NCBI GenBank assembly: GCA_029858565.1
Contig: JAOUEV010000027.1
Location: 1-45,892 of the forward strand
Length of the DNA stretch: 45,892 nt
Source of the DNA: Nitrospirota bacterium
GTDB lineage: Bacteria > Nitrospirota > UBA9217
Direction: 5' to 3'
Of the stretch, positions 1 through 45,892 are shown in pieces (within the stretch, counting starts at the first letter, position 1; every line of letters begins with the position of its first letter). The notes under the pieces were generated by a model. That model was not told where the DNA came from. It saw nothing but the letters and a program-made list of their open reading frames with translations, and did not search any database. Made by a program: the position numbers and the translations under genes.

Positions 1-1
1 G

Positions 2-1672
2 CCCAGCCGCCTGCTCTTTGACAAGAAGCGCATGCTCCTATGGGAGGCTGACGCGCCCAAGGACCTGTTGATCGAGACGATCAAGATCGACGTGGACGCG
101 CCGCAGACCATGGGGACCGTGAAGATCGAGGGCTTGGACGCGAAAGGCTGGCACGTGCTGGCTGAGAACGCTGCCCTTTACGCGACCGCCGGCCGATTTG
201 CCGCAGAGATCACGGTCAAGCCGGGTGTCTATCAGAAGCTCCGCTTGAGCTTCAAGGGCTACGACAAGCGGTTCCGCGAGACGACCCTGCCGGTGACCTC
301 GGTCACCCTGTCGGGCAAGAACGCTGCGCAGGACTATGCGCAGCAGTCAGTTCCTCTCAAGTTCTCGGACAAGACCGACGAGCGTGTGCGCGTGCTCTCA
401 ACGACCCTGCCGGGCCTAGGGCTCTGGATCAAAAAGATCGAGATCGCGACAGAGGCGCAGTTCCAGGGTAACTGGGAGCTGGGCGCCGAAGTGGTGAACG
501 GCGGCAAACTTGAGTTCCAGAAGCTCTTCTCCGGCAATATCACGACCGTGGGCGCTAAAGGCAACGTGCTCGAAATCCCCGTAGGCGCATACTGGGGTAC
601 GCGGTCGCTTGTGCTGCGGCTCGATCCTGGTAACCGGTTCGTCGGAACGGTCAAGTCCATGGCTATCACCGTGAACCTGCCGCGCATGACCTTTTACGCT
701 GACAAGGCAGGCACCTATCAAGCCCAGACCGGTTTGGGGAGCCAGGTGAACATCCAGGAGACGCCGGGGAACAAGGAACGAAAGATCGAGGCAGCAGTCG
801 CTTTCGGCGATGTGGCCGAGAATACCCTGTGGTCGCCTGAAAGTCTGCTCGCGAAGTATGCTGTGGCGGGCGGGCCCTTTGACGTGAAGGGATTCCGCTG
901 GCAATCGCGGTTGACGGTCAGGGATGCGGGATACTACCGCTTGGTGCTGGACCGCGACGCAAGCCTTCGATCGGGCTCCGGCGCTGTGCGGATCGTGAAG
1001 GACGGCATACAGGTCCCGTATTTTTCAGGACCGAGCGAAGATCGGAAGATCGACCTAAAGGTATCGCCTGAGTACGACAAGAAGAAGAACCGGACCTTCT
1101 GGACCTTGGACCTGCCGGACCGGTCAACGGACCTACGGGAACTGACCGCTGAGTCCGAAGGAATCTTCGACCGCATGGTGTTGATCGAGATACCGCTCCA
1201 GGGCCATGCAGGGTGGCAGACCTGGAGGACCATGCGCTGGCAGAACGCGACCCAGACCTCATCCACCCTTCGGGTATCGCTCGCCGGCCTGGCGCGGGAT
1301 GCATCGAAGCTGCGCATTACGATCGAGCATGGTGACAACCGGGCCATCGAGCTTCGCAAACTGCAGGCGAGCTACGGCGCGCCGGCGCTCCTCTTCCTTG
1401 CCGCCGCTGCGGGTGAGTACAGCCTCTACGGCGGGAACGAGAAGATCGGCGCGCCGACGTACGATCTGATGCTGGTAAAGGCCCACCTGGCCGATGCGCT
1501 GCCCAAGACCGTGGAGATGGGGAAGGTTGAGTCAGCAAGCTCCGCGGGGTTCAAGAACGCCTTCATGGGAGCATTCGAGGACAGGAGCTGGGGGCTCTAT
1601 GCGGTTCTGGGCGCAGTGACCCTGATCCTGGTGATCGTGATCGCCAGGCTCTTCCCCAAGGCGGAACAGTAG
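2..1672 (+). CDS. Membrane-anchored hypothetical protein, 5' partial (possibly DUF3999-like)
   Basis: The reading frame is open to the left edge of the window, so the N-terminus, including any signal peptide, is missing. The visible 550 or so residues are rich in beta-strand-like alternation, which suggests a large extracytoplasmic beta-sandwich region. The chain ends with one hydrophobic segment (about 20 residues starting near WGLYAVLGAVTLILVIV) and a short basic tail, so it is probably held in the inner membrane by its C-terminus with the bulk in the periplasm. This architecture resembles DUF3999 proteins, but that is a weak, memory-based match and no catalytic motif was seen. The first ATG in the window (32) is internal and should not be taken as the start. 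The next gene, guaB, has its own promoter, so the two are probably not co-transcribed. Confidence 0.72.
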   Translation, partial: PSRLLFDKKRMLLWEADAPKDLLIETIKIDVDAPQTMGTVKIEGLDAKGWHVLAENAALYATAGRFAAEITVKPGVYQKLRLSFKGYDKRFRETTLPVTSVTLSGKNAAQDYAQQSVPLKFSDKTDERVRVLSTTLPGLGLWIKKIEIATEAQFQGNWELGAEVVNGGKLEFQKLFSGNITTVGAKGNVLEIPVGAYWGTRSLVLRLDPGNRFVGTVKSMAITVNLPRMTFYADKAGTYQAQTGLGSQVNIQETPGNKERKIEAAVAFGDVAENTLWSPESLLAKYAVAGGPFDVKGFRWQSRLTVRDAGYYRLVLDRDASLRSGSGAVRIVKDGIQVPYFSGPSEDRKIDLKVSPEYDKKKNRTFWTLDLPDRSTDLRELTAESEGIFDRMVLIEIPLQGHAGWQTWRTMRWQNATQTSSTLRVSLAGLARDASKLRITIEHGDNRAIELRKLQASYGAPALLFLAAAAGEYSLYGGNEKIGAPTYDLMLVKAHLADALPKTVEMGKVESASSAGFKNAFMGAFEDRSWGLYAVLGAVTLILVIVIARLFPKAEQ

Positions 1673-1741
1673 GGAAGTGGGATACGATCAACCCTGCTTT
1701 CTGACGATACTGATCTTTTAACTTTTTACCGACTTCCGCTC

Positions 1742-1770
1742 TTGAGCTTTCCTTCCGACTGTGGTAAAGT
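1742..1770 (+). promoter_or_regulatory. Candidate sigma70 promoter for guaB
   Basis: TTGAGC at 1742-1747 and TAAAGT at 1765-1770 are separated by 17 bases. Transcription would start near 1777 and give a leader of about 75 bases. A clear Shine-Dalgarno sequence, AAGGAG at 1840-1845, precedes the guaB ATG by 6 bases. The call rests on consensus and spacing only. Confidence 0.42.
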
Positions 1771-1830
1771 ATCGACTCAATTCAGTGGTCTGTTTGTTCA
1801 GGTAAGTCCGTATTCGTCCTCGGTTCATAA

Positions 1831-3336
<1,506 letters not shown>

Positions 3337-3351
3337 GGAGAAAATTTGTAG

Positions 3352-3384
3352 GGGCGGCCCTGTGTGGCCGCCCTCGATCTTTTT
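3352..3384 (+). terminator. Candidate intrinsic terminator after guaB
   Basis: GGGCGGCC (3352-3359) and GGCCGCCC (3366-3373) form a perfect 8-bp GC stem with a 6-base loop. The stem is followed by TCGATCTTTTT. The T-run starts a few bases late, so efficiency is uncertain. The hairpin lies 15 bases before the next small gene. Confidence 0.55.
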
Positions 3385-3398
3385 GCGGCAGGGGCATC

Positions 3399-3584
3399 AT
3401 GGCCAAGGTTACGAACATCCGCGCAAAGCGTGATCAAAAGAACAAGGAATCGATCCCAGCCTCGAACCATCCCGGTTTCACTCCCTGCAGCCCTGATATG
3501 ACCATCTGCGGAGACTGCGAAGGGAACCGGCGGGTGAAGAAATGCCCGCGTCTCAAGGAGTGGATGGCAAAGCGGCAGGGATGA
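3399..3584 (+). CDS. Small cysteine-rich hypothetical protein (61 aa)
   Basis: This is a 61-residue, strongly basic protein that I do not recognise. It holds four cysteines: Cys30 (TPCSPD), then ICGDCEG as a CxxC pair, then KKCPRL. The spacing would suit one structural zinc or another metal, which is an inference. There is no signal peptide or membrane segment. The purine-rich stretch GCAGGGGC lies just upstream of the ATG and can act as a weak ribosome binding site. The gene follows guaB by 86 bases, but a terminator-like hairpin lies between them, so expression may need read-through or a local promoter. The ordered cysteine pattern argues for a real gene; the short length leaves doubt. Confidence 0.55.
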   Translation: MAKVTNIRAKRDQKNKESIPASNHPGFTPCSPDMTICGDCEGNRRVKKCPRLKEWMAKRQG

Positions 3585-3744
3585 TCCGTAAAGATATTTT
3601 ACCGCGGAGAACGCCGCGATAACCGAGAACATGGAACCTTAGGTCTGCATACCACGACCGCCGGACCTGGAAAAGTCCGTTCGCTCCGTCCCTGATACGG
3701 AGAGGGGCAATCTTTTTGTCGCCCCCCTGGTCCTGAAAATCCGC

Positions 3745-3773
3745 TTGACCCTGCGGTCCCTATCTGAGATACT
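3745..3773 (+). promoter_or_regulatory. Candidate sigma70 promoter for the SUMF1-domain gene
   Basis: TTGACC at 3745-3750 and GATACT at 3768-3773 are separated by 17 bases, 40 bases upstream of the ATG at 3813. A ribosome binding site AAAAGGA at 3797-3803 follows. Confidence 0.5.
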
Positions 3774-3812
3774 TGCTCCTGCTGTCAATCATCGTGAAAA
3801 GGACCTCCTGCC

Positions 3813-4994
3813 ATGCACTATCGTATAGTCATAGCTTTTTCCCTGTTCCTCTTCATGTTCACCGCTGTTGGCGTTTGCGCGGAGAATGCCGCTCCGGCGC
3901 CGGCCGCCGCCACGATCTTCATTGTTCATGACAGCGGTACCGAGGAGCTGCTTTTTGACGGTTTTCACGCTGCCTGCGCAGGTTATGGGCCCAATGGCGT
4001 GAAGTATGACACCCCTGCGGGCGCGGTGACCGTTGCGTGGCCCGATGTCGCTTATGTACTTCCGCAGTGGGAGGAGGGCTTTTCGCTTGCCGGAGCTTCC
4101 TTCAAGACCGCTGTGCTGCGTCCCGCGTCCTGCCCTGAGGGGTATGTGCGAAAGGTGAAGAAGAAGACGGTAAAGGTCAAGAACAAGAGCAAGGTCGTTG
4201 AAGAGGAAACAAGATATCCTCTCCACACGATACACCTCATTGCCTTCAGCAAGGAGGGCGTGGAGAGCGGGCAGCGGGCGCTGGAGCAGAAGGGGACGCG
4301 GTTTGACCCGGGAACGGGCATGGAGTTCGTGCAGGTCCGGGGCGGATGCTTTGAGCGGGGCGACAGCACGGGAGAGGGCGAGGAGAACGAGAAGCACGTG
4401 CAGCGCCTTTGCCTGGACGAGTTCTCTATGGCGAAGTACGAGGTGACCCAGGCGCAGTGGCGCTCGGTCATGAACACCAGCCCTTCAGGGAACAAGGCCT
4501 GCGGGGACAACTGCCCGGTGGAGAACATGACCTGGTACGATGTCCAGGACTTCCTGCGGCTGCTGAAACAGAAGACCGGCTGGAACTACCGGCTGCCCAC
4601 CGAGGCTGAATGGGAATTCGCCGCACGGAGCGGCGGCCGCAAGGACGTCTGGTCCGGGACGAGCAGTGAGGACGCGGTCGGCGAAGTCGCCTGGTTCAAC
4701 GGCAATGCGGACGGCCGGACGCACGCGGTCGGCGCGAAGAACCCCAACACCCTCGGGCTGTACGATATGAGCGGCAATGTTGCCGAGTGGACCGGTGACC
4801 GGTATGACAAGGATTACTACCGCTCCAGCCCGCAGAAGAACCCGCCGGGGCCGTCGAACGGCGACCATCGCGTGAGCCGCGGCGGCAGTTTCCGCTATGG
4901 CCCGAAGAAGGTCAGGACCGGGTTCCGCGATCACGACAATCCGAACACCAAGAACGGGGCGCTCGGATTCAGGCTTGTGCTGGAGGGCAAATAG
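3813..4994 (+). CDS. Secreted SUMF1/FGE-sulfatase-domain protein
   Basis: The 393-residue protein starts with a signal peptide (about residues 1-23, cleavage likely after VCA), so it acts in the periplasm or outside. Residues about 25-165 are a non-recognised region with a very basic stretch (KVKKKTVKVKNKSK). Residues about 170-391 form a formylglycine-generating-enzyme (SUMF1) fold, with the hallmarks LPTEAEWEFAAR (261-272), GLYDMSGNVAEW (315-326) and RGGSF (356-360). True formylglycine-generating enzymes carry a redox/copper cysteine pair after the GGS motif. Here that region (FRYGPKKVRTGFRDHDNP) has no cysteine, so sulfatase activation is unlikely. A structural, ligand-binding or other role is more likely. 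A promoter and AAAAGGA precede the ATG. Confidence 0.88.
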   Translation: MHYRIVIAFSLFLFMFTAVGVCAENAAPAPAAATIFIVHDSGTEELLFDGFHAACAGYGPNGVKYDTPAGAVTVAWPDVAYVLPQWEEGFSLAGASFKTAVLRPASCPEGYVRKVKKKTVKVKNKSKVVEEETRYPLHTIHLIAFSKEGVESGQRALEQKGTRFDPGTGMEFVQVRGGCFERGDSTGEGEENEKHVQRLCLDEFSMAKYEVTQAQWRSVMNTSPSGNKACGDNCPVENMTWYDVQDFLRLLKQKTGWNYRLPTEAEWEFAARSGGRKDVWSGTSSEDAVGEVAWFNGNADGRTHAVGAKNPNTLGLYDMSGNVAEWTGDRYDKDYYRSSPQKNPPGPSNGDHRVSRGGSFRYGPKKVRTGFRDHDNPNTKNGALGFRLVLEGK

Positions 4995-5016
4995 CACCAC
5001 GGTGTTGCGTACGGGC

Positions 5017-5943
5017 ATGGAAGGACCAGGGAAGATCATCATAGGCGTCAGTTCCTGCCTTCTGGGAAACAAGGTCCGGTATGACGGAAAGAGCAGGTCC
5101 GACCTTGCGCTTATGCGCGCGCTCGGGAAGGCGTTCGTTCTTTTTCCGGTCTGTCCGGAGGTGGAGGCGGGACTGTCCGTGCCCCGGGAACCCATGGAGC
5201 TGTACGGTACTCCGTCCCAGGCGCGGCTTCGCGTGATCGGGAGCGATATCGATCTGACCGGAGTGATGGACCACTGGGCGAAGAAAAGGATCCCCGTGCT
5301 TGCGAAGCAGGGGATCTGCGGCTTCGTGTTCAAGAGCAGGTCCCCGAGCTGCGCTGTTGATGATGCCGTCATCATCTCGGAAAAAGGCGGGCAGAAGGGT
5401 CCCGGCCTGTTCAGATCCTCCCTGACGGAGCTTATCCCCCCTCTTCCTGTTGCTGATAATGAGGACCTGGCGGATGCGGCTGTTCGAGAGAACTTCATCG
5501 AGCGGGTGCGCGTGTACCGCCGGTGGCAGGACCTGTGCGCACGGCGGCCTTCCCTGTGCAAGCTGGTAGCCTTTCATTCAGACCACAAACTGCTGATCAT
5601 GGCGCACAGCTTGAAGCACTATTCGCTGCTCGGAAAGCTCGTTGCCGGCGCAAAAGGCGGTTCGATCCGCCTTCTCTGCGACCGCTATATCGCGCTTCTC
5701 ATGGAAGGTCTGCAGCTGAACGCCACACGGGGGAAGCATGCCAATGTGCTGCAGCACGCCATGGGATATTTCAAGAACGTGCTGAGCGCGCAGGAGAAGC
5801 AAGAGCTTCTGAACAGCATCGAACAGTATCGGTTGGGAACAGCTCCGCTCAGGTCTCCTCTGGCGCGTATCCGGCGTCATCTCCGCAAACATCCGGACGA
5901 GTATCTTCTTCGCCAGGTCTATCTCGATCAGCAACACAGGTAG
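5017..5943 (+). CDS. DUF523 and DUF1722 domain protein (YbgA-like)
   Basis: The protein has an N-terminal DUF523 part with GVSSCLLGNKVRYDG and CPEVEAGL, followed by FKSRSPSC. Its C-terminal DUF1722 part (from about residue 170) includes LVAFHSDHKLLIMAHS. E. coli YbgA and relatives share this layout, and the conserved cysteines of DUF523 (SSC, CPE, SPSC) are present. The biochemical function is not established. The chosen ATG at 5017 gives 308 residues and begins just before the conserved domain. No good Shine-Dalgarno sequence precedes it. A GTG at 5002, 14 bases after GGAGGG (4982-4987), is an alternative start adding five residues. The gene follows the SUMF1-domain gene by 22 bases and may be co-transcribed with it. 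Confidence 0.88.
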   Translation: MEGPGKIIIGVSSCLLGNKVRYDGKSRSDLALMRALGKAFVLFPVCPEVEAGLSVPREPMELYGTPSQARLRVIGSDIDLTGVMDHWAKKRIPVLAKQGICGFVFKSRSPSCAVDDAVIISEKGGQKGPGLFRSSLTELIPPLPVADNEDLADAAVRENFIERVRVYRRWQDLCARRPSLCKLVAFHSDHKLLIMAHSLKHYSLLGKLVAGAKGGSIRLLCDRYIALLMEGLQLNATRGKHANVLQHAMGYFKNVLSAQEKQELLNSIEQYRLGTAPLRSPLARIRRHLRKHPDEYLLRQVYLDQQHR

Positions 5944-6082
5944 CGACGGACCATCGGTTTGTTCGTGACCGATCCAGCGAACGTTCCCACCCGTTCCCGG
6001 CGCGGCACGTCGACCGCCCATCACCATGGGTCCCCTTCATCCGACAGGACCGGTTCATTGCGGCGCAAAACGCCGATTTGCG

Positions 6083-6113
6083 GTCATTTTCAGCAACTTT
6101 GTCGCAAAATGAC
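6083..6113. promoter_or_regulatory. Inverted repeat upstream of the pseudouridine synthase promoter
   Basis: GTCATTTT (6083-6090) and AAAATGAC (6106-6113) are a perfect 8-bp inverted repeat with a 15-base spacer, ending 10 bases before the -35 box at 6124. It could be an operator or activator site. No regulator can be named from the sequence. Confidence 0.35.
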
Positions 6114-6123
6114 GAGTATTAGT

Positions 6124-6152
6124 TTGTGTTTCAGCTGGCCAGCAGGTATAAT
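6124..6152 (+). promoter_or_regulatory. Sigma70 promoter giving a leaderless mRNA
   Basis: TTGTGT (6124-6129) and a perfect TATAAT (6147-6152) are separated by 17 bases. Only 7 bases lie between the -10 box and the ATG at 6160, so transcription should start at or next to the start codon. No Shine-Dalgarno sequence is present. Confidence 0.62.
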
Positions 6153-6159
6153 TGACCCC

Positions 6160-8094
6160 ATGGAAGAACGCATACAGAAGATCATATCAGCCGCAGGCGT
6201 TGTCTCGCGGCGCGCAGCAGAGGAACTGATCCGCGAGGGACGGGTGCGGGTCAATGGAACGGTGGTGACCGAAATGGGCACCAAGGCCGATCCGGACAAG
6301 GACCATATCAAGGTCGACGGCAAGCTGATCAATCCCCAGCAGCCCAAGACCTACCTGATGTTGAACAAGCCCGTGGGCTATGTCACGACCATGTCCGATC
6401 CTGAAGGCAGGCCGGTTGTCGCCGACCTTCTGAAAGGCGTCAAGGTCCGGGTCTACCCGGTAGGGCGGCTTGACTACGATACGGAAGGGCTGCTCCTGCT
6501 GACGAACGACGGCGACTTCGCCCATCTGGTGACCCATCCCAAGCACGAACTTCCGAAGACCTACCTGGTGAAGGTCAAAGGCGTGCTTTCGGACTCGGAC
6601 GTAGATAACCTGGAAAAGGGCGTATTCCTGAAGGACGGCAAGACCGCTCCCGCGCGCGTGCGAAGGCTGCGCAAGGAAGAATCGAACTCCTATGTGGAGA
6701 TCACGATCCATGAAGGCAGGAAACGCCAGGTGCGCCGCATGATCGACTATACCGGACATTCGGTCATCAAGCTGAAACGGTCCAAGGTCGGCGTCCTTCC
6801 GCTGGGCGATCTGGAACTCGGCGCCTATCGCCACCTGACGAGCGACGAAGTGCGTGCATTGCAGGAAGCCTCACTTCGGGAGCCCGGCGCGGAGACCAAG
6901 CCGCGGTCAACAGCAGCCCGCGCGGTGAAGACTGACGAAAAGATCCTAAAAAAGACCATCAGAAAAAAACGCAGCGATGATATCGAGTTCATTGAACCGC
7001 TGACCACACGGAAACCGCGCAGACCCGCGGCAGCTGGCCGCAGCTATTCAGCGGACCGGCCGGCGCGGGCCGAGTCGCGGGGTCCCCGTTCATCTGACCG
7101 CGAAGCACAGGGATTCGACCGGCCCCCACGTCCGTCGTTCCGGGGCAAGCCTGAAGGCGCAGGCAGCGGGTTCAGATCAGAAGGCAAGCGACCGTCCTTC
7201 CGCAGCAGACCGGAAGGTGACACGGGATACCGTCCGCGCACAAGCGATCGAGGTGAGCGTCCCTCATTCCGCGGTAAACCTGAAGGCCGCACCGGAGGAT
7301 TTCGTCCCCGTTCATCAGATCGTGAAGCACAGGGATTCGACCGGCCCGCACGACCGTCGTTCCGGGGCAAACCCGAAGGCGCAGGCAGCGGGTTCCGATC
7401 AGAAGGCAAACGACCTCCTTTCCGCAGCAGACCGGAAGGTGACACTGGATACCGTCCGCGCACAAGCGATCGAGGCGAGCGTCCCTCATTCCGCGGTAAA
7501 CCTGAAGGCCGCACCGGAGGATTTCGTCCCCGTTCCTCTGATCGCGAAGCACAGGGATTCGACCGGCCCACACGTCCGTCGTTCCGGGGCAAGCCCGAAG
7601 GCGCAGGCAGCGGATCCAGATCAGAAGGCAAGCGACCTCCTTTCCGCAGCAGACCGGAAGGTGACACGGGATACCGTCCGCGCACAAGCGATCGAGGCGA
7701 GCGTCCCTCATTCCGCGGTAAACCTGAAGGCCGCACCGGAGGATTTCGTCCCCGTTCCTCTGATCGCGAAGCACAGGGATTCGACCGGCCCGCGCGTCCG
7801 TCGTTCCGGGGCAAGCCCGAAGGCGCAGCCGGCGGTTTCAGATCAGAAGGCAAAAGACCGTCATTCCGCAGCAAGCCGGAGGGCGGCTCTGCGGGTTTCC
7901 GTCCCCGCACAAGCGAACGCAGTGAGAAAAGCGGAACTGGATCATCGTTCAAGCCACGGGAAAGAGGGTCCTGGGGTAAGGGTCCGGCACGGACATCGGG
8001 TTTCGGTTCCGGTTCCGGCAGGCCCCGTTCTTCAGGCCCCCGTCCGAGCAGGCCGGCAGGGAAGCCTGCTGCAAGGAAAGGCCGCAGGGATTAG
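6160..8094 (+). CDS. RluB-like 23S rRNA pseudouridine synthase with a long repetitive C-terminal tail
   Basis: This RsuA/RluB family enzyme converts uridine to pseudouridine in RNA. An S4 RNA-binding domain (residues 2-50) precedes the catalytic domain. Motif GRLDYDTEGLLLLTNDG (102-118) contains the catalytic Asp105, and GRKRQVRRM follows. The enzyme proper ends near residue 245. After a linker, residues about 310-575 are a low-complexity Arg/Gly/Ser/Pro tail built from 74-residue repeats with RPSFRGKPEG motifs. The tail is probably disordered and RNA-binding, which is an inference. The full 644 residues are more than twice the family norm. The start at 6160 sits right at the S4 domain and directly after a -10 box. 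An in-frame ATG at 6109 exists but lies upstream of that promoter. Confidence 0.9.
   Translation: MEERIQKIISAAGVVSRRAAEELIREGRVRVNGTVVTEMGTKADPDKDHIKVDGKLINPQQPKTYLMLNKPVGYVTTMSDPEGRPVVADLLKGVKVRVYPVGRLDYDTEGLLLLTNDGDFAHLVTHPKHELPKTYLVKVKGVLSDSDVDNLEKGVFLKDGKTAPARVRRLRKEESNSYVEITIHEGRKRQVRRMIDYTGHSVIKLKRSKVGVLPLGDLELGAYRHLTSDEVRALQEASLREPGAETKPRSTAARAVKTDEKILKKTIRKKRSDDIEFIEPLTTRKPRRPAAAGRSYSADRPARAESRGPRSSDREAQGFDRPPRPSFRGKPEGAGSGFRSEGKRPSFRSRPEGDTGYRPRTSDRGERPSFRGKPEGRTGGFRPRSSDREAQGFDRPARPSFRGKPEGAGSGFRSEGKRPPFRSRPEGDTGYRPRTSDRGERPSFRGKPEGRTGGFRPRSSDREAQGFDRPTRPSFRGKPEGAGSGSRSEGKRPPFRSRPEGDTGYRPRTSDRGERPSFRGKPEGRTGGFRPRSSDREAQGFDRPARPSFRGKPEGAAGGFRSEGKRPSFRSKPEGGSAGFRPRTSERSEKSGTGSSFKPRERGSWGKGPARTSGFGSGSGRPRSSGPRPSRPAGKPAARKGRRD
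7088..7880 (+). repeat. 222-bp in-frame tandem repeat inside the pseudouridine synthase gene
   Basis: The marker GAAGCACAG occurs at 7102, 7324, 7546 and 7768, an exact 222-base period. About 3.6 copies are present. Each encodes 74 residues with three related sub-repeats of the form RPSFRxKPEG. Copies differ by scattered, mostly synonymous changes. The period is a multiple of three, so long open frames also appear in the other frames and on the reverse strand. Confidence 0.95.
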
Positions 8095-8115
8095 GTTAAT
8101 GCCGTAGGTATTTTG

Positions 8116-8196
8116 TCCGCAGATTACACAGATTTCACAGATTAAGAAGCTTTTTCCATGTTTTATAATCTGCGGTCATCTGTGAGATCTGCGGAT
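8116..8196. repeat. Imperfect inverted repeat of a dispersed intergenic type
   Basis: The left arm (8116-8144) reads TCCGCAGATTACACAG, then TTTCACAGATTA. The right arm (8165-8196), read on the other strand, gives TATCCGCAGATCTCACAG and then ATGACCGCAGATTA. The arms can form a long imperfect hairpin. It fills the gap between the pseudouridine synthase and acylphosphatase genes. Confidence 0.7.
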
Positions 8197-8221
8197 AAAG
8201 TTTTTTTGGGACTTCAGTTCA

Positions 8222-8506
8222 ATGGATACTCTTCGCGCACAGGTTATCGTTCACGGCCTGGTCCAGGGGGTCTGGTTCAGGCAGAGCACCAAGGATGAAG
8301 CGGAACGCATCGGCGTCAATGGCTGGGTGAGAAACCTGCCTGACGGGACCGTGGAAGCGCTTTTCGAGGGAGAGAAGAAGAAGGTCGAAGAGATCATAGG
8401 CTGGTGCCACCGCGGGCCTTCAGGAGCGCAGGTGACGAAGGTGGACATCGCGTGGCAGAAATATAAAGGGGAGTTTTTCCGTTTTGACATCCGCTATGGC
8501 AGGTAG
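8222..8506 (+). CDS. acyP: Acylphosphatase
   Basis: Acylphosphatase hydrolyses acyl phosphates such as carbamoyl phosphate or 1,3-bisphosphoglycerate in the cytosol. The 94 residues are the normal length. The family motif HGLVQGVWFRQST carries the phosphate-binding Arg20. NGWVRNLPDGTVEA carries the catalytic Asn38. A long intergenic hairpin lies upstream, and no clear Shine-Dalgarno sequence was found before the ATG. The downstream lipoprotein gene begins inside the end of this gene. Confidence 0.95.
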   Translation: MDTLRAQVIVHGLVQGVWFRQSTKDEAERIGVNGWVRNLPDGTVEALFEGEKKKVEEIIGWCHRGPSGAQVTKVDIAWQKYKGEFFRFDIRYGR

Positions 8507-9215
8507 CCGATCCGTCATCATACTATGCGTTCTCTTCCTTCTGCTCGCCTGCAGCAGGGGAGAGCAGCCTGCTGAGCCCGCCGGCAAGCCGCAGCCCACC
8601 GTTATACTCAAACCAAAACCCAGGACCATGTCTGCTGAACAGCGGAAGGAGCTCGGATTTCCCGAGGAGCTGATCCGCGAGGTCGAGGCTGCTTCGGAAG
8701 CGATCGCAGAGCCGTTCTTCGAGGATGTCATGATGCGGACGGCGAACCTGCGCGGGGACGTGATGATCGCCGGCAACCGGCTCATGGGATTCAGCGTCCG
8801 CACGCAGAAGGCCGATGAGGTCATCATCAACCTTTCCCCGTCATACCGCAGGAAGGGGTACCTTCTTTTCCGGAGCGAACAAAACTACGGCAGGGTGCCG
8901 GACATCGTGACCGTGGTCAAAGGCAGCAGTTCCTATGATATCCTGAAGATCCAGAAGACCGAGGCGCCGAACTATCACCTTGATACCAAGGCCATCATCA
9001 AGTGGCTGAAGGAACAGCAGAGCCTCGGGTCCTTTGTGGTCACCGGAGCGGGCGCGGACTGGGTCGAGGCCCGTTTCATCAGTCCTCCGAAGAACATGAA
9101 AGCCTTTGCGCGCAAGATCGTTGCTTTTGCGCCTGATGTGATGTCCGAAGGCGGGGTCGATAAGCTGACCAGACGGATGGAAAAGACAAAGTCCTTTTCG
9201 CTGTGGTGGGACTGA
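8496..9215 (+). CDS. Lipoprotein with a DUF4253-like C-terminal region
   Basis: The protein begins with a lipoprotein signal: a hydrophobic stretch VIILCVLFLLLAC whose Cys fits the lipobox LLAC. It should be lipid-anchored on the periplasmic side. The mature part has a Pro/Lys-rich linker and then a globular domain. The C-terminal half includes YHLDTKAIIKWLK, AFAPDVMSEG and a terminal LWWD. It resembles my recollection of DUF4253 proteins, which end in a similar tryptophan motif, but that assignment is tentative. The start at 8496 overlaps the acyP end by 11 bases. An in-frame ATG at 8484 is possible. Neither has an obvious ribosome binding site, so translation is probably coupled to acyP. 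Confidence 0.78.
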   Translation: MAGSRSVIILCVLFLLLACSRGEQPAEPAGKPQPTVILKPKPRTMSAEQRKELGFPEELIREVEAASEAIAEPFFEDVMMRTANLRGDVMIAGNRLMGFSVRTQKADEVIINLSPSYRRKGYLLFRSEQNYGRVPDIVTVVKGSSSYDILKIQKTEAPNYHLDTKAIIKWLKEQQSLGSFVVTGAGADWVEARFISPPKNMKAFARKIVAFAPDVMSEGGVDKLTRRMEKTKSFSLWWD

Positions 9216-9220
9216 TGTAA

Positions 9221-9248
9221 GTGCGGAGTGCGAAGTTCCGAGTGCGGA
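9221..9248 (+). repeat. Four-unit heptamer tandem repeat (GTGCGGA type)
   Basis: Four 7-base units, GTGCGGA, GTGCGAA, GTTCCGA and GTGCGGA, lie in the 56-base gap between the lipoprotein and hydrolase genes. A partial fifth unit (GTG) follows. Confidence 0.8.
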
Positions 9249-9271
9249 GTGATAAAAGCGTTCAATAGACT

Positions 9272-10156
9272 ATGAAAAACGCGATGAACATGCTCATCGG
9301 AATAGTTGTCCTTGTTATTGCTCTCTCGCTCGTCCTTGTCTTCGCCAATACGCACCCGCCACGCTATCCGCTTCACATTCCTCCATCACAATACAATGTT
9401 GCTTATGAGGACGTATCTTTTGTCACAAGCGACAACGTTTCGCTGAAAGGTTGGCTGATAAAGCCGGACAAGACCAGGGAGCCGGCTCCCGCAATCATCA
9501 TCTGCCACGGTCTTGGAGCGAACAGGTCGGACTTTACCGATCTGGCCGTATCTCTGATACAGCGGGGTTACCTGGTCCTGACCTTCGACTTTCGCGCTCA
9601 CGGCGAGAGCGGGGGTGGTCGCTCGTCCCTGGGATTGAACGAGCAGAAGGATGTTGCAGCTGCACTTGCCTATCTTCATTCTCGGAAGGAGATCGATCCA
9701 AAGCGGATCGGTATCTACGGCTTCTCCCTTGGCGGCGCGACCGCGATCCTGGCAGCGGAAAATAGCGGGGGTTTTCGTGCTGTTGTGACGGACAGCGCGT
9801 TCACCAGCCTTCGCGACCAAGCGAGGACAGCGATCACCGGATTCTATCATCTGCCTGCCTTTCCCTTTCTTTCCCTAACGACTCTCGGGTACCGGCTCTA
9901 CTTCTTCGCGCCTGTTGATGGCGTTGATCCGGAAAAGGTCATCGCCAAATTGTCGCCGGTCCCGGTCCTGATCATTGCAGGCGAGGGAGACGACCTGATC
10001 CCTGTTGAGAACGGGAAACGGCTGTTTGCCGCTGCAAGGGAACCCAAGGAGCAGTGGATAATACAGAATGCCCTGCATGGCGGTACCATGGCTGCGGCAG
10101 GTCCGGAGTATCAGAAGCGGGTGGGGGAGTTCTTTGACCGGTATCTGAAATACTGA
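9272..10156 (+). CDS. Membrane-anchored alpha/beta hydrolase
   Basis: This is a 294-residue serine hydrolase of the alpha/beta fold. Residues about 5-25 (MLIGIVVLVIALSLVLVF) are an N-terminal membrane anchor, so the catalytic domain is probably periplasmic. The oxyanion-hole motif ICHGLGANRSDF and the strand LTFDFRAHGES precede the nucleophile elbow GFSLGG. The late-chain acidic residue (IAGEGDDLIP) and a C-terminal His (ALHGG) complete a plausible triad. The substrate is not predictable; many relatives are annotated as dienelactone hydrolase-like, peptidase S9-like or esterase. An in-frame ATG at 9284 is an alternative start. No strong ribosome binding site was seen. A heptamer repeat array lies just upstream. 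Confidence 0.9.
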   Translation: MKNAMNMLIGIVVLVIALSLVLVFANTHPPRYPLHIPPSQYNVAYEDVSFVTSDNVSLKGWLIKPDKTREPAPAIIICHGLGANRSDFTDLAVSLIQRGYLVLTFDFRAHGESGGGRSSLGLNEQKDVAAALAYLHSRKEIDPKRIGIYGFSLGGATAILAAENSGGFRAVVTDSAFTSLRDQARTAITGFYHLPAFPFLSLTTLGYRLYFFAPVDGVDPEKVIAKLSPVPVLIIAGEGDDLIPVENGKRLFAAAREPKEQWIIQNALHGGTMAAAGPEYQKRVGEFFDRYLKY

Positions 10157-10238
10157 TCAGTTTCTGAGTCACGATCCATTATGCCATCTCGTTTTCCTTC
10201 TTAGCAAGGCTCGCACCGGATAATTCAAATTATTGCTG

Positions 10239-10267
10239 TTGATGATTGCCAATTGGGATGATATAAT
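10239..10267 (+). promoter_or_regulatory. Sigma70 promoter of the VapBC-type operon
   Basis: TTGATG (10239-10244) and a perfect TATAAT (10262-10267) are separated by 17 bases. The predicted leader is about 15 bases and contains GGAGG before the antitoxin ATG. Toxin-antitoxin operons are usually repressed by their own antitoxin. No obvious palindrome was noted here. Confidence 0.65.
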
Positions 10268-10288
10268 GGCAAATATCTGGAGGCTGGC

Positions 10289-10552
10289 ATGAAAACAACA
10301 GTGGACCGATTCGGCAGGGTAGTGGTCCCCAAAGACATCCGGGACCGCCTTGGCTTGCGGCCGGGATCCGAGCTTGAGATCGACGAAAAAGGGAACGAGA
10401 TCATTCTGAAGTCAGCGGAGCGCGAGCCGGCGCTCATGGTCAAGGAAGGGATTCTCGTTTACTCCGGAAAAGCGACCGGTGATCTTGTCGGCGCTGTTCG
10501 GGCGCATCGCGAGGAACGCCTAAAGAGAACCGCATCAGGGAAGAGATCGTGA
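10289..10552 (+). CDS. vapB: AbrB/SpoVT-fold antitoxin (VapB type)
   Basis: The 87-residue protein begins with an AbrB/MazE swapped-hairpin DNA-binding domain: TTVDRFGRVVVPKDIRDRLG, then LRPGSELEI. Its basic C-terminal tail would cover the toxin. It is preceded by a promoter and by GGAGG. Its stop overlaps the start of the PIN-domain gene, the usual antitoxin-first order. The expected role is to neutralise the toxin and to repress the operon. The family could also be called MazE- or AbrB-like; the PIN partner makes VapB the better name. Confidence 0.88.
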   Translation: MKTTVDRFGRVVVPKDIRDRLGLRPGSELEIDEKGNEIILKSAEREPALMVKEGILVYSGKATGDLVGAVRAHREERLKRTASGKRS

Positions 10553-10983
10553 AAATCCTGCTCGACACCTCGGTGCTCGTTGCGGCGCTTGTGAAGCCGC
10601 ACCCGGACCATATCCGCGCGCTTCCCTGGCTTGCCGGCGAGAAATCGAAAACAACCGAGTTGGTAATATCATCGCACACCATTGCCGAGCTCTACGCCGT
10701 GCTTACGACGCTGCCGGTCAGTCCGAGGATATCGCCGGGCCTCGCATGGCGGCTTATCCGTGAAAGTGTAGAACCCAATACATCCCTTGTTTCGCTTACC
10801 ACCTCCGAATATCTCGCGACTGTGAAACAACTGAGCGACCTGGGTGTTTCCGGGGGCGCGGTATATGATGCCCTGATCGTAAGGGCTGCTCAGAAAGCCC
10901 ATGTGGATCGAATTGTCACGTTCAATGTGAACGATTTTAGAAGGGTATGGCCGGAAGGGGCTGATCATATTGTTTCCCCCTGA
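10549..10983 (+). CDS. vapC: PIN-domain ribonuclease toxin (VapC type)
   Basis: PIN-domain toxins cleave specific RNAs, often tRNAs, with a magnesium site made of conserved acids. All expected acids are visible in the 144 residues: Asp6 (LLDTSVLVA), Glu47 (TIAELYAVL), Asp107 (AVYDALIV) and Asp129 (NVNDFRRV). The start is a GTG at 10549 that overlaps the antitoxin stop in a GTGA, with AAGAG shortly before it. This implies translational coupling. The gene looks intact. It sits between a hydrolase and tsaB with no mobile element nearby, so transfer is not evident from the flanks. Confidence 0.92.
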   Translation: MKILLDTSVLVAALVKPHPDHIRALPWLAGEKSKTTELVISSHTIAELYAVLTTLPVSPRISPGLAWRLIRESVEPNTSLVSLTTSEYLATVKQLSDLGVSGGAVYDALIVRAAQKAHVDRIVTFNVNDFRRVWPEGADHIVSP

Positions 10984-11214
10984 TGGTATTTGCGTGGTAG
11001 GCAGGTTGGGTAAATGAGAGATGTCCTGCCCAATATGGCTTAAAAGGGGAAGTCGGACTTCATGGAGAAACAATTCAGCTCAACCTGCAAGCGTTTCATC
11101 TTTTCAGGCCTGACCACTGTGGGCTCCAGCGATGCGTCTGAATGCGGCGCATGACCCTCGTCGTTCTCCTCTCTTCATATCATGGAACCTAATGCCAAGC
11201 CCTTTTTATTTCTT

Positions 11215-11243
11215 TTGACACTGTCCTTGTTTTCCGATAAGTT
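11215..11243 (+). promoter_or_regulatory. Sigma70 promoter giving a leaderless tsaB mRNA
   Basis: A perfect TTGACA (11215-11220) is followed after 17 bases by TAAGTT (11238-11243). Only 6 bases (ACCCGC) separate it from the ATG at 11250, so the predicted start of transcription coincides with the start codon. No Shine-Dalgarno sequence is present. The 260 bases upstream, back to vapC, show no gene. Confidence 0.6.
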
Positions 11244-11249
11244 ACCCGC

Positions 11250-11948
11250 ATGCTCGTTCTCGGCATAGAAACAGCCACCAAGACCGGCGGTGTCGCGCTT
11301 GTTGGAGAAAAAGGCGTGATCGCCGAATATACCTCGAACATTGAGGTGACGCACTCGGAGCGTCTGATGGCGAATGTGGACCGGTTGTTGAAGGATACCC
11401 GTATCTCCCTGGCCGATGTCGAGGGGCTTGCCGTGTCCATCGGGCCGGGATCGTTCACCGGACTGCGCATCGGCATCGCGACCATCAAGGGGCTCGTGCT
11501 GGCGACCGGGAAGCCGGTGGCTGCTGTTCCCACGCTCGCAGCGCTGGCCTGGAACCTTCCTCACTCTGCCCATCCCGTCAGCCCGCTCCTTGACGCAAAG
11601 AAGAAGGAAGTCTACGCCGGTGTTTATCGACACGGTCCCGCGGGTATTGAGACGATACTGCCCGAAGCGGTGCTGCCGCTTGCTGAGCTGGCATCGCGGT
11701 TCAATGAGCCGCTGGTATTCACCGGGGAAGGCGCGGGACTGTTCCGTTCGGAATTGCAGGCGCTTTTTGGCCAGCGCGCGTTCTTTGCCCCTGTTTCTGC
11801 AATGGTCCCGTCGGCAGCGAGCGTGGCGGAGATGGGGCGCATGAAGCTGGTGGCGGGCGAGCGGGCGGATGTCGATGCCCTGGCGCCTTTGTACATTCGC
11901 AGGCCTGAGGCTGAAGTGGCGTGGGAAAAAAAGCAGCGATCACGATAG
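11250..11948 (+). CDS. tsaB: tRNA threonylcarbamoyladenosine biosynthesis protein TsaB
   Basis: TsaB is a catalytically inactive ASKHA-fold partner of TsaD and TsaE, needed for the t6A modification at position 37 of ANN-decoding tRNAs. The 232 residues show the family N-terminus LGIETATKTGGVAL, the motif VSIGPGSFTGLRIG and LLDAKKKEVYAG. It overlaps rimI, a pairing common in bacteria. It is probably translated from a leaderless mRNA, because the promoter -10 box lies 6 bases before the ATG. Confidence 0.95.
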   Translation: MLVLGIETATKTGGVALVGEKGVIAEYTSNIEVTHSERLMANVDRLLKDTRISLADVEGLAVSIGPGSFTGLRIGIATIKGLVLATGKPVAAVPTLAALAWNLPHSAHPVSPLLDAKKKEVYAGVYRHGPAGIETILPEAVLPLAELASRFNEPLVFTGEGAGLFRSELQALFGQRAFFAPVSAMVPSAASVAEMGRMKLVAGERADVDALAPLYIRRPEAEVAWEKKQRSR

Positions 11949-12439
11949 ACCGCATGGTCAAGGAAGACCTGGACCAGGTGCTCGCCATCGAGGTGGTATC
12001 GTTCACCATGCCCTGGTCAAAGAACCTGTTCCTGTCGGAATTCCGGAACAAGCCGATCTCGCTCATGCTGGTGGCGCTTTCCGGGGATGAGGGCCGGTTC
12101 GTTGTGGGTTACATCGTGTGCTGGGTGTTTGTGGACGAGCTCCACATCCTTGATCTCGCAACCATGCCGCAAGGCAGGCGCCGGGGTATTGGCAGGGAAC
12201 TGGTGCTTGCAGCGCTCAGGACAGGGTATGAATGGGGTGCGAGGAAGGCGTTCCTGGAAGTGCGGGAGTCCAACAGCGCGGCGCTTGAACTTTATCGCGG
12301 GCTCGGATTCATGCAGACTCAGGTCCGGGAGGATTATTATGAGCTCCCGGTGGAAAGCGCCATTGTTATGACGCTGCCCACCGAGGGATTGCGGCGGCTG
12401 CTTGCTGACAGTGATAATAACCCTGGAGACGAAAGTTAG
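11921..12439 (+). CDS. rimI: Ribosomal-protein-alanine N-acetyltransferase RimI
   Basis: RimI is a GNAT-fold enzyme that acetylates the N-terminal alanine of ribosomal protein S18 using acetyl-CoA. The 172 residues contain the acetyl-CoA loop PQGRRRGIGRELV and the downstream FLEVRESNSAALELYRGLGF, which is typical of RimI. The GTG at 11921 overlaps the end of tsaB by 28 bases. It is preferred because it keeps the first beta strand (AITIDRMVKEDLDQ). An ATG at 11954 is the alternative. The C-terminal extension of about 20 residues after IVMTLP is not part of the core fold. Confidence 0.92.
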   Translation: MGKKAAITIDRMVKEDLDQVLAIEVVSFTMPWSKNLFLSEFRNKPISLMLVALSGDEGRFVVGYIVCWVFVDELHILDLATMPQGRRRGIGRELVLAALRTGYEWGARKAFLEVRESNSAALELYRGLGFMQTQVREDYYELPVESAIVMTLPTEGLRRLLADSDNNPGDES

Positions 12440-12603
12440 ATATGTGTAACATATTGAAATAAAAGGATAACAGCAGGATTCCCGCCAATTTAATTCGTCT
12501 TGCCTTTTGCTGGAAAGTGTGTTAACGTTTTACAAAACTGAATAGCGATCCTAGGTATCTTGAAGCATTCGACGACCCCAATCTTTACCAAGGAGGTGCG
12601 ATC

Positions 12604-12843
12604 ATGAATGTAGCGGAGGTGGCAGAAGATGTGGTAAGGGAGAGGCTCAGGACAGAGGATCCGGAGTTCCAGAAATTGGAGCAGGAACACCGGCGGCTGG
12701 ACAAGGAGCTGATGAACTTCGAGACCCATGTGTACCTCAGTCCTGAGGAAGAAGTGGAAAGACGGCGGCTCCAGAAGCTGAAATTAGCGGCAAAGGACAA
12801 AATGACGGATATGATCAGGCGGCGGAGGACCGGAAACGCCTGA
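12604..12843 (+). CDS. Small coiled-coil protein, DUF465 (YdcH-like)
   Basis: The 79-residue, highly charged protein is predicted to be a helical hairpin. The pattern EFQKLEQEHRRLDKEL and RRLQKLKLAAKDKM matches the DUF465/YdcH family, in which LKKxKLxLKD is the hallmark. The function is unknown; members are small cytosolic proteins. The ribosome binding site is near perfect (AAGGAGGTG, 12590-12598), unlike many neighbours. A weak promoter (TTTACA at 12529, TAGGTA at 12552, 17-base spacing) may serve it. A good terminator follows at once, so it is probably a single-gene unit. Confidence 0.85.
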   Translation: MNVAEVAEDVVRERLRTEDPEFQKLEQEHRRLDKELMNFETHVYLSPEEEVERRRLQKLKLAAKDKMTDMIRRRRTGNA

Positions 12844-12851
12844 CGCGTAAG

Positions 12852-12887
12852 AAGGCAAGGATAAGAACCTTGCCTTTTGTGTTTTTG
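12852..12887 (+). terminator. Intrinsic terminator after the DUF465 gene
   Basis: AAGGCAAGG (12852-12860) pairs perfectly with CCTTGCCTT (12868-12876) across a 7-base loop. TTGTGTTTTT follows. Confidence 0.85.
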
Positions 12888-12898
12888 AATCGAATCCA

Positions 12899-12939
12899 TT
12901 AAATCCCTCCATGCGGAGAGCGCAAGGGGGGATTTTTTT
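12899..12939 (+). terminator. Second terminator-like hairpin before ilvD
   Basis: AAATCCCTCC pairs with GGGGGGATTT (one G-U pair) around a 15-base loop and is followed by a T-run, ending just before the ilvD -35 box. It probably insulates the ilv promoter from upstream transcription. It lies upstream of the promoter, so it is not an attenuator for ilvD. Confidence 0.6.
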
Positions 12940-12940
12940 A

Positions 12941-12969
12941 TTGACTCACCAGCGCTATCTATGTTAAAA
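12941..12969 (+). promoter_or_regulatory. Candidate promoter of the ilv-leuA cluster
   Basis: TTGACT (12941-12946) and TTAAAA (12964-12969) are separated by 17 bases. The predicted leader is about 32 bases. That is too short for a branched-chain leader peptide or T-box, so attenuation is not seen here. GGAG at 12991-12994 may serve as the ribosome binding site for ilvD. Confidence 0.45.
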
Positions 12970-13007
12970 ATAATGACTATTTTTCCTTTTGGAGCCGAAT
13001 AACCATC

Positions 13008-14657
13008 ATGAGAAGCGACAGGATAAAAAAGGGCGTGGAGCGGGCGCCGCACCGGGCTCTGATGTTCGCCACGGGCATCACCCGTTCCGGTCTGGAAAGA
13101 CCGCTTATCGGCGTGGCAACGAGCTGGAACGACCTTATCCCGGGCCACATCGGCATGCGTGACCTGGAACGGTTCATTGAAAAGGGTGTGCATGCAGGCG
13201 GCGGGTGGCCGCTCTTCTTCGGCCTGCCGGGCATCTGCGACGGCATTGCCATGGGCCATGTGGGAATGCATTATTCCCTGCCCTCGCGGGAGCTCATCGC
13301 CGACCTTGTCGAGTCCATTGCCATGGCCCATGCGTTCGACGGCCTGGTGCTGCTCACCAACTGCGACAAGATCTCGCCGGGCATGCTCATGGCAGCGGCC
13401 CGGGTCAACATCCCGACGATCATGGTCACCGCGGGGCCCATGCATTCGGGCAACTACCGCGGCCAGCGGGTGAACCTGATCAGCGCTTTCGAGGCGGTGG
13501 GCAAGGTACGGAACGGCGAGATGTCCATGAAGGACCTCGCTGAGCTTGAGACCTGCGCCTGTCCCGGAGCCGGTTCCTGCCAGGGCATGTACACGGCAAA
13601 CACCATGGCATGCGTGACCGAGTCCATCGGCATGAGCCTGCCGGGCTGCGCCACAGCGCTTGCCATCTCCGGCGAGAAGCGAAGGATCGCATTCGAGAGC
13701 GGCCAGCGTGTCGTCGGATTGGTGAAAGAGAACCTCACGCCCCGCAAGATCATGACGAAGAACGCTTTTGAGAACGCTATCCGCGTTGACATGGCGCTCG
13801 GCGGTTCCACGAACACGACGCTCCACATTCCCGCTATCGCTCATGAGGCGGGCATCGAACTTCCCGTCAGCCTGTTCGACAAGATCAGCAGGACCACGCC
13901 GCATATCTGCAACATGCTTCCCGGCGGCCAGCACTATCTCGAGGACCTCGACGCTGCGGGCGGCATTCCCGGCGTGCTGCTCCGGTTCAAGGATATGCTG
14001 AAGGACGCTCCCACGGTGAGCGGAAAGTCCGTGAAAGCGCTTGCCAGGGCCGGACGGGTAATGAACGACGATGTGATCCGGCCGCTCGCCAAAGCCTATC
14101 ATAAAGAAGGCGGCATTGCGGTCCTGTCGGGCAACCTCGCGCCGCTGGGCTCGGTGGTGAAGCAGACCGCGGTGAGCGACAAGATGCAGCGCTTCGAAGG
14201 CACGGCCATCGTTTTCGACTCCGAAGAGGAAGCCATGAAGGCGATCATGGCCGGAAAGATCAAGCCCGGTCATGTGATCGTCATCCGGTACGAAGGTCCC
14301 AAGGGCGGACCGGGCATGCGCGAGATGCTCTCACCCACATCGGCCATCTCCGGCATGGGCATGGGCAATTCGGTCGCGCTCCTGACCGACGGCAGGTTCT
14401 CGGGCGGCACGAGGGGTCCCTGCATCGGCCATATCTCTCCGGAAGCTGCGGAAGGCGGCCCGATCGCGGCGGTGCGGAACGGCGACAAGATCGTCCTCGA
14501 TATCCCGAACCGGAAGCTTGAGGTCAAGCTCTCCGCGGCAGAGATCAAGAAGCGGCTTGCCAAGTGGAAGCCCCGGGAGCCGAAGATCAAGTCCGGCTGG
14601 CTTGCCCGGTACGCGAAGGTTGTTACGTCGGCGAATACCGGAGCAGTGGTAAAGTAG
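13008..14657 (+). CDS. ilvD: Dihydroxy-acid dehydratase
   Basis: IlvD dehydrates the dihydroxy acids of the valine and isoleucine pathways to the 2-keto acids, using an iron-sulfur cluster. The 549 residues are of normal length. Motifs seen are [30 protein letters not shown] (Cys119) and [20 protein letters not shown] (Cys191). The loop [11 protein letters not shown] lacks the PC motif of the [2Fe-2S] plant/actinobacterial branch and looks like the E. coli [4Fe-4S] branch; that assignment is an inference. It is the first gene of the ilvD-ilvB-ilvN-ilvC run, with its own promoter and two terminators upstream. Confidence 0.98.
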
Positions 14658-14751
14658 TCATCTATTTTCCGCAACGAAGGCGCAGGTGCAACCGGGAAGG
14701 ATTGTTGATCTTCCCCATGCCTCCGTGGCGGGTATTGAAGGGTGTGAACAT

Positions 14752-16491
14752 ATGTCCAGCAAAGAGATAACCGGTGCAGAGATCCTTCTCGAATGCCTCA
14801 AGAAGGAAAAAGTGGACACCATCTTCGCCTATCCCGGCGGAGTGGTGCTCAAGATCTTCGACGTCCTGTACGAGCAGAAGGACATACGCTACATCCTGCC
14901 GCGTCACGAACAGGGCGCGATCCATGCCGCGGACGGCTATGCCCGCTCGACCGGCAAGGTGGGCGTCGCGCTCGTGACCTCGGGTCCCGGGGCCACGAAC
15001 ACGGTCACGGGCATTGCAACAGCCTATATGGACTCCATACCGATCGTGGTATTCACCGGCCAGGTGCCGACGGCGCTTATCGGGAACGACGCGTTCCAGG
15101 AAGCGGACATCGTGGGCATCACCCGTCCCTGCACCAAGTACAATTTCCTGGTGAAGGACGTGAAGGACCTGGCGCAAACGGTCAAGGAGGCTTTCTTTAT
15201 CGCCTCGACCGGCAGGCCCGGCCCGGTGCTGATCGACCTGCCGCGCGATGTGGTGACCAACAAGGCGGAGTTCCACTACCCCGAGAAGGTCAAGATCAGG
15301 AGCTACAATCCCACGGTGGAAGGGAACAAGCGCCAGATCAAGCAGGCTGCCGACGCGATAGCGGCTGCCAAGAAACCGGTATGCTACATCGGCGGCGGCG
15401 TGATCCTGGCCAATGCGGCCGACCAGATCAAGGAGTTCGCCGAGATCACGAAGATCCCGGTGACCCATACGCTCATGGGCATCGGCGGGTTCCCGGGCAC
15501 GCATCCGCTGTCGCTCGGCATGCTCGGCATGCACGGCACCTACTATGCCAACATGTCGATCCATAACTCTGACCTCATCATCGCCATCGGAGCGCGGTTC
15601 GATGACCGTGTGACCGGCAAGGTCGAGGGATTTGCGCCGGAGGCCAAGATCATCCACATTGACGTTGATCCGACCTCGATCCGCAAGAACGTTCGGGTGG
15701 ATATCCCGGTCGTGGGCGACGTGAAGCACGTGATGACGGAGTTGAACAAGGAACTTCGGGCAAGCAAGGAACCCTGGGACGCCATCCGCAAACACTGGCT
15801 CAAGCAGATCGATGCGTGGCGCGAGGAACGTCCGCTCTCCTACGAGCATGACGATGAGGTGATCAAGCCCCAGTTCGTGATCGAGAAGCTCTACGAAGTG
15901 ACCGGCGGCGACGCGATCATCGTGACCGACGTGGGCCAGCACCAGATGTGGGCGGCCCAGTTCTACAAATACGACAAGCCGCGCATGTGGTGCACCTCCG
16001 GCGGTCTGGGGACCATGGGCTACGGTTTCCCCGCGGCCATGGGCGCCAAGGTGGCCCATCCCAACAAGCATGTGTTCAGCATTTCCGGGGACGGCAGCAT
16101 CCAGATGAACATCCAGGAACTGGCCACGTGCGTAGAGAACAACATCCCGGTCAAGGTCATCATCCTGAACAATCGCTACCTCGGCATGGTCCGGCAGTGG
16201 CAGGAACTGTTCTATCAGGAGCGTTACTCATCGGTCGACCTCGGCAGCGTGCCGGATTTCGTCAAGGTGGCCGAGGCATACAGCGCCGTGGGCCTGCGCG
16301 CGACCAAACCCGAAGAGGTCGTGCCGGTGCTGAAGGAGGCCATGAAGATCAACCGGATGGTATTCATGGACTTCGTGGTCGCCCGGTACGAAAAGGTGTT
16401 CCCCATGGTGCCGGCAGGGGCTGCCATCCACGAGATGATCTTCGGCGAGGAAAAGAAAAAGGAAGAGAAGAAGCTCAAAGTAGTGAAGTAA
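14752..16491 (+). CDS. ilvB: Acetolactate synthase large subunit
   Basis: This is the catalytic subunit of acetohydroxyacid synthase, a thiamine diphosphate and FAD enzyme that makes acetolactate or acetohydroxybutyrate. It starts MSSKEITGAEILLECLKKE and shows the family motifs FAYPGG, RHEQGAIHAADGYAR (catalytic Glu) and SGPGATNTVTG. The thiamine diphosphate site GDGSIQMNIQELAT is also present. The chosen ATG at 14752 has GAAGGGTG shortly upstream. An in-frame GTG at 14686 would add 22 residues and is not favoured. The protein has 579 residues, with a charged C-terminal tail (EEKKKEEKKLK). It lies 94 bases after ilvD, and the regulatory subunit ilvN follows. Confidence 0.97.
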   Translation: MSSKEITGAEILLECLKKEKVDTIFAYPGGVVLKIFDVLYEQKDIRYILPRHEQGAIHAADGYARSTGKVGVALVTSGPGATNTVTGIATAYMDSIPIVVFTGQVPTALIGNDAFQEADIVGITRPCTKYNFLVKDVKDLAQTVKEAFFIASTGRPGPVLIDLPRDVVTNKAEFHYPEKVKIRSYNPTVEGNKRQIKQAADAIAAAKKPVCYIGGGVILANAADQIKEFAEITKIPVTHTLMGIGGFPGTHPLSLGMLGMHGTYYANMSIHNSDLIIAIGARFDDRVTGKVEGFAPEAKIIHIDVDPTSIRKNVRVDIPVVGDVKHVMTELNKELRASKEPWDAIRKHWLKQIDAWREERPLSYEHDDEVIKPQFVIEKLYEVTGGDAIIVTDVGQHQMWAAQFYKYDKPRMWCTSGGLGTMGYGFPAAMGAKVAHPNKHVFSISGDGSIQMNIQELATCVENNIPVKVIILNNRYLGMVRQWQELFYQERYSSVDLGSVPDFVKVAEAYSAVGLRATKPEEVVPVLKEAMKINRMVFMDFVVARYEKVFPMVPAGAAIHEMIFGEEKKKEEKKLKVVK

Positions 16492-16496
16492 GACGA

Positions 16497-16524
16497 ATGC
16501 GGAATTCGGAATGCGGAATGCGGA
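16497..16524 (+). repeat. Four-unit heptamer tandem repeat (ATGCGGA type)
   Basis: Units ATGCGGA, ATTCGGA, ATGCGGA and ATGCGGA lie 5 bases after the ilvB stop, with a partial GTG unit following. Each unit carries an ATG or near-ATG, and because the period is 7 the units rotate through all frames. Confidence 0.82.
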
Positions 16525-16553
16525 GTGAAAAACAGGACAAGTAGCGCTTTTCT

Positions 16554-16582
16554 ATCCGTATGCACCGTGTTCATCCGTGGTT
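16554..16582. repeat. Dispersed intergenic element, single arm
   Basis: ATCCGTATGCACCGTG followed by TTCATCCGTGGTT lies just before ilvN. TTCATCCGTGG recurs upstream of leuD at 23877-23886, so it belongs to the same intergenic repeat class. Here no clear second arm is present. Confidence 0.55.
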
Positions 16583-16606
16583 CCAAATATTTTACTAGGA
16601 TAGACT

Positions 16607-17080
16607 ATGAAACATATCATTTCAGTGCTGGTGGAAAACAAGTTCGGCGTGTTGTCCCGGGTGTCGGGGCTCTTCAGCGGCAGGGGATTCAATATCGAGA
16701 CGATCTCGATCGGCCCCACGCTCGATCCATCGATCTCCCAGATGACGATCGTCACGACCGGGGATGAGCGGATCCTTGAGCAGATCATCAAGCAGCTCAA
16801 CAAGCTCATCGACGTGATCAAGGTCACGGACTTCGCGGACAAGGAGTTCGTGGAGCGCGAGATGTGCCTGATCAAGATCAACGCGCCGCTGGATCTCAGG
16901 TCCGAGGCGCTGCGCATCGCCGACATATTCCGCGCCCGCGTTGTGGACTCGACGCAAAAGTCCTACACCTTTCAGCTGACGGGCGACGAGAAGAAGATCA
17001 ACGCTTTCGTGGAATTGCTGCAGCCCATGGGCATCAAAGAGATCGTTCGCACCGGCAAGGTGGCTATCACCCGCGATTAA
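16607..17080 (+). CDS. ilvN: Acetolactate synthase small (regulatory) subunit
   Basis: The small subunit binds valine and confers feedback inhibition on the large subunit. The 157 residues begin with an ACT domain (HIISVLVENKFGVLSRVSGL, FSGRGFNIETISIG), followed by the C-terminal small-subunit domain with EREMCLIKI and MGIKEIVRTGKVAITR. AGGA lies a few bases before the ATG. The naming follows the family in single-enzyme organisms, where ilvN and ilvH are interchangeable. Dispersed repeats fill the 115-base gap after ilvB. A GCGGATAAGG element overlaps its stop codon. Confidence 0.96.
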   Translation: MKHIISVLVENKFGVLSRVSGLFSGRGFNIETISIGPTLDPSISQMTIVTTGDERILEQIIKQLNKLIDVIKVTDFADKEFVEREMCLIKINAPLDLRSEALRIADIFRARVVDSTQKSYTFQLTGDEKKINAFVELLQPMGIKEIVRTGKVAITRD

Positions 17081-17099
17081 CGCGGATAAGGATTTCGGA

Positions 17100-17762
17100 A
17101 TGCGGAATATAAACTCAACAACTGCTCTATCGACCTCCCGGCTGTTTCTCGTGATACTGTCGATGCTTCTGGCGCTCACCGCTGGTTGCGCGGAAAAGGG
17201 CCCCATCCTCATCGAGGGAATAACGTATCAAACGCCTGAGGGGGCGGCCGCGGGAAAAGGGAACACCGTTGCCGCTGTCAGCACGTTCCGGGACCTCCGT
17301 GAAGTGCAGCCGTCGGTCATCGGCAAGCGTCAGATCGGCAATGATATCTCCAACGATCTGGTGGTCCAGGGGACGGCTGCAGACATGGTGACGGGAATGA
17401 TCCGCGAAGCGCTGAAGGTCCGCGGGATTGAGGCCCGGAGCGCGGCGGCCTGGGACCTCAGCGATGCGTCGATCAATGCCGAGGGCGCTGATATCCTTGT
17501 TGGCGGTGAGATCAAGGCCCTCCGGGTCGAGGTCATTTCGCAGCCATTCAAGGTCAGGTATAAGGCGATGGTGCAGCTGCGGGTTTCCGCCGCTGATGTG
17601 AAGGAACGAAAGGTCCTCCGTACGTTGAACTTGAGCAGCAGTCTGGAGCAGGAGAATGTGTCCTATTCCGATTATATTGTCCAGGAAATGCTTTCAGAGG
17701 CATTGTCCTCGTCGATCAACCAGCTGCTGAGCGACGAAGAGATCAAGAATAGAATACGCTGA
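17100..17762 (+). CDS. YajG-like lipoprotein
   Basis: A 220-residue lipoprotein. The hydrophobic N-terminal segment LVILSMLLALTAGC ends in a good lipobox with the mature Cys near residue 30. The mature domain (VAAVSTFRDLREVQPSVIGK, then GMIREALKVRGIEARSAA) resembles the YajG lipoprotein family by recollection, whose role is unknown. It is a foreign-looking insertion between ilvN and ilvC, and nothing in it suggests amino-acid synthesis. The ribosome binding site AAGGA (17088-17092) and the ATG itself lie within repeat-derived sequence. The ATG is part of an ATGCGGA heptamer. Confidence 0.82.
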   Translation: MRNINSTTALSTSRLFLVILSMLLALTAGCAEKGPILIEGITYQTPEGAAAGKGNTVAAVSTFRDLREVQPSVIGKRQIGNDISNDLVVQGTAADMVTGMIREALKVRGIEARSAAAWDLSDASINAEGADILVGGEIKALRVEVISQPFKVRYKAMVQLRVSAADVKERKVLRTLNLSSSLEQENVSYSDYIVQEMLSEALSSSINQLLSDEEIKNRIR

Positions 17763-17777
17763 CATTATTATCCATAG

Positions 17778-18809
<1,032 letters not shown>

Positions 18810-18834
18810 CTGTAGTTAAACTGATCGGAAATTA

Positions 18835-18934
18835 ACCACAGCAATACGGAGGTCACAGGGGAAGGCTGTATGCGAGCGGGTACTAATACTCGCCGTGATT
18901 TACGGATAATCCCGTGTCTCCGTGCCTCAGTGGT
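18835..18934. repeat. Paired inverted dispersed repeat between ilvC and psd
   Basis: The left arm ACCACAGCAATACGGAGG TCACAGGG (18835-18860) matches, with a few mismatches, the reverse complement of the right arm CCCGTGTCTCCGTG CCTCAGTGGT (18911-18934). An inner GCGAG/CTCGC pair is also present. The right arm ends only 19 bases before the psd start, so it may shape the psd leader. Confidence 0.7.
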
Positions 18935-18952
18935 GAAAAGGATTTTGACCTT

Positions 18953-19597
18953 ATGATGAAAAACTATGGAATACCGGTGGCAGCCGAGGGCTGGCCGTTC
19001 ATTATCCCTCTGGCGGTAGTGACGGGCCTTCTTTTCGCATTCGGTTGGAAGAATACCGGTTCTGTCGCGCTGGTGCTGACCCTCTTTGTCCTGTTCTTCT
19101 TTCGCGATCCCGAGCGGACCGTGCCGCAGGGGCAGGGGGTGGTGGTCTCGCCTGCTGACGGAAGGGTCATCGTGGTCAAGGATATCTTTGAGCCCGATTA
19201 CCTCAAGCAGGACGTAAAGCAGATCAGCATATTTCTGTCGGTGTTCAATGTCCACGTGAACCGCTCACCCATCGCGGGAACCGTGGAATCGGTCAAGTAC
19301 AACCCAGGCAAGTTCCATGTCGCATCCGTGGACAAAGCCTCGCTGGACAATGAACAGACCGGAATGGTGATATCGAACGGCAAACAGAAGGTCCTGGTTA
19401 AGCAGATCGCGGGATTGATCGCTCGCAGGATCGTATGCTACGCGAAGCCCGGCGACCAAGTCAGGCTTGGCGAACGCTACGGTCTGATCAGGTTCGGTTC
19501 CCGTGTGGATATTTTCCTTCCCAAGGATGCCGAACTGAAGGTAAAGGTCGGCGACCGGGTTAAAGGCAGCAGGGACGTCATCGGGGTCCTGAAATGA
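18953..19597 (+). CDS. psd: Phosphatidylserine decarboxylase, short type
   Basis: Psd converts phosphatidylserine to phosphatidylethanolamine with a self-made pyruvoyl group. This is the short, archaeal-like class (214 residues). Two hydrophobic segments lie at about residues 15-31 and 36-50. SPADGRVIVV and SVFNVHVNRSPIAG follow. The self-cleavage site is Gly182-Ser183 in LIRFGSRVDIFLP. Residue Ser183 would become the pyruvoyl group of the alpha chain. The start at 18953 has AAAAGGA ten bases upstream; an ATG three bases later is equivalent. Its stop overlaps the pssA start (ATGA). Confidence 0.95.
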   Translation: MMKNYGIPVAAEGWPFIIPLAVVTGLLFAFGWKNTGSVALVLTLFVLFFFRDPERTVPQGQGVVVSPADGRVIVVKDIFEPDYLKQDVKQISIFLSVFNVHVNRSPIAGTVESVKYNPGKFHVASVDKASLDNEQTGMVISNGKQKVLVKQIAGLIARRIVCYAKPGDQVRLGERYGLIRFGSRVDIFLPKDAELKVKVGDRVKGSRDVIGVLK

Positions 19598-20340
19598 GAA
19601 AAGGGATATACCTTCTCCCGAACATCATTACCCTGTCGAGCATGTTCTCGGGCTTCTACTCGATCATAGCTTCATTCAACTCGGACTATGAACGCGCGGC
19701 CTGGGCCATCATGATCGCCTCGATATTCGATGTTCTTGACGGATGGGTGGCACGTCTGACCCATACCACGTCGAGGTTCGGGATCGAGATCGATTCGCTG
19801 TCCGATGCCATATCGTTCGGCGTCGCTCCGGGCGTTCTGGTCTACAGCTGGACGCTCCAGTCCTTCGGAAAGATCGGATGGCTCGCGTCGTTCTTCATGG
19901 TCGCATGCGCAGCACTCCGGCTTGCCCGGTTCAACGTGCAAATGGGCAGCGCCGAGAAAAAGCACTTTACCGGGCTTCCTTCTCCTGCCGCAGCTCTCAT
20001 GATCGCGTCCACCGTGCTGGCCTACCAGGAGGTCATTGATTTTTTGCGCCAGATGAAATTCGATTCGCTCGCAGACATGCTCAGCCTTGACTACTGGGTA
20101 CTGGCGCTCACCTTCATGGTCGCAGGTCTGATGGTCAGCAATATCACCTATCACAGTCTCAAAGAAGCCAATCTCAAGGAACGGCGTCCATTCGGCCTGC
20201 TTGTGGTGATCGTTGCCATCCTTGCCGTGGTGGCCTATCATCCGGCTTTGACGCTCTTTCTCGTGTCCCTTGTGTATGTGGGCATCGGCATCGGCGAGGC
20301 CCTGTATAAGCTGGTAAAACGGCCCCAGCCCGCTGTATAG
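19594..20340 (+). CDS. pssA: CDP-diacylglycerol-serine O-phosphatidyltransferase
   Basis: PssA makes phosphatidylserine from CDP-diacylglycerol and serine at the inner membrane. The 248-residue protein has several membrane helices. The CDP-alcohol phosphotransferase signature is DVLDGWVARLTHT, then FGIEIDSLSD, in which the paired Asp residues bind the metal and substrate. It is translationally coupled to psd by an ATGA overlap, so the two successive steps of phosphatidylethanolamine synthesis are made together. This psd-pssA pair between ilvC and leuA matches the arrangement I recall from Geobacter-like genomes. Confidence 0.96.
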   Translation: MRKGIYLLPNIITLSSMFSGFYSIIASFNSDYERAAWAIMIASIFDVLDGWVARLTHTTSRFGIEIDSLSDAISFGVAPGVLVYSWTLQSFGKIGWLASFFMVACAALRLARFNVQMGSAEKKHFTGLPSPAAALMIASTVLAYQEVIDFLRQMKFDSLADMLSLDYWVLALTFMVAGLMVSNITYHSLKEANLKERRPFGLLVVIVAILAVVAYHPALTLFLVSLVYVGIGIGEALYKLVKRPQPAV

Positions 20341-20411
20341 GCAGGACCGAGCTCCGACGCGGCATCATCGACAACCGCTCCACCAATCCGTTCTTTCCCG
20401 CGGGGTTTACA

Positions 20412-21935
20412 ATGAGCAGGATCATCAGAATTTTCGACACTACGCTTCGTGACGGCGAACAGTCGCCGGGTGCGAGCATGAACGTTGACGAGAAGCTCGC
20501 ACTGGCGAAGCAGCTTGCGCGGCTCGGGGTGGATATCATCGAGGCGGGTTTCGCGATCTCCTCGCCGGGGGATTTCGAGTCCATCAGGCGCATCGGCGGC
20601 GAAGTGGAAGGACCGGTGATCTGCAGTCTCGCCCGGGCAAAGGAAGCGGACATCAAACGCGCCTGGGAGGCGCTGAAGGACATCCCGCGCAAGCGTCTGC
20701 ACACCTTCCATTCCACCAGCGAGATTCATCTCAAACATCAGTTCCGAATTGACCAGGCCGAGGCGCTGAAACGCTCGGTCGAGATGGTAAAACTTGCGAA
20801 GAGCCTCATCGATGACGTGGAGTTCTCGGCAATGGACGCGACACGAACGGACGCGGCTTACCTCGCTGAAGTGCTTGAGGCGGTCATTGATGCAGGAGCG
20901 GGGACGGTGAACATCCCTGATACCGTCGGCTACACGACCCCCGAGGAGTTCGGCAGGTTCATCAAAACAGTGAAGGACAGGGTCAAGAACATAGACAAGG
21001 CGGTCATCTCGGTGCACTGCCACAACGACCTGGGCATGGCGGTAGCGAATTCGCTGGCAGCGGTCCTGAACGGCGCCGGCCAGGTGGAGTGCACGATCAA
21101 CGGCATCGGCGAACGGGCGGGAAACTGTTCCATGGAAGAGGTCGTGATGGCGCTCAAGACGCGCAAGGACTTCTATGGCGCTGACACGAATATCGCGACC
21201 GAGGAGATCATGCGCTCAAGCCGCCTGGTCACCAAGATCACGGGAATCCCGGTCCAGCCGAACAAGGCGATCGTCGGTGCGAACGCCTTTGCGCATGAAT
21301 CGGGAATTCACCAGGACGGGCTTTTGAAGGAACGCTCCACCTACGAGATCATGCGGCCCGAGACCGTGGGCCTCGTCAAGACGCACCTGGTGCTTGGCAA
21401 ACATTCCGGCCGCCACGCATTCCGCACGCGGCTCAAGGACCTTGGGTATGAGATGTCCGAGGATGACCTGAACAAGGCGTTCGAGCGTTTCAAGCACCTG
21501 GCTGACCAGAAGAAAGAGGTCTTCGACGAGGACCTCGAAGCGATCGTGTCGGACGAGATGCAGCAGATCGCCGAGATCTACGCGCTCAGGAGCCTCAAGG
21601 CCGAGAGCGGGACCGGCATCACGCCAACTGCTGTCGTCGAGATGGATGTGAACGGCAAGATCGTGAAACAAACAGGCTCCGGCGACGGTCCGGTGGATGC
21701 GGTCTATCGCACGATCTCAGAGATCACGGGGACCAAGAGCAGGCTGGAAGCATATCTTGTCAAGGGTATCACGGGCGGCACCGATGCCCTGGGAGAGGTG
21801 ACTGTCAAGGTCGAGGAAGAAGGCAAGAAAGTGGCGGGTCACGGAGCGGACACGGACATCATTGTGGCAAGCGCCAAGGCATATGTGAACGCCCTGAATA
21901 AGTTGGAGTACTGGAAAAAGGGGAGAGCAAAATAA
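20412..21935 (+). CDS. leuA: 2-Isopropylmalate synthase
   Basis: LeuA condenses acetyl-CoA with 2-ketoisovalerate, the first committed step to leucine. The 507 residues comprise a DRE-TIM barrel ([13 protein letters not shown]) with the metal-binding HxH in [27 protein letters not shown] follows. A C-terminal regulatory dimer domain (about residues 370-505) is expected to bind leucine. Overall length and the C-terminal domain favour leuA over citramalate synthase. No strong ribosome binding site was seen, and the gene lies 71 bases after pssA. Confidence 0.96.
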
Positions 21936-22032
21936 CAACAGAGAATGTGGAAGCCGCTATGCTGTATTTCCGAACGCAACTCCCTCTTAATATCTGTACA
22001 ATCCGGCTGTATTCCCGCTCCTCTTAGCAGGC

Positions 22033-22311
22033 TCAAGCATCTACATAGCACAGATCGTTATCACCGAATCCACAATCATCAGGAAGAACAGTTTGTTCGC
22101 CATGTCCCTTCACTGCTTCCTTTATCGACTGGAACGCTCCTGGAGCGGCATGAACGACTTCGAATTCCCTGGTCTCGATCCACGCGACATCATCCATCTC
22201 GTCCCTGAAAGCTCTCACTTCATAGGCTTCGGTCAAGGTCTCTCGCATGACGGAGGCTTTCTTTGATGCAGTTTTCCTTTTGGCTTTTTTTGCGGTTTTT
22301 ACCGGTGTCAT
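22033..22311 (-). CDS. Small hypothetical protein inside the leu cluster
   Basis: A 92-residue protein on the reverse strand that I do not recognise. Its first 20 residues are very basic (KTAKKAKRKTASKKAS); the rest is acidic, ending in DDCGFGDNDLCYVDA. Support for a real gene is its excellent expression signals. AAAGGTGGTGA (22318-22328 on the other strand) is a near-perfect Shine-Dalgarno sequence 6 bases before the ATG. An extended -10 box lies 25 bases before the start. The basic head suggests binding to nucleic acid or to a partner, which is only an inference. It splits leuA from leuC. Confidence 0.62.
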   Translation of the reverse strand: MTPVKTAKKAKRKTASKKASVMRETLTEAYEVRAFRDEMDDVAWIETREFEVVHAAPGAFQSIKEAVKGHGEQTVLPDDCGFGDNDLCYVDA

Positions 22312-22336
22312 AGAGGATCACCACCTTTCTGACTCA

Positions 22337-22345
22337 ATTATAACA
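22337..22345 (-). promoter_or_regulatory. Extended -10 promoter for the small reverse-strand gene
   Basis: On the reverse strand TGT directly precedes a perfect TATAAT, forming an extended -10 element. No good -35 hexamer was found. Transcription would start near 22330 with a leader of about 20 bases holding the strong ribosome binding site. Confidence 0.5.
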
Positions 22346-22526
22346 CCTTGTCATGAGGTGCTGCTGATTGCCGGCATACCCCCTGCAATGTTATCCAACA
22401 TTTTCGGCAAGTTAGCATACTCCCGAATACGACTTATGTTCTAGATGCGCTCGCTTGACCCGCGGCAAACTGCTGCTGCGAAACAGCCGTGGAGCGGTTT
22501 TCCTTGAAAAAACAGAGAAAAAACTA

Positions 22527-22555
22527 TTGCAAGGGAAATTCAGATATTGTATATT
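22527..22555 (+). promoter_or_regulatory. Sigma70 promoter giving a nearly leaderless leuC mRNA
   Basis: TTGCAA (22527-22532) and TATATT (22550-22555) are 17 bases apart. Only 8 bases separate the -10 box from the ATG at 22564. The predicted leader is 0-2 bases, and no Shine-Dalgarno sequence is present. This rules out a leucine leader-peptide attenuator for leuCDB. Confidence 0.58.
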
Positions 22556-22563
22556 TGCAAACT

Positions 22564-23826
22564 ATGCCGATGACAATCACTGAAAAGATATTGGCCGCAC
22601 ACTGCGGCAAGAAAGAGGTCGCTCCGGGCGAACTCATCAACGCAAAGCTGGACCTGGTGCTGGCTAACGACATCACTGCGCCAATCGCGATCAAGGAATA
22701 CCGGGCCACTGGTGCGAAGAAGGTCTTCAATAACGAGCGTATCGCGCTGATACCGGACCATTTCGCGCCGAACAAGGACATCGCGTCAGCGGAACAGTGC
22801 AACATGCTCCGTCAATTCTCGCGCGAGAACGATCTGTCCCTTTACTTTGAGGTAGGCCGCATGGGCGTCGAGCACGCACTGCTGCCCGAACAGGGTCTCG
22901 TGGTCCCCGGCGATGTTGTTATCGGGGCCGACAGCCACACCTGCACGTATGGCGGTCTCGGAGCGTTCTCTACCGGCGTAGGCAGCACGGACGTTGCTGC
23001 TGCCATGATCACGGGCGAGGCATGGTTCAAGGTCCCCGAGACAATGAAGTTCGTTTACAAGGGGAAGGCCGGCAAGTGGATAGGCGGCAAGGACATTATC
23101 CTGCGCACGATCGGAGATATCGGCGTGGATGGAGCCTTGTATCGCGCCATGGAGTTCACCGGCGAAGCGATCAAGAAACTTTCCATGGCCGGACGTCTCA
23201 CCATCTGCAATATGGCGATCGAAGCGGGCGGCAAGAACGGCATTATCGAGCCCGATGAGATAACCGAGAAGTACGTTGCCAAACGCGCCCGCAGAAAATA
23301 TAAGTTCTACAAGAGCGATAAAAAGGCAAATTATGTCGAGGTGCGGGAATATGACCTTACGGGCATGGAGCCCCAGGTCGCCTGTCCTCATCTTCCCGAG
23401 AACGTAAAGCCGGTATCCGCGCTCGGTTCCATCAACGTGGACCAGTCTGTTATCGGGTCTTGTACCAACGGCAGGATCGAGGACATCCGGGAAGCAGCCA
23501 AGGTGATCAAGGGCCACAAGGTCCATCCCTATGTGCGCATGATCGTGATCCCGGCAACCCAGGCCGTTTACAAGCAGTCCATCAAGGAAGGGCTCGTGGA
23601 CATCTTCATCGATGCGGGCGCAGCATTCAGCACGCCGACCTGCGGTCCCTGCCTTGGCGGGCATATGGGTATCCTGGCGGCAGGCGAGAAGGCCATCACG
23701 ACCACGAACCGCAATTTCGTCGGCCGTATGGGAAGTCCCAAGAGTGAAGTGTACTTGTCCAACCCTGCCATAGCCGCAGCATCGGCGATACTCGGAAGGA
23801 TCGGCACGCCGGAAGAGCTGAAATAA
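22564..23826 (+). CDS. leuC: 3-Isopropylmalate dehydratase large subunit
   Basis: The large subunit of isopropylmalate isomerase carries the [4Fe-4S] cluster that moves the hydroxyl group of isopropylmalate. The 420 residues match the shorter, archaeal-like LeuC class. Cluster-binding motifs VIGSCTNGR and [14 protein letters not shown] are present, as is [19 protein letters not shown]. The start is ATG 22564 ([19 protein letters not shown]) or ATG 22570. Upstream in-frame starts are unlikely because they lie at or above the promoter. leuD follows after an inverted repeat. Confidence 0.97.
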
Positions 23827-23832
23827 ACTATT

Positions 23833-23887
23833 GCCACGGAGACAGAGAAGTCGATCTAATCCGTGTAGATACTCGTTCATCCGTGGC
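23833..23887. repeat. Paired inverted dispersed repeat between leuC and leuD
   Basis: GCCACGGA (23833-23840) and TCCGTGGC (23880-23887) are perfect 8-base inverted arms. The inner parts continue as a less perfect match typical of the dispersed CACGGA-type element. The right arm ends 15 bases before the leuD ATG. Confidence 0.65.
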
Positions 23888-23902
23888 TAACATGAGGTTT
23901 CA

Positions 23903-24400
23903 ATGAAATTCAAAGGCAAAACATGGAAGTTCGGCGCGGATGTTGATACGGACGCGATCATCCCTGCACGGTATCTGAACACCTCCGATCCCAAGGAACT
24001 GGCAAAACACTGCATGGAAGATTCCACGAATCCGGACTTCATGAAGAAGATGCAGCCCGGCGACATCATCGTGGCTGAAAAGAACTTCGGATGCGGTTCT
24101 TCGCGTGAGCACGCACCGATCTCGATCAAGGCGGCCGGGGTGTCTTGTGTCGTGGCAAAGAGCTTCGCCCGTATCTTCTACCGGAACTGCTTTAATATGG
24201 GTCTTCCGATATTCGAGAGTGTTGAGGCTGTCGAGGGGATCAAGGAAGGCGACCAGATCGAAGTGGATGCAGATGCCGGTGTCATCCGCAATCTGACCTC
24301 GGGCAAGGAATTCAAGGTCGCGGCAGTGCCTCCGTTCATGCAGGAACTGATTGCGGCCGGCGGTCTCATGGCGTACACGAAGAAGAAGGCAGGACTCTGA
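23903..24400 (+). CDS. leuD: 3-Isopropylmalate dehydratase small subunit
   Basis: The small subunit completes the isopropylmalate isomerase active site. The 165 residues show FGADVDTDAIIPARYL and NFGCGSSREHAPISIKAAG, both family signatures, and FARIFYRNCFNMGLP. GAGGT lies close before the ATG. It is co-directional with leuC, with only a dispersed repeat in the 76-base gap. The gap to leuB downstream is unusually long (306 bases). Confidence 0.97.
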   Translation: MKFKGKTWKFGADVDTDAIIPARYLNTSDPKELAKHCMEDSTNPDFMKKMQPGDIIVAEKNFGCGSSREHAPISIKAAGVSCVVAKSFARIFYRNCFNMGLPIFESVEAVEGIKEGDQIEVDADAGVIRNLTSGKEFKVAAVPPFMQELIAAGGLMAYTKKKAGL

Positions 24401-24706
24401 GTTGACGGCTTGTTTCAAGCTGATGAAAGCGCTCCAACCAGGTCGGCAACAGCCGGCTCGTACTTCTCTCTGCGAACCCTGCGTATACTTCAGCCGAAAC
24501 ACCGATCCCACACAGCTAGGTAATCAACATCCGCTTGCTGCCCCTTCGTGCTGCGGCCTCGATTATCTGCCGGGAGACAACGGCTGCAGTGAAATGCGGA
24601 CAAATAACTGTAGCTCGAGAAAAAAGAAGGATTAAGGCATTATCAGGATCTCATCCTGTTGTCCTGCCAAAGGTTGTCTATTTTCCTGAGGGGGTTCAGA
24701 TACTTC
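24401..24706. other. 306-base gap between leuD and leuB without a recognised gene
   Basis: No convincing reading frame, tRNA, terminator or inverted repeat was found. Short open frames on both strands lack ribosome binding sites. The last part holds GAGGGGG (24688-24694), which can serve leuB. The length is at odds with the tight packing elsewhere in the cluster, so it may be a decayed gene or a long leader. Confidence 0.4.
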
Positions 24707-25783
24707 ATGGCCAAAACCTATAAGATAGCGACGATCCCGGGGGACGGAACCGGACCCGAGGTTGTTCTTGAAGCGAAGAAGGTTCTTGCTGCGGCCGCGT
24801 CAAAGGGTGGATTCAAACTTGAGTTCACGGAATTCGATTTTGGTTCCGCGCGGTATCTCAAAACAGGAGAGACGCTTCCCGACAGCGCGATCGGAGAGTT
24901 CAAGAAGTTCGATTCCATGTTCCTGGGGGCCATCGGTCATCCTGATGTGAAACCGGGCATTCTTGAAGCGGGGATACTGCTCAAGATCCGCTTTGCCCTG
25001 GACCAGTACATCAATCTTCGGCCGGTAAAACTCTACCCCAACGTGGAGACGCCGCTCAAGGACAAGGGGCCGGAACATATCGACTTTGTGGTGATCCGCG
25101 AGAATACCGGCGGTATCTACACGGGCCATGGCGGAGCAACACGTGTCGGCACGACCGAAGAGATCGCGACCCAGCTCATGGTCTACGACCGCCGGACCGT
25201 GGATCGCTGCCTTAAGTACGCTTTTGAGCTGAAAAAGAAGCGCAATGCCCAGAATAAGAAGTATGCTGATAAACCGATCACGCTGATACATAAACGGAAC
25301 GTGCTGACCCATTGCGGGGACCTGTGGTATCGTGCTTTCGAGGAAATGGGCGCGAAGCAGTATTCCGATCTCAAACGCGACTACAACCATGTTGATGCCG
25401 CGAACATGTGGTTTGTGAAGAATCCCGAGTGGTTCGATGTGGCAGTGACGGAGAACCTTTTCGGCGACATTATTACTGATCTGGGCGCCATGATCCAGGG
25501 AGGTTTGGGCGTGGCCTCGGGCGGGAATATCAACCCTGAGGGGGTTTCCATGTTCGAACCCATGGGCGGCAGCGCGCCTAAGTATGCAGGCCAGAACGTG
25601 ATCAATCCCATGGCAGCCATCGGTGCGGCAATGATGATGCTCGATTCGCTCGGAGAGTCGAAATCTGCGGCTGCGATCGAGACTGCAATGATCGCGACCA
25701 TGAAGAAAATGAAGAGTCAGGCAGCAGGCAAGATGGGCATGTCGACCACGGAAGTGGGAGACCTGGTCGCGAATTCACTGTAA
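24707..25783 (+). CDS. leuB: 3-Isopropylmalate dehydrogenase
   Basis: LeuB oxidatively decarboxylates 3-isopropylmalate with NAD+. The 358 residues begin with the nucleotide-fold signature [13 protein letters not shown]. They contain [13 protein letters not shown] and the substrate-site [19 protein letters not shown]. The isocitrate/isopropylmalate dehydrogenase family is broad, but the leu context makes leuB the natural name. The ATG at 24707 follows GAGGGGG by 12 bases. An in-frame upstream start at 24659 lacks support. Confidence 0.94.
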
Positions 25784-25838
25784 TTATAAAATTCTGAATA
25801 TCGCATTCGGACTACAAAGAACAAGGGGAACAACAGGT

Positions 25839-26951
25839 ATGATGAAAGTTGGCATGATAGGCTGGCGCGGCATGGTAGGCTCGGTGCTCATGGGCCGCAT
25901 GAAGGAAGAAAAGGATTTCGATCACATCGAGCCGGTGTTCTTCACCACCTCGAACGCGGGCGGCAAGGCGCCGAACGTGGGCAAGGGCGATTCCACGCTC
26001 AAGGATGCAAAGAATATTGATGACCTCAGGAAGATGGACGTCATCCTGACCTGCCAGGGCGGGGACTACACGAAGGAGGTCTACCCCAAACTTCGTGAAG
26101 CCGGCTGGAAAGGCTACTGGATCGATGCTGCGTCGGCGCTCCGCATGACCACCGACTCGATCATCATCCTTGACCCCGTGAACATGAACGTGATCAAGGA
26201 CGGCATGGTCAAGGGCGTCAAGAACTACATCGGCGGCAACTGCACGGTGTCCCTCATGCTCATGGCTCTGGGAGGGATCTACGAGAAAGGCCTCGTTGAG
26301 TGGATGAGCGCCATGACCTACCAGGCGGCTTCGGGCGCTGGCGCGAACAACATGCGCGAGCTGATCAAGCAGATGGGTTCGGTCCACGGCCAGGTGAAGG
26401 ATCTTCTGGCCGACCCGGCCTCTGCGATCCTCGATATCGACAAAAAGGTCTCCGACCACATACGTTCCGATGACTATCCCAAGGAGTTCTTTGGTGCGCC
26501 GCTGGCGGGCTCGTTGATCCCTTGGATCGACGTGCAGCTCGAGAGCGGTCAGAGCAAGGAAGAGTGGAAAGGCCAGGCTGAGACGAACAAGATCCTTGGT
26601 CGCGAAAAGAATCCGATCCCGATCGACGGGACCTGTGTGCGCATCGGCGCGATGCGCTGCCACAGCCAGGCGCTGACGATCAAAATGACCAAAGACATCC
26701 CCCTGAACGAGATCACGGACATGATCTCGAAGCACAATAATTGGGTGAAGGTCGTTCCGAACGTGCGGGAGATCACGGTAAAGGAGCTAACGCCCGCTGC
26801 GATCACCGGAACTCTCACGGTGCCAGTCGGCCGGCTCCGGAAGATGAACATGGGGCCGACGTTTCTGAATGCATTTACCTGCGGCGATCAACTGCTCTGG
26901 GGCGCTGCGGAACCGCTCAGGAGAATGCTCAGGATCGTGATCGAGAAGTAG
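25839..26951 (+). CDS. asd: Aspartate-semialdehyde dehydrogenase, E. coli-type
   Basis: ASADH reduces aspartyl phosphate to aspartate semialdehyde, the branch point for lysine, threonine, methionine and isoleucine. The 370 residues align in style with E. coli Asd. They start [18 protein letters not shown] and include [11 protein letters not shown] and the nucleophile Cys135 in [12 protein letters not shown]. The C-terminal SHNxx region and [12 protein letters not shown] are present. CAAGGGG lies upstream of the ATG. A second, divergent ASADH follows directly, so two paralogues sit side by side. Confidence 0.96.
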
Positions 26952-26970
26952 ACAACGTACGGAATGAACG

Positions 26971-27042
26971 GAGACAGGACCGGCAGGCAAGGACCGATGC
27001 GAGAATGCTCGACATCTGGTTCAAATCCTGCTATCCTGTCTC
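26971..27042. repeat. Inverted repeat in the gap between the two ASADH genes
   Basis: GAGACAGGA (26971-26979) and TCCTGTCTC (27034-27042) are perfect 9-base arms 54 bases apart. The structure could be a leader hairpin or a regulatory site. No T-run follows, so a terminator is unlikely. Confidence 0.5.
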
Positions 27043-27077
27043 TGCTGTTTCCAGCCAAGTTATAACCAGGATTTGAG

Positions 27078-28091
27078 ATGTTTAATAAGAAGAATACCTA
27101 CAGGATAGCCATAGCCGGAGCCACGGGAGCCGTGGGCCGTGAGATGATCGAGATACTGGAAGAGCGCAACTTCCCGGTATCGGAGATCATCCCGCTTGCT
27201 TCGGAGAATTCCGAAGGTGAGCGACTTGAGTTCAAAGGCACGAGCCGGACGGTCAAGCGCCTGACCAGGGACTCTTTTGAAGGCGTGGACATCGCGCTGT
27301 TTTCGGCAGGTGCGGAGCGAAGTCTCGAGTTCGCGCCCGCGGCCGTGAAGGCCGGGGCTGTGGTGATCGACAACTCGAGCGCTTTCCGCATGGACCCGAA
27401 GGTGCCATTGGTTGTCCCGGAAGTCAATGGGCAGGCGATCTCAGGGCATCAGGGGATCATTGCGAATCCCAATTGTTCCACCATCGGCATGGTTATGGCT
27501 TTAAAACCGCTCCATGACGCTGCCACCATACGGCGTATTGTGGTGACAACATTCCAGTCCGTATCAGGGACGGGAAAAAAGGGAATGGACGAACTGGCAA
27601 GCCAGACCGTGGCTCTTCTGAATTTCAAGGACGTGGAAACAAAGGTCTATCCGAATCAGATCGCTTTCAATTGTTTGCCGCATATCGACGCCTTCCTGGA
27701 GAACGGCTATACCAAAGAAGAGATGAAGATGGTGAACGAGACGCGGAAGATCCTGGGCGTTGCGACATTGGCGGTCAGTGCCACTGCTGTGCGGGTGCCT
27801 GTGTTCCGCGGTCATGCCGAGTCGATCAACGTCGAGACCGAAAAGCCCTTGTCTCCCAACGATGCACGGGCTGCCCTTTCCCGCATGCCGGGCGTCCTTG
27901 TATACGATGATCCCGGCCGGAACATCTATCCGCTGCAGATCGATGTTACGGGCAAGGATGAGGTCTACGTAGGCAGGATACGAGTGGACGAAACAGTGCC
28001 GAACGGTCTTAATCTATGGGTGGTGTCGGACAATCTCAGAAAAGGCGCTGCCCTGAACGCAGTGCAGATCGCTGAGCTCTTGATAAAATAG
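27078..28091 (+). CDS. asd: Aspartate-semialdehyde dehydrogenase, second (Gram-positive/USG-type)
   Basis: A second ASADH-family protein of 337 residues, distant from its neighbour. It has the NADP-binding AIAGATGAVGREM, LFSAGAERS and VIDNSSAFRMD. The nucleophile Cys133 lies in ANPNCSTIGM, and FQSVSGTGKKGM follows. All catalytic elements look intact, so it should be active. In several lineages this type is the only ASADH, whereas in E. coli-like bacteria a related protein (UsgA-type) has lost key residues. AGGA lies shortly before the ATG. Confidence 0.94.
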   Translation: MFNKKNTYRIAIAGATGAVGREMIEILEERNFPVSEIIPLASENSEGERLEFKGTSRTVKRLTRDSFEGVDIALFSAGAERSLEFAPAAVKAGAVVIDNSSAFRMDPKVPLVVPEVNGQAISGHQGIIANPNCSTIGMVMALKPLHDAATIRRIVVTTFQSVSGTGKKGMDELASQTVALLNFKDVETKVYPNQIAFNCLPHIDAFLENGYTKEEMKMVNETRKILGVATLAVSATAVRVPVFRGHAESINVETEKPLSPNDARAALSRMPGVLVYDDPGRNIYPLQIDVTGKDEVYVGRIRVDETVPNGLNLWVVSDNLRKGAALNAVQIAELLIK

Positions 28092-28118
28092 ATCGTTCTT
28101 ATTCGGGAACAGTGGCCA

Positions 28119-28958
28119 ATGTTCGATTTTCTCTCAAAACTCTTTGACAAGCTTGATGAGGGCCTGAGCGCCCGCGAGAAGACCATTTTCATCTCCATAC
28201 TTCTCATCATATCCATCATCGGCATCGTACTTGCCGTGCGCTATTACAACTATATCCAGAAGAATCCCGAATTCTGCAGTAGTTGTCATCTGATGGAGGA
28301 AGCGTACTCAGCGTGGAAGCAGAGCGGCCATCGCTTCATTGTTTGCCAGGACTGCCACCGGCTCGGCATTATTGAGCAGAACCGGTTACTGGTCAAGTTT
28401 GTTTTTACCACGGACCGCAAGACCCCGGAACCGCACGGGAACGTCACGCCCTGGCAGACCTGCACGCATTGCCATTGGGACGAGGCAACGAAGCAAGGTG
28501 CGATCTCGGTGAACAAGTCGATCGGCCATGCCCGCCACGTGACCGTGGAAAAGCTTTCCTGTATGGATTGCCATACCAGGAGCGTTCATGCATTCCGGCC
28601 TGACAAACAGGCCTGCCTGCGCTGTCACCACGACTGGAAGATCCATGGTATCGGGATGGAGGAAGCATCCTGCATGACCTGCCACCCTTTTTCGCCGAAG
28701 ACACCGGGAGGCTTTATCCCCGATCGTGAGCGCTGTCTGTCCTGTCACAGGAACTCCCCGCGGACCGCTTTTCCCGCAAAAGTTCCCATGGCACGCTTGA
28801 ACTGCTACGAGTGCCATAAACCCCATACAAGGATCAAGCCTGCTGAAGATGACTGCTTGCGCTGTCATACGCGCGAGGTTCTTGCCGCCAAGCCGGTCCA
28901 TCACTCTGAGAAGCGCTGTATCAGCTGCCATATTCCCCACCGGTGGATCGCGCAATAA
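28119..28958 (+). CDS. Membrane-anchored decaheme c-type cytochrome
   Basis: The 279-residue protein has one N-terminal membrane helix (about residues 22-45, TIFISILLIISIIGIVLAV). Ten CxxCH heme-binding motifs follow: CSSCH, CQDCH, CTHCH, CMDCH, CLRCH, CMTCH, CLSCH, CYECH, CLRCH and CISCH. The start, with the first heme soon after the helix, resembles the NapC/NirT quinol-oxidising family, which normally has four hemes. It should carry electrons from the membrane into the periplasm during anaerobic respiration. The number of hemes per length (one per 28 residues) is high. No partner reductase lies next to it. No good ribosome binding site was seen. A terminator follows. Confidence 0.93.
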   Translation: MFDFLSKLFDKLDEGLSAREKTIFISILLIISIIGIVLAVRYYNYIQKNPEFCSSCHLMEEAYSAWKQSGHRFIVCQDCHRLGIIEQNRLLVKFVFTTDRKTPEPHGNVTPWQTCTHCHWDEATKQGAISVNKSIGHARHVTVEKLSCMDCHTRSVHAFRPDKQACLRCHHDWKIHGIGMEEASCMTCHPFSPKTPGGFIPDRERCLSCHRNSPRTAFPAKVPMARLNCYECHKPHTRIKPAEDDCLRCHTREVLAAKPVHHSEKRCISCHIPHRWIAQ

Positions 28959-28995
28959 TCGTTGCATTTTGAATCTATAATTACAGGGTTTTTGC

Positions 28996-29019
28996 CAGGA
29001 CATGATTTGTCCTGTTTTT
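28996..29019 (+). terminator. Intrinsic terminator after the decaheme cytochrome
   Basis: CAGGACA (28996-29002) pairs perfectly with TGTCCTG (29008-29014) across a 5-base loop and is followed directly by TTTTT. Confidence 0.85.
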
Positions 29020-29064
29020 GTTTCGCATATAGCAAAAAGATGCAATAATAATCATTCCTTCAGT

Positions 29065-29092
29065 TTGTAGATGCAAGTATTTGTGATATAAT
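29065..29092 (+). promoter_or_regulatory. Strong sigma70 promoter for the small HTH gene
   Basis: TTGTAG (29065-29070) and a perfect TATAAT (29087-29092) are 16 bases apart, with TGA directly before the -10 box as an extended element. The sequence from here to the ATG is unusually AT-rich. A perfect TTGACA at 29141 has no matching -10 before the gene. Confidence 0.62.
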
Positions 29093-29171
29093 AAAACACG
29101 AATTACTAGGAATAATATAATTAGAATTTTAGTGCAATCCTTGACAGCTTTTTGAGGAAAGTGAGGGGCAT

Positions 29172-29360
29172 ATGTATAATATTGAAATATTAGAAAAAAA
29201 GAGACTGGAAAAGGGTTTGAGCTACACGGAAATTGCTGAGAAGCTTGGGATCCACAAGGTGACGGTTTCCCGCACATTAAAAGGAGTAACAATGAAACCG
29301 CGAACTGTAAAACTCCTTGCGGACTATCTCGGTGTTGAGATGAATCGGATCGTGCAATAA
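29172..29360 (+). CDS. Very small helix-turn-helix protein (62 aa)
   Basis: The 62 residues are almost only a Cro/C1-type helix-turn-helix. The recognition part is SYTEIAEKLGIHKVTVSRTLKG, written here as SYTEIAEKLG and IHKVTVSRTLKG. KPRTVKLLADYLGVEMNRI follows. It has AGTGAGGGGC just before the ATG, a strong promoter and its own terminator, so it is a complete single-gene unit. No other domain is present, so it may act as a DNA-binding dimer or as a modulator of another regulator. AT-rich upstream DNA and the phage-like fold could indicate acquired origin, but no phage gene is nearby. Confidence 0.85.
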   Translation: MYNIEILEKKRLEKGLSYTEIAEKLGIHKVTVSRTLKGVTMKPRTVKLLADYLGVEMNRIVQ

Positions 29361-29418
29361 ACCTGGCGAGTTTTGTGATGGGCATGGTGCATGTAATTAT
29401 TGCTGGTGCCGTTTTGGG

Positions 29419-29446
29419 AGGCAGGGGAATGCCCCTGCCTTTTTTT
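29419..29446 (+). terminator. Intrinsic terminator after the small HTH gene
   Basis: AGGCAGGGG (29419-29427) pairs perfectly with CCCCTGCCT (29432-29440) across a 4-base loop. Six further T residues follow. It is one of the best terminators in the window. Confidence 0.92.
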
Positions 29447-29659
29447 ACTTCATCCCAGGCTCAACATCTGCCGAAAATCTGAAGACCGAGCACTTCCCGC
29501 TGATAAAGCCTCTTGTACCCACCTTTAACAGGGTAAAACGAAATCCCCTCTACAGTTATCGCCGCTTCACTTCAGGACAGATCTAGTGCAGTAGTGCGCT
29601 TAACTTGACCTCACCGTTTATGGAGATGGTCTTTCAATTATGTATTCCTGTATGGTAAT

Positions 29660-30487
29660 ATGCGTCTCCTTATGCAACATATGAACGATATTGCCGACAT
29701 GCGTGATGTCGCTGTTCACGCTGCTAAACGTGCGGGAGCGTTGTTGCGTGATAGTTTTGGCGGCCGGCGCGAAATCTCCTACAAAGGAGAGATAAATCTG
29801 GTCACCGAGATGGACCGATTGTCGGAAAAGACCATCGTGTCCGAGATCAGCTCGGCCTTTCCGGGGCATAGCATCGTTGCCGAAGAAGGCGCGAATATTG
29901 AGAACGGCTCGGGGTATCTTTGGGTGATCGATCCGCTGGACGGGACAACGAACTACGCCCACGGCTATCCCCAGTTCGCTGTTTCCATTGGCCTGGAGTA
30001 TGCGGGGAACATCGTACTGGGTATTGTGTATGACCCGCTGCGCGAGGAACTGTTCACGGCCATGCGCGGCAATGGCGCGCAGTTGAACGGCACGACTATC
30101 AGCGTGTCCCGCACGAGCGATCTTATCCGGAGCTTGCTGGCCACGGGCTTCCCTTATGATCGTGCAAACTGCAAGGAGAACAATCTCGACTACTTTAACG
30201 CCATGATAATGGTGTCCCAGGAGATCAGGAGAAACGGTTCCGCTGCCCTTGACCTGTGCAATGTTGCGGCCGGCAGGCTGGATGGATACTGGGAGCTTAA
30301 ATTGCGGCCTTGGGATGTGGCCGCGGGAAGCTTGATCGTTCGTGAAGCCGGCGGGACCGTCTCGGATCTCTCCGGGCAGCGGTTCAGTATTCGTGATGAG
30401 CTCATCATTGCGAGCAATGGCTTTATTCATCAGCAGATTATTGACGCACTCCGGCGAACAGGGGATTCTGAACCGTCAACAAAGTGA
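29660..30487 (+). CDS. suhB: Inositol monophosphatase family protein
   Basis: Members hydrolyse inositol monophosphate or related sugar phosphates with magnesium and lithium sensitivity. In E. coli, SuhB also acts in rRNA transcription antitermination. Signature motifs are VAEEGAN, WVIDPLDGTTNYAHGYP (metal-binding Asp residues) and RPWDVAAGSLIVREAGG. From ATG 29660 the protein has 275 residues. ATG 29681 (MNDIADMRDVAV) gives 268, closer to the family norm. Neither start has a Shine-Dalgarno sequence. The DUF362 gene follows with almost no gap. Confidence 0.93.
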   Translation: MRLLMQHMNDIADMRDVAVHAAKRAGALLRDSFGGRREISYKGEINLVTEMDRLSEKTIVSEISSAFPGHSIVAEEGANIENGSGYLWVIDPLDGTTNYAHGYPQFAVSIGLEYAGNIVLGIVYDPLREELFTAMRGNGAQLNGTTISVSRTSDLIRSLLATGFPYDRANCKENNLDYFNAMIMVSQEIRRNGSAALDLCNVAAGRLDGYWELKLRPWDVAAGSLIVREAGGTVSDLSGQRFSIRDELIIASNGFIHQQIIDALRRTGDSEPSTK

Positions 30488-30492
30488 TTGCC

Positions 30493-31617
30493 ATGTCCTC
30501 AACAATTTCCCTGATACGGTGCTCGACCTACGAGCGCGAAGAGGTCGATGCGGCAGTGCGTCGGGCTATTGCGCTTATTGGCGGGATATCCCTGTACGTA
30601 CGACCCGGCCAGCGGGTCCTGATAAAACCGAATCTTCTCAAAGCCGCCCCTCCGGAGGCGGCGGTCACAACGCATCCCGAGATTGTCCGCACGATCATCA
30701 GGATGGTCCGGGAGGCCGGTGCCACTGCCCTGGTCGGCGACAGCCCCGGAATCGGCGATTATCGGAAAATCTGCCAACGGACGGGCATCCTTGCCGTTGC
30801 GGAGTCAGAGGGTGCGAAGATCGCTGATTTCAGCGAAGCCGTCGAGGTCAAGAACGCCGGCCGTTTTCAGCGATTCGAGATCGCCCGCGCGGTTGCTGAG
30901 GCAGATGTTGTTATCAACGTCCCAAAGTTCAAGACCCACGGCATGACGGTCCTCACGGGAGCTGTAAAGAACCTGTTCGGATGCATTCCCGGGAAGAGAA
31001 AGGTCCAGTGGCACTTCAACTCAGGCGTGGACCACGGCGCGTTCACGAGAATGCTCGTTGAGCTCTCCGCGCTGGTGAAACCGGGTCTCTCGGTGATGGA
31101 CGCGATCATCGGGATGGAAGGGAATGGTCCTGGAAGTGGCGATCCCCGTGCGATCGGTGCCGTGCTTGCAGGAGTGGATCCCGTGGCGCTTGACGTCGTT
31201 GCCGGCGCACTGGTCGGGCTCGGACCCGAGGCCCTTCCCATCCTGAAGGCTGCGAGGGATGCGAATATCGGGGAAACGGATCTGGCGCGAATATCCCAAG
31301 TGGGTGATGAACTTCGGTCGATGCAGGTGAGACACTTCAAGATCCCACCGCGCGATCATACTGAGTGGCGGGTCCCGGACTGGTTGCGGAGAACGCTTAA
31401 GGAAGCATTTACCACTCGTCCGGTCGTTGACCAGCAGCATTGCGTTCGATGCGGCATTTGCGTGAATCATTGCCCCCGGCAGGCAATACACTATGGAAAG
31501 TCCGGTCTTGTTTTCGACTACCGGAATTGCATTCGCTGCTACTGCTGCCAGGAGTTCTGCCCCCAGGGTGCGATAACGGTGGGCAGGGGATGGGCGCTGA
31601 AGATCCTGCGTGCATGA
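30493..31617 (+). CDS. DUF362 protein with C-terminal 2[4Fe-4S] ferredoxin domain
   Basis: An iron-sulfur protein of 374 residues with a DUF362 domain (about residues 5-290) and a C-terminal bacterial ferredoxin domain. DUF362 hallmarks are RVLIKPNLLKAAPPEAAVTTHPE and VINVPKFKTHGMTVLTGAVKNLFGC; the pieces PNLLKAAPPEAAVTTHPE and KFKTHGMTVLTGAVKN suffice to identify it. The ferredoxin motifs are CVRCGICVNHCPR and CIRCYCCQEFCPQ, binding two [4Fe-4S] clusters. The biochemical function is unknown; a redox role is likely. The ATG at 30493 gives a family-like start (MSSTISLIRC). A GTG at 30484 overlapping the suhB stop is an alternative. It converges on the next gene, 21 bases apart. Confidence 0.93.
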   Translation: MSSTISLIRCSTYEREEVDAAVRRAIALIGGISLYVRPGQRVLIKPNLLKAAPPEAAVTTHPEIVRTIIRMVREAGATALVGDSPGIGDYRKICQRTGILAVAESEGAKIADFSEAVEVKNAGRFQRFEIARAVAEADVVINVPKFKTHGMTVLTGAVKNLFGCIPGKRKVQWHFNSGVDHGAFTRMLVELSALVKPGLSVMDAIIGMEGNGPGSGDPRAIGAVLAGVDPVALDVVAGALVGLGPEALPILKAARDANIGETDLARISQVGDELRSMQVRHFKIPPRDHTEWRVPDWLRRTLKEAFTTRPVVDQQHCVRCGICVNHCPRQAIHYGKSGLVFDYRNCIRCYCCQEFCPQGAITVGRGWALKILRA

Positions 31618-31638
31618 ACGGGCGAACTGGTGCGACCG

Positions 31639-32592
31639 CTATGATGAATCATGACGGTCTTCTTCATTGGCAGGCATATCCTCTTCATTATTTTCGGAAG
31701 TCACCACTGCCGGCTCGGCCGGCTCACTCTCTTCATATTCCAGAAGCGCCATTTCAGAATCCGCCATCTCACCTTGCCCGATCTCAATGACCTGCTCCTC
31801 TTCAAACGGTGGCAGGAGCTCGGGATCGATCCCCCGTTCCATAAGCTCCTGATGTATGTATGGTCTGACCGTCCGTGGTATGGTTGGGTCCCGGTAGAGT
31901 TCCTTCAGGTCTGCGGTTTTGAGGCTTGTGAGGAACAGGACGCATCTAACCAACGGGGTGTGAGCGTTCCTTATCAGGGCGAACTTGATGTGATACCGGC
32001 AGGTCCAGTTCTTGTGGTCCGCGATCGACCGGATCGTTGCACCGGTCGTTGTTTTCCTGCTGATGATCTTGTACAGGCTTGCTTCAACAAGATGGGGATT
32101 ATCAAGGCATATCTTGACGACCTCGGGGTATCCGTCCTGGATGAGCGAAAGAAGGATGTCGCCGGATGCGACCTTGGCAAGGGTCTTCTTGATGCCCAGT
32201 GCAAGCGTGGGTATCTTCTCAATGACGATCGCGCCGACCTTCTTCCGGTAAATGACCGGGAGGGTCTGGTTCCTGGAGATCTCCGCGAGATCGAACAACC
32301 GAAGAAAACGGGCGATCGATAGTGCGGTGAAAAGCGGTGTTTTCGGGTTCTTCGCCAGAGCGACCCGTACGGCGTAGCTTTCGGACCAGCGTTTGGAGCG
32401 GAAGATCGCATCAAGGATATCAGCCGGGACGTTCTTGCGTCCGGCGATGATCAGGATATGCTCTTCCGTGATATTCCGGTTGTTGAGCAGGGCGTGGATG
32501 ACCGGGGGTGAGGAGTCATGAATATATGAGGCAATACTTTCCTCGGTGCATGTCGCTGCATGTTCCGCCCGTCTATCCTCTGATTCCGACAT
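31639..32592 (-). CDS. Alpha-helical repeat protein of unknown function
   Basis: A 317-residue reverse-strand protein that I do not recognise by name. Residues about 15-245 look like tandem pairs of short helices of HEAT or leucine-rich-variant style. Recurrent phrases include VIHALLNNRNITEEHILIIA, SYAVRVALAKNPKTPL, EVVKICLDNPHLVEASLYKI and KFALIRNAHTPL. Each helix pair ends in an N-P or N-x-x-T/H-turn. The last 60 residues are very acidic (EEEQVIEIGQGEM, NNEEDMPANEEDRHD) and probably disordered. There is no signal peptide. The start is placed by a -10 box 5 bases upstream, which predicts a leaderless mRNA. The upstream region is shared with the divergent HNH gene. Confidence 0.85.
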   Translation of the reverse strand: MSESEDRRAEHAATCTEESIASYIHDSSPPVIHALLNNRNITEEHILIIAGRKNVPADILDAIFRSKRWSESYAVRVALAKNPKTPLFTALSIARFLRLFDLAEISRNQTLPVIYRKKVGAIVIEKIPTLALGIKKTLAKVASGDILLSLIQDGYPEVVKICLDNPHLVEASLYKIISRKTTTGATIRSIADHKNWTCRYHIKFALIRNAHTPLVRCVLFLTSLKTADLKELYRDPTIPRTVRPYIHQELMERGIDPELLPPFEEEQVIEIGQGEMADSEMALLEYEESEPAEPAVVTSENNEEDMPANEEDRHDSS

Positions 32593-32597
32593 GTTTC

Positions 32598-32627
32598 ATT
32601 ATAACGTGAACGCAAGGCTATTGACAA
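32598..32627 (-). promoter_or_regulatory. Reverse-strand promoter, leaderless, sharing its -35 with the opposite promoter
   Basis: On the reverse strand TTGTCA (32627-32622) and a perfect TATAAT (32603-32598) are 18 bases apart. Five bases (GAAAC) separate the -10 box from the ATG at 32592, so transcription should begin on the start codon. The -35 element overlaps that of the forward promoter by five bases. Confidence 0.6.
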
Positions 32628-32649
32628 ATTGTTCTGTTTTCTGTATTCT
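32621..32649 (+). promoter_or_regulatory. Forward promoter for the HNH gene
   Basis: A perfect TTGACA (32621-32626) and TATTCT (32644-32649) are 17 bases apart. The predicted leader is about 93 bases and contains GGGAGGA before the ATG at 32749. Confidence 0.6.
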
Positions 32650-32748
32650 TTTGCTTCAAGTGCATGAAATTATGGTCGAATTTCCAACCTGACGATCAGC
32701 GCTGGACCAGAGGGCATCGGCAGCCGGTCCCGGGAGGATGTGCGCGTC

Positions 32749-33285
32749 ATGGAACGGACTTTGCTCCTGAATTCGACGTTCGAACCGCTTAAGATCATTT
32801 CCTGGCAACGGGCGATAACGCTCCTCACCCAGGGCAAGGTCGAGGTCATTGATTTTCATGACCGCGAGATACGGGGGATTTCGGTCACCTTCCGCCTGCC
32901 GTCCATCATGCGCCTGCTCAAGCTGGTCAAGATCAGGCGAGCGAGCAAAGAGGTTCGTTTTTCCCGTGCAAACATCTATCAGCGGGACAAGTTCAGCTGC
33001 CAATACTGCGGCACCCGGTTCTCCGCGGAAGAACTGACTTTCGATCATGTGATCCCCCAGGTGCAGGGAGGCGCGGCAACGTGGGAGAACATTGTGACCG
33101 CCTGCCTTTCCTGCAATAACCGAAAGGGCGGGCGGACGCCTTCCCAGGCAGGCATGCGGCTGATCCGGCAGCCGGCAAAACCGAAATTCATTCCCGTGGT
33201 CACGCTGCGAGTGGGCGTGAAAAACGCTCCCTTGAGCTGGCGGGACTATCTCTACTGGAACATCGAACTGGACCGGAACGAATGA
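32749..33285 (+). CDS. HNH endonuclease family protein
   Basis: A 178-residue HNH protein of the widespread type starting with LLLNSTFEPLKIISWQRAITLL. The HNH/zinc module includes CQYCGTRF, LTFDHVIPQVQGG and NIVTACLSCNNRKGGRTP, giving two CxxC zinc pairs around the His-Asn-Asn core. Such proteins are common single-copy genes in many bacteria, and their cellular role is not well established. They are not necessarily mobile or restriction genes. The ATG at 32749 has GGGAGGA ten bases upstream. A GTG at 32740 is in frame but less likely. It is divergent from the helical-repeat gene with overlapping promoters. Confidence 0.93.
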   Translation: MERTLLLNSTFEPLKIISWQRAITLLTQGKVEVIDFHDREIRGISVTFRLPSIMRLLKLVKIRRASKEVRFSRANIYQRDKFSCQYCGTRFSAEELTFDHVIPQVQGGAATWENIVTACLSCNNRKGGRTPSQAGMRLIRQPAKPKFIPVVTLRVGVKNAPLSWRDYLYWNIELDRNE

Positions 33286-33414
33286 TTCCGCGTGACGCGT
33301 ACCCGTCTCCTTCCATCTGACTGCCCGCCCGTCCGCATATGCACCGGCATACGTCCTTGCCACATTTGAGGAGCATCCGATATCCGATCGGCTGCGATGT
33401 GCCGATGTTTTTCC

Positions 33415-33443
33415 TTGTCAACAATTGGACGGCATGATATAGT
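33415..33443 (+). promoter_or_regulatory. Promoter for the barrel-DUF4388-DUF3786-pyrF run
   Basis: TTGTCA (33415-33420) and TATAGT (33438-33443) are 17 bases apart, with TGA directly before the -10 box. The predicted start of transcription near 33450 leaves a leader of about 40 bases with GGAGG at 33476-33480. Confidence 0.6.
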
Positions 33444-33489
33444 CCCACATTGCAAAAGATCATAGTGTATGCTCCGGAGGATGTTGAGG

Positions 33490-34122
33490 ATGAAATGGTA
33501 TATCACTGCAGCGGTCGTGATGTTGCTCCTGCTCGGTCACAGCGCGGCCGAGGCAAAGATCATTGAGACGCTGACCCAGAATGAGTTCATGACCGCGGAG
33601 AGCATTGATGCGGGCATGACCCAGACCGGGGCCCATTTCACCCTCGGCGAAGGGTATCAAAGCTTTTATCCAGCTTTCCGGTTCGGCGCGGGAGCATTCG
33701 TCGAGTTCGGTCTTCGCGCGGGCGTCACCAGCGCTGACGTGGGAGCCAAGGACAAGCTTGCCACGCTTGTCGGCGGCGACATAAAATATCAGCTTGTAAA
33801 GCAGACCGAAGGTGTTCCCGTCGACATGGCGGTCGATCTGGGTTTCGATAATCACTTCCTCAGCGGGAAGAACGTGAGCGAACTGACCTTCTCAGTGCTT
33901 TTCAGCCGTTCGTTCCCGCTCATTGACAGGGGATATAAGCTTACGCCCTACGGCGGACTTGAACTCTCATCACTTTACGGTTCCTATCTTAAGGACAACG
34001 AGACGGACTTCTACCTTTTCGGCGGACTCGAATGGAAACTGTCCCAGAAGTCCATGTTCTATCTTGAATTGAAGGCAGGCGACAACATTCTCGGCGGCAT
34101 CGGTGTCCGCTTTGAATATTAA
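33490..34122 (+). CDS. Predicted outer-membrane beta-barrel protein
   Basis: The 210-residue protein starts with a signal peptide (MKWYITAAVVMLLLLGHSAAEA, cleavage after AEA). The mature part has alternating hydrophobic strands, such as FRFGAGAFVEFGLRAG, LTPYGGLELSSLYG and FYLFGGLEWKL. It ends in GIGVRFEY, the aromatic C-terminal signature recognised by the BAM machinery. About eight strands can be imagined, in the manner of small OmpA/OmpX-like barrels. No function is known. The ATG at 33490 is chosen because GGAGG lies 9 bases upstream. In-frame ATGs at 33469 and 33481 are too close to or before it. Confidence 0.85.
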   Translation: MKWYITAAVVMLLLLGHSAAEAKIIETLTQNEFMTAESIDAGMTQTGAHFTLGEGYQSFYPAFRFGAGAFVEFGLRAGVTSADVGAKDKLATLVGGDIKYQLVKQTEGVPVDMAVDLGFDNHFLSGKNVSELTFSVLFSRSFPLIDRGYKLTPYGGLELSSLYGSYLKDNETDFYLFGGLEWKLSQKSMFYLELKAGDNILGGIGVRFEY

Positions 34123-34165
34123 CGAACAGCGTATCCGGTCTTTCTACGAGGGAGCAGGGACTGCC

Positions 34166-34648
34166 ATGGGACTGAACTTGTCGGGTAAATTCAGCGAAAC
34201 TTCATTCTCCGATGTTATTGCAGTGCTCCGGCAGCAGCAGGCGACCGGTACGCTTGTCTGCGCTGCCGCTGGCATAGAAAAGTCCGTAATGGTTAAGAAA
34301 GGGCAGATCATTTTTGCCGCATCCAAGGATGAGGCCGATCGACTTGGGGAAGTCATGGTGACAGCGGGAAAGATCACCCGGACACAGCTTACACGGGCGC
34401 TTGATATCCATCAGAAGAGCGCGGGTCTCAAGAAGATCGGTGCAATCTTTGTGGAAAACGGATACGTAGCCCCTAAAGATCTATTCAATGGACTGAAGCT
34501 GCAGGTCCGGAGGATCATTCAGAGCCTGTTCATGTTGAATGAAGGCACCTATGTTTTTCAAGAGATACTTCCTCCTGATGTCATCCCCCTGCAGATCGAT
34601 ATGGAAGACCTGCTCCGGGAGGTCATCCAGCAACTAAAGCAGAAGTAA
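34166..34648 (+). CDS. DUF4388 domain protein
   Basis: A 160-residue cytosolic protein. Residues 1-100 match DUF4388: NLSGKFSETSFSDVIAVL, TGTLVC, KSVMVKKGQIIFAASKDEADRLGEV, of which GQIIFAASKDEADRLGE is the clearest part. DUF4388 (PATAN-like) domains are found in gliding and response-regulator proteins of delta-type bacteria and are thought to be protein-interaction modules. The C-terminal part has LQVRRIIQSLFMLNEGTYVF. It has AGGGA before the ATG and lies between the barrel and the DUF3786 gene in the same direction, likely one operon. Confidence 0.88.
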   Translation: MGLNLSGKFSETSFSDVIAVLRQQQATGTLVCAAAGIEKSVMVKKGQIIFAASKDEADRLGEVMVTAGKITRTQLTRALDIHQKSAGLKKIGAIFVENGYVAPKDLFNGLKLQVRRIIQSLFMLNEGTYVFQEILPPDVIPLQIDMEDLLREVIQQLKQK

Positions 34649-34685
34649 GCGCCATCCTTTTCGTGACCGCGAAATCAGACCCTAT

Positions 34686-35258
34686 ATGACCAATGCTCTG
34701 GAGCATATCGTTTTTTCCGCCGCCGCAGAGCGGATCCATGCGCTCTATAACGAGGAGGAGGATGCACTGCTTCTCGCGATGCTCGGGCAGGAATATGTTA
34801 TCCGACGCAACGGCATCACTCTGCGCGGACAGAAGGTGCCGGAGAATCACGAACAGATCATCACCGACTACCTGCGATCGGAGGGTGCTGTCTTTATCGC
34901 CCAGCCGTGGCGCTCACTGGCCGAAGTAACCAGCCAGCAGAATCCCGCCTTCAGGAAAACGGTCGAAGGTCCCCTGGCGCAACATGCCGCGGAATGCATG
35001 CAGCGTGCTTCTATCATCATGCCGTTGATGGATGCACAACCGGTTGCGAGTGCGATCGGCAGCGAACTGGCGTTCGTGGTCCGGGCATTGCCGAAGGTGC
35101 ATTTACATGTCGAACTCTCCCGGGAGGACCAGGAGTTCCCGGCAGAGGCTTGGGTCCTTTTTTCTCACAATGCTGGCGACTTTTTGAAGCCCGAGAGCCT
35201 GCTTCTCCTTGGCGAGGTATTCAGGGAGCGCCTTCTCGGACTATTGAGGATCTACTGA
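34686..35258 (+). CDS. DUF3786 family protein
   Basis: A 190-residue protein with no signal peptide. The layout matches DUF3786 by recollection: an N-terminal part with LLLAMLGQEYVIRR and an internal GAVFIAQPWRSLAEV. The C-terminal VHLHVELSREDQEFPAEAWVLFSHNAGDFL follows, of which EDQEFPAEAWVLFSH is the signature. DUF3786 proteins occur mostly in anaerobes and are sometimes linked to corrinoid or C1 metabolism. No such genes are next to this one, so no function is assigned. The gene ends 2 bases before pyrF. Confidence 0.78.
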   Translation: MTNALEHIVFSAAAERIHALYNEEEDALLLAMLGQEYVIRRNGITLRGQKVPENHEQIITDYLRSEGAVFIAQPWRSLAEVTSQQNPAFRKTVEGPLAQHAAECMQRASIIMPLMDAQPVASAIGSELAFVVRALPKVHLHVELSREDQEFPAEAWVLFSHNAGDFLKPESLLLLGEVFRERLLGLLRIY

Positions 35259-35260
35259 TC

Positions 35261-36022
35261 ATGAGCAAAAAGACATCGGGAGCCGGTGCGAGGATATTAT
35301 CACCCCGTGAGCGTCTGGTCATCGCGCTTGATGTTGATAGCGCGGACGAAGCGCTGGGGATCGTTAATGAACTACGGGATGCGACCGGCCTCTTTAAGGT
35401 GGGACATCAGCTTTTCACCGCTTTTGGCCCGGACATCGTCCGGAAGATCATCGACAGGGGCGGGAAGGTGTTTCTCGATCTAAAATATCATGATATCCCC
35501 AATACCGTGGCAAAAGCGTCAGCCGAAGCTGTCAAGCTCGGGGTGAGCATATTTAACGTGCATTCACTGGGCGGTCTGGACATGATGCGCGCTGCCGCTG
35601 AAGCAGCCCATGAAGCAGCGGCCAAACATGGCGTCAATGCTCCCGATGTCCTTGCGGTCACGGTGCTGACGAGCATGGATCAGGATACTCTCAGCAAGGA
35701 GCTAAAAATAACCCGTGCGCTCCCGAGGATGGTTCTGCACCTGGCCAAACTGGCCCAGCGCGCTGGTCTGAGCGGCGTCGTCGCATCGCCGCAGGAGATC
35801 AAGATGCTGCGGCGATCAACACGCGGCCCACTGGTGATCCTGACCCCCGGGGTGCGGCCACACTGGGCCGCCAAGGATGACCAAAAGCGGATACTGACGC
35901 CCGGCGAGGCCGTCGCATGCGGATGCGACTATATCGTTGTTGGCCGTCCCGTGCTCAAGTCCGCTGATCGCAAGGATGCGGTTATGAAGATACTGGATGA
36001 GATCTCTGCAGCTATTGGATGA
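35261..36022 (+). CDS. pyrF: Orotidine-5'-phosphate decarboxylase
   Basis: PyrF decarboxylates OMP to UMP, the last step of UMP synthesis. The 253-residue TIM barrel begins with VIALDVDSADEAL. The catalytic array is D73, K75 and D78 in VFLDLKYHDIPNTV. The phosphate loop includes LTPGVRP and DYIVVGRPVLKS. The ATG at 35261 has GAGGA eleven bases before it and gives the usual N-terminus with a short extension. The frame is open far upstream, but that part is only the shadow of the DUF3786 gene. pyrE follows. Confidence 0.97.
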   Translation: MSKKTSGAGARILSPRERLVIALDVDSADEALGIVNELRDATGLFKVGHQLFTAFGPDIVRKIIDRGGKVFLDLKYHDIPNTVAKASAEAVKLGVSIFNVHSLGGLDMMRAAAEAAHEAAAKHGVNAPDVLAVTVLTSMDQDTLSKELKITRALPRMVLHLAKLAQRAGLSGVVASPQEIKMLRRSTRGPLVILTPGVRPHWAAKDDQKRILTPGEAVACGCDYIVVGRPVLKSADRKDAVMKILDEISAAIG

Positions 36023-36071
36023 TGAAATCATAATAAGAACGATGAAATCTGGGAGGAGGAGTGGAAACCAT

Positions 36072-36647
36072 ATGACATCAGAGGAAGTTCTGGATATCTA
36101 CAAAAAGACCGGCGCATTGCTGACCGGGCATTTCCTGCTGTCCTCGGGTCTGCACAGCGACCGGTATCTTCAGTCTGCGCTGGTGTTGCAGCAGCCTGAT
36201 ATAGCCTCGAAGCTTTGTTCCGCACTCGCCTCGCGGTTCAAGACCCTGGGAATTGAGGTGGTCATCGCGCCTGCGCTGGGAGGCGTTTTTGTCTCTCACG
36301 AGACCGCGCGGGCGCTCGGTGTGCGGGCGCTGTTCGCAGAACGAGTGAACGGAGAGCTCACCCTGCGCAGGGGATTTTCGATCAAGAACGGTGAACGCGT
36401 CCTGGTCGTTGAAGATGTGATTACCACGGGGAAATCGACCCGGGAAACCATCGAAGTGGTTAAACGGGCAGGAGGCGTTGTTGTGGCAGCGGGCTCGCTC
36501 ATTGACCGGTCCGGCGGCAAGGCAGCCCTCGGGGTTCCCTATGAATCTCTGGTAACGCTCGATGTCCCGTCCTACGAAACTGCTGATTGCCCGATGTGCA
36601 AATCGGGCAGCTCGCCCATAAAGCCCGGAAGCCGGGGGTTGGGGTAG
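36072..36647 (+). CDS. pyrE: Orotate phosphoribosyltransferase
   Basis: PyrE joins orotate to PRPP to make OMP. The 191 residues contain the PRPP-binding motif VLVVEDVITTGKST and the N-terminal TGHFLLSSGLHSDRY. The C-terminal CPMCKSG motif is typical of the thermophile/delta-type PyrE and may bind metal. The ATG at 36072 has GGAGGAG ten bases upstream. An earlier in-frame ATG at 36042 lies before that site. It follows pyrF by 49 bases, so the last two UMP steps are co-expressed. Confidence 0.97.
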   Translation: MTSEEVLDIYKKTGALLTGHFLLSSGLHSDRYLQSALVLQQPDIASKLCSALASRFKTLGIEVVIAPALGGVFVSHETARALGVRALFAERVNGELTLRRGFSIKNGERVLVVEDVITTGKSTRETIEVVKRAGGVVVAAGSLIDRSGGKAALGVPYESLVTLDVPSYETADCPMCKSGSSPIKPGSRGLG

Positions 36648-36716
36648 GTCCGGAAGTCCTTTCAGATGAAGGGCCGGGCAGCGGGGCATTCCGCAGAAAA
36701 CCGCAGAAAATCCTGC

Positions 36717-36745
36717 TTGACAAAGCGGACCTTTTCGTGTATCGT
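36717..36745 (+). promoter_or_regulatory. Orphan promoter in the pyrE-rpoD gap
   Basis: A perfect TTGACA (36717-36722) and TATCGT (36740-36745) are 17 bases apart. No reading frame with a ribosome binding site follows. The predicted start (near 36752) lies right before a bulged hairpin. Confidence 0.5.
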
Positions 36746-36756
36746 CTTCGACTTGT

Positions 36757-36791
36757 GGGTGCGAGAGTCGGTCTTTCCACGACCGGCACCC
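36757..36791 (+). ncRNA. Candidate structured RNA or leader in the pyrE-rpoD gap
   Basis: GGGTGC (36757-36762) pairs with GCACCC (36786-36791), and CGGTC (36769-36773) pairs with GACCG (36781-36785). The result is an 11-bp stem with a one-sided 6-base bulge and a 7-base loop. It lies 12 bases after the orphan -10 box, as the first structure of a predicted transcript. The rest of the 404-base gap shows no gene. It could be a small RNA or the long leader of rpoD; it matches no RNA family I recognise. Confidence 0.3.
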
Positions 36792-36982
36792 GTATCGCAC
36801 GCCTAGTTCCCATCCGTTCGTCCAAGAACTAAGGAACAAACGATACCAGAACCGTTCGGAGGATGAAATTCCCGGGCGCGTTCAGCGGTGAAGTAATCAA
36901 AGACGGAATGGCTCCTTATTAAAACAGGGGTATAATTTTCCGGCGCAGACCGGCATAGGCACCGGGATAAGCAATAAATCCT

Positions 36983-37010
36983 TTGACCTGTCCGGCGGTT
37001 TTGCTATACT
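36983..37010 (+). promoter_or_regulatory. Sigma70 promoter of rpoD
   Basis: TTGACC (36983-36988) and TATACT (37005-37010) are 16 bases apart. A second -10-like TATAAT lies at 37012-37017. The leader contains AAAGG nine bases before the ATG. The near-consensus sequence suits a housekeeping sigma gene that is read by its own product. Confidence 0.65.
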
Positions 37011-37051
37011 ATATAATAAAGGAACAGAACGACACTGAAAGGCAGCATATC

Positions 37052-38407
37052 ATGAGCAAAGCGACAATCACAGACGAGAAGAATAATTATCCCGAGGGAG
37101 TCACCGAAGGATTGATCGACGAGATGGCGGAGGAGCTTCTCGAAGAGGAAGAGGGAGAAGAGGCAGCTGCTGCCGAGGCCGCGGAAGCGCCCGAGGAAGT
37201 GGGCGGGGCAGACCTTGTCGACACCTACTTGAAGTCTGTCGGCAGATATCCCATGCTCAAGATCGAGGAGGAGCAGGAGTTCGTCCGCATGCTTGAGGAC
37301 GGGAAGGCTGCCCTCAAGGAGATCGCCCTGAGCTCCCCTCTGGCGATCCCGAGGATCGTTGCCTTGGGGCAAAGCATCAAGCTGGGGCAGGTGAAGGCCC
37401 AGGATGTGCTCCGCTATCCCGGTGAGTGGAACAACCTCTTTGAGGATGAGTTCATGAAACTCTACGTCAAGCTGAAACGGCAGCTTGGCAGGAACGACAT
37501 TGAGCGGGTGAACCAGACGATACGAGAAATGAGCCTGTCGTTCCGTGAAGTAGAGAAGATCATCAAGCGGATCGTATTTCTCGGGAAGCAGCTCGAGCGC
37601 GGACACGGAACCGAGGCTCTCAAACTTGGTTTTGAGGAGGATAGCCTCAAGGATCTGGTCAAACGCATCGAGCGCGAGGATGAAAAGGTAAAGTTCGCCA
37701 AGGACGAACTGATCAAGGCGAATCTTCGTCTTGTGGTTTCCATCGCCAAAAAGTATGTGAACAGGGGCTTGACGCTGCTCGATCTGATACAGGAAGGCAA
37801 TATCGGCTTGATGAAAGCCGCGGACCGGTATGAGTCGGGAAAGGGAACGAAGTTCAGCACCTACTCGACGTGGTGGATCCGTCAGCGTATCACGAGGGCT
37901 ATCCTGGATCAGGCCCGGACGATCCGTCTGCCAGTGCATCTCATCGAGGAAAGCACGCGTATCAGCCGTATCTACGCAAAGTTCATGCGGGAAAAAGGCC
38001 GCGAACCGTCCGCAGAGGAGGTTGCGCAGATCATGGGACTTTCCGTGGTCCGGGTCAACGAGATCCTGCGCGCCATCCAGGAACCGGTCTCCCTTGAAAC
38101 GCCGATCCTTTCCGAGGAGAAGGAACTCAAGGATGTGATCGTCGATGAGAAGGCAGCATCACCCTTCAAGACGCTGGAAAATAGCGAAGCATCCCATCGC
38201 ATCGAGCAGGTTCTTTCCTCGCTCACCGAGCGGGAGGAGAAGATCATACGCATGCGCTTCGGTATCGGTGTGGGAAGTGAACACACCCTGGAAGAGGTGG
38301 GAAAGTATTTCAACCTGACGCGTGAACGCATACGCCAGATCGAGATCAAGGCACTCAAGAAGCTGCGGCATCCGGCACGGAGCAAATTGCTTAAAGAGTA
38401 CGTATAG
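37052..38407 (+). CDS. rpoD: RpoD-type RNA polymerase sigma-70 factor
   Basis: The 451-residue sigma factor directs RNA polymerase to promoters. An acidic N-terminal region (ELLEEEEGEEAAAAEAAEA) replaces a full region 1.1. Region 1.2 begins DLVDTYLKSVGRYPML, and a non-conserved spacer follows. Region 2 is nearly complete (NLRLVVSIAKKYVNRGL, LIQEGNIGLMKAADRYE, KFSTYSTWWIRQRITRAI), region 3 has RTIRLPVHLIEE, and region 4.2 ends EEVGKYFNLTRERIRQIEIK. It is shorter than E. coli RpoD. The region 2 wording (GLTLLDLIQ, RQRITRAILDQ) is slightly unlike the classic primary sigma, so a second RpoD-like factor elsewhere in the genome cannot be excluded. The start at 37052 has AAAGG before it. Confidence 0.93.
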   Translation: MSKATITDEKNNYPEGVTEGLIDEMAEELLEEEEGEEAAAAEAAEAPEEVGGADLVDTYLKSVGRYPMLKIEEEQEFVRMLEDGKAALKEIALSSPLAIPRIVALGQSIKLGQVKAQDVLRYPGEWNNLFEDEFMKLYVKLKRQLGRNDIERVNQTIREMSLSFREVEKIIKRIVFLGKQLERGHGTEALKLGFEEDSLKDLVKRIEREDEKVKFAKDELIKANLRLVVSIAKKYVNRGLTLLDLIQEGNIGLMKAADRYESGKGTKFSTYSTWWIRQRITRAILDQARTIRLPVHLIEESTRISRIYAKFMREKGREPSAEEVAQIMGLSVVRVNEILRAIQEPVSLETPILSEEKELKDVIVDEKAASPFKTLENSEASHRIEQVLSSLTEREEKIIRMRFGIGVGSEHTLEEVGKYFNLTRERIRQIEIKALKKLRHPARSKLLKEYV

Positions 38408-38438
38408 GAAGTATAGAAAAGATGTAGGGGAATAAAAA

Positions 38439-38475
38439 AACGGGGAAGGCCTTTGGCCTTCCCCGTTCTGTTTTC
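38439..38475. terminator. Bidirectional terminator between rpoD and the reverse-strand genes
   Basis: A perfect 13-bp stem, AACGGGGAAGGCC (38439-38451) with GGCCTTCCCCGTT (38455-38467), has a TTT loop. TTCTGTTTT serves the forward strand, and the A-run at 38434-38440 serves the reverse strand. Confidence 0.92.
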
Positions 38476-38490
38476 AACCGTAATTCGTGC

Positions 38491-38937
38491 TCAGTCGTTC
38501 ATGGAGGGGATGAACTCCATGTCCGCGATGATTCGCGAGGCTTCGTCGATCTGGATACCGTCATGTTCGGGGTCGCAGATATAGGCTGCCAGGATCGCGC
38601 GCGTTCTATCGACGAGGAACCATATTCGCCAGTGAGCCGGTTCCTTTGTGTCCTTGAGGGTGTAATCGATAGCTGCGATCGCGTGGTCTCCCATGTCCTC
38701 GACGCGTATGGCCTCGCGCGGAAAAGGGATATCCCGGTCCTCAAGCGTATCCTCGATCATGACCGTGGCTTCCTCTGCGGGGGAGCGTTTGGTGTCCTCC
38801 CGTTCGATGAAGGATAGCTGGATCATTCCCGGCCAATTGTCCTTCTCCAAAAGAACGAAGCCCATCTCCTCGCGTTCGGTCCAGCTGTCAGGAAGGAAAA
38901 TATTGATCCACCGCTCGTAAGTTACTTTTTTGCCCAT
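38491..38937 (-). CDS. Hypothetical protein, about 148 aa
   Basis: A cytosolic-looking protein starting MGKKVTYERWINIFLPDSW. It shows alternating strands and helices (GFVLLEKDNWPGMIQLSFIE, in pieces; HAIAAIDYTLKD; WRIWFLVDRTRAILAAYICD) and ends EASRIIADMEFIPSMND. It may resemble small DUF3805-like or PsbP-like alpha/beta proteins, but I do not recognise the family. The start at 38937 is chosen because a TTGACT/TAGTAT promoter ends 10 bases before it; the in-frame ATG at 38949 overlaps that -10 box. Longer frames upstream are not supported. The gene shares a bidirectional terminator with rpoD. Confidence 0.78.
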   Translation of the reverse strand: MGKKVTYERWINIFLPDSWTEREEMGFVLLEKDNWPGMIQLSFIEREDTKRSPAEEATVMIEDTLEDRDIPFPREAIRVEDMGDHAIAAIDYTLKDTKEPAHWRIWFLVDRTRAILAAYICDPEHDGIQIDEASRIIADMEFIPSMND

Positions 38938-38947
38938 ACAGGGAATC

Positions 38948-38976
38948 ATACTAGCGGAGGCGGCTGAGCCAGTCAA
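38948..38976 (-). promoter_or_regulatory. Reverse-strand promoter with a leader of a few bases
   Basis: On the reverse strand TTGACT (38976-38971) and TAGTAT (38953-38948) are 17 bases apart. Ten bases separate the -10 box from the ATG at 38937, predicting a leader of about 4 bases. No Shine-Dalgarno sequence is present. Confidence 0.55.
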
Positions 38977-39008
38977 ATGAGTTTCGCAAATAGGCAGGAA
39001 AGATATGT

Positions 39009-39533
39009 TTATACGTAACCGAGGGACTCAAGGAGTTCAATGATCCGGTCCGCGTTCAACTCAGGCGGCTGTACGCCGTCAAGGACGATCTCGGGATGGT
39101 CTGGCGGTTCGTATTGTGACTGGATGCCGGGAACGGTCGCGGACCTGCCGGTCCGCGCATCAGCGTATATACCCTTGGGATCGCGGGCCATGCACAGTGC
39201 AAGGGGGCTGTTCACGTAAACTTCCACGAACCGGCTGATCGCGGATCGCGCATGGTCCCTGTAGCTTTTTCGGTTTGCCGTGGCGTCGAATATCACCGGA
39301 ACTCCATCATTGACAGCTGCTGCTCCAATATCGGCAAGCTGCCCGTAGAACCTGTCACGCTCATCATCACTGTATGTCGCTGCCGGGGTCAGGATCCTTC
39401 TCATCCGGTCCGACTCCAGTACGAGGGGGAAGATGTTCCTGCTGTTCAACTTCCTTATCAAGGCCGCTGCAATCGTGCTTTTGCCCGACGCGGGAAGCCC
39501 GGTGACCCATATGGCGAAAGCGTGTGTACTCAT
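39009..39533 (-). CDS. APS-kinase-like P-loop kinase
   Basis: A 174-residue P-loop kinase closest to adenylylsulfate kinase (CysC), which makes PAPS from APS. The Walker A is GLPASGKST (12-20). LESDRMRR stands where CysC has LDGDNVR. FDATANRKSYRDHAR and FVEVYVNSPLALCMARDPKGIY (in CysC, FIEVYVDTP and ERDPKGLY) follow. The changes near the substrate site leave APS as an uncertain substrate. Its ATG overlaps the stop of the upstream kinase gene in an ATGA, so the two are made together. No cysD, cysN or cysH is nearby, which also argues against a plain sulfate-assimilation role. Confidence 0.87.
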   Translation of the reverse strand: MSTHAFAIWVTGLPASGKSTIAAALIRKLNSRNIFPLVLESDRMRRILTPAATYSDDERDRFYGQLADIGAAAVNDGVPVIFDATANRKSYRDHARSAISRFVEVYVNSPLALCMARDPKGIYADARTGRSATVPGIQSQYEPPDHPEIVLDGVQPPELNADRIIELLESLGYV

Positions 39534-40618
39534 GGTCGCAAGTACCTGCTCACCGCGTTGTACTCGAACCGTGGCGTATCCAGAACGTTCAGAATGAAGG
39601 TGAAGATGCTTTTCCGGACGCCGTCGGGAAGGCGGGGGTACCAGACCGGGCTTGCGATCACCAGACCGCGCCACGCAAGGAAGGGCGCGGCAACCTCCAG
39701 GATTCCCCGGTCTCCTGTTCTCTCCAGATAATTTTCCCAGAACAGAAGGAACATCTTTTCGAACGAGCCGTCCAGCCTGCCGAAGCGTACCAGCGAGGAA
39801 AACAGGTAGTTTATGGTCATGCAGGTAACATCATCGGCCGCTTCACCCCATTCTCCCCGGGAGCGGTCAAGTACGGTGAAGTCCACGCCCTTGCGGAACA
39901 GGATGTTCCATGGGTGAAAGTCCCCGTGGACCTGACACAGGCGTTCTCCTCGGTCCTTGATTCGCCACCGCCAATCAACACAAGCGTGCTCGATCTTCTT
40001 GAGAAGGTCGCGGTCGATGAAGTCAAACTGTTCTGGATAGTTATCGGTCAATCCCATGATGCATTCGCCATGACCGATCAGATCCCGGATGCGCCGCCGG
40101 TATAATCCCGGCACATCCCGTCTGACCGCATGGATCGATGCAAGATAGTCGGATAGTGCCCGGACGCGATCCATGTCCTCAGCTGTTGCCGCGCCGGTCT
40201 CGCGTATCCGATCCAGGTCATGGAAGTATCCGGACCCTTCAACGAATTCGGTCAGCAGAAAGAACTCCCGGGCCGCGCCGGTGGACACCATTTCTCCCGA
40301 TTCCAGGAATGCGCCGTTGTCAAGGGATCGGACATGGCGGGGGAGCCGGTTGAATGCCCCGTGTTCCCACAGGATCGCCTGGGCGCGATCGGCGAAGTGA
40401 TCGTGTCCGAACGACGAAGGGGACATGGTCTCAAGTACGGCATGTTTAAGCGATCCGCCTGCCTCATATTCGATGAACAGGGGTGCTCCGTATCCGTATT
40501 CCTTGAGGTCACCGGCAAGCTCCTGCTTGCCGTGCTCGGAGATGGATATGACCTTTACGGGCTGATTCAGCAGCCGTTCAAGATACCGCTTGACCGCATC
40601 GTTGGTGACCGCCGGCAT
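39530..40618 (-). CDS. APH-fold phosphotransferase
   Basis: A 362-residue protein of the aminoglycoside phosphotransferase/choline kinase fold. The catalytic loop CQVHGDFHPWNIL holds Asp233 and Asn238, and the metal-binding Asp251 lies in VLDRSRGEWG. The N-terminal part has a plausible nucleotide lobe (FIEYEAGGSLKHAVLET, in pieces). The substrate is unknown; most chromosomal members are small-molecule kinases rather than drug-resistance genes. AAGGAG lies close before the ATG. It overlaps the APS-kinase-like gene by 4 bases. In other bacteria, proteins fuse an APH-like domain to an ATP-binding P-loop kinase domain, and this pair looks like the unfused version. Confidence 0.9.
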   Translation of the reverse strand: MPAVTNDAVKRYLERLLNQPVKVISISEHGKQELAGDLKEYGYGAPLFIEYEAGGSLKHAVLETMSPSSFGHDHFADRAQAILWEHGAFNRLPRHVRSLDNGAFLESGEMVSTGAAREFFLLTEFVEGSGYFHDLDRIRETGAATAEDMDRVRALSDYLASIHAVRRDVPGLYRRRIRDLIGHGECIMGLTDNYPEQFDFIDRDLLKKIEHACVDWRWRIKDRGERLCQVHGDFHPWNILFRKGVDFTVLDRSRGEWGEAADDVTCMTINYLFSSLVRFGRLDGSFEKMFLLFWENYLERTGDRGILEVAAPFLAWRGLVIASPVWYPRLPDGVRKSIFTFILNVLDTPRFEYNAVSRYLRP

Positions 40619-40713
40619 GGGATCTCCTTGTGCGCCGCCCTGTGACAGTACAGATCGCTCTACTGCAATTATTACACAGACCGGGGCAGCTTGGGGAGGA
40701 AAGGGACAGGAAC

Positions 40714-41709
40714 CTAGTTCGCGCCGATGCGTTTCAGTGATGACTCCGGTGATTCGAGGGGCGGGCCTGCGGTGAATGTTTCTTCGTTGAAACGGATCTT
40801 CCGCATCATCCCGGAGATCTTTTTGCTGTAGGTGACGATGAGGCGTCCGGCGAGTATCTTCATCTCCTCTGTTGGAGCGCCGGTCAGGATCGCGGCAGGT
40901 CCCATAAAATCGAACGGCTCCAGCAGATGGTAGCCCGGAGAAGCGATCTCGGCCAGCACCTCATTCTCCCTGCGGTCCCTGCCGAGAACGATGCGCACGC
41001 CTGGAGAGACCTTGAAATGGCGGCCAACGGTCAGGAGGCGGATATCGAGCGGTATCACGCGTTCCTGTTCCTGAAAAAGGTCACGGAGCTTTTCGGAGAA
41101 GTTCTCGTCGGTAAGCAGGCAGCCGCCGGCGGGCGCTGAAAATCCCCGGATGCCGAATCGTTCGGCAAGTTTGAACTGCGCTGTTCTGCCCCTGCCGCTG
41201 AACCCGAGCAAGCGGCTGCGCTCGACAAGGCCGTCCAGCTCGGCCTGCGTGGGCGGCATCACCAGAGCGGAGAGGGGACGCAGGATGCGTCCGCGGAGTC
41301 CGGAATCCCGTTCGATGACATTGAGCGTGTCCCGTCGCTGCGACATGGGGCGCTGGCCCAGCACTTCGCCGGTGATGATGAACGGGGACCCGAGTTCCTC
41401 CATCACCGATCTTGCCTTCTGCAGCATGAAGATCTTGCAGTCAATGCAGGGATTGATGTTCTTTCCATACCCGTGACGGGGATCCCTGATCAGGTCGATG
41501 TATTCCTGACCAAGGTCGATGATCCTGAGCGCGATGCCGGTCTCCTCCGACACCCGCGCTGCGTGAGTGTTCTGTTCATGGCCGAAGGCCTTGGAAAAGG
41601 CTGAGGTGAAGTAGAGACCGGTCACCTCATAGCCCTGGTCCATCACCACGCGCGCCGCCAGAATGCTGTCGAGCCCTCCCGAGATAAGTGCCACTGCTTT
41701 GCGCGCCAC
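40714..41709 (-). CDS. PP-loop tRNA thiolation-type protein with NFACT-like C-terminus
   Basis: The 331-residue protein starts with the PP-loop SGGLDS (residues 10-15) of adenylating, sulfur-inserting enzymes. A CxxC at Cys88/Cys91 (NPCIDCKIF) and the family phrase GEVLGQRPMSQRRDTLN follow. The C-terminal half, with LLTVGRHFKVSPGVRIVLGRD, resembles the NFACT RNA-binding domain (DUF814). Similar proteins are often annotated as ThiI- or MnmA-like tRNA thiouridylases. The exact nucleoside is unknown. The start is GTG at 41709 with AAGGAGG ideally placed, and the promoter is 25 bases upstream. It is divergent from pheS. Confidence 0.86.
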   Translation of the reverse strand: MARKAVALISGGLDSILAARVVMDQGYEVTGLYFTSAFSKAFGHEQNTHAARVSEETGIALRIIDLGQEYIDLIRDPRHGYGKNINPCIDCKIFMLQKARSVMEELGSPFIITGEVLGQRPMSQRRDTLNVIERDSGLRGRILRPLSALVMPPTQAELDGLVERSRLLGFSGRGRTAQFKLAERFGIRGFSAPAGGCLLTDENFSEKLRDLFQEQERVIPLDIRLLTVGRHFKVSPGVRIVLGRDRRENEVLAEIASPGYHLLEPFDFMGPAAILTGAPTEEMKILAGRLIVTYSKKISGMMRKIRFNEETFTAGPPLESPESSLKRIGAN

Positions 41710-41734
41710 ACAGTCCTCCTTGCGAACTCCGGTG

Positions 41735-41764
41735 ATAATACCCGTTCATCGCCGCTCGGCGCAA
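41735..41764 (-). promoter_or_regulatory. Reverse-strand promoter of the PP-loop gene
   Basis: On the reverse strand TTGCGC (41764-41759) and TATTAT (41740-41735) are 18 bases apart. The leader holds AAGGAGG before the GTG start. Confidence 0.45.
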
Positions 41765-41823
41765 GACCGAATCAGGCGCACGACCTATACGGCCGGATGG
41801 CTCCGCATTGAGCACCATTTTTC

Positions 41824-41852
41824 TTGACAAAACCGGTTGTTCACCGTAATCT
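41824..41852 (+). promoter_or_regulatory. Sigma70 promoter of pheST with a very short leader
   Basis: A perfect TTGACA (41824-41829) and TAATCT (41847-41852) are 17 bases apart. The ATG at 41867 lies 14 bases after the -10 box, so the leader is about 8 bases (CCGCACGTACC region) with no Shine-Dalgarno sequence. No room exists for a T-box or leader-peptide attenuator. Confidence 0.6.
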
Positions 41853-41866
41853 GAGCCGCACGTACC

Positions 41867-43435
41867 ATGGATATCTCCTCGCTGAATAAACTGTTCGAAA
41901 GCCTCCATCCGCTCGAGAACAAATTCCTTCTGACCTTTGCCCAGGGCGACCTTTTGACCGCACCGCGGGTCATCGAACTGTCAGGCCTTGACGAGTCGCG
42001 CCTTGACATGGCATCGGGCTGGCTTGTATCGAAGGGGCTGCTCTCGGTCACCGAGGAACCGGGTGTCTCCCTGGTGACGCTCACCGAGACCGGTTCTGAA
42101 TACCGCGATAAGGGCACTCCGGAGCAGCGCATCATCAGGGCGCTCCAGGAGGGAAAACAGTTCTCGGTCAAGGATATCATCCAGACCTGGGGCATGGATC
42201 CCTCGGAGGTCAGCTCCGCCACCGGCAGCCTCAAGGCGAGCGGCGTGATCCGGATCGTCCAGGGCGGCATTCTGGAACTCGTCACCGGTGCGGACCTGCG
42301 TGCATACGAATACCTTGGAACGGTGATCTCCGAGGTGGGCAGCGGTACCTCTCTCGTGCTTTCCAGTCTTACGCCGGACAAACAGGAACTGGTCCAGGCC
42401 AATTTCCACAAGCGCGGCAAAGGGAAGGGCATCTTCCGCATCACGGAAAAGAAGAACCGCACTTTTTCCCTCACCGAGGCCGGCAAGGAGATCCTGCGGC
42501 TCCTGCGGGAACGCGGAGCCGTGACCGAGGAGGCCTCGGCACTCACCCCGGACATGCTGAAACAGGGGACCTGGAAGAACGTCCGGTTCCGTTCCTACAA
42601 TATTTCGCTGAACCCTCCCCGCACCAGCATCGGCAGGAAGCATCCCTACCGGGAGTTCCTCGATTACGTGAAGTATCAGTTCGTGAGCATGGGATTCCAG
42701 GAGATGCGCGGTCCGCTCGTGGAGAACGAGTTCTGGGACATGGACGCGCTCTTCATGCCCCAGTTCCATCCCGCCCGGAACATCCACGATGTCTATTTCG
42801 TAAAAGATCCGTCCCACGCAAAGGAGATCGAAGCGCCCTTTGGCAGGCAGGTCGCTGCAGCGCATCGTGACGGCGGCAGGACCGGGTCCACGGGCTGGCG
42901 CTATCAGTTCGATTTCGAACGCACGCGGCGGCTGATCCTCCGGAGCCAGGGCACGGCGGTCTCGGCGCGCACGCTCGCGTCAGGTCCCAAAGTGCCGGGC
43001 AAATATTTTTCCATTGCACGGTGCTTCCGTTATGACGCCGTTGATGCGACCCATGCGCCTGATTTCAACCAGGTGGAGGGGATTGTGCTGGGCGAGGACA
43101 TCAATTTCCGGACCCTCCTCGGTCTTCTGAAGCTCTTTGGACAGGAGATCGCCAAAGCTGAAGAGTTCCAGTTCCGGCCGGCCTATTTCCCTTTCACCGA
43201 ACCGTCGGTGGAACTGCATGTGAAGCATCCGAAGCTGGGCTGGATGGAGCTTGGCGGCGCGGGGATCTTCCGGCCCGAGGTGACGCTGCCGCTGGGCGTT
43301 GATGTCCCGGTCATTGCCTGGGGCCTGGGTCTGGACCGCATGGCCATGGTGGCCCTGGGCATCCAGGACATCCGCGACCTGTTCTCGCGGGACCTTGATT
43401 TTGTAAGGACGAAAAAGATCAAACTCGGCCAATAG
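41867..43435 (+). CDS. pheS: Phenylalanyl-tRNA synthetase alpha subunit, archaeal/eukaryotic type
   Basis: The alpha subunit holds the class II catalytic core that charges tRNA-Phe. At 522 residues it is far longer than the usual bacterial PheS (about 330-350). Residues 1-215 are three winged-helix-like modules (LFESLHPLENKFLLTFAQG, EQRIIRALQEGKQFSVKDI and FSLTEAGKEILRLLRE, all shown in part), as in archaeal and cytosolic eukaryotic PheRS. The catalytic core has motif 1 near YKYQFV..GFQEMRGPLVE, motif 2 at about 381-405 (FSIARCFRYDAVDATHAPDF) and motif 3 at 486-495 (GLGLDRMAMV). pheT follows after 8 bases. Confidence 0.96.
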   Translation: MDISSLNKLFESLHPLENKFLLTFAQGDLLTAPRVIELSGLDESRLDMASGWLVSKGLLSVTEEPGVSLVTLTETGSEYRDKGTPEQRIIRALQEGKQFSVKDIIQTWGMDPSEVSSATGSLKASGVIRIVQGGILELVTGADLRAYEYLGTVISEVGSGTSLVLSSLTPDKQELVQANFHKRGKGKGIFRITEKKNRTFSLTEAGKEILRLLRERGAVTEEASALTPDMLKQGTWKNVRFRSYNISLNPPRTSIGRKHPYREFLDYVKYQFVSMGFQEMRGPLVENEFWDMDALFMPQFHPARNIHDVYFVKDPSHAKEIEAPFGRQVAAAHRDGGRTGSTGWRYQFDFERTRRLILRSQGTAVSARTLASGPKVPGKYFSIARCFRYDAVDATHAPDFNQVEGIVLGEDINFRTLLGLLKLFGQEIAKAEEFQFRPAYFPFTEPSVELHVKHPKLGWMELGGAGIFRPEVTLPLGVDVPVIAWGLGLDRMAMVALGIQDIRDLFSRDLDFVRTKKIKLGQ

Positions 43436-43443
43436 ACGAAACA

Positions 43444-45126
43444 ATGCCTACGATAGATATAAAGAAGAAGGACCTCGACGGCTTGATCGGGAAGAAACTT
43501 TCCCTGGAAACGCTCGAAAACCACTTGAAGCTCGCCAAGGCGGAGTTGAAGGAGTACAACGCCGAGAGCGACGATATGAAGGTGGAGCTGTCCGACAGCA
43601 ACCGCCCCGATCTATGGTGCGCAGAGGGCGTGGCGCGCCAGATCAGGATGCACTTGACCGGCAAGCCCGAGGAGTATCCCTTCTTCAAACCCGGCAGGAA
43701 AGCGACGCGGATCATCCGCGTGGCAAAGGACATGAAGGCCGTGCGTCCGTACCTGGCCGCCTGCACTGCTCAGGGCATCAGGATGAACGACGCGGTCCTG
43801 ACCCAGATGATCCAGAGCCAGGACAAGCTCGCTGAGATCTTCGGCAGAAAGCGTTCCACGGTGTCGATCGGTATCTACGAACTGGACAAGATCGCGTTCC
43901 CTGTGGATTACCGTCTTGCTGCGCCCGACGAGATATCTTTCACTCCGCTGGGCATGACCGAGAAGATGACGCTCGGCCGCATCCTTGACCAGCATCCCAA
44001 GGGCATCCAGTACGGCGGGATCGTGCGGCCCTTCAAAAAGTACCCGGTCTTGATCGACGGCATGAACCAGGTGCTGTCCTTTCCGCCGATCATCAACAGC
44101 ACGGAGATCGGCGAGGTAAAGACCACCACCCGCAATGTCCTGGTCGAGGTGACCGGAACGGACCAGCGCATGGTCGCGCTCACCCTGAACATCATCGCGG
44201 TCAGCCTTTACGACCGGGGCGCCGAGATCGATCCGGTCCAGGTCGTTTGTCCTTATGCCACCGACCTCGGCAAGAACATCACCTTTCCCCGGGACACGTC
44301 GATCACGGTCTCGCTCTCACCGGAGCGGTTCTCTCAGGCGCTTGGCGAGGATGTTTCCGCAGTTGATCTGAAGCGCCGGCTGACCGCTTATGGTCACCGC
44401 GTGCGCAGTATGGGAAAGGCGCTCAAGATCACCTGTCCGCCCTACCGCGACGACATGATGCATCCCATGGACATGGTGGAGGATTACGCCATCAGCAGGG
44501 GGTACGAATCCTTCGAGGCGGTGATGCCCAGGGAATCCACGGTCGGCGGACTTTCGTCGCTCGAAGTGTTCTCGGACACGGTCCGCGGCCATATGGTGGG
44601 CACGGGCTTCCAGGAGTTCGTATCGAACATTCTCTGCTCCCGCGAGGAACTCGCCGACGCCCTCTCGGCGGACGACCGTCTGATCGAAGTTGACAATGTC
44701 ATGTCCCTTGCCTATTCCGTGGTCCGACACAGCGTGCTGCCGTCGCTCCTGAACGTCGAGTCGGCAAGTTCCAAGGCGTTCTATCCCCACCGGACCTTCG
44801 AGGTCGGCGAGGTCGCGCTTCCGGACAGCGGCAGCATCATGGGAACGCGGACGGACCTTAACCTCGGAGCGATCATATCTCATCCAACGGCAAATTTTTC
44901 CGAGATGCACTCCACGCTTGACGTATTGCTCTACTACCTCGGCATTGAGTACAAGCTTGTGCCGTCGGAACATCCACTGTTCCTTAGCGGTCGGTGCGGG
45001 AAAGTGCAGGCCGGAGACAATGTGTTGGGCTATATCGGCGAATTGCGGCCCGAGGTGCTTGAGCGGAGGCAGATCGCCATGCCGACGGCAGCGTTCGAGA
45101 TCAATCTAAATAGGATACAGCTGTAG
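43444..45126 (+). CDS. pheT: Phenylalanyl-tRNA synthetase beta subunit, archaeal/eukaryotic type
   Basis: The beta subunit of 560 residues is the short archaeal type, lacking the N-terminal tRNA-binding domain and the C-terminal anticodon-binding domain of the roughly 800-residue bacterial PheT. Features are the N-terminal DGLIGKKLSLETLENHL, the RPDLWCAEGVARQIR and B3/4-type phrase (IGIYELDKIAFPV). The B5 region (LKRRLTAYGHRVRSMG, then CPPYRDDMMHPMDMVEDYAI) and a catalytic-like C-terminal domain follow. pheS and pheT of the same foreign type sit together, so the whole enzyme was probably exchanged as a unit. There is no clear Shine-Dalgarno sequence, so translation may be coupled to pheS. Confidence 0.95.
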   Translation: MPTIDIKKKDLDGLIGKKLSLETLENHLKLAKAELKEYNAESDDMKVELSDSNRPDLWCAEGVARQIRMHLTGKPEEYPFFKPGRKATRIIRVAKDMKAVRPYLAACTAQGIRMNDAVLTQMIQSQDKLAEIFGRKRSTVSIGIYELDKIAFPVDYRLAAPDEISFTPLGMTEKMTLGRILDQHPKGIQYGGIVRPFKKYPVLIDGMNQVLSFPPIINSTEIGEVKTTTRNVLVEVTGTDQRMVALTLNIIAVSLYDRGAEIDPVQVVCPYATDLGKNITFPRDTSITVSLSPERFSQALGEDVSAVDLKRRLTAYGHRVRSMGKALKITCPPYRDDMMHPMDMVEDYAISRGYESFEAVMPRESTVGGLSSLEVFSDTVRGHMVGTGFQEFVSNILCSREELADALSADDRLIEVDNVMSLAYSVVRHSVLPSLLNVESASSKAFYPHRTFEVGEVALPDSGSIMGTRTDLNLGAIISHPTANFSEMHSTLDVLLYYLGIEYKLVPSEHPLFLSGRCGKVQAGDNVLGYIGELRPEVLERRQIAMPTAAFEINLNRIQL

Positions 45127-45177
45127 CCTTCCGTAAAGCGAAGTTTGCTTATTGCCACAAACAGCCTCGCATTCCCA

Positions 45178-45891
45178 TCAGTCCATCTTGATCCTGTTCG
45201 GCCAACTGTAGATGTTCATGCGGTCTCCGCGGGCGAAACCAATGAGCGTGATGCCCATGTCCTCGGCGTAGTTGATGGCCATGCAGGATGGCGCAGCCCT
45301 GCTGATCAGGATCGGAAAACGGTTGCGGCCTGCCTTGGTCACGATCTCCGAGGTCACCCTGCCGCTGGTGAGCAGGATCTTGTTCTCCACTGACACGTTC
45401 GCAAGGAACGCTTTCCCTATCAGCTTGTCCACGGCATTGTGTCTGCCGATATCTTCCGAAAAGAACAGTATATCCTTTCCGTCGGACAAGGCGGAACTGT
45501 GCACGCCGCCGGTCTCCAGGTAGAGCGACGAGATGTTCCTGAAGGCAGTGAGCAGATCTCGGATCGCGTTTATGGCGAGCGTCGGGGCTGTTGTGGAAAG
45601 TCTGCGGTCCCGCGACCGGTCATAGGTGGTGAACGTGATGCCCTTGCCGCAGCCCGACGAGATCGCGCGGGTCGCGAAGAGCTTTTCCCAGTCAGCAGGC
45701 AGCGATGCCAGCGTGATCCGCACCAGGGGCTCCGAGTCCGACACTTCGATCGACCGCAGACCGGAGCGGTCCGTAAGGATGCCCTCGGACAGCAGGAATC
45801 CAACGGCAAGTTCCTTGAGCTCCGTGGGGGTGCAAAGCAGGGTGACGAGCTGCGTATCGTTCAGGACCAGCCGGACCGGAAGCTCGGCCGC
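45178..45891 (-). CDS. fdhD: Formate dehydrogenase accessory sulfurtransferase FdhD, 5' partial
   Basis: FdhD moves sulfur from the cysteine desulfurase to the molybdenum cofactor of formate dehydrogenase, making it active. The frame is open to the right edge of the window, so the N-terminus is missing. Motifs in the visible part are FLLSEGIL, SGCGKGITF, HSSAL, EDIGRHNAVDKLIGKA, LLTSGRVTSE, SRAAPSCMAI and IGFARGDRMNIYS. The expected catalytic Cys is in SSGCGKG. In-frame GTG/ATG codons inside the window are internal. It converges with pheT, 51 bases apart. Formate dehydrogenase genes may lie beyond the window. Confidence 0.96.
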   Translation of the reverse strand, partial: AAELPVRLVLNDTQLVTLLCTPTELKELAVGFLLSEGILTDRSGLRSIEVSDSEPLVRITLASLPADWEKLFATRAISSGCGKGITFTTYDRSRDRRLSTTAPTLAINAIRDLLTAFRNISSLYLETGGVHSSALSDGKDILFFSEDIGRHNAVDKLIGKAFLANVSVENKILLTSGRVTSEIVTKAGRNRFPILISRAAPSCMAINYAEDMGITLIGFARGDRMNIYSWPNRIKMD

Positions 45892-45892
45892 C

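Follow-up and report, generated by a model that had tools for sequence, protein, structure and literature searches.

A conserved pair of overlapping kinase genes

Two genes on the minus strand of the DNA analyzed here, a 45,892-nucleotide stretch from a Nitrospirota bacterium (the window), almost certainly form one functional unit. One encodes an APH-fold kinase, and the other encodes a P-loop kinase of the APS-kinase fold that belongs to a divergent clade. The best explanation for them, which we put forward tentatively and at somewhat less than an even chance, is that of two small-molecule kinases working in series, as one unit, on a SAM (adenosyl) metabolite.

The APH gene comes first (positions 39530 to 40618; 362 aa) and is followed by the APS-kinase-like gene (39009 to 39533; 174 aa), whose ATG lies at 39533. 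The two genes share the 4 bases ATGA at 39530 to 39533 on the minus strand, in agreement with a preliminary description of this DNA that had reported an overlap of this length. If the APS-kinase-like gene began instead at an in-frame GTG farther upstream (39674), the overlap would be longer, but relatives of the gene start near the ATG. The pair is flanked on the same strand by an upstream gene for a PP-loop (ThiI-like) protein with an NFACT-R_2 domain (40714 to 41709) and a downstream gene for a protein of about 148 aa without a Pfam match (38491 to 38937, the start being deduced from relatives). With the PP-loop protein, which is ThiI/MnmA-like, no named NCBIfam family reached its cut-off. 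Both neighbors were found in the window's own family (f1) only. The ThiI-like gene is possibly cotranscribed with the pair, outside the conserved core.

The co-occurrence of the two families was counted in two phyla, as raw numbers uncorrected for shared ancestry. Among 61 Nitrospirota genomes, 39 carried the APH family; the divergent APS-kinase-like gene was present in 36 of these 39 genomes and in 1 of the 22 genomes without APH (kinship ignored). As for the exceptions, the genomes were incomplete, the match was a weak fragment, or, in one case, the gene lay at the edge of its contig. Within the archaeal phylum that holds ANME-2 (247 genomes), the APS-kinase-like gene was found in 65 of the 68 genomes with APH versus 1 of the 179 genomes without it, when five cut-off or partial matches were scored as present. 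The APH family was detected elsewhere as well: 13 of 237 genomes had it in the Myxococcota, the phylum to which a Polyangiaceae MAG belongs, as did 9 of 198 in the phylum to which a "Deltaproteobacteria" MAG belongs and a single one of 243 Thermoplasmatota genomes.

Synteny was examined in 53 linked loci from four phyla and both domains. The two genes lay on one strand in all of them, and the APH gene came first in 52. With order and strand kept so consistently over four phyla, the conservation of the pair is more than chance. Of the 52 loci with APH-first order, 26 also offer a start codon that would give the same -4 overlap. The pairwise distances of the paired proteins were correlated as well (r = 0.86; 52 pairs). 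As judged from these genome sequences, the two families were shown to be inherited together across domains, mostly as adjacent genes.

The preliminary description had likened the pair to fused APH/P-loop kinases. In fused proteins of this kind (COG2187/COG0645), an APH kinase and a P-loop kinase are joined in one unit. Compared with them by description, the present pair differs in consisting of separate genes and in having a P-loop partner of the APS-kinase fold. The likeness did not extend to the present family, in which no convincing fusion was found. The sole candidate, an apparent APH-APSK fusion at L148 7890-9398, was rejected because its APS-kinase match begins at profile position 31 and lacks the P-loop region; it is probably the product of a deletion or an assembly error.

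Divergence of the APS-kinase-like protein

The APS-kinase-like protein matched Pfam APS_kinase (PF01583) with 116.9 bits, and its score against the curated APS-kinase equivalog TIGR00455 was under the cut-off (124.5 versus 138.7 bits). Its AlphaFold model (mean pLDDT, 94.2) aligned with solved APS kinases at a TM of 0.94. In addition to the fold, the protein has the P-loop and the KG(I/L)Y lid region in common with APS kinase (CysC). In a tree, however, it fell among 61 divergent sequences that stood apart from all 46 canonical APS kinases, the window genome's own canonical enzyme being counted among the latter, and this split had a support of 100.

A column comparison showed that the divergent clade keeps the P-loop, D42, R45, R59, R92, R96, R117, Y123, and G136, whereas N62 is changed to F, V, or L, R65 is lost, Y63 is gained, SFISPY is replaced by DATANR, and F134-T135 is replaced by V-P. 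The corresponding sites in the window are all on the minus strand. LESDRMR (residues 39 to 45; 39399 to 39419) is the altered substrate motif, with D42 and R45 kept, and the LESDRMRR that had been noticed earlier in place of the canonical LDGDNVR is indeed present. DATANR (residues 83 to 88; 39270 to 39287) stands where canonical enzymes have a SFISPY-type motif, and VPG (residues 134 to 136; 39126 to 39134) stands where they have F-T-G. Relative to CysC, DGDN, SFISPY, and FTG become (E/x)(S/x)D, DATAN, and VPG. When the APS-site motifs (DGDN..R, N62, R65, SFISPY, and FTG) were checked in the protein, just D42, R45, R59, R92, and G136 proved to be kept.

In the known APS kinase structures, several of the positions that the divergent clade has lost touch the adenine ring, and the arginines that it keeps touch the acidic part of APS. 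Since the adenine contacts are lost and the acid-contacting arginines are kept, we infer that the substrate would be an anionic (phosphorylated) compound other than APS, bound by an arginine-rich site. The protein is probably not an APS kinase.

A degenerate APS kinase homologue was also seen at L029 6001-6483, in a Polyangiaceae genome that holds the pair elsewhere.

Sulfur genes of the window genome

A whole-genome search gave two APS_kinase matches in the window genome, one being the window gene and the other a canonical APS kinase (213.5 bits) on contig C74 (L100 9776-10288). As reported earlier, the pair has no other sulfate-assimilation gene nearby: none was present among the long ORFs of the window, and the only ATP sulfurylase match in the genome was on yet another contig (C134; L224), followed by aprB- and aprA-like genes according to sequence reading. 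This sat-aprBA locus looks like a dissimilatory sulfur locus. Because the canonical APS kinase and the sat-aprBA locus lie elsewhere in the genome, the pair is not needed to explain sulfate activation. It very probably stands outside sulfate assimilation.

Could the protein nevertheless be a genuine APS kinase that makes PAPS, with the APH protein as an unrelated companion? Its fold is that of APS kinases, and in 62 of the 65 archaeal genomes with the two genes, the same scan picked up no canonical APS kinase. Moreover, ANME genomes are reported to contain cysC: a 2018 study of sulfate assimilation in ANME listed an APS kinase for ANME-1b and ANME-2c, and the ANME-1b "APS kinase" was expressed, detected in metaproteomes, and taken as evidence for sulfate assimilation in methane-oxidizing archaea (PMC6286981). 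In the ANME-2 genome that we examined, the scan gave the divergent form alone. We nevertheless consider a genuine APS kinase very unlikely, in view of the replaced APS-site motifs, the score under the TIGR00455 cut-off, the position of the pair away from sulfate genes in the loci read, the separate canonical APS kinase of the window genome, and a near-obligate partner that is a non-sulfur kinase. Automatic annotation likely names the two proteins adenylyl-sulfate kinase and aminoglycoside phosphotransferase. If the name APS kinase is wrong, the claims of sulfate assimilation built on it, possibly including those of PMC6286981, need a second look.

The canonical APS kinase on C74 lies, according to sequence reading, in an exopolysaccharide-like locus together with a sulfotransferase-like gene, suggesting a sulfated polysaccharide. 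Homologues of APS kinase that have taken up other substrates are found in capsule clusters, an example being Campylobacter Cj1415, a cytidine diphosphoramidate kinase. Likened by description, the present protein is similar to Cj1415 as an APS-kinase homologue that has probably moved off APS, and it differs from Cj1415 in not lying in a capsule cluster. Such precedents would favor a role of the pair in modifying the envelope or exopolysaccharide. However, the exopolysaccharide-like locus holds the canonical APS kinase of this genome, not the pair, and no glycosyltransferase or other envelope gene recurred beside the pair in the neighborhoods read. The genes that did recur in this survey were those of the SAM cycle and, secondarily, of tRNA modification. 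An envelope role is therefore extremely unlikely. The preliminary description had envisaged a two-kinase pathway serving either a metabolite or an envelope modification; two kinases acting together on a non-APS substrate are supported by the co-occurrence, the synteny, the loss of the APS-site motifs, and the canonical APS kinase elsewhere in the genome, but the envelope part of the proposal is not upheld.

A shifted lysine in the APH partner

The APH protein matched Pfam APH (PF01636) with 33.9 bits (cut-off, 23.2). PDB phmmer and profile searches with this protein gave no sequence match below an E value of 0.01. The AlphaFold model had a mean pLDDT of 85.4, with residues 30 to 43 below 50, and its Foldseek matches were small-molecule kinases of the APH fold, including homoserine kinase, none of which was decisive. 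The protein has the fold and the HGDxHxxN...D pattern in common with homoserine kinase II, methylthioribose kinase, and 25-hydroxysteroid kinase (PF01636). It differs from these APH-fold enzymes in that the TM values reached just about 0.5 to 0.6, in having a signature of its own (GHDHxxDRA, IGHGECxMG, and LDRxRG), and in the relocated lysine of the main APH branch of the pair. Six arginines (R175, R178, R217, R226, R252, and R254) were invariant in the alignment and suggest an anionic substrate for this protein. A role in aminoglycoside resistance was also considered and rejected: the protein has no close match to known enzymes, the gene is chromosomal and conserved in archaea, and no relative was found in plasmid records.

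The catalytic D and the metal-binding N and D (D233, N238, and D251 in the window protein) were kept in 93 of 94 APH copies, the exception, L198, being at a contig end. The lysine expected in beta-3 behaved differently. A lysine in the glycine-rich loop (KxxGYG type) was present in 83 of the 94 APH relatives, none of which had the beta-3 lysine, and the beta-3 lysine was present in 10, none of which had the loop lysine; one truncated row was unscored. In the loop-lysine branch, the beta-3 lysine was replaced by E, S, H, R, A, D, or G, with arginine in three sequences. The window protein has E63 at the usual beta-3 lysine position (VLETMSP; codon at 40430 to 40432, minus strand) and K39 in the glycine-rich loop LKEYGYG (codon at 40502 to 40504, minus strand). 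K39 appears to replace the missing beta-3 lysine as the ATP anchor, a swap that rests on sequence because the glycine-rich loop was modeled with low confidence. The 10 copies with the beta-3 lysine were solitary and came from Nitrospirota f4, f11, f13, and f15, plus one from the "Deltaproteobacteria" phylum. Seven of the nine Nitrospirota genomes concerned had an unlinked, shorter APS-kinase-like gene, and the other two were incomplete.

The same shift of the ATP-anchoring positive charge from beta-3 to the glycine-rich loop is found in WNK kinases, in which activity can persist, and in the CAK-chloro subfamily (PMC1821047). The APH protein of the pair belongs to another family, with a KxxGYG loop and mostly E, S, or H in beta-3. 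Replacement of the beta-3 lysine could also mean that the APH protein has become a pseudokinase and serves its APS-kinase-fold partner as a regulator or scaffold, in which case this partner alone would be an active kinase. Near-obligate pairing and the coevolution of the two proteins would fit such a role. However, the catalytic and metal-binding residues are kept in nearly every copy, every copy in the branch without the beta-3 lysine has the loop lysine, related solitary copies retain the canonical lysine, and the WNK kinases show that a shift of this kind is compatible with activity. We thus regard a pseudokinase as quite unlikely. The shifted lysine provides a clean natural experiment in kinase evolution.

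SAM-cycle genes beside the pair

In archaea, a recurrent operon was formed by SAH hydrolase, often a PfkB gene, APH, the APS-kinase-like gene, and an IMPase/FBPase gene. SAH hydrolase was present in 15 archaeal loci, and the IMPase gene overlapped the APS-kinase-like gene in archaeal loci. The PfkB protein was close to PDB 3kd6 (311 bits), which we take to be a nucleoside kinase. A second archaeal arrangement consisted of SAH hydrolase, APH, and an RNA-methyltransferase-like gene, with a 4-base overlap between SAH hydrolase and APH (L136). In L148, L149, L176, and L180, one gene cluster adjoined SAH hydrolase on the opposite strand, and its member in L149 was a bacterial-type SAM synthetase. 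Among the Nitrospirota, an archaeal-type SAM synthetase gene directly followed the pair in f6 and f8, and lay two ORFs away in f3, where a SAM hydrolase gene was on the other side of the pair. IMPase adjoined the solitary APH gene in f4 and was absent from several f3 genomes that keep the pair. In f8 (L077 12602-14554) and relatives, three conserved proteins without a Pfam match were also seen beside SAM synthetase and DksA-like genes.

The linkage to the SAM cycle, by which the principal methyl donor of the cell is formed and regenerated, thus recurred in independent lineages, namely, archaea and Nitrospirota f3, f6, and f8. The case is built on several arrangements that are independent of one another and involve two unrelated types of SAM synthetase, and the window's own neighborhood, which has no SAM gene, is not among them; the SAM synthetase gene of this genome is on another contig. 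Universal stress (Usp)/CBS genes were near the Myxococcota pairs, in place of SAM genes, and near some other pairs, and many archaeal loci had unrelated housekeeping neighbors. Rfam scans of the window and 17 neighborhoods found no SAM or SAH riboswitch. Taken as a whole, a tie between the pair and the SAM cycle is somewhat likely.

The strongest rival to a SAM-related function is that the pair acts on tRNA or a tRNA-modification intermediate, with the APS-kinase-fold protein resembling its distant relatives KTI12 or PSTK. The KTI12 and PSTK models gave weak matches, an archaeosine-synthase-like gene overlapped APH, poly(A)-polymerase/CCA-type genes and a MiaB-like gene recurred beside the pair or APH, and both the RNA-methyltransferase-like gene that follows SAH hydrolase and APH and the ThiI-like gene of the window would fit as well. 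However, no RNA-binding domain was seen in either protein, and the fold of the APS-kinase-like protein is that of a plain APS kinase. These neighbors also vary by lineage, housekeeping genes often cluster, and the archaeal core, with its genes for a nucleoside-kinase-like protein and a phosphatase, suggests a small-molecule substrate. A tRNA substrate is therefore unlikely.

Solitary genes provided the context for another alternative, namely, a role of the pair in making cobamides, such as that of a threonine or aminopropanol phosphate kinase. According to sequence reading, solitary APH genes are near corrin-pathway-like genes in Nitrospirota f4 and f15, as is the solitary APS-kinase-like gene in f4, and homoserine kinase was among the fold matches of the APH protein. 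This context was limited to the branch with unlinked genes, and the corrin gene names come from sequence reading, without a family scan. Because corrin methylation uses SAM, a function in SAM metabolism would explain the same context. We consider a role in cobamide synthesis highly improbable.

A possible two-kinase pathway

In the proposed pathway, both enzymes would be active, and their arginine-rich sites would bind a phosphorylated substrate instead of APS. One kinase may give a monophosphate and the other a bisphosphate, in either order. In archaea, the adjoining protein of the IMPase/FBPase family might then take off one phosphate. The recurrence of SAM synthetase, SAH hydrolase, and nucleoside-kinase-like neighbors suggests a substrate from the adenosyl or ribosyl side of the cycle. 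Phosphorylation in series of a SAM-derived metabolite is possible, though rather doubtful. Equally speculative is the fuller proposal of a new two-kinase pathway that leads to a bisphosphorylated, adenosyl- or ribosyl-derived SAM metabolite, combines an APS-kinase-fold enzyme of new specificity with a WNK-like APH kinase, and is common to ANME-type archaea, Nitrospirota, Myxococcota, and a further bacterial phylum. A search of the open-access literature on the pair, SAH-hydrolase operons, and related salvage routes found no description of the pair. Its near-obligate pairing offers a testable route to a new reaction near the SAM cycle.

Two further features of the window were observed. Both phenylalanyl-tRNA synthetase subunits encoded at 41867 to 45126 look archaeal in type, as read from their length and sequence. 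At 6900 to 8000, the C-terminal tail of a pseudouridine-synthase-like protein contains long repeats with many R, G, S, and P residues.
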